From: a virus
IMG/VR virus record: IMGVR_UViG_3300021976_000069
Span: 1 to 25,292 of that record
Length of the DNA stretch: 25,292 nucleotides
Reading direction: 5' to 3' (one strand)
The notes below the pieces were generated by a model. The model had not been told where the DNA came from. It saw nothing but the letters and a program-made list of their open reading frames with translations, and made no database searches. Positions 1-25,292 of the stretch are shown one piece after another. Position numbers and translations under genes: made by a program. Position 1 is the first letter of the stretch. Every line of letters begins with the position of its first letter.

Positions 1-1
1 G

Positions 2-73
2 AACGCGGCGGGCTGGATGCGGCTGTGTTCTCGGTGCTGGCCCGCTGCGGCGCGTTCAGAGGTGCCGGCGTGA
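2..73 (+). CDS. 3' end of an upstream gene (partial, unknown)
   Basis: An open frame enters from the left edge and stops at TGA 71-73, overlapping the GTG start at 70 by 4 bp, exactly as at most later junctions. Only 23 residues are visible. They include a CSRC pair and end in SEVPA, close to the GEVPA end of the next protein. No function can be assigned. The overlap is the main reason to believe it is coding. Confidence 0.4.
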   Translation, partial: NAAGWMRLCSRCWPAAARSEVPA

Positions 74-465
74 GCACGTCGACGAGCAGCGAGTGGTCCA
101 TCGGACCTGCCGGACAGCGCTACGCGGTGCTCGGCGAGGAGGGCGACGAGCTGGTGATGATCGTCGGGCACGGGTTCGCAGACGACGACGTCGACGCCGT
201 GATCCGCCACGCCGGGTTCGACGACGACGGTGGCGGTGACCTCAACCGGTCCGAGACGTGGGGGCGTGAACGCCGCGACTGCCCGCGCCACCGGTGGTTG
301 CCGCGATGGTTCCGGCACCTCCTGATCACGTGGGCACGCAACAGCAGGCGGTTGCCGCCGTTGGTGGGCCGCATCGAGGGCTGCTTCAACTGCGTACACG
401 TTGATCACCACCGATTCTGTGGTGGCTGCGGCTGGTGCGCCGGTACGGGCGAGGTGCCGGCGTGA
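70..465 (+). CDS. hypothetical protein with C-terminal Cys/His cluster
   Basis: This 131-residue protein is not recognised. The GTG at 70 is chosen because it overlaps the upstream stop by 4 bp and follows a GAGG stretch; the frame is open further upstream. The N-terminal half is acidic (runs of Asp near residues 35-58), the middle is rich in Trp and Arg, and the C-terminus has a dense cluster, CFNC followed by VHVDHH, FCGGC and WC, that could bind zinc. The gene lies exactly between two copies of a 15-bp sequence (59-73 and 451-465), which are also its start and stop junctions. It leads the operon visible here, upstream of recombination genes, so a DNA-metabolism accessory role is possible but unproven. 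Confidence 0.6.
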   Translation: MSTSTSSEWSIGPAGQRYAVLGEEGDELVMIVGHGFADDDVDAVIRHAGFDDDGGGDLNRSETWGRERRDCPRHRWLPRWFRHLLITWARNSRRLPPLVGRIEGCFNCVHVDHHRFCGGCGWCAGTGEVPA

Positions 466-1040
466 CCACAGAGGACGACCTGGTGTTGCGCGCTGCGGCG
501 TTGAAGGCGATCAGCGACTACACAGCGGCCCGCTACAAGGATGCCCGCGACGAGCTGGCGAAGACGATGGGCCGCGGCGACCGCAAGATCGCCCGCTCCC
601 CGCTCGACGACACGTCGAAGCTCGGTGCCGTCTACGTGACCGACCCCAAGCCGCAGGCCCTGATCACCGACCAGCAGGCGCTAACGGACTGGATGGTGGA
701 GCACTACCCGGACGCCACCGAAACCGGCTACGAGATCGCCGGCTCCGACGCCGAGGTCATCGCCGTCCTGTTCGAACACGCACCCGAACTGCTGCGCAGG
801 GTGCGGCGCGTCAACGCCGACCACATGCGCGAGCTCCGCGCCGGCGCGGTCTCCCTCGGCACCCCGATCGGACCCGGTGGCGAGGTCGACATCCCCGGCA
901 TCGAGGTCCACCGCCCCGACGGGGTCGTCACCTGCCGCCCGGACGACGAGGCGATGCACGCCGTGGTCGCCCTGTTCAAGGCCGGCCGTCTGCAGCTGGA
1001 CGGCACCGTGCTCCCCGCGATCGAGGATGGTGCCGCGTGA
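462..1040 (+). CDS. conserved-looking phage protein upstream of Rad52-like gene
   Basis: A 192-residue, mostly soluble and acidic protein. GTG 462 overlaps the upstream TGA (463-465); an in-frame ATG at 435 would lengthen it by 9 residues but lacks that coupling. The first 70 residues look helical and charged (DELAKTMGRGDRKIARS), followed by a tract that could form beta structure (VYVTDPKPQALITD). I see no catalytic motif. The stop overlaps the start of the Rad52-like annealing gene. In many phages the partner of an annealing protein is an exonuclease, but no nuclease signature (for example D-E-x-K) is visible, so partnership is only a positional inference. Confidence 0.8.
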   Translation: MTTEDDLVLRAAALKAISDYTAARYKDARDELAKTMGRGDRKIARSPLDDTSKLGAVYVTDPKPQALITDQQALTDWMVEHYPDATETGYEIAGSDAEVIAVLFEHAPELLRRVRRVNADHMRELRAGAVSLGTPIGPGGEVDIPGIEVHRPDGVVTCRPDDEAMHAVVALFKAGRLQLDGTVLPAIEDGAA

Positions 1041-1723
1041 CGGACTTCGACAAGCTGACCGCGCTGCGAGCCCCGTTCGCCGCCGAGCAGGTCGGGCACC
1101 TCCCGAAGGTCACCTGCGGCGACTGCTCGCAGCGGTCGTGCAGCAAGCACCAGCGGAGGAAGTGCCGCACCTGCAGCGCGTTCATCTCTACTCAGCACGT
1201 CCACATCGACTTCGTTGGCCACGCGCACGTCACCGAGCGGCTCCTCGAGGTCGATCCACTGTGGACGTGGGAGCCGGTCGCGTTCCACTCCGGCACCGGG
1301 CTGCCTGCGCTCGACGACGGCAACGGCCTGTGGATCCGGCTCACGGTCGGCGGCATGACCCGCTTCGGCTACGGACACGCCGCCGGCAAACGCGGCGGCG
1401 ACGCGATGAAGGAAACCATCGGCGACGCCATCCGCAACGCCGCGATGCGGTTCGGGGTCGCGCTGGACTTGTGGAAGAAGGACACCCCCGCGCCGGTCGC
1501 CGACGAACCACGCGAACCGGACCAGCCGCAGTCCCCGGAGGACCGCGCCGCCGAGCTCCGCGGTCAGATCATGACGCTGTCCAAGCGGGCCGGCCGCGGG
1601 AAGCCGGAGGAGGCCGCCGAGGACTTCACGCTGTGGTCGCAGGGCAAGGACATCAGGCAGGCGTCGGTGGCGGTCCTCGCCGAGTACAAGGACCACCTGC
1701 AGCGGCAGGGCGGTGCCTCATGA
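1037..1723 (+). CDS. Rad52/Rad22-like single-strand annealing protein with Zn knuckle
   Basis: A 228-residue protein starting at GTG 1037, which overlaps the previous stop. The stretch at residues 125-146 (KETIGDAIRNAAMRFGVALD and following LW) matches the conserved helix of the Rad52/22 superfamily, where K-x-x-x-x-D-A-x-x-x-A-x-x-x-F-G is the hallmark. Upstream of it, GLWIRLTVGG and TRFGYGH resemble the beta-sheet core. Between residues 27 and 46 is a Cys-rich insert (C27, C30, C35, C43, C46 and H38) that probably binds zinc and is not part of the classical fold. Residues 150-175 form a Pro/Glu-rich linker before a basic helical tail. Expected role: pairing of complementary ssDNA during phage recombination or replication. 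It is followed with 4-bp overlap by a coiled-coil protein and then a methyltransferase. Confidence 0.75.
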   Translation: MTDFDKLTALRAPFAAEQVGHLPKVTCGDCSQRSCSKHQRRKCRTCSAFISTQHVHIDFVGHAHVTERLLEVDPLWTWEPVAFHSGTGLPALDDGNGLWIRLTVGGMTRFGYGHAAGKRGGDAMKETIGDAIRNAAMRFGVALDLWKKDTPAPVADEPREPDQPQSPEDRAAELRGQIMTLSKRAGRGKPEEAAEDFTLWSQGKDIRQASVAVLAEYKDHLQRQGGAS

Positions 1724-2079
1724 GCGACGTCGTCCTCAACCCGGCGGACCTGGAGCGGCACATTCAGGAGATCTCCCGCCGTATCCACGATGGCGTGAAG
1801 GTCGTCACCGCCGCCGAGCGCGACGCCCGCGAGAAGCGCCGGCTCTACGACCGGGCGTTCGCACTCGCGTACCAGGCGTACGACGGGCCAGCGCACGAGA
1901 AGAAGTACGGCGCCGAGGTTGCCACCACCGAGGAGCGGGCTGCGGCGGAGATCGCTGAGGTCGCGTTCCGGCACGCCGAGCGCACCGCCCGCGCGCTGGA
2001 GAACGAGCTGCGCGCGACGCAGTCCATCGGAGCCTCGATCCGCGCCATGTACGCCGGGGAGCGGGGGTTCGGCGGATGA
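1720..2079 (+). CDS. hypothetical coiled-coil protein
   Basis: A 119-residue protein from ATG 1720, overlapping the upstream TGA by 4 bp. Almost the whole chain is predicted-looking helix with heptad-like spacing of Leu/Ala/Ile among Glu/Arg (for example LERHIQEISRRIHDGVKVV near the N-terminus and AERTARALENELRA near residue 90). There are no Cys pairs and no membrane segment. It sits between the annealing protein and the C5 methyltransferase, with translational coupling on both sides. The function is unknown; a small structural or DNA-binding adaptor is possible. Confidence 0.8.
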   Translation: MSDVVLNPADLERHIQEISRRIHDGVKVVTAAERDAREKRRLYDRAFALAYQAYDGPAHEKKYGAEVATTEERAAAEIAEVAFRHAERTARALENELRATQSIGASIRAMYAGERGFGG

Positions 2080-3224
2080 GCGACCTCGTGCTGGAGAGCT
2101 TCGCGGGACCGGGCGGCTGGTCCGAGGGGCTGCGCCTCGCCGGGTTCCAGGGCCGCGCGGTCGGTGTCGAGCATGACCTGGCGGCGTGCCGCACCGCGAT
2201 GGCGGCCGGCCACCAACGGATTCAGGCGGACGCCGCGTCGTTCCCGCTCGCGCACATGGCCGGCAAGGTCGACGGGCTGATCCAGTCCCCGCCGTGCCAA
2301 GCCTGGTCCAACGCCGGCGACCAGCTCGGCAAGCTGGACCAGCCGCGGGTGTTCGAGCGGATCGCCGCGTTCGACGCGCGCCGCCCGGCGCCGGTGGTGC
2401 AGTGGGCCGACCCGCGGTCCCACCTGACGGCCGAGCCGATGCGGTGGGCGGTCGCGCTCCGGCCGCGGTGGATCGCGCTGGAGCAGGTGCCGCCGGTGCT
2501 GCCGCTGTGGCAGTTCATCGGCGAGCGGCTCCGCGAGCACGGGTATCGGGTGTGGTGCGGGATCTTGTCGGCGGAGCAGTACGGGGTTCCGCAGACCCGG
2601 CGCCGCGCGATCCTGCTGGCTCGCCGCGATGGGCGTCCGGTGGGCCCGCCGGTGCCGACGCACCAGGCGTACCGGGCCGGGCGCGCCCCCGTGGAGATGC
2701 CGGACCTGTTCGGTGAGCAGCTGCCGCCGCCGGTGTCGATGGCCGAGGCGCTCGGCTGGGCTGGCGCGGATCGGCCCGCGCGCACGGTCTGCGGGGACCG
2801 TTCGCCGAGGTGGGCCTACGGCCAGGGCAACAGCTACGCCACCGGCTGGACGTTGGCCGACGTGGTGATGACCAACGGCGGCGACCGGTCGATCGAGGAC
2901 CCGTCGCTCACCATCACCGCCAGCCTCGACAACGGCAACATGCGCTGGACCGCAGGCCGGCCGGCCACCAAGGTGTGCGGCGACGCCCGCCTTGCCCCAC
3001 CCGGCCACCGCGACCGCGAGGGCGGGGAGCGCCAGTTCGGTGAGGACACCGTGCGGGTCACCGTGCAGGAAGCCGCCGTGTTGCAGAGCTTCCGCCCGGA
3101 CTACCCGTGGTACGGCACGAAGTCGGAGAAGTACTCCCAAGTGGGTAACGCCGTCCCGCCGCTGCTCGCGGCCGCTGTGCTCCGCCAGTTCGTGGACACC
3201 TCGGCCGGGGAGGTGGCGGCGTGA
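2076..3224 (+). CDS. DNA (cytosine-5) methyltransferase
   Basis: A 382-residue protein with the ordered motifs of C5-cytosine methyltransferases. Motif I is FAGPGG at 9-14 (SAM binding), motif IV is PPCQ at 72-75 with catalytic Cys74, motif VI is EQV at 136-138, motif VIII is QTRRR at 173-177, motif IX is near EAAVLQSF, and motif X is QVGNAVPP at 355-362. It would transfer a methyl group from SAM to C5 of cytosine in a specific site, most likely protecting phage DNA from host restriction. No partner endonuclease is recognisable next to it, so it looks like an orphan enzyme. The oddity is motif VI: the usual Asn of ENV is Gln here. The region between motifs VIII and IX (about residues 185-320) should be the target-recognition domain. 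ATG 2076 overlaps the preceding TGA. Confidence 0.93.
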   Translation: MSDLVLESFAGPGGWSEGLRLAGFQGRAVGVEHDLAACRTAMAAGHQRIQADAASFPLAHMAGKVDGLIQSPPCQAWSNAGDQLGKLDQPRVFERIAAFDARRPAPVVQWADPRSHLTAEPMRWAVALRPRWIALEQVPPVLPLWQFIGERLREHGYRVWCGILSAEQYGVPQTRRRAILLARRDGRPVGPPVPTHQAYRAGRAPVEMPDLFGEQLPPPVSMAEALGWAGADRPARTVCGDRSPRWAYGQGNSYATGWTLADVVMTNGGDRSIEDPSLTITASLDNGNMRWTAGRPATKVCGDARLAPPGHRDREGGERQFGEDTVRVTVQEAAVLQSFRPDYPWYGTKSEKYSQVGNAVPPLLAAAVLRQFVDTSAGEVAA

Positions 3225-3445
3225 TCGGTCTCGTTCTGGATCCCGTGACCCTACCGCTCAGGTCGGTGTCCCTGCACCCGAAGCACTGCCCGCTGTGCCG
3301 GTCGTCGCAGTCGATGTCGGTGCGGCGGCCGGGGATCTCGGTGGTCCTCACCATCGACTGTCCACAGTGCACAGATGGCGCAGGGTTGTTGCGGCTGCTC
3401 GGCATGTGGGAGCGACCCACCCCAACCACAGGAGGTGCGGCGTGA
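3221..3445 (+). CDS. small zinc-ribbon protein
   Basis: A 74-residue protein from GTG 3221, overlapping the methyltransferase stop by 4 bp. Two Cys pairs, CPLC (near residue 23) and CPQC (near residue 47), are spaced as in a zinc ribbon. Between them are polar and beta-prone residues. The C-terminus ends TTGGAA, the recurrent junction tail described in the findings. The function is unknown; zinc ribbons of this size often bind nucleic acid or other proteins. Confidence 0.75.
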   Translation: MIGLVLDPVTLPLRSVSLHPKHCPLCRSSQSMSVRRPGISVVLTIDCPQCTDGAGLLRLLGMWERPTPTTGGAA

Positions 3446-4965
3446 CGACGTACGCGGAGTTCCTCGCGCGGAAGACGCGGAAGGCGGAGTCGGCCGGTCA
3501 TCGTGTCGAGCTTGGCGAGGTGCACTCGACGCTGCATCCGTGGCAGCGGGAGATCGTGCGGTGGGCGGTCGGCGCGGGCCGGGCGGCGATCTGGGCTGAC
3601 ACCGGGCTCGGGAAGACGCTGATGCAACTGGAGTGGGCGCGGCTGTCCGGGAAGGTCGCGCTTGTGGTGGCGCCTCTCGCAGTGTGCCAGCAGACCGTGC
3701 GGGAAGCCGGCGAGAAGCTCGGCGCCGAGGTGCGATACGTCCGCGACGGCGCCGACGTCACCGGGCCGGGGGTATGGGTCACGAACTACGAGATGGTGGA
3801 CCGGTTCGACCCGGCAGCGTTGGACGCGGTGGTGCTCGACGAGGCGTCCATCCTGAAGCAGTCCGACGGGAAAACGCGCACCAAGCTGATCCAGCACTTC
3901 GCCACGGTGCCGCGCCGGTTGGCGTGCACGGCGACGCCGGCGCCGAACGACAGCGAAGAACTTACCAACCAGGCCGAGTTCCTTGGTGTCACGACCCGGC
4001 GGGAGATGCTCGCCGCCTACTTCGTGCACGACTCCGACGGGTGGCGGCCGAAGAAGCACGCCCGCGGCCCGATGTACCGGTGGATGGCGGAGTGGGCGAT
4101 CGCGCTGCGCCGCCCATCGGACCTCGGCTACCCCGACGACGGGTATGCCCTGCCGCCGTTGGAGATCGTGCCGCACCTGCTGCCGGTCGAGGTCACGGTC
4201 GACGGCCAGTTGTTCGGCGCGGACCTCGGCGGTGTCGGCGGCCGGGCGAAGGTGCGGAAGGCGACGCTGGAACCGCGGTGCGAGCACGCCGCCCGACTGG
4301 TTGCCGCCGAGCCAGCTGAGCCGTGGCTGCTGTGGTGTGGCACCAACGACGAGGCGGATCTGCTCGCGAAGCTGATCCCCGACGCGGTCAACATCCACGG
4401 CTCGCTGTCCCCGGAGGACAAGGCCGCCGGTCTGCTCGGGTTCGCCGACGGCTCGGTGCGGCACCTCATCACCAAACCGAAGATCGCGTCGTTCGGGATG
4501 AACTGGCAGCGGTGCGCCCGCATGGCGTTCGTCGGGCTGTCCGACAGCTTCGAGCAGTACTACCAGGGGATCCGCCGGTGCTGGCGTTACGGCCAGACCC
4601 GCCCGGTGCGCGCACACGTGGTGCTCACCGAGGTTGAGGCGCCGATCGCGGAGAACATCGCCCGCAAGGAGCGGGAAAGCCATCGCCATCAACGAGGCGC
4701 TCGTCGCCGAGATGCGCAGATCAAACCACATGGAGCGCGGCATGAGCGACCTGTACGTGACCGACGACGCCCACGGCAACGGCTGGCACCTGATGTTGGG
4801 CGACGCGTGCGAGAGGCTCGCCGAACTCGACGAGTCCACGGTGGACCTATCGCTGTGCTCGCCGCCGTTCGCGTCGCTGTACACCTACAGCCCGTCGCCA
4901 CGCGACCTCGGCAACTCGACGTCACGGCAAGAGTTCTTCGATCACTATGCGTTCATCATCCGTGA
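3442..4965 (+). CDS. SNF2/DEAD-like helicase, C-terminus frameshifted
   Basis: The open frame gives 507 residues from GTG 3442. Superfamily 2 motifs are complete: TGLGKT at 54-59 (Walker A), VALVVAP (Ia), DEAS at 133-136 (II), TATPAPND at 163-170 (III), ITKPKIASFGMNW (V) and QGIRRCWRYGQ at 375-385 (VI). This is the compact SNF2-type helicase often found in phage replication modules; it should translocate on DNA using ATP. After residue 412 (KERE) the sequence becomes Arg/His-rich and no longer protein-like, while the +1 frame gives a natural helical continuation (AIAINEALVAEMRRS) that reads without a stop into the next methyltransferase. The last 95 residues are therefore probably out of frame. 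The catalytic core is intact either way. The literal stop is used here. Confidence 0.85.
   Translation: MTTYAEFLARKTRKAESAGHRVELGEVHSTLHPWQREIVRWAVGAGRAAIWADTGLGKTLMQLEWARLSGKVALVVAPLAVCQQTVREAGEKLGAEVRYVRDGADVTGPGVWVTNYEMVDRFDPAALDAVVLDEASILKQSDGKTRTKLIQHFATVPRRLACTATPAPNDSEELTNQAEFLGVTTRREMLAAYFVHDSDGWRPKKHARGPMYRWMAEWAIALRRPSDLGYPDDGYALPPLEIVPHLLPVEVTVDGQLFGADLGGVGGRAKVRKATLEPRCEHAARLVAAEPAEPWLLWCGTNDEADLLAKLIPDAVNIHGSLSPEDKAAGLLGFADGSVRHLITKPKIASFGMNWQRCARMAFVGLSDSFEQYYQGIRRCWRYGQTRPVRAHVVLTEVEAPIAENIARKERESHRHQRGARRRDAQIKPHGARHERPVRDRRRPRQRLAPDVGRRVREARRTRRVHGGPIAVLAAVRVAVHLQPVATRPRQLDVTARVLRSLCVHHP
4672..4680 (+). other. probable +1 frameshift site between helicase and methyltransferase
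   Basis: The bases cgggaaagc lie where helicase-like sequence moves from the frame of GTG 3442 to the frame of the next gene. Removing one A of the AAA run makes the helicase continue as AIAINEALVAEMRRS and fuse in frame to the methyltransferase (about 732 residues in total). It could be a real one-base insertion, a sequencing or assembly error, or programmed +1 shifting. The heptamer GGGAAAG is not in the phase needed for a classical -1 slip. Confidence 0.6.
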
Positions 4966-5638
4966 GCAGCTGAGGGTCACGAAGCCGGGCCGGCACGCGG
5001 TGATCCACGTGCAGCAGATCACCACCACCAAGTCCGTGCACGGCGTGGTGGGGTTGACCGACTTCCGCGGCGAGGTGATCCGCGCGTTCATCGACGCCGG
5101 GTGGATCTTCCACGGCGAGGTCACGATCGACAAATGCCCGCAGGCGCAGGCCATCCGCACCAAGGCGCAAGCCCTGATGTTCGTCCAGCTGGAACGGGAC
5201 AGCTCGAAGTCCCGGCCGGCGCTCGCCGACTACCTGCTGATCTTCCGCAAGCCTGGCGAGAACGCCGTGCCGGTGTCACCGGAGGTCACCCGCGACGAGT
5301 GGATCGAGTGGGCCCGTCCGGTCTGGTACGGCATCAAGGAGACCAACACCCTCAACGTGCGGGTGGCGCGCGACAACGACGATGAGCGGCACATCGCGCC
5401 GCTGCAGCTCGACCTCATCGAGCGTTCTGTCCGGCTGTGGTCCAACCGCGGCGAACTCGTGCTGTCCCCGTTCGCCGGCATCGGGTCGGAGGGCTACGTC
5501 GCGGTGCAGCACGGCCGCCGGTTCGTCGGTGTCGAGCTGAAGGCGTCGTACTGGCGGACCGCGGTCACCAACCTGAAGACGGCTGAGCACGCTGTCGACG
5601 AGCCGTCGCTGTTCGACGACACCGGCGGTGCGGCATGA
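4742..5638 (+). CDS. site-specific DNA methyltransferase (N4-cytosine/N6-adenine type)
   Basis: A 298-residue protein with its own start: ATG 4742 has GGAG at 4732-4735 with 6-nt spacing, even though the frame is open back through the helicase end. Motif IV is SPPF at 40-43 in DLSLCSPPF, and motif I is SPFAGIGSEG at 242-251, followed by FVGVELKASYW. Catalytic motif before SAM motif is the beta-class order of amino-methyltransferases. It should methylate the exocyclic amine of adenine or cytosine; SPPF does not settle which. The partner context is a helicase upstream and an HNH protein downstream (4-bp overlap, start at 5635). It probably modifies phage DNA against restriction, or couples methylation to replication. 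Confidence 0.9.
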   Translation: MSDLYVTDDAHGNGWHLMLGDACERLAELDESTVDLSLCSPPFASLYTYSPSPRDLGNSTSRQEFFDHYAFIIREQLRVTKPGRHAVIHVQQITTTKSVHGVVGLTDFRGEVIRAFIDAGWIFHGEVTIDKCPQAQAIRTKAQALMFVQLERDSSKSRPALADYLLIFRKPGENAVPVSPEVTRDEWIEWARPVWYGIKETNTLNVRVARDNDDERHIAPLQLDLIERSVRLWSNRGELVLSPFAGIGSEGYVAVQHGRRFVGVELKASYWRTAVTNLKTAEHAVDEPSLFDDTGGAA

Positions 5639-6156
5639 CCCGCTTCGTGGAGGGCGACCGCCTGGACGACGCGACGCAGCTGATCGTGGATCACTCGTGG
5701 CAGGCGGCGATGCCGAACCTGTCGGCGGACCAGCTCGCCGAGCTGTTGCCGGTGTTGTTGCCGTGGTACCGCGAGGAACTCGCCCGCCCGAAGGCGAAGC
5801 CGTCAGTACGTCGGCCGGCGCCGAAGGTGGACCGCGGGTCGCAGCAGTCCGCCCGCGCGCTTGTTGCCGCCCGCTCAGGCGGGCTGTGCGAGGTGTGCTC
5901 GATCGCCGCGGCGCGGGAGTGGCACCACCGCAAGAACCGGTCCCAGGGCGGTCGCTGGTCGGCGGCGAACGGGCTGTACGTCTGCACCCCGGACCACGCG
6001 TGGATCACCGAGCACCCGGAGCAGGCGCGCCGGAACGGCTGGGCGGTGCCGGGCTCGGCGGACCCTGCGGAGGTCCCGGTGCTACGCCGCGGCCTGCTGG
6101 TGATGTTGGACGACGAGGGCGGCGTGTCCGCTGTGGAGGAGGGTGGTGCTGCGTGA
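5635..6156 (+). CDS. HNH-family endonuclease-like protein
   Basis: A 173-residue protein from ATG 5635, overlapping the methyltransferase stop. Residues 1-80 are helical and without a recognisable domain. Residues 80-125 form an HNH fold: CEVC at 85-88, EWHHRKNRSQGG with H97/H98, NGLYVC with N112 and C117, and DH at 120-121. The HH-x-x-x-R-S-x-GG spacing is typical of HNH proteins with a zinc site. It may nick or cut DNA; a role in recombination or in processing replicating DNA is inferred from its neighbours. It is one of three HNH proteins in the window, and the three are not close to each other in sequence. Confidence 0.82.
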   Translation: MTRFVEGDRLDDATQLIVDHSWQAAMPNLSADQLAELLPVLLPWYREELARPKAKPSVRRPAPKVDRGSQQSARALVAARSGGLCEVCSIAAAREWHHRKNRSQGGRWSAANGLYVCTPDHAWITEHPEQARRNGWAVPGSADPAEVPVLRRGLLVMLDDEGGVSAVEEGGAA

Positions 6157-6782
6157 TGAAGTGGCAGATCGAACCGATGCCGTCGTGGCCGTACCCGGAG
6201 ACGAAGGGACGTCGGAACTCGACGTTCACCGCCGGTTGGTCGGCGACCATGGACCTGCTGGACCGCGAGTTGGATCACCTGCGTGTGGTCGGGGCGGTCG
6301 CCGTGCGGGTGGTCGGCTCGCCGGCCGACGTCCGGCGCGACGGGATGCTCCGCGCAACCGCGCGCCTGCAGCATCCCGGAGTGGCGGTGTCCTTCCAGTC
6401 CCGCCGGCACGGCGCACTCACCTACCCGTGCGACACGTTCACCGGCAGCTGGGGTGGCCTGTCCGACTGGCAGTCCAACGTCCGCGCGATCGCGCTCGGC
6501 TTGGAGGCGCTGCGGAAGGTCGAGCGGTACGGCATCGCCTCCCGCGGCGAGCAGTACGCCGGGTGGCGCGCGATCGGCACCGGCGCCGAGGACGCCTTCA
6601 CTGACCGGTCGGCCGCGCTGCAGTGGCTGCAGGACCTGGTTGGCGGGCTCGGCACCCTCCAGGACCTGCCGGCGCTGCTGAAGCGGGGCGCGGCGATCGC
6701 ACACCCAGACCGCAACGGCGACTCGACCCTGTGGAGCCGCTACGACGCCGCCCGCCAGAAGCTTCAGGGCGGTGCGTCATGA
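6156..6782 (+). CDS. J-domain (DnaJ-like) phage protein
   Basis: A 208-residue protein. ATG 6156 overlaps the upstream TGA by 1 base; a GTG at 6153 would add one residue. The C-terminus contains HPD at 183-185 within AIAHPDRNGDS, followed by a basic helix (RYDAARQKL), the hallmark and helix III of J-domains, which stimulate Hsp70 (DnaK) ATPase. The 120-residue N-terminal part (WPYPETKGRR, FTAGWSATMDLL, FQSRRHGALTY, SNVRAIALGLEAL) resembles a domain found with J-domains in actinobacterial phage proteins, and its role is unknown. It probably recruits host DnaK for replication-complex remodelling or folding. It ends LQGGAS, the junction-tail form. Confidence 0.8.
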   Translation: MKWQIEPMPSWPYPETKGRRNSTFTAGWSATMDLLDRELDHLRVVGAVAVRVVGSPADVRRDGMLRATARLQHPGVAVSFQSRRHGALTYPCDTFTGSWGGLSDWQSNVRAIALGLEALRKVERYGIASRGEQYAGWRAIGTGAEDAFTDRSAALQWLQDLVGGLGTLQDLPALLKRGAAIAHPDRNGDSTLWSRYDAARQKLQGGAS

Positions 6783-7138
6783 GCGCGGGCCAGGAGCAGA
6801 TGTTGCGGGCGGTGTGCGCCGGCATGGATCGAATCCGGGAGGCGGCTGGGGTCGGTCCGGAAGTGGAGATCGACGAGCTCGTCGACGAGGTGGGTCGGCT
6901 CGCGCAGGACGCCGAGCGGCTGCACTCGTGGGCCGGGCTGATGAACGTGCTGGACGAGCACTGGCCGGCCGAGGTGTTCCGAGGCCAGAGCAGGGACAGC
7001 GACCCCGGTCCGCGGATCGTGGCGCTCGTCCGTGCTGTGGACGTGGAGAGGGCGTCTCGCCAGGCGTGGGCCGCCGAGGCGATGCGGCTGCAGCAGGTCA
7101 TCGACGAGACCGTGGCGCGGCTGCGGGAGGCTCGGTGA
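6779..7138 (+). CDS. hypothetical helical acidic protein
   Basis: A 119-residue protein from ATG 6779, overlapping the J-domain gene by 4 bp. It is rich in Glu, Asp, Ala and Val and looks helical throughout (EVEIDELVDEVGRLAQDAER; VIDETVARLREAR). It has no Cys pairs, membrane segments or known catalytic motifs. It lies in the middle of the replication operon. The function is unknown. Confidence 0.75.
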   Translation: MSAGQEQMLRAVCAGMDRIREAAGVGPEVEIDELVDEVGRLAQDAERLHSWAGLMNVLDEHWPAEVFRGQSRDSDPGPRIVALVRAVDVERASRQAWAAEAMRLQQVIDETVARLREAR

Positions 7139-7566
7139 CCGCGCCGACGGCCATCCGCCAGTGCGGGAACGGCCACGACCTCACCGCGGCTAACTCCCGG
7201 CGGCGCGCCGACGGCCGCGTCGACTGCCGGGTGTGCACGGCGGACCGGCAGCGCCGCCACTCGGCGCGCCGCCGTGTGCTCGCGGGGAAACCGGCGTGTG
7301 TCCGGGTCGGGTGTAGGGAGTCGCAGCGGTTCGGGGTCCTGTGCCACTGGTGCTACTACCGCGACGGCGACGTCGATCCGGTGGCGGTGCTGTTGACGTT
7401 GATGGACGGGCGGCCGGCGGCGGCGTTGAACAACGCCGAGCGGATCGAGGTGGCGCGCGAGCACTTCGCGTCGGGCGGGTCGGCCACCCAACTACAGAAG
7501 ATCTTGGACTGCAATTGGCACCGCATCCGCAAGATCGTCGCCGAGGTCAAGGCGGTGGCGGCGTGA
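7135..7566 (+). CDS. zinc-finger and HTH-like putative DNA-binding protein
   Basis: A 143-residue protein from GTG 7135, overlapping the previous stop. The N-terminus CGNGHDLTAAN followed by CRVC is the C-x-x-G-H...C-x-x-C knuckle common in actinophage proteins. A second group (CVRVGC, CHWC) follows at about residues 57-78. The C-terminal 45 residues (IEVAREHFASGGSATQLQKI then WHRIRKIV) look like a helix-turn-helix in which a recognition helix follows the G-S-A turn. The combination suggests a sequence-specific DNA-binding regulator or a replication accessory. This is inferred from the fold pattern only. Confidence 0.7.
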   Translation: MTAPTAIRQCGNGHDLTAANSRRRADGRVDCRVCTADRQRRHSARRRVLAGKPACVRVGCRESQRFGVLCHWCYYRDGDVDPVAVLLTLMDGRPAAALNNAERIEVAREHFASGGSATQLQKILDCNWHRIRKIVAEVKAVAA

Positions 7567-7970
7567 ACGCCCGCGCGAAGCAGCGCGACGAGGCGATCGC
7601 CGCCTGCCCCGTCGTCGACCAGCGGCACGCCCGCGCCGACCAAGCCGTCGCCGACGCCTGCGCGCTCGCGACCGCGGTGCGGGACGACGACCCGCGCGAG
7701 GTGTGGGGCCAGATGTGGCTGTGGCTGGACGAGGACCCGCTGCGCGTCCTGGCCGCGGTCACCGCGCTCGCGGCAATGGTGCCGGTCGACCTGCCGGTCA
7801 CCGAGCTACTCGCCTGGGTCGACGGGCCGGGCATGCACCTGCGTGCGGCGCACGCGGCGTGGGTGCGGGGTGAGCGCGCCGGCTGGGTGCAGATGGGTGA
7901 GAAGGCGTACCAGGCGTGGCGGTATCAGCAGCGGAAGCAGCGCGAGCGCGCAACGAAAGGGGCAGCCTGA
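7563..7970 (+). CDS. hypothetical protein, Trp-rich helical
   Basis: A 135-residue protein starting at GTG 7563 inside the previous stop codon. It is helical and Ala-rich with several Trp (EVWGQMWLWLDEDP) and a basic C-terminus (RYQQRKQRERATKG). Hydrophobic stretches around residues 58-80 (VLAAVTALAAMVPVDLPVTE) are not long or pure enough for a confident membrane segment. It is followed by an HNH gene whose ATG shares one base with its stop. The function is unknown. Confidence 0.75.
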   Translation: MNARAKQRDEAIAACPVVDQRHARADQAVADACALATAVRDDDPREVWGQMWLWLDEDPLRVLAAVTALAAMVPVDLPVTELLAWVDGPGMHLRAAHAAWVRGERAGWVQMGEKAYQAWRYQQRKQRERATKGAA

Positions 7971-8953
7971 TGGCCGTATCGAAACGGCTCCGGTTCGAGG
8001 TGCTGCGCCGCGACGGGCACACCTGCAAGTACTGCGGCCGGTCGGCGCCGGAGGTTCGGCTCACCGTTGACCACGTCATGCCGGTCACGCTCGGCGGCAG
8101 CGACGACCCGTCGAACTTGGTGACGGCGTGCTCGGAGTGCAACTCGGGGAAGTCGTCGGTGCCGGCCGACGCCGTGCGGGTGGCCGAGGTGCAGGAGGAC
8201 GCACTTCGGTGGTCGTCTGCGATCCGCGCTGCGGCGCAGGAGATGCTCGCCAGTGAGGCGCGGCGGGAGGCGGTGCGCTACGAGTTCGCCGAGCACTGGT
8301 GGCGATGGAAGTCCGGCGGGGAGCCGGTGCCGCTGCCGCCGAGCTGGGGGCCGTCGGTTGACAACTTCCTCGCCGCCGGCCTTCCGATGGAGGTTCTCAA
8401 GTCCTGCGTGGACATTGCCATGGGGCGGGAGAAGGTCTCGGCGGACAACACATTCCGGTACATGTGCGGAATCGCCTGGAGCCGTGTCTCTGAACTGCAG
8501 GAGTCGGCGTCTGCCCGCCTGCGCGCTGGCACAAGCCCGGCGCGGGAGACCGTGCAGCAGGGCAACGGCGACGAGATCGTCAGTCACCTGTTCGGCGCGC
8601 TCTCATGGTGTGACCAGCCCGAGATGTGGCCTGTGCTCGTCGGCGAATTCGACATGGAGCACCAGGACGACGAGCACCCCGACGGTTCGCCGCGGTCCTT
8701 CGATCACTGGTCGGACTTCGAGAAGGTCTTCGCGATCTCGGTGTCGCAAGCAACGAGGATCGCAGAACTGGCGGCGCATCAGCACCAGCTGGCGTTGCAC
8801 GGCCTGTCGCCGGAGGCGGCGCGGCGGCTGCGGGCCACAGCTGCAGACCAGTTCCGGATGGCAGGCCAGTTCGAGACCGCGCTGCCGCAGGAGATGGAGT
8901 CGTACGCGGTGCTGCTCGGCATGAAGGAGCACCCGGAAGCGAGGCCGTCCTGA
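7970..8953 (+). CDS. HNH endonuclease with long C-terminal domain
   Basis: A 327-residue protein from ATG 7970, with an AAAGGGG ribosome site 9-15 bases upstream. Residues 5-63 are a textbook HNH domain: FEVLRRDGHTCKYCG, TVDHVMPVTLGG (D34, H35), N49 in DPSNL, and CSECN at 54-58. The remaining 260 residues are helical, with a segment (WGPSVDNFLAAGLPMEVLK, ADNTFRYMCGIAW) that resembles domains found with HNH modules in actinophage replication regions. It sits directly before the initiator-like gene. A DNA-nicking role in replication or recombination is possible, but a homing-like origin cannot be excluded. Confidence 0.88.
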   Translation: MAVSKRLRFEVLRRDGHTCKYCGRSAPEVRLTVDHVMPVTLGGSDDPSNLVTACSECNSGKSSVPADAVRVAEVQEDALRWSSAIRAAAQEMLASEARREAVRYEFAEHWWRWKSGGEPVPLPPSWGPSVDNFLAAGLPMEVLKSCVDIAMGREKVSADNTFRYMCGIAWSRVSELQESASARLRAGTSPARETVQQGNGDEIVSHLFGALSWCDQPEMWPVLVGEFDMEHQDDEHPDGSPRSFDHWSDFEKVFAISVSQATRIAELAAHQHQLALHGLSPEAARRLRATAADQFRMAGQFETALPQEMESYAVLLGMKEHPEARPS

Positions 8954-9897
8954 TGGCGCGTTCGTACGCCCGGCTCATCACGGCGATCTGGCGCAATGCG
9001 GAGTTCCGCGCGTTGGACGCGGGAGCGCAGCGTGCGTACCTGCTGCTCGTGACGCAGCCGAATATCTCGGCGGCCGGCACGCTGCCGCTCACCGTGCGCC
9101 GGTGGGCGGAGATGGCGACGGACACCAGCGTCGCGGACGTCAACCGGTCGCTCGCGGTGCTCGCCGGTGGCCGGTTCATCGGGATCGACTACGCCACCGA
9201 GGAGGTCTTGGTTCGCTCGTTCGTCCGCTGGGACGGTGGGTTTGGCAACCGGAAACGAAGGCCGGTGATCACCGCTGCCGCCGCGGAGGTGACCTCTCCG
9301 GCGCTTCGGACGATGCTCTCCGGGGAGTTCGAGCGGCTCGGTCTGCCGCGCTTGGAGCAGGACCCAGGGCCGGTCACAGAATCCACACGCGACAGTCACA
9401 TTGAGACAAACAACCAGGTGGATAGCCTATCCAATAGGGCATCCGCTAGTGATCCCGATACGGAATGCCGTTCTGACAGGGTTGTGGTTACTGAAGTTGA
9501 GTACATGGGGACCGCAACCCACAACCCTCAACCCATTCCGCCTTCGGCGGCCGACAACGAGCCGGACCCGGTCGACGAGAAGAAGGCCGCGAACATCGCC
9601 GCGCAAGGACTCACCCGCGCGTACACGGATCTGGTACCGCTCTCGAACTTCCCGGCCGTCATGTCGATCGTGAAGAAGGCGCGCGGCACCGGCCGCTACG
9701 ACGACGAGCAGCTGCGCGCGGCGCTGGTTCGCCTCGCCGACGACGGCCGCACGGTCACCACCGACGCGCTGCGCTACGAGCTCGAAGGCTTCCCTGCGGC
9801 GCGGCCGGCGCCGAACCGGACGGACTCGAACATCAACTCGATCCTGCGCCCTGCTGGCGCACCGACTCTCCGTGCTCTTCCTGGAGGTGCCTCATGA
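8953..9897 (+). CDS. winged-helix replication-initiator-like protein
   Basis: A 314-residue protein from ATG 8953, sharing one base with the upstream stop. The N-terminal 110 residues (YARLITAIWRNAEFRALDAG, LPLTVRRWAEMATDTS, FVRWDGGFGNRKRRPVI) look like the winged-helix domain of phage replication initiators. Residues 135-195 are a polar linker of low complexity. Residues 210-275 form a second helical domain (ANIAAQGLTRAYTDLVPLSN; LRAALVRLADDGRTV). Gene structure and position resemble lambda O: DNA-binding domain, linker coded by repeat-bearing DNA, then a partner-binding domain. The DNA of the linker contains a cluster of inverted and direct repeats (9420-9534). The next gene may be the helicase-loader counterpart. 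Confidence 0.7.
   Translation: MARSYARLITAIWRNAEFRALDAGAQRAYLLLVTQPNISAAGTLPLTVRRWAEMATDTSVADVNRSLAVLAGGRFIGIDYATEEVLVRSFVRWDGGFGNRKRRPVITAAAAEVTSPALRTMLSGEFERLGLPRLEQDPGPVTESTRDSHIETNNQVDSLSNRASASDPDTECRSDRVVVTEVEYMGTATHNPQPIPPSAADNEPDPVDEKKAANIAAQGLTRAYTDLVPLSNFPAVMSIVKKARGTGRYDDEQLRAALVRLADDGRTVTTDALRYELEGFPAARPAPNRTDSNINSILRPAGAPTLRALPGGAS
9420..9534 (+). repeat. origin-like cluster of inverted repeats and 7-bp iterons
   Basis: Within the linker of the initiator-like gene the DNA is visibly richer in A/T than its surroundings and contains several symmetric elements. GGATAG-C-CTATCC is at 9420-9432, overlapping CCTAT-CCA-ATAGG at 9426-9438. ACGG-AATG-CCGT is at 9460-9471. GGGTTGTGG (9479-9487) pairs with CCACAACCC (9519-9527). 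Three AACCC units sit at exact 7-bp intervals (9516, 9523, 9530). Such clusters inside initiator genes serve as origins in lambdoid phages; here that is an inference. Confidence 0.5.
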
Positions 9898-10328
9898 CCG
9901 AGCTCGAGGTTCGCCAGCTGATGGCGGCGGCCATGGCCTACGACAACCGGAACCCCGGCGAGGCGAACCTCGCCGCCTGGGCGGAGGCCGCCGACCGCGG
10001 CCGCTGGACCTACGAGGCGGCGCTCGAGGCGGTGCACATGCACTACGCGACGTCGACGGAGTTCCTGATGCCGGGGCACATCACGGCGATGTTGAAGCGG
10101 GAGGTGCGGCAGCCAGCCCGGTACGAGGCGCTGCCGCCGGCGGCACCTGCATCGGAGGAGACCCGCGAGCGGGTGCTGGCCGAGATTCAGGCGTTGGCGG
10201 ATCGGCTCGCCGTGCACGACGAGGACGACGTGCGCCGGCCGGCGCCGAGTTCGGAGGGCCAAGAAGCGGCTCGAGCGGCGGCGCGTGCGGAGCTGGAGCG
10301 GTTACGGCGTGAGCGGGGCAAGTCGTGA
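9894..10328 (+). CDS. possible helicase-loader-like replication protein
   Basis: A 144-residue protein from ATG 9894, overlapping the initiator-like gene by 4 bp. The first 70 residues (MAAAMAYDNRNPGEANLAAW, then YEAALEAVHMHYATSTEFL and MPGHITAML) have the pattern of small phage proteins encoded next to replication initiators: short helices, a conserved W/Y-rich centre and an MPGHI-type motif. The C-terminal half is a charged helix (ARAAARAELERLRRERG). Position after an initiator suggests a lambda P- or DnaI-like loader role, but no ATPase motif is present and similarity is only at pattern level. Confidence 0.6.
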   Translation: MTELEVRQLMAAAMAYDNRNPGEANLAAWAEAADRGRWTYEAALEAVHMHYATSTEFLMPGHITAMLKREVRQPARYEALPPAAPASEETRERVLAEIQALADRLAVHDEDDVRRPAPSSEGQEAARAAARAELERLRRERGKS

Positions 10329-10534
10329 CCGGCCGGACGCGGCACGAGATCGCGCAGCACGAGGCAGCGATGGACCGCTTCCTCGCCGGCTCGGTCCGGT
10401 GCCCGCGGTGTGGGGCGGCTGCGCGCACGGAGGAGCGGGACGCCGAGCCGTGCCAGAACCCGGTGACCGGGTTGGTGTTGCGGAATGGGCCGGGGCATTG
10501 GCAGCGGATCCGTCTGGCGAGGGAGGGGGCGTGA
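10325..10534 (+). CDS. small zinc-ribbon-like protein
   Basis: A 69-residue protein from GTG 10325, overlapping the upstream stop by 4 bp. CPRCG is near residue 26, with another Cys near residue 43 and His near residue 58 that could complete a zinc site. The N-terminus is helical and charged. It is followed by a 33-residue frame with the same 4-bp coupling. The function is unknown. Confidence 0.7.
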   Translation: MTGRTRHEIAQHEAAMDRFLAGSVRCPRCGAAARTEERDAEPCQNPVTGLVLRNGPGHWQRIRLAREGA

Positions 10535-10632
10535 CGCGGGTGCAGTGGGACGAGGCGTGGCAGCGGTTCTACCGGCAGGGCTCGCGGATGACCAACAGGC
10601 ACGGACAGCGACCAGAGGAGAAGCAGAGATGA
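10531..10632 (+). CDS. very small ORF (33 aa)
   Basis: GTG 10531 overlaps the upstream TGA and the stop (10630-10632) overlaps the ATG of the next gene, so coupling exists on both sides. The product is basic, with WDEAWQRFYRQGSR in the middle. The segment AGAGGAGAAG near its end (10614-10623) is the ribosome site of the next gene. It may be a real micro-protein or just a translated spacer that carries ribosomes forward. Confidence 0.5.
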   Translation: MTRVQWDEAWQRFYRQGSRMTNRHGQRPEEKQR

Positions 10633-11114
10633 GCACGACGAGCACGACGTCCGGCGGTTTCGGCTACGTGGCGACCCGGACTCCGGTGGCTGGGCGCTGG
10701 CAGTGGGTCGGTACGGCGAACGGATGCGAGGCGCGGCACCTCACCGACGACCCGGACCTGTACCTGACGGCGGAGGCGCTGTCGTCGCCTCGGCTGCGTG
10801 GCGTCGCGCTGATCGATGAAGTCGGTCGGGTGTACGCGACCCGGTTCGAGCTGACGCACTTCGCGCCGCTGGTCGCCGAGCGCCGTGCGGCGAGGACCGG
10901 GACACGCGAACTGGCGCAGCGGGTGCTCGGCCTGGCTCACCACGAGGCGACCTACCCGCGTGCGGTGGTCTCGCCGCCGACCGCTGGGTTGCGGCGGGCG
11001 CTCGCGGCGGCGTGCCGGGAGATCGCCGAGGCGGCATCTGGCCCGGACTACGTGATCCCGGCCGACGACCTGGTTCGTCTGGCGGCTGAGTTCGAGCGGG
11101 GTGGGTCGGCGTGA
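10629..11114 (+). CDS. hypothetical protein
   Basis: A 161-residue protein from ATG 10629, with a strong ribosome site (AGAGGAG) just upstream. The N-terminus is Ser/Thr-rich and then beta-like (FGYVATRTPVAGRWQWVG). The middle (LRGVALIDEVGRVYATRFEL) looks like a small beta domain and the C-terminal half is helical. There are no known motifs. It lies among short genes downstream of the replication genes. The function is unknown. Confidence 0.75.
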   Translation: MSTTSTTSGGFGYVATRTPVAGRWQWVGTANGCEARHLTDDPDLYLTAEALSSPRLRGVALIDEVGRVYATRFELTHFAPLVAERRAARTGTRELAQRVLGLAHHEATYPRAVVSPPTAGLRRALAAACREIAEAASGPDYVIPADDLVRLAAEFERGGSA

Positions 11115-11356
11115 GCGCGGTGGAGGTCCCGGACGGGGTGGATGTCCACACCGAACCGGACGACGGCGAGGACTCGGGGGCGTACCTCATGGCGTCGGTG
11201 ATCGCCGGCGGCCAGCACCAGAGCGCGAGCGTGCTGCTGACGACCGAGGAGCCGTCGGACGAGGAGGTCGCCGAGGGCCTGTTGAAGGCGGCTGTGGCGG
11301 CCGCGCAGATGCATTCGTCGGGGGCGTGGATGGCGTTGCAGAGGAGGCTGGCATGA
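11111..11356 (+). CDS. hypothetical small acidic protein
   Basis: An 81-residue protein from GTG 11111 with 4-bp overlap on both sides. It is strongly acidic in its first 25 residues and contains a beta-like stretch (AYLMASVIAGG, SASVLLTTEEPS), then a helix. The acidic surface could mimic DNA as in anti-restriction proteins, but nothing specific supports that. Not recognised. Confidence 0.7.
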   Translation: MSAVEVPDGVDVHTEPDDGEDSGAYLMASVIAGGQHQSASVLLTTEEPSDEEVAEGLLKAAVAAAQMHSSGAWMALQRRLA

Positions 11357-11562
11357 CCGATCTGACAGAGCGAATCCGGGAGCGCCTGGAGGTTGACGAG
11401 CACACCGAGCCGGCGGCGCGGAAGGCCGTCGTGGCCGTGCTGCGGGAGCTGGCGGCCAAGCCGGACGGCTACCTGCGGTCCACTAAGGACGGCGGCATCA
11501 CCTACACCCGCACGCTTCGTGGGCTGGCTGACGAGGTTGAGGCCGGGGAGGCGAAGCCGTGA
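11353..11562 (+). CDS. hypothetical small helical protein
   Basis: A 69-residue protein from ATG 11353. The pattern is two amphipathic helices (TERIRERLEVDE, ARKAVVAVLRELAAK), then GGITYTRTLRGLADEVEAG. There are no Cys or membrane segments. Coupled by 4 bp to both neighbours. The function is unknown. Confidence 0.7.
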   Translation: MTDLTERIRERLEVDEHTEPAARKAVVAVLRELAAKPDGYLRSTKDGGITYTRTLRGLADEVEAGEAKP

Positions 11563-11741
11563 GCGCGGCGGCCGTGGAGTGGCTGGAGTCGCACACTGTG
11601 CCCTACCACAGGAGACACATTATCTGCCGCCGATGGATCGAACTGGTCGAGGACCAGCATGAATACGTGTCGACCGCTGACCTGATGCGCTGGTACCCCC
11701 AAGGCGCCGAGCCGATGCCGTGGTCCTGGGGCCAACCATGA
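11559..11741 (+). CDS. hypothetical small protein
   Basis: A 60-residue protein from GTG 11559, preceded by GGGGAGG. It is rich in Trp, Tyr and His (WLESHTVPYHRRH, RRWIELVEDQHEY, MRWYPQG). Unknown. It ends in ATGA overlap with the next gene. Confidence 0.65.
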   Translation: MSAAAVEWLESHTVPYHRRHIICRRWIELVEDQHEYVSTADLMRWYPQGAEPMPWSWGQP

Positions 11742-12019
11742 GCGCGGACATCGAACACCACGCCGAACGGCTGGCCGCCGGCCGATCCGACCCCATGACA
11801 AAGCCGATCATCCGCAAGCAGGGCGACGAGTGGACGGTGACCCGACCGGGCTACGGGTTCTCCGGCCCGTCGACGTCGACCCACGAGTCGTGGCGGGCCG
11901 CGGTCCGGTCGCTGTCCTCGCTGGGCGCGGCTGGTCCGCAGCTTGAGCGTGCTGCTGCGGCGTCGCGCTGGCGCGACGTCGGCCGTGGCCCATTTCCGAT
12001 CCTGGAGGTGGAGAGCTGA
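11738..12019 (+). CDS. hypothetical small protein
   Basis: A 93-residue protein from ATG 11738. The centre (PIIRKQGDEWTVTRPGYGFS) looks like a small beta-sheet, followed by a Ser/Ala-rich helix and a basic tail. No motif is known to me. Its TGA shares one base with the ATG of the next gene. Confidence 0.68.
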   Translation: MSADIEHHAERLAAGRSDPMTKPIIRKQGDEWTVTRPGYGFSGPSTSTHESWRAAVRSLSSLGAAGPQLERAAAASRWRDVGRGPFPILEVES

Positions 12020-12576
12020 TGTGGTGGATGACCGTTCTCGGGTTGGGGTTCATCACTGCCGCGTGGTGGATGACCGTCCGCGCGGTGATGTTGTCGCCGA
12101 CGCGACCGCGACGGGTCGTTGCGATGGACGCGCTCGGCCGGTGGGCAGTCAGTAAGGCCAAGGGCTGGGCGCCCGAGTTCACGACCGACGACGAGACACT
12201 CGCCCGCGCGGTCGCCGACGAGCTGGACAAGATCGAACCCATGCCGAAGCGGCTGCCCGAACGGGTCCTGCTCTCCGACGGGCGGAGAGTCCACGCGGTG
12301 ACGGCCTGCCGGCACGGTGAGCACGACTGGACCCGCATCCGCATCTCGTCGATGGGCGGGGACGTGGCGAAGGCGTGCACTCGGTGCAGCAAGTTCGTCG
12401 ACCTGAGCGAGACGGGCATCGACGATCTCGACATCGAGATGGAGTGGATCGGCCGGCCACCGAAGTCGGAGCGGCGTCGAGCGCGGTGGGTCGGCGAGCG
12501 CGGGGCCGAGCCAGTCATCTACCCCGTCCCGGACCTTGAGCGCCGGAATCTGGACATCCGAGGGGACATTGACTGA
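12019..12576 (+). CDS. membrane-anchored protein with zinc-binding Cys pairs
   Basis: A 185-residue protein from ATG 12019. Residues 1-26 (MWWMTVLGLGFITAAWWMTV and following) form one hydrophobic, Trp-rich segment likely to be an N-terminal membrane anchor. The soluble part contains C-x2-H-x-x-H (CRHGEHDW, near residue 98) and CTRC (near 120), which could form a zinc site. It is Arg- and Asp-rich after that. One-base overlap with both neighbours. The function is unknown; a membrane-linked role at the end of the early operon is possible. Confidence 0.75.
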   Translation: MWWMTVLGLGFITAAWWMTVRAVMLSPTRPRRVVAMDALGRWAVSKAKGWAPEFTTDDETLARAVADELDKIEPMPKRLPERVLLSDGRRVHAVTACRHGEHDWTRIRISSMGGDVAKACTRCSKFVDLSETGIDDLDIEMEWIGRPPKSERRRARWVGERGAEPVIYPVPDLERRNLDIRGDID

Positions 12577-13283
12577 TGACCACGACCAGCGAGCCGATCC
12601 CCGCGGATCCGCGCCAGCTGCGCGCCACGCTCGACAACATGCGCGCAGCGCTCGTAGACCTCGTCGAGCCGATCGTGAAGAAGCAACCACGCGACGACGG
12701 CCGCGCCACCGAGCACATTGCGCCGTCGCTGCTGGACCAGCTGCGTCGCGCCGTCGCCAACGGCTCTGGCCGGCCCGGCGGACCGCGACGCTCCGCGCCG
12801 ATCCCGATCTCGGCGGACGCTTACGACCTGCTCCGCCGCATCGAGCAAGGCTCCCATTGGCTGGTCCAACACCGCGGCGGTGACCCGGTGCACGATTCGA
12901 TTGAGGGCAGGCTCCGCTCGGTCGTCTCCCACCTTGGCCGCACCATCGAACTGCACCCGGCCGAGCAGACAACCGCCGACCTGCGGGCGTGGGCCCGTTC
13001 GATCTCGGTGCTGTTCGACCCGCCGAAACGCTGGCATATCGCGAAGAAGTGCCCCGCGTGCAAGAAGGACGTGGTGCAGGTGTGGGACGCCACGTTTAGC
13101 GAGTACACCCGACGGCCCGCGCTGGAGATCGAGTTCGACTACACGGGCCTGAAACCGAGGGCGAAGCGGTGCCGCTGCGTGGCGTGCAACGAGGAGTGGC
13201 CGCCGGACAAGTTCGAGTTCCTCGCCCAGGTGCTCGGGTGCGAGCCCCTACCCACATCACCAACCGAAGGGACAGCAGCATGA
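12576..13283 (+). CDS. conserved-looking phage protein with C-terminal zinc finger
   Basis: A 235-residue protein from ATG 12576. The N-terminal 140 residues are helical (ATLDNMRAALVDLVEPIVKK, LLDQLRRAV, RSAPIPISADAYDLLRRIEQ, WLVQHRGG), a pattern seen in actinophage proteins encoded near terminase genes. The C-terminus has two Cys pairs, CPAC (near residue 153) and CRCVAC (near residue 205), with WDATFSEY between, which should form a zinc-ribbon. No enzymatic motif. It may bind DNA, but the function is unknown. Confidence 0.78.
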   Translation: MTTTSEPIPADPRQLRATLDNMRAALVDLVEPIVKKQPRDDGRATEHIAPSLLDQLRRAVANGSGRPGGPRRSAPIPISADAYDLLRRIEQGSHWLVQHRGGDPVHDSIEGRLRSVVSHLGRTIELHPAEQTTADLRAWARSISVLFDPPKRWHIAKKCPACKKDVVQVWDATFSEYTRRPALEIEFDYTGLKPRAKRCRCVACNEEWPPDKFEFLAQVLGCEPLPTSPTEGTAA

Positions 13284-13597
13284 TCAACGTGATTACGATC
13301 CTCATCGCGTTCATCTCGATCGGATTCTCGGCCTACACCGTGGCGCAGGGCGCGAAGACATGGCTCAACTTGGCGCAGACGGAGCGTCTGCTGGCACGCA
13401 CCGACCGCGCCATGGCGAGGCGCGAGCGGACCGAGACCGGCCGCGCAGCAAGGTTGGCGTCGGCCGCCGAGCGAGAGCAGCGCGCGGCGAGGTACGAGCG
13501 TCGAGCGCGGCCGTTCAAGCGGAAGGCAGTTCGTAACCGCGTGTGCGTGCCGGGATCGACACGCCGTCCACCTGACCATCATGGACAGTCGGACTGA
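13280..13597 (+). CDS. small protein with N-terminal TM and Arg-rich tail
   Basis: A 105-residue protein from ATG 13280, overlapping the upstream stop. Residues 3-24 (NVITILIAFISIGFSAYTVA) form a clear membrane segment. The rest is strongly basic, with many Arg (RTDRAMARRERTETGRAARL) and a probable coiled coil. It is the last gene before the hairpin at 13636. A single TM with a basic cytoplasmic tail occurs in some spanin- or holin-associated proteins, but I see nothing diagnostic. Confidence 0.7.
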   Translation: MINVITILIAFISIGFSAYTVAQGAKTWLNLAQTERLLARTDRAMARRERTETGRAARLASAAEREQRAARYERRARPFKRKAVRNRVCVPGSTRRPPDHHGQSD

Positions 13598-13608
13598 TCG
13601 GGTACGCT
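13582..13608 (+). promoter_or_regulatory. weak candidate promoter
   Basis: TGGACA at 13582-13587 and TACGCT at 13603-13608, spaced by 15 bases, loosely match -35 and -10 boxes. It lies in one of the few non-coding gaps and ahead of the hairpin at 13636. The spacer is short and the -35 lies at the end of the previous gene, so support is weak. Confidence 0.22.
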
Positions 13609-13635
13609 AGCCAGTGCAACGGTGAAGTGTGCCCA

Positions 13636-13664
13636 GCCCCAGGCAGCCAGTAGGCGCCTGGGGC
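13636..13664 (+). terminator. hairpin terminator at the end of the early operon
   Basis: GCCCCAGGC (13636-13644) pairs perfectly with GCCTGGGGC (13656-13664) around an 11-base loop, followed by TTCGTCG. The T-run is short, as is usual for high-GC genomes. It lies between the long early operon and the next small genes, so it likely ends or attenuates transcription there. Confidence 0.65.
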
Positions 13665-13686
13665 TTCGTCGTGCAGGGGGTGCGCG

Positions 13687-13881
13687 GTGCCCAATGTCTT
13701 CGCCTACACCAACGGCCCCGAGATGACCTGCCTCCTTGTCGCGCTGGCCAACTCCGAGCAGCAGATCGACACGTGCCTCGACATGGGTGACCAGCGCAGG
13801 TTCCGCCTGTGGTGCAAGAAACGGGACTCGCTCAAGCGCCGTGTCCAGACCGAGCTACTCAAGATCATCACAGCGAGGTGA
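13687..13881 (+). CDS. hypothetical small protein
   Basis: A 64-residue protein from GTG 13687, with GGGGG 6 bases upstream. It contains two Cys-bearing helices (MTCLLVALANSEQQIDTCLD) and a basic C-terminus (WCKKRDSLKRRVQTELLKI). It is the first gene after the hairpin. Unknown function. Confidence 0.6.
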   Translation: MPNVFAYTNGPEMTCLLVALANSEQQIDTCLDMGDQRRFRLWCKKRDSLKRRVQTELLKIITAR

Positions 13882-13887
13882 CCCACC

Positions 13888-14037
13888 GTGGACCTGTTCC
13901 GTGCACTGCTGCTCACCCTCGCCGTGCTCTGCCTCGTCGCCTCCCTGGCCGCGCCGAAGGCCCAGCTCCCGCTCCTCGTCGCTGCCGGCGGGTTCGCCGT
14001 CGCTGACCTCCTCTTCCGCCTCACGACCACGGAGTGA
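13888..14037 (+). CDS. small two-TM membrane protein
   Basis: A 49-residue protein from GTG 13888, with GAGG at 13875-13878. Two hydrophobic segments (about residues 5-22, LLLTLAVLCLVASLAA; and 28-45, PLLVAAGGFAVADLLF) are separated by a short Pro-Lys turn. It is followed with 4-bp overlap by a virion-protein-like gene. Size and topology would suit a small holin, but no endolysin is nearby, so this is only one possibility. Confidence 0.6.
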   Translation: MDLFRALLLTLAVLCLVASLAAPKAQLPLLVAAGGFAVADLLFRLTTTE

Positions 14038-14540
14038 CCACGATGTCCCTCGACACGCGCCTCACCCTCGACCTGGCGTCCACCCTTACCGGCACCGCAG
14101 ACCTGGCGTCGGTCACGTCGGCGCTGGCCTACCCGTACCGCCTGAAGCTGCCCAACGGCACCGCCGCGGGCCAGGCGTCGAAGGTGTGGGCCGACCACCG
14201 ATCCATCCCCGCGTCGAGCAACGACGACATCGACCTGGCCGGTGTGCTGACCGACGCGCTCGGCGCCGCCCTCACCTTCGCCAGGGTCAAGGCTCTCGTG
14301 GTGCGGGCAGCGGACACCAACGTCAACAACGTGGTGGTAGGTGGCGCCTCGTCCACGTTCGCCACCTGGAACACCGGCACCAACGCCGCCGTCGTGGTCA
14401 GACCCAGTGGGCTGCTGGTCCTCGCCGCACCCGACGCCACCGCGTACGCCGTGACCGCCACCTCGGCCGACCTGCTGCGCCTCACCAACAGCGGCGCGGG
14501 TACCGCGGTGGAGTACGACATCGTGGTAATCGGCGCATGA
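14034..14540 (+). CDS. virion (minor tail-like) structural protein
   Basis: A 168-residue protein. GTG 14034 overlaps the upstream stop; ATG 14043 is an alternative three codons later. The composition is typical of phage structural beta proteins: Ala/Thr/Val/Asp-rich, low Lys, no Cys. Segments such as DIDLAGVLTDALGAALTFAR, TNVNNVVVGG, VVRPSGLLVLAAPDATAYAV and LRLTNSGAGTAVEYDIVVIG match a family I know from phage tail or head-surface proteins. It lies upstream of the HNH protein and the presumed cos gap, i.e. at what would be the right end of the linear genome. Confidence 0.7.
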   Translation: MTTMSLDTRLTLDLASTLTGTADLASVTSALAYPYRLKLPNGTAAGQASKVWADHRSIPASSNDDIDLAGVLTDALGAALTFARVKALVVRAADTNVNNVVVGGASSTFATWNTGTNAAVVVRPSGLLVLAAPDATAYAVTATSADLLRLTNSGAGTAVEYDIVVIGA

Positions 14541-14776
14541 TCGTTCTTGCCTGAACCACCGGGCAAACACTCGCAACTGCAAACGTCGGGGGTGGGCAAC
14601 ATGACCCACCACCAGCACGGGGACAGCAGGCCGGGAGGTAGAGGGCAGGGGCAGGACACCCCCACCACACCCCCCTGTCACCCACCCACCACGGCACACC
14701 ACCTGCACCACACCACGTGGCACAGGCCAGCCATCAGCTACCGCAACGCGACGCGACAGCACGGCAGGACGACGGC
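14541..14776 (+). other. non-coding gap with strand-asymmetric C/A-rich tract and hairpin
   Basis: I see no convincing gene in these 236 bases. GGTGGG (14591-14596) pairs with CCACCC-type bases CCCACC (14605-14610) across an 8-base loop. Purine-rich sequence (about 14616-14655) then gives way to a tract nearly free of G and rich in CAC and CCC (about 14656-14722). The composition is unlike the surrounding genes. It precedes the HNH gene and could hold terminator or packaging elements. Confidence 0.5.
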
Positions 14777-15106
14777 ATGCCGGCCAGTCCCTGCCTAGCC
14801 TGCGGAACACCGACACGGCGAGGCACCAGGTGCACCAGGTGCGGGCACACCCCCTCCTCCATCCACACGCAACGCAAGCGCAACGCTCGTCCATACACAG
14901 CGACCGAGCAGGCAAGGCGCAGGCAAGCAGTGCAGGCATGGGTCGCCACCTACGGCCAAGTGTGCCCAGGTTGGCGAACACCAGCCCACTCAGCCACTGA
15001 CCTGACAGCTGACCATCCACTGGCTGTGGCTGCTGGTGGCGACGAGCGCGGCGATCTGCAGATCCTCTGTCGATCATGCAACGGACGCAAAGCCGACCAT
15101 CAATGA
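14777..15106 (+). CDS. HNH endonuclease of the packaging region
   Basis: A 109-residue protein. ATG 14777 is chosen because AGGA lies just upstream and the protein then begins MPASPCLACGTPTRRG, the usual N-terminal zinc knuckle; an in-frame ATG-like start at 14717 adds 20 unconvincing residues. C6, C9, C19 and C22 make one zinc group. TADHPLAVAAGGDERGDLQI carries the first HNH motif (D/H) and CRSCNGRKAD the last. HK97-type phages carry such a protein (gp74) next to cos, where it works with terminase in DNA cutting and packaging. Codon use is different from its neighbours: lower GC3 and more A. A 179-bp gap with an inverted repeat follows, then the small terminase. Confidence 0.88.
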   Translation: MPASPCLACGTPTRRGTRCTRCGHTPSSIHTQRKRNARPYTATEQARRRQAVQAWVATYGQVCPGWRTPAHSATDLTADHPLAVAAGGDERGDLQILCRSCNGRKADHQ

Positions 15107-15139
15107 CCGTCAACGGTCCACAATGGAGAGTGGGGGGCA

Positions 15140-15277
15140 CCCTGTTTCCGCAGGTCACAGCCCTACGCCATGACCCGTCTCAGGCTTGCCCGCACACGCT
15201 CAAAATGGTGACCTGATCACCATGAAACGCTCACATCGGTTGCAGGTTCACTAGGGCTCTGACCTGCGGAAACAGGG
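15140..15277 (+). repeat. 26-bp inverted repeat flanking a central palindrome (candidate cos/terminase site)
   Basis: The left arm at 15140-15165 begins CCCTGTTTCCGCAGGTCA, and the right arm at 15252-15277 is its reverse complement with 25 of 26 positions matching. The inner 86 bases contain ATGGTGA (15205-15211) and TCACCAT (15217-15223), nearly at the centre. TGACCTG occurs at 15209 and 15260 on the + strand and at 15151-15157 on the - strand. No gene overlaps. Because it lies between an HNH gene and the small terminase gene, the best reading is a cos or terminase-binding site. Other readings are a regulatory operator pair or a large RNA stem. Confidence 0.75.
15205..15223 (+). promoter_or_regulatory. 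palindrome ATGGTGA-N5-TCACCAT
   Basis: Perfect 7-bp arms with 5-bp spacing, near the centre of the larger inverted repeat. The size fits a dimeric protein site such as an operator or a terminase/HNH contact. Confidence 0.5.
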
Positions 15278-15278
15278 G
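15274..15278 (+). promoter_or_regulatory. ribosome site of the small terminase gene within the repeat arm
   Basis: AGGGG at 15274-15278 lies 7 bases before ATG 15286, and its first four bases belong to the right arm of the 26-bp repeat. If the RNA folds across the 86-base gap, this site would be partly paired. Confidence 0.6.
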
Positions 15279-15285
15279 TGTCGAC

Positions 15286-15918
15286 ATGGCGCGTCCTCCG
15301 AAGCCGGTTGAGCAGAAGGAACTGGGAGGGCGGTCGCCGGGCCGGGACTCGGGTGGCCGGCCGTTGCCGGAGACGGTGGTGGAGCTGCCGTCGGCGGCGG
15401 GGGTGCCGCAGATTCCGGACGACTTGTACACGTCGGATCGGGCGAAGACGTGCGCGTTTCTGCCGCTCGATGAGGAGGACCCGCGGGCCGGTGTCGGTTG
15501 CAGCATCTGCGAGGCGGATCTGGCGGTCGCGGTGTGGCGGGAGATGTGGACCCAGGGTCAGGCGTGGCTGTCGGTTCAGCGGGATCGCCGGATCTTGGAG
15601 CGGCTGTGCAAGGCGTACGTCGAGGAAGCGCACCTTCGGTCGGCGCTCGATGAGGACGGGCCGTTCGTGAAGGGCCAACGCGGCGGGCTCGTTGCCCACC
15701 CGGCGGTGGCGATGCTGCGGGTACTCGAGCAGCAGATCACGAAGTGGGAGGGGCTCTGTGGTTTCAACCCCTCCGACGGTGGACGGCTCGGCGTCAAGGT
15801 CGGGAAGGCGAAGGGCGCCAGCGACGCCGAAACTGTCATCGCGCGGCGTGCCGCTCGCCGGGCAGATCGAGCTGCCCAGCGTCCTACCCGCGACCGTCGG
15901 GCTGCCGGCGGCGACTGA
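15286..15918 (+). CDS. terS: terminase small subunit
   Basis: A 210-residue protein from ATG 15286, with AGGGG 7 bases upstream. The segments SICEADLAVAVWREMWTQGQ, RDRRILERLCKAYVEEAHLR, MLRVLEQQITKWEGLCGFNP and SDGGRLGV follow the P27-type pattern of actinophage small terminases. It would recognise the packaging site and load the large subunit. The first 50 residues are Pro/Gly-rich and probably disordered. After about residue 188 third-position GC drops and the sequence is Arg/Ala-rich, because the large-subunit gene begins within it in another frame. The order HNH, gap, this gene, large terminase supports the call. Confidence 0.85.
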   Translation: MARPPKPVEQKELGGRSPGRDSGGRPLPETVVELPSAAGVPQIPDDLYTSDRAKTCAFLPLDEEDPRAGVGCSICEADLAVAVWREMWTQGQAWLSVQRDRRILERLCKAYVEEAHLRSALDEDGPFVKGQRGGLVAHPAVAMLRVLEQQITKWEGLCGFNPSDGGRLGVKVGKAKGASDAETVIARRAARRADRAAQRPTRDRRAAGGD

Positions 15919-17494
15919 TCTCGGCGACGGCGTCTGGCTTCCGGCCGGGTCGCCGCCGCGGTGGCCGGGCCGGTTGCCGCGCGGACCGGAGCTGTGGTTC
16001 CCGGACCGGACATTGTGGACCGAGGACAACACGGACGGGCTGGACGCCTGCGAGTTGATCGAGTCGTACGTCCGGTTGACGAAGGGTCCCCTTGCCGGGC
16101 AGCTGATGCAGCTGCGGATGTGGCAGGGCGACCTGGTTTGCGACGTGCTCCGTCTCGACGACGAGGGGTTCCGGGTTTACCAGACGTACCTGGTGTTGGT
16201 GTCGCGGAAGAACTCCAAGTCGTTGCTGGGTGCGGGTTTCGCGATCGACGGGCTGCTCGATGAGGACGGCGCCGAGGTGTACTCGGCGGCCGGCGACAAG
16301 GAGCAGGCGAAGCTGGTGTTCGCCGAGGTCCGCAAGGCGGTCGAGGCGTCACCGGATCTGGACGCTGCGCAGGGCGGACTGTTCAAGTGCTATCGGGACG
16401 CGATCGAGTACCCGGCGACCCAGTCGGTGTACCGGGCGTTGTCGTCGGAGTCGTTCACCAAGGAGGGCTTGAACCCTTCGCGGGTGCTGTTCGACGAGCT
16501 GCATGCCCAGCCGAACTGGGAGTTGTGGAACGTCCTGAACCAGGGCTCGGACACCCGCGTGCAGCCGCTGGTGTTGGCGATCTCCACGTTCGGGGTGATG
16601 ACTGACTCGACTGGTCGGACGTCGGTGTGTAAGGCGCAGCACGAGTACGTCGAGAAGATCGTTGCCGGTGAGGTGGAGGACCCGCGGTTCGGGGCGCGGA
16701 TCTACGCCACCAGCGGGCACCGCGCTGAGGGGTTCGAGTATCGGGACCCGCAGAACTGGGCGGCCGCGAACCCCGCGCTGGGTGACTTCCTGCTGCTGGA
16801 CAACATGATTACCACCAGTAGGAAGATGCCGGAGGCCGATTTCAAGACGAAGCGCCTGAACATCTGGGTGGTGTCGGCGACGCCGTGGCTTCCGGACGGC
16901 GGATGGTCCAGCTGTGAGGACACCACGGTCACGATCCCCGATCACGCTCGGGTGGTGCTGTCGTTCGACGGTTCCCGCACCGGGGACTGCACGGCGATCA
17001 CCGTCACCACCGTGGCCGAGCAGCCACACCTCGACGTAGTCGACCTGTGGGAGAAGGACCTCGACGACCTGAACTGGCGGGTGCCGCGCGCCGAGGTGAA
17101 GGACGCGATCCGCGAAGCGTGCCGCCAGTGGGACGTCGTGGAGATCGCGTGGGACGAGTTCCTGTGGCTGGACGCCGCGGAGGAGCTCGAGGAGGAGGGC
17201 CTGCCGGTCGTCGTGTTCCCGCAGACGGCGCAGCGGATGGGTCCGGCGACGCAACGGTTCTACGAGCTCGTCGTCGACCAGGGACTGACCCAGTCCGGTG
17301 ACCCTCGGTTCGAGCGGCACGTCGGGAACGCTGTGCTGAAACGCGACTCGCGCGGCGCCCGGATCGTCAAGGACAAGCCAGACAGCCCCCGAAAAATCGA
17401 CCTCGCTGTGTGCGGGGTGATGGGGGTCGACCGTGCGGCGTGGCATCTCCGCAACGAGGAGCAGGAGGTCGCGCCGTGGGCGATGAGGTTGTGA
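15848..17494 (+). CDS. terL: terminase large subunit (ATPase/nuclease)
   Basis: A 548-residue protein from GTG 15848, overlapping the small subunit by 71 bp. I chose 15848 because strong GC3 bias in this frame begins there; GTG 15758 has a better ribosome site (GGGAGGGG) and would add 30 basic, less convincing residues. ATPase: SRKNSKS at 119-125 is the phage Walker A variant and VLFDE at 213-217 is Walker B. Nuclease (RNase H-like): D374 in LSFDGSRTGD, D436 in EIAWDEFLW, and D518 or D528 near the C-terminus. It cuts concatemers and drives DNA into the prohead through the portal encoded downstream. EDNTDGLDACELIESYV near residues 60-74 is a signature of actinophage members. Confidence 0.95.
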   Translation: MPLAGQIELPSVLPATVGLPAATDLGDGVWLPAGSPPRWPGRLPRGPELWFPDRTLWTEDNTDGLDACELIESYVRLTKGPLAGQLMQLRMWQGDLVCDVLRLDDEGFRVYQTYLVLVSRKNSKSLLGAGFAIDGLLDEDGAEVYSAAGDKEQAKLVFAEVRKAVEASPDLDAAQGGLFKCYRDAIEYPATQSVYRALSSESFTKEGLNPSRVLFDELHAQPNWELWNVLNQGSDTRVQPLVLAISTFGVMTDSTGRTSVCKAQHEYVEKIVAGEVEDPRFGARIYATSGHRAEGFEYRDPQNWAAANPALGDFLLLDNMITTSRKMPEADFKTKRLNIWVVSATPWLPDGGWSSCEDTTVTIPDHARVVLSFDGSRTGDCTAITVTTVAEQPHLDVVDLWEKDLDDLNWRVPRAEVKDAIREACRQWDVVEIAWDEFLWLDAAEELEEEGLPVVVFPQTAQRMGPATQRFYELVVDQGLTQSGDPRFERHVGNAVLKRDSRGARIVKDKPDSPRKIDLAVCGVMGVDRAAWHLRNEEQEVAPWAMRL

Positions 17495-17497
17495 CCG

Positions 17498-17668
17498 GTG
17501 CGTAGACGCGAAGCGGTCGTGCTGGTCGCCGCCGGGCTCGCGTGTGTCGCGGGTGGATTGACGTGGATGTTTCACGGCTGGGGCCTCGTCGGCATGGGCG
17601 CCGGGCTCGCGTTGGGCGGGCTGTTCTTCGACTTCCGTGACGACGACTCCAAGGGCGGTGCGCAGTGA
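17498..17668 (+). CDS. small membrane protein between terminase and portal
   Basis: A 56-residue protein from GTG 17498. Two hydrophobic Gly/Ala-rich segments (about residues 7-22, VVLVAAGLACVAGGLTW; and 27-43, WGLVGMGAGLALGGLFF) are followed by an acidic tail ending GGAQ. Its stop overlaps the portal GTG by 4 bp. A short TM gene is often found at this place in phages, with unknown function. Confidence 0.65.
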   Translation: MRRREAVVLVAAGLACVAGGLTWMFHGWGLVGMGAGLALGGLFFDFRDDDSKGGAQ

Positions 17669-19026
17669 ACCTGTTGCGCCAGCTCTTCGGGAAGGCGGAG
17701 AAGCGGTTCTCGGTAGACGACTACATGGCGATGTTGACCAGCGGGAACTTCCAGTTCCCGGTCGTCGGCGCCGGCAACGGCATGGCGATGGAGAAGATCG
17801 AGAACAGCTTCGTCGGGTACGTCCGCCAGATCTACAAGAGCAACGGTGTGATCGCGGCGGCGATGCTCGCCCGACTGATGATCTTCTCTGAGGGTCGGTA
17901 CGCGTGGCAGCGGCTCAACAAGGACGGCCGGCCAGGTGACCTGTTCGCCGACAGCGAGATGGACCTGCTGGAAACCCCGTGGCCGAACGGAACCCTGGGC
18001 GAGTTGCTGGCGCGGATGATCCAAGACGTTGACCTGGCGGGGAATTTCTACGCGGCCCGCGAGGGGAAGCGGCTACGTCGACTGCGTCCGGACTGGGTGG
18101 AAATCATCCTCACCGCCGCGCCGGACGAGGCGGTCGAGTCCGACATCGCCGGCTACAAGTACATGCCCGGCGGGACCGGTGAGCCGGTGCTGTACCTGCC
18201 GGAGCAGATCGTGCATTGGTCTCCGATCCCCGACCCCGAAGCCCAGTACCGCGGCATGTCGTGGATCACGCCGGTGGTGCGGGAGGTGCTGGGCGATAAG
18301 CAGATCACCGAGCACAAGGCGAAGTTCTTCTCCAACGGCGCGACTCTCCAGACGGTGATCAGTCTCAAGGAGTCGGTCAAGACGGAGGACTTCAAGAAGT
18401 TCGTCGCGATGCTGGCGGAGACCCACCAGGGTGTGGAGAACGCCTACGCCCCTCTCGTCGTCGGTGGTGGCGCGGACGTCACGCTCGTCGGCGCCGACCT
18501 GAAGCAGCTTGACTTCAAGGTCGTGCAGGGCGCCGGGGAGACCCGTATTGCCGCGAACTCTGGGATCCACCCGGTGATCCTCGGCCTGTCCGAAGGGCTC
18601 GCCGGGTCGTCGCTGAACGACGGGAACTTCCGGGCTGCTCGCCGGTTGACTGCGGACAAGACGATGCGGCCGCTGTGGCGCGGCGCCGCCGGCGCGCTGC
18701 AGTCGGTGCTGAAGAAGCCGGCCGGCCAGCCCGCGCGGCTCGCGCTCGCCGAGCGGGACGTCGCGTTCCTGCGGGAGGACCGCAAGGACGTCGCCGAGAT
18801 CTCCGCGATCGAGGCGCAGATGCTGCGGAACCTGCTCGACTCCGGGTGGACCCCGGAGACCGCACGGGCCGCCGTGATGGCGCAGGACTGGTCGCTGCTC
18901 GAGCACTCCGGCCTGTTCTCCGTGCAGCTGCAGCCACCTAACAGCGGCCAGGCCGACGACGACACGACCCCGCTACCGGCCGATGACGCGCCGGCCGACG
19001 ACACGCCCGCCGAGGGAGACGAGTGA
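17665..19026 (+). CDS. portal protein (HK97 family)
   Basis: A 453-residue protein from GTG 17665. It has the HK97-like portal layout: N-terminal segment with NSFVGYVRQIYKSNGVIAAA, DLAGNFYAAREGKRLRRLRP (beta), YLPEQIVHWSPIPDPEAQYR with GMSWITPV (the conserved GxSxixp motif), KAKFFSNGA, and GIHPVILGLSEGLAGSSLND near residue 300. The C-terminus is acidic and Pro/Asp-rich, likely disordered. It forms the dodecameric ring at one vertex through which DNA enters. GTG 17665 is supported by the 4-bp overlap with the upstream membrane gene and by AAGGGCGG at 17650-17657. Confidence 0.95.
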   Translation: MNLLRQLFGKAEKRFSVDDYMAMLTSGNFQFPVVGAGNGMAMEKIENSFVGYVRQIYKSNGVIAAAMLARLMIFSEGRYAWQRLNKDGRPGDLFADSEMDLLETPWPNGTLGELLARMIQDVDLAGNFYAAREGKRLRRLRPDWVEIILTAAPDEAVESDIAGYKYMPGGTGEPVLYLPEQIVHWSPIPDPEAQYRGMSWITPVVREVLGDKQITEHKAKFFSNGATLQTVISLKESVKTEDFKKFVAMLAETHQGVENAYAPLVVGGGADVTLVGADLKQLDFKVVQGAGETRIAANSGIHPVILGLSEGLAGSSLNDGNFRAARRLTADKTMRPLWRGAAGALQSVLKKPAGQPARLALAERDVAFLREDRKDVAEISAIEAQMLRNLLDSGWTPETARAAVMAQDWSLLEHSGLFSVQLQPPNSGQADDDTTPLPADDAPADDTPAEGDE

Positions 19027-19901
19027 CCATGGAGACTCTGCGCGATCTCGACCTGGTGCGCGCCGCGAACCTGCGGATATGTCTGCGTGCCGCCGAGCAG
19101 CGGGCCGAAGGCGACGACCCGGAGGCCACAGAGGACACCCCCACCGCGGCCGAGGGCTTGGGGATCATGGAGGTGCGGTTCTCGCCCTTCGACGTGTGGT
19201 ACGAGATCGACTCCTGGTACGAGGGCCAGTTCCTCGAGCGCACCGTGAAGGGCTCGTTCACGAAGACGATGAAGGAGTCCCGCGACTCCGTGGTGACTCT
19301 GTTCAACCACGGGTTTGACTTCAGCATCGGCGACAAGGTCCTCGGCTCCATCACTGATCTCCGTGAGGACGACGACGCTGCGGCCCTCGAGGCCGACCTG
19401 TTCGACACCTCCTACAACCGTGACCTGGTGCCGGGAATCCGCGCCGGCGCCTACGGCTCCAGCTTCATGTTCCGCGTGATCCGCGACGAGTGGAACGACG
19501 ACCCCGGCGTCTCCGAGTGGAACCCACGCGGCATCCCGGAGCGCACCATCAAGGAGGTCCGGCTGTTCGAGGCCGGGCCGGTGACGTTCCCCGCGAACCC
19601 TGACGCCACCGCCGGCATGCGGTCCATGACCGATGCCTACTACGAGTCTCTCCGGTCCCGCGACCCGCAGCGAGTCGACCTGCTGCGGTCGCGGGTGCTG
19701 GAGTTGCGCACCCCGAAGGCTGACGCCGCCCCCGCTTCCGTCGACGACGCGCGGGACACCTCAGCCGATGGCGCCGCGACCATCCCGACCGACGCGCCGA
19801 ACCCCACCGAGGTGGAGGTTCACCCGACCGGTCTCACCCCCGCACAGCGGGCCCGCGCGTTGCGCGAGCTCGCCAACCCCTTCCTGAAGGAGACGGCCTG
19901 A
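19023..19901 (+). CDS. prohead protease (HK97 family)
   Basis: A 292-residue protein. GTG 19023 overlaps the portal stop by 4 bp; ATG 19029 is two codons later and equally possible. It has the U35-type protease core: GIMEVRFSPFDVWYEIDSWY, VKGSFTKTM, VTLFNHGFDFSIG (His catalytic), and AYGSSFMFRV (Ser catalytic, after the G-S pair), then RTIKEVRLFEAGPVTFPANP. The last 70 residues are a disordered Pro/Asp-rich tail ending in a helix. It cleaves the scaffold region of the capsid protein during maturation. A potential scaffold function of the tail is possible. Confidence 0.92.
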   Translation: MTMETLRDLDLVRAANLRICLRAAEQRAEGDDPEATEDTPTAAEGLGIMEVRFSPFDVWYEIDSWYEGQFLERTVKGSFTKTMKESRDSVVTLFNHGFDFSIGDKVLGSITDLREDDDAAALEADLFDTSYNRDLVPGIRAGAYGSSFMFRVIRDEWNDDPGVSEWNPRGIPERTIKEVRLFEAGPVTFPANPDATAGMRSMTDAYYESLRSRDPQRVDLLRSRVLELRTPKADAAPASVDDARDTSADGAATIPTDAPNPTEVEVHPTGLTPAQRARALRELANPFLKETA

Positions 19902-21361
19902 TGGCTGACAACCCGAAGGTGCTGGAGCTGCGGTCCCGGATCGGAGAGATCGAGACCGAGCTGCGCACCATCCACGAGACCGCCGGCGACGAGCCGTTCG
20001 ACGATGAGCAGCAGTCCCAGTGGGACACGCTGAACGACGAGTCCGCGAAGCGCACGAAGGAGGTCGCCGAACTTGAGGCGCGTCTGGCGCGGGTCGCCGC
20101 GTTCGCCGACAAGCCCGGCGCCAGCGAGTCCGGTGACGGCGCCACCGGTGCCCCGAAGTCGCCGGAGTTCATGCGGCAGGTCGAGCCGTTCGACGGCCGC
20201 AGCGTCCGATCCCTCACCCCCATCGAGGCGCGGGACAAGGCGCTTGCGGTGGTCGACGGCAAGGAACACACCCGGCACTTGTCCGACGCCCAGCGCGAGA
20301 AGGCGTACCAGGTGCTGCGCACCTCGAGCGGCGACTGCGACGGTTCGTACGTCGGGCGGCTGATGCTGCTCACCGAGAACGACGCCTACCGGTCAGCGTT
20401 CGTCAAGCTGGTCACCCAGCCGCAGCCGGTGCTGGAGGCGGAGGAGGCGCGCGCGGTCAACGCGGTCGCCGAGTTCCGCGCCATGTCCGGCACGACGGAC
20501 TCCGCCGGAGGGTTTGGTGTCCCGGTCCTGATCGACCCGAGCATCATCCTGACGGCGCAGGGTTCGTTGAACCCGTTCCGGCAGATCGCGCGGGTCGAGA
20601 CGGTCACCACTGACGCGTGGCGGGGCGTCAGCTCGGCCGGCGTGTCGTGGTCGTTCGGCGCTGAGGCTTCGACGGCGGGCGACAACAGCCCAACCCTCGC
20701 CGGCCCGGTCGTGAACGTCCACGAGGCGAAGGGCTTCATCCCCTACAGCATCCGCGTGGGGATGGACTACCCGAACTTCGCGGCGGAGATGTCGAAGTTG
20801 CTGCTGTCGGGCTACGACGAGGTGCAGGCACAGAAGTTCGCGGTCGGCGCCGGCGACGGCTCGGACGAGCCGTGGGGCATCATCACCGCGCTGGACGCCA
20901 ACACCAACGTCGAGGTCTCCGTGACCACCGACGGCGCGTTCGGTGGCGCGGACATCAACCGCGTGTGGGGTGCTCTGCCCGACCGGTACAAGGCCAACGC
21001 CACGTGGGTGATGAACCACGACGTCGGCAACGAGGTCGCCAGCTTCGGCAACGGCAACAACCTCAGCTTCGTCACCGTCGACCTGACCGGGATGCTGCAG
21101 ACCCTGCGGACCCGGCCGGTCTCGTACAGCTCGTACTTCCCGGACTTCACCGGGACGACGGGCGCGTCGAACATCCTCGCGGTCGGCGACTTCTCGAACT
21201 ACGTGATCGCCGAGCGGGTCGGCATGAGCGTCGAGCTCGTCCCGCACCTGTTCGACGTCACCAACAACCGCCCCACCGGGCAGCGCGGCTGGTTCGCGTA
21301 CGCCCGCGTCGGCGCGGACTCGGTGAACGACCTGGGCTTCAGGATGCTGCAGAACACCTGA
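19901..21361 (+). CDS. major capsid protein (HK97 fold)
   Basis: A 486-residue protein from ATG 19901, with AAGGAGAC 7-14 bases upstream. The first 75 residues are a charged coiled coil (VLELRSRIGEIETELRTIHE; ESAKRTKEVAELEARLARVA), the delta domain that acts as a scaffold and is removed by the upstream protease. Residues about 190-486 are the mature coat: TTDSAGGFGVPVLIDPSIIL, VSWSFGAEASTAGD, QAQKFAVGAGDGSDEPWGII, WVMNHDVGNEVASFGNGNNL and RGWFAYARVGADSVNDLGFR. The GGFGVPVLID and DEPWGI motifs are typical. It ends before a strong hairpin (21376-21412). Confidence 0.96.
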   Translation: MADNPKVLELRSRIGEIETELRTIHETAGDEPFDDEQQSQWDTLNDESAKRTKEVAELEARLARVAAFADKPGASESGDGATGAPKSPEFMRQVEPFDGRSVRSLTPIEARDKALAVVDGKEHTRHLSDAQREKAYQVLRTSSGDCDGSYVGRLMLLTENDAYRSAFVKLVTQPQPVLEAEEARAVNAVAEFRAMSGTTDSAGGFGVPVLIDPSIILTAQGSLNPFRQIARVETVTTDAWRGVSSAGVSWSFGAEASTAGDNSPTLAGPVVNVHEAKGFIPYSIRVGMDYPNFAAEMSKLLLSGYDEVQAQKFAVGAGDGSDEPWGIITALDANTNVEVSVTTDGAFGGADINRVWGALPDRYKANATWVMNHDVGNEVASFGNGNNLSFVTVDLTGMLQTLRTRPVSYSSYFPDFTGTTGASNILAVGDFSNYVIAERVGMSVELVPHLFDVTNNRPTGQRGWFAYARVGADSVNDLGFRMLQNT

Positions 21362-21375
21362 TCCCCCGAGTAGAT

Positions 21376-21412
21376 GTCCCGCCGGTCGCCGTGGGTGGTC
21401 GGCCGGCGGGAC
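21376..21412 (+). terminator. strong hairpin after the capsid gene
   Basis: GTCCCGCCGG (21376-21385) pairs with CCGGCGGGAC (21403-21412), 10 perfect pairs around a 17-base loop, in the 88-base gap behind the capsid stop. There is no T-run, so it may partly terminate transcription or protect the capsid message, lowering expression of the downstream cassette. Confidence 0.5.
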
Positions 21413-21449
21413 AACCACCCACACAACCGCCCAGTGAATGGAGATCGCG

Positions 21450-21758
21450 ATGCCTCCCCGCAAGCAGCAGCAGTCCCGGTCCGCTGACCCCGTGGTGTAC
21501 GCGAAGGCCAGCAGTGTCCTCGCGCACGGCGGGCAGCGGCACCACGTCCGCGCCGGCGAGCCGTGGGACGCCACCGACCCGCTGGTGAAGCAGTACCCAG
21601 ATATGTTCGTCGACCACCTGCCCGCGATGCGGTCCACACAGGACCCGCGCGGCTACCGCGAGCACGGCGTCGAGCGCGCCACCCGCGCCCCCGGCGAGCG
21701 GCGCGACGCGCAGCGGGTCGACACGGCGGGTGAGGACGAGGCCAGTGGCGAGGAGTGA
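21450..21758 (+). CDS. hypothetical small protein after capsid
   Basis: A 102-residue protein. ATG 21450 is chosen because GGAG (21440-21443) is 6 bases upstream; an in-frame ATG at 21438 lacks a ribosome site. The N-terminus is basic (PPRKQQQSRS), the centre (HHVRAGEPWDATDPLVKQYP, then FVDH) resembles small phage head proteins with an A-G-E-x-W-D-A-x-x-P-L-V pattern, and the tail is highly charged and probably disordered. It may contribute to head completion, but this is uncertain. It overlaps the glycosyltransferase start by 14 bp. Confidence 0.7.
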   Translation: MPPRKQQQSRSADPVVYAKASSVLAHGGQRHHVRAGEPWDATDPLVKQYPDMFVDHLPAMRSTQDPRGYREHGVERATRAPGERRDAQRVDTAGEDEASGEE

Positions 21759-23136
21759 CACCAGCGTCACCGTCGCCTACGTCCACTCCAACGAGGTCGC
21801 GCACTCCTGGCACCTGTCGCTGATGGACCTTGTCGGGTGGGATCTGTTCCACCACCAGCGGGTCATCACCGGCGGGTGGATGGGGATGCGGTGCGGCACC
21901 GACGGTTTGCCGGCCGCCCGCAACACTGCGGTCGCCCGGTTCCTGTCCGAGAAGGACAGCGAGTGGCTGTTCTGGATCGACACCGACATGGGTTTCGACA
22001 AGAACATCGTCGACGAGCTCGTCGCGGCCGCCGATCCGGTGGAGCGGCCGTTCGTTGGAGCTCTGTGCTTCGCGCAGCGCGAACGCGCCACCGACGGGAT
22101 GGGCGGCTACCGTTGCGCACCGGCGCCCACGATCTACGACTGGGTGTCGGCGCAGGGCAAGACGGGGTTCATGGGCCGCGCCCACTATCCGATCAACTCG
22201 CTGATCCGCTGCGCCGGCACCGGCTCAGCCGCTGTGCTGATCCACCGCTCGGTGTTCGAACGCGTCCAGGAAGCGAACGGGCCCGTCTGGTACGACCGGG
22301 TGGTCAACGACGACACGTTGGTGTCCGAGGACCTGTCGTTCTGCATGCGCGCCGCCGCGCTGGACATCCCGGTGCACGTGCACAGCGGGATCCGCACCAC
22401 CCACCTCAAGCAGTTTTGGCTGTCCGAAGAGGACTTCTGGCAGACCAGGATGGTGCCGCCGGCGACCGAGCCGACCGCGGTGCTCGTCCCGGTGATGCGC
22501 CGCCCGCAGAACGCCGAGCCGTTCATGCAGTCACTACGCGCCTCCACCGGGCTCGCGCGGGTCTACGTCCTCGCTGACGCCGGCGACATCGAAACAACGG
22601 ACGCCTGGCGCGCTGCCGGCGCCAACGAGGTGTGGACCGGCACCCACGAGACTTTCGCCAAGAAGATCAACGAAGGGTTCCGGATCTCCGCCGAGCCGTG
22701 GATGTTCCTCGTCGGCGACGACGTCCGGTTCCACCCAGGGTGGCTCGACCAAGCCCAGGCGATCGCCGGCGACACCGCGCACGTGGTCGGCACCAACGAC
22801 CTCGCCAACCCGCGCACCATGGCCGGTGAGCACTCGCCGCACCTGCTGGTCCGCCGCTCCTATGCGGACGAGGTCGGCGCGTCGTGGGACGGGCCGAAGG
22901 TCGTGTGCCACGAGGGATACCGGCACTGGTGGGTCGACGAGGAAATCGTCACCGCAGCCAAGGCGAGGGGAGTGTGGGCGATGGCGCTGTCGTCGAACGT
23001 CGAGCACCTGCACCCGCTGTTCGGCACCGCCGAGCTCGACGACGTGTACCGCCTCGGCCAGTCCAACACCAAGCAGGACTTCGCGCTGTGGCGGCAACGG
23101 CTCGCCACCCACGCCCCGGATCTGGCCAGTGCATAA
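21745..23136 (+). CDS. tandem-domain glycosyltransferase (GT-A type)
   Basis: A 463-residue protein. GTG 21745 has GAGG just upstream; an earlier in-frame GTG at 21730 is possible. The N-terminal domain (1-235) has GLPAARNTAV and WLFWIDTDMGF with DTD at 79-81, the metal/nucleotide-sugar site of GT-A enzymes, followed by SEDLSFCMRA (acceptor-site ED) and HLKQFW. The second domain (245-440) starts AVLVPVMRRPQNAEPFMQSL, has FLVGDDVRFHPGWLDQ with a DD pair at 325-326, and HEGYRHWWVDEE. Both resemble family 2-like folds. Such genes near capsid genes in actinophages are linked to glycosylation of virion proteins. It may modify the capsid just upstream; a cell-wall or teichoic-acid target is another option. 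It overlaps the methyltransferase by 8 bp. Confidence 0.88.
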   Translation: MARSDTSVTVAYVHSNEVAHSWHLSLMDLVGWDLFHHQRVITGGWMGMRCGTDGLPAARNTAVARFLSEKDSEWLFWIDTDMGFDKNIVDELVAAADPVERPFVGALCFAQRERATDGMGGYRCAPAPTIYDWVSAQGKTGFMGRAHYPINSLIRCAGTGSAAVLIHRSVFERVQEANGPVWYDRVVNDDTLVSEDLSFCMRAAALDIPVHVHSGIRTTHLKQFWLSEEDFWQTRMVPPATEPTAVLVPVMRRPQNAEPFMQSLRASTGLARVYVLADAGDIETTDAWRAAGANEVWTGTHETFAKKINEGFRISAEPWMFLVGDDVRFHPGWLDQAQAIAGDTAHVVGTNDLANPRTMAGEHSPHLLVRRSYADEVGASWDGPKVVCHEGYRHWWVDEEIVTAAKARGVWAMALSSNVEHLHPLFGTAELDDVYRLGQSNTKQDFALWRQRLATHAPDLASA

Positions 23137-23623
23137 CGAGGCGTACCAGTGGGTCAGACGCAACACCCCGTCCGGCGCTACACGGGTGCTGGACCTCGGT
23201 GGCCGCGACATCAACGGCTCAGTGCGGCCACTGTTTCCCGACGCGACCACCTACCGCGTGCTGGACATCGCCGACGGCCCGAACGTCGACGTGGTCGCTG
23301 ACGCCGCCACCTGGGTACCGGACAGCGAGTACGACGTCGTCGTGTCCTGCGAGACGTTCGAGCACACCGCGGTGTGGCCAGACATCTGCCGCACCGCCTA
23401 CAAGGCGTGCGCCGACGGCGGCGTGTTCATCGCCACCATGGCCGGTCCCGGCCGGCCCGAACACTCCGCTGTGGACGGTGGATGGGTCCTGCACCCCGGC
23501 GAGTACTACGGCAACGTAGACCCGACCGAACTCCGCGAGGTGCTCGAGGACTGCGGATGGCGGGACGTCGTCGTCGACCAGCAGACCAGACCAGCAGACG
23601 TAAGGGCGGTGGCGTGGCGATGA
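23129..23623 (+). CDS. class I SAM-dependent methyltransferase (type 11-like)
   Basis: A 164-residue protein from GTG 23129, overlapping the glycosyltransferase stop. SAM motif I reads VLDLGGRDING at 20-30, motif II has D46 in VLDIADG, and a post-motif with DVVVSCETFEHTAVWPDICR and ACADGGVFIATMAGPGRPEH follows. LHPGEYYGNVDPTELREVLE near the end is typical of small-molecule or sugar methyltransferases. The tight link to the glycosyltransferase suggests O-methylation of the transferred sugar. DNA methylation is unlikely, as no SPPF/DPPY motif exists. Confidence 0.85.
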   Translation: MHNEAYQWVRRNTPSGATRVLDLGGRDINGSVRPLFPDATTYRVLDIADGPNVDVVADAATWVPDSEYDVVVSCETFEHTAVWPDICRTAYKACADGGVFIATMAGPGRPEHSAVDGGWVLHPGEYYGNVDPTELREVLEDCGWRDVVVDQQTRPADVRAVAWR

Positions 23624-23775
23624 GCGAACCAAGCGAGCTGCCCGGTGACGTGGTGCTCGACGAGAACACCAAAATGGACGAACTCCCCGAACTGCCGCCC
23701 GGCTACGTGTGGGGGCTGAAGTTCATCGCCGAGGCCGAGGTCATCAAGGCCGACGGCACCAAGCAGGAGGACTGA
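23620..23775 (+). CDS. small acidic protein
   Basis: A 51-residue protein. ATG 23620 overlaps the upstream TGA by 4 bp; a GTG at 23614 would add two residues. It is acidic and Pro/Glu-rich (DVVLDENTKMDELPELPPGY) and ends in VIKADGTKQED. PPGYVWGLKF resembles short segments of virion proteins, but I cannot assign a role. Confidence 0.6.
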   Translation: MSEPSELPGDVVLDENTKMDELPELPPGYVWGLKFIAEAEVIKADGTKQED

Positions 23776-23776
23776 G

Positions 23777-24175
23777 ATGGCAGTCGGACTCAGCGCCGTC
23801 AACCTGGCGCACGCATGGCTGAACGTCTTGCGCGGTACCACGTTCACCGGTGCGGCGGGCGCGTTCGCTCAGCTGCACACCAGCGCGGGCGACCCTGGTT
23901 CGGCGGGCACGTCGAACGTGTCGTCGGTGACCACCCGGTCGTCGATCACCTGGGCAGCGCCGTCGGCCGGGTCGATGGCCCTGTCGAACACACCGTCGTG
24001 GGCTTCATGGGCTGGCACCAACGGTGAGGTTGTGCGGTACGTGTCGTCGTGGTCGGCATCGTCCGCCGGCACCTTCTACTTCTCGGCGCAGCTCGCCGCC
24101 GACAAGACGATCAACACGGGCGACACGTTGAACCTGACCACGCTGACCGTCGCGCTCACACCGATCGCGGTCTGA
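23777..24175 (+). CDS. virion/tail-fibre-like structural protein
   Basis: A 132-residue protein from ATG 23777. The pattern (AVNLAHAWLNVLRGTTFTGA, FAQLHTSAGDPGSAGTSNVS, SITWAAPSAGSMALSNTPSW, WSASSAGTFYFSAQLAADKT and INTGDTLNLTTLTVALT) matches a small beta-rich family often called phage tail fibre or appendage protein: LxxLRGTxxT, QLHTxxGDPGxAGT and a final TGDTLNL. It is rich in Ser/Thr/Ala with no Cys. Ser/Thr-rich surfaces make it a possible glycosylation target of the enzyme upstream. It lies just after the methyltransferase cassette. Confidence 0.75.
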   Translation: MAVGLSAVNLAHAWLNVLRGTTFTGAAGAFAQLHTSAGDPGSAGTSNVSSVTTRSSITWAAPSAGSMALSNTPSWASWAGTNGEVVRYVSSWSASSAGTFYFSAQLAADKTINTGDTLNLTTLTVALTPIAV

Positions 24176-24183
24176 CCAGAAAA

Positions 24184-24199
24184 CCTTTGGGGGCAAAGG
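24184..24199 (+). promoter_or_regulatory. hairpin overlapping the ribosome site of the next gene
   Basis: CCTTTG (24184-24189) pairs with CAAAGG (24194-24199) around GGGG. The ribosome site AAAGGG (24195-24200) of ATG 24202 is within the right arm, so folding would hide it. This may reduce translation. Confidence 0.45.
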
Positions 24200-24201
24200 G
24201 A

Positions 24202-24465
24202 ATGGCGGTTCTACCGGAGCAAGCGCGGGACAGGATCTGGCGTTGGTTCATGCGCCAGAACACCGAGAACTGTGGGTTCACCAAGGACCAGCTGAAGGCG
24301 GCGGTGGACGCCACCGACACGTGGCTGGACAGCAACGCGGCAGCGTTCAACACGGCGTTGCCGGCGGCGTTTCGCACGTCGGCGAGTTTGCAGCAGAAGA
24401 CACTACTGCTGTGCTGGGTGGCGATGCGCCGCGCCGGGGTCCTGCGGGTTGAGGAGGACGGATAG
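24202..24465 (+). CDS. conserved-looking small phage protein
   Basis: An 87-residue protein from ATG 24202. It is helical, with motif-like stretches RDRIWRWFMRQNTE, LKAAVDATDTWLDSNAAAFN, TALPAAFRTSASLQQKTLLL and WVAMRRAGVL. I know this pattern (AAVDATDxWxD, ALPxxFRxxAxxxQK, RRAGxL) from small genes in phage structural regions, often just before a tail-surface gene, but its function is not established. Its stop TAG shares one base with the next GTG. Confidence 0.72.
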   Translation: MAVLPEQARDRIWRWFMRQNTENCGFTKDQLKAAVDATDTWLDSNAAAFNTALPAAFRTSASLQQKTLLLCWVAMRRAGVLRVEEDG

Positions 24466-24965
24466 TGGCGACCGTCTCCCAGCAGCTCGACGTCGGCGCT
24501 GCCCAGTTCCTGTCGAGCGCGTTCCCCGCCCTGGTGAAGAACGGCACCAACTTCCCCGCCGTGGGCCTGGCCTACGACGCGGCGGCGGTTGAGGCCGCGT
24601 TCTGGCTGATCCGCGCAATCTCCTACGGCTCCGGGAACGTCACGGTGGCACTCGACTGGTACGCCGATGCCGCGACCTCCGGTGACGTGGTGTGGCTGGT
24701 GCAGTTGGCCGCGATCACCCCGGACACGGACAGCCAGGACGTGGAGACGAAGTCGCTCGCCACTGCGAACTCGGTGACCGACACGCACCTGGGAACGACC
24801 GGGCAGCGGCTGCACCGCGCCATGGTCACGGTGTCCAACCTGGACAGTCTCGCAGCGAACGATGACTTGTGGATGCGGATCGCTCGGGACGCGACGAACG
24901 GCAGCGACTCAATGACGGGGGACGCGATCCTCGTCGCGGCGACAGTCAGCTACTCCGACACGTAG
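24465..24965 (+). CDS. virion structural protein, beta-rich
   Basis: A 166-residue protein from GTG 24465. It has FPALVKNGTNFPAVGLAYDA near residues 20-40, AAFWLIRAISYGSGNVTVAL, WYADAATSGDVVWLVQLAAI and LHRAMVTVSNLDSLAANDDL, a beta-sandwich-like series typical of a small phage virion protein found with tail-fibre genes. It is Ala/Asp/Thr-rich with no Cys and no catalytic residues seen. It may form a head decoration or tail appendage. AGGAGG follows its stop and serves the next gene. Confidence 0.72.
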   Translation: MATVSQQLDVGAAQFLSSAFPALVKNGTNFPAVGLAYDAAAVEAAFWLIRAISYGSGNVTVALDWYADAATSGDVVWLVQLAAITPDTDSQDVETKSLATANSVTDTHLGTTGQRLHRAMVTVSNLDSLAANDDLWMRIARDATNGSDSMTGDAILVAATVSYSDT

Positions 24966-24973
24966 GAGGCGCC

Positions 24974-25292
24974 GTGGCTGTCCGGATGGATGCTGACGGC
25001 GAGGACTACACGCGGGCTCTCGCGCTCGGCACCCAGTCGGCGTTGACGTTCACCTGCTGGTTCAAGATCAGCGTTGACCGCAACACCTACTCGACGATCT
25101 TCTCCGTCGACAACGGGCTCAGCGACAACTGGCTGCTGCAGGCCGGCGCCGACGGCACCACGGTCGCCACCGTGTTCGACGCCTCCACCCAGCAGGGCAT
25201 GGGGAACCTGACAGTCGGCACCTGGTACTTCGTCGCGCTCGCCACCTCCGGCACAACCGGCACCCTGTACCACCGGACCGCAGCAGCGACGA
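24974..25292 (+). CDS. LamG-like (concanavalin-type) virion protein, 3' end outside window
   Basis: GTG 24974 has AGGAGG at 24964-24969. The 106 visible residues (RMDADGEDYTRALALGTQSA, LTFTCWFKISVDRNTYSTIF, SVDNGLSDNWLLQAGADGTT and LTVGTWYFVALATSGTTGTL) have the LamG jelly-roll pattern: FTxxxWFK, FSxDNG, xGxWYFVALAxSG and LY. LamG-like proteins in phages bind carbohydrates or form appendages, so it may take part in host adsorption. The gene runs off the right edge. Confidence 0.78.
   Translation, partial: MAVRMDADGEDYTRALALGTQSALTFTCWFKISVDRNTYSTIFSVDNGLSDNWLLQAGADGTTVATVFDASTQQGMGNLTVGTWYFVALATSGTTGTLYHRTAAAT

Follow-up and report, generated by a model that had tools for sequence, protein, structure and literature searches.

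In the phiC31-like Streptomyces phages TG1, phiBT1, Lilbooboo and Shawty, an HNH endonuclease gene lies at the right end of the genome and is followed by cos, a short gap and the genes for the small (terS) and large (terL) subunits of the terminase. The sequence CCCGGCCCCA stands at the junction of the genome ends, and a block, CACGCTGAGAAYGGGTCAGTTAACGACCCG, is located ahead of terS. The records of TG1, Lilbooboo and Shawty end in CCCGGCCCCA and that of phiBT1 begins with it, an arrangement that is consistent with a 10-nt overhang. In phage lambda, a short DNA motif, the IHF site, occurs at cos and at attP, in both orientations. Two kinds of short bacterial repeat are also relevant here. REP/REPIN sequences are short, intergenic and imperfectly palindromic, occur singly, in tandem or as inverted pairs, and have a RAYT transposase as partner. 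The DNA uptake sequences of Neisseria and Haemophilus are short, conserved and intergenic, and inverted pairs of these sequences can act as terminators.

The window analysed in this study is the whole of a 25,292-base virus record from IMG/VR, which is probably a genome fragment. It has a non-coding gap in the order HNH-gap-terS-terL, as in the cos regions of the phiC31/HK97 type, and the portal, protease and capsid genes are located downstream of the terminase genes. The features in and around the gap are as follows.

14717..15106, plus strand: HNH endonuclease gene (PF01844, PHROG 144)
15140..15165, minus strand: left arm of an inverted repeat, with the core CTGTGACCTGCGGAAAC at 15144-15160
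15172..15183, plus strand: GACCCGTCTCAG, the GACCCG element and the predicted 10-nt overhang CCCGTCTCAG (15174-15183), from the alignment of relatives, phiC31-like ends and contig starts
15195..15224, plus strand: conserved block CACGCTCAAAATGGTGACCTGATCACCATG, candidate terminase-recognition element including the palindrome at 15205-15223, from the pattern in TerL relatives and the phiC31-like counterpart
15252..15277, plus strand: right arm of the inverted repeat, with the core CTCTGACCTGCGGAAAC at 15257-15273
15286..15918, plus strand: terminase small subunit gene, terS (PF05119, E = 7e-12; PHROG 83, E = 1.3e-18)
15692..17494, plus strand: terminase large subunit (TerL) frame (PF03354, PF20441; PHROG 9, E = 3e-113)

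The match of the HNH frame to PF01844 was weak (E = 0.006, 17.1 bits, below the cutoff of 21.4), and that to PHROG 144 had an E value of 5.5e-6. The TerL frame overlaps terS from 15692; the TTG start at this position was assigned mechanically, and homology with distant relatives starts near residue 86-118. No Rfam family came near threshold in 14400-15900. Elsewhere in the window, C5-cytosine and N6/N4 DNA methyltransferase genes were found at 2076-3224 and 4634-5638, overlapped by a helicase-like frame (2992-4965). A second HNH endonuclease frame, upstream at 7916-8953, scored better (PF14279, PHROG 14314) and overlaps a replication-initiation-like frame (8626-9897).

The two arms of the inverted repeat pair at 25 of 26 positions and are separated by 86 bp. 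By an analytic estimate, about 2.5e-6 such repeats (at least 25/26 matches, gap of at most 200, whole window) are expected by chance, and among the remaining long inverted repeats of the window complementarity ranges from 71 to 89%. A palindrome with 7-bp arms, ATGGTGA-CCTGA-TCACCAT, is present between them at 15205-15223. Both the repeat and the palindrome, which had been pointed out in an earlier note on this DNA, are thus real. That note had further proposed that the repeat is the site at which the terminase recognises or cuts the DNA, possibly as a variant packaging signal, and the comparison with related phages separates the two parts of this proposal: the gap is supported as a cos or packaging region by synteny, by a conserved block and by phiC31-type ends, and the inverted repeat is not supported as the site itself.

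The nearest relatives of the window's TerL were found in viral contigs (L124 to L130, 64-83% identity), which keep the gene order of the window as far as the contigs reach. Homologues of the HNH protein are present at the equivalent place in L124, L127 and L129, and also in L131 and L134. The gaps of L124 to L130 have in common the element GACCCG and, about 20 bp further on, CACGCTCARAA-N7-GATCRCCA. In the window, GACCCG (15172-15177) and the block (15195-15224) both lie between the arms. This block and GACCCG are the sequence in the gap that is conserved among the terminase relatives, and they are lineage-specific: the pattern CRCGCTCARAAYN7WGATCRCC gave seven matches in a scan of 2.9 million viral contigs, and these are the seven TerL relatives. 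The nearest relatives lack the central palindrome of the window, and in the phiC31-like phages its place is taken by another one, GGGTC...GACCC.

The phiC31-like phages resemble the window in gene order, in a 10-nt end sequence of the CCCG type and in a CACGCTSARAA block, directly ahead of terS, whose tail resembles a palindrome. They differ from it in the distance of the block from the end (about 90 bp, against about 12 bp in the window), and their TerL proteins are only about 36% identical to that of the window. The window counterpart of CCCGGCCCCA is GA-CCCGTCTCAG-G, at 15172-15184. Two contigs, L125 and L133, have their first base at the position homologous to the predicted cut, which is consistent with the behaviour of assembled virion ends. 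We place the predicted cos cut at about 15174-15183 (CCCGTCTCAG) because of the phiC31-type homology and because the contigs of these two relatives begin there. Given the synteny, the lineage-unique block, the homology to phiC31-type ends and the two contig starts, the gap between the HNH gene and terS is very probably the cos region. This cos region is itself ordinary in kind.

The arms behaved differently from the elements that they enclose. L124 has a copy of the left arm with identical immediate flanks, in which four of the five tail letters are changed (GAAAC to ACGAT), and has no right arm. L125 has a copy of the right arm; the contig begins within the gap and does not cover the left side. 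L128 carries a single copy in the opposite orientation, directly after the HNH gene. No copy of either arm was found in L126, L127, L129 or L130, the contig of L126 also starting inside the gap. None of 23 TerL relatives had a comparable long inverted repeat in the same gap, and the TerL relatives in 296 actinobacterial genomes were distant only (37% identity) and are uninformative on the conservation of the arms. The earlier note had looked to covariation of the arms in relatives, and had counted a lack of their conservation as evidence against its proposal. Arms are absent or single where the inter-arm block is kept, and therefore no covariation exists; the arms are not co-conserved in L124 to L130. 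It is very doubtful, then, that the inverted repeat itself is the packaging signal, with the terminase binding symmetrically around the central palindrome. The repeat does lie in the right gap and bracket the predicted cut, its symmetry extends beyond a 17-bp core, and L124 and L125 have each retained one copy, of the left and of the right arm respectively; but L124 lacks the right arm, four relatives are armless, the one copy of L128 is reversed, and the core was found at many loci that have nothing to do with packaging, including intergenic loci far from any cos. The likely target of the terminase shifts with this result from the inverted repeat to the inter-arm elements, and the predicted cut can be checked in virion DNA.

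Both arms match CTCTGACCTGCGG plus a tail. The core of the arms is CTCTGACCTGCGG(AAAC), and the general form of the motif is (C)CTCTGACCTGCGG with a five-base tail starting at the last G (GAAAC, GTTTT, GTTAT, GCGAT and others). A motif scan of the window found only two copies, which are the two arms. A BLAST search with the right arm returned hundreds of phage records, almost all from actinobacterial phages, and almost all of the annotated phage matches had no gene under the match. Plasmids of the Streptomyces group also carry the motif, and exact scans located it in chromosomes throughout the phylum, often adjoining tRNA genes. Among the tails of 120 copies found by a scan with GCCTCTGACCTGCG, GTTTT (21), GTTAT (20) and GAAAC (19) were the most frequent, followed by GCGAT and ACGAT. 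The 13-mer CTCTGACCTGCGG was present in 85 of the 296 actinobacterial genomes, and its reversed control in 16 (manual count). The 16-mer CTGACCTGCGGAAACG gave 68 matches, in 38 of the 296 genomes, and its reversed pattern none. No enrichment was observed in Pseudomonadota, where the 13-mer occurred in 20 of 299 genomes and was not above control. The number of copies per bacterial genome was low, between 0 and 8 in most, which differs from IHF and is a point against an IHF-like role.

The 16-mer sites were mostly intergenic (34/40, with 18.7% expected), and four of the 40 had a tRNA gene no more than 150 bp away (0.75% expected). Intergenic status was set with a codon-scored ORF caller, as a cruder caller gave spurious ORFs in high-GC DNA. 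The inverted repeat is most likely, from these comparisons of sequence, two facing copies of a dispersed motif that bracket the likely cut, and not the cut site. A simple pair of motifs leaves unexplained that the two arms also agree outside the 17-bp core, both having TAGGG and AGGG; this extra symmetry suggests either that one arm arose from the other, by duplication or conversion, or that pairing was under selection. In the phiC31-like phages, no arm motif was seen in the inspected parts of the cos regions, and the records of TG1, BT1 and Lilbooboo have no copy with 0 mismatches. No description of such a motif was found in the open-licence literature, an absence which is not proof of novelty, and the letters of the motif turned up there only in chance primer matches, apart from one primer mentioned below. 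The arm motif, apparently undescribed so far, is a more interesting finding than the cos region.

In actinophages the motif was often either 30-300 bp away from one of the genome ends or next to the integrase gene. In an evenly spread sample of the matches, 45 of 60 phage records had a copy no more than 300 bp from one end of the genome (manual count), although the phage sample is uneven, with a few clusters dominating. Examples near an end are the mycobacteriophages Saal, LeBron, Redi and Lumos, the Streptomyces phage Alsaber, the Corynebacterium phage BFK20, and Purky. The Streptomyces phage Quantum has a cluster of motifs in both orientations (184808-185429), which surrounds the beginning of an apparent terminal direct repeat roughly 1 kb long. 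Adephagia, Kaine and Joe have the motif beside the integrase, and the phiJoe int-attP primer includes a version of it (PMC5311408). Part of the association with ends and attP is expected without any function, because the scarce intergenic DNA of phages is concentrated near cos and attP.

The interpretation that we favour, with a probability of roughly two in three, is that the gap is an actinophage cos region of the phiC31/HK97 type and that the arms are copies of the dispersed motif, most likely serving as factor-binding sites. The terminase would recognise the conserved elements between the arms and cut at about 15174-15183, probably with the assistance of the HNH protein at cos. The two arms would be separate copies of an intergenic motif of the Actinobacteriota, facing each other across cos. 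Each copy would be a putative site for a conserved, sequence-specific DNA-binding factor, encoded by host or phage, which may act near attP and the ends of phage genomes whichever way the copy points, as the IHF sites do in lambda. Binding of a factor is favoured because the orientation of the motif varies, because most copies have no hairpin partner, and because sites are found between divergent as well as convergent genes (10 divergent and 6 convergent in one set of sites, 8 and 13 among the 40 16-mer sites). Taken alone, the claim that a conserved factor binds the arm motif can be made only tentatively, and we know of no protein that binds it. The same caution applies to the broader suggestion that an undescribed, phylum-wide motif, (C)CTCTGACCTGCG with a few discrete tails, might be a factor site which unrelated phages have placed beside their ends or integration sites, two facing copies bracketing cos in this window.

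The arm motif is similar to the lambda IHF sites in recurring near phage ends and attP in either orientation, but it is longer, stricter and rare in bacterial chromosomes, and has no known binding protein. If it is the site of a host factor, it would be the actinophage counterpart of the IHF sites. If true, this would point to a new DNA-binding protein that is conserved in Actinobacteria (mycobacteria and Streptomyces among them), for which the motif offers a concrete, testable sequence with many natural variants.

A role of the arms in RNA was also considered. Transcription reading through from the HNH gene into the late operon could form a 26-bp stem that is processed by an RNase III-like enzyme or causes termination, and copies elsewhere would act in terminators. 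The RNA of 15140-15277 folds very stably (-68.5 kcal/mol, z = -7.6), several chromosomal copies are hairpins right after tRNA genes, and stems of at least 8 bp flank 16 of 153 chromosomal copies, with 3.9 expected. About 10% of copies lie in the loops of stem-loops, which counts against the factor model, and because of this minority an RNA or termination role is possible. We nevertheless regard it as unlikely, since most copies lack a partner arm, relatives do not keep the paired form, sites between divergent genes are also common, and the gap of the window has neither an intrinsic terminator nor a T-run. A search of 14900-15500 found 0 intrinsic terminators, and the loop would be 86 nt. A hairpin CTCTGACCTGCG-GAAA-CGCAGGTCAGAG was tried as the general form of the motif and rejected; it fits some of the copies flanking tRNA genes, and most copies are without the right half.

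The dispersal of the motif in non-coding gaps of phages, plasmids and chromosomes, in both orientations and sometimes as multiple, regularly spaced copies, would also be expected of a short selfish repeat, or of an element resembling a MITE, with no function in the phage. This reading appears improbable. The outer ends have no target-site duplication, the arms and spacer do not form one unit, as the spacer is conserved in armless phages, and the same 13-17 bp recur throughout the phylum without a constant flank, unlike species-specific families. A MITE in particular was rejected on the absence of a flanking duplication and the retention of the spacer without arms. REP/REPIN sequences are likewise short and intergenic, with single, tandem and inverted-pair copies, but the arm motif differs from them in being identical across the phylum and in phages, and in its low copy number. 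It is like the DNA uptake sequences in being short, conserved, intergenic and present in inverted pairs, and unlike them in being much less numerous in each genome and in having no link with a known uptake system.

Three further arrangements of the motif were observed. At the loci L201 and L264 and in a Bifidobacteriaceae MAG (G007), the copies were regularly spaced at about 158 bp, in the manner of a tandem array; this MAG has 42 copies in a genome of 2.6 Mb. Several Streptomyces-like genomes, represented by nine of the loci, have a common site with a two-copy palindrome of approximately GTTGTCATGTG-CTCTGACCTGCGGAAACGATCCGCAGGTCAGAG, the upstream sequence of which is identical between genomes. 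In a family of AT-rich viral contigs (nine loci), the motif has the tail GTTAT or GTTTT and adjoins a Crp-like palindrome, TGTGAN6TCACA.
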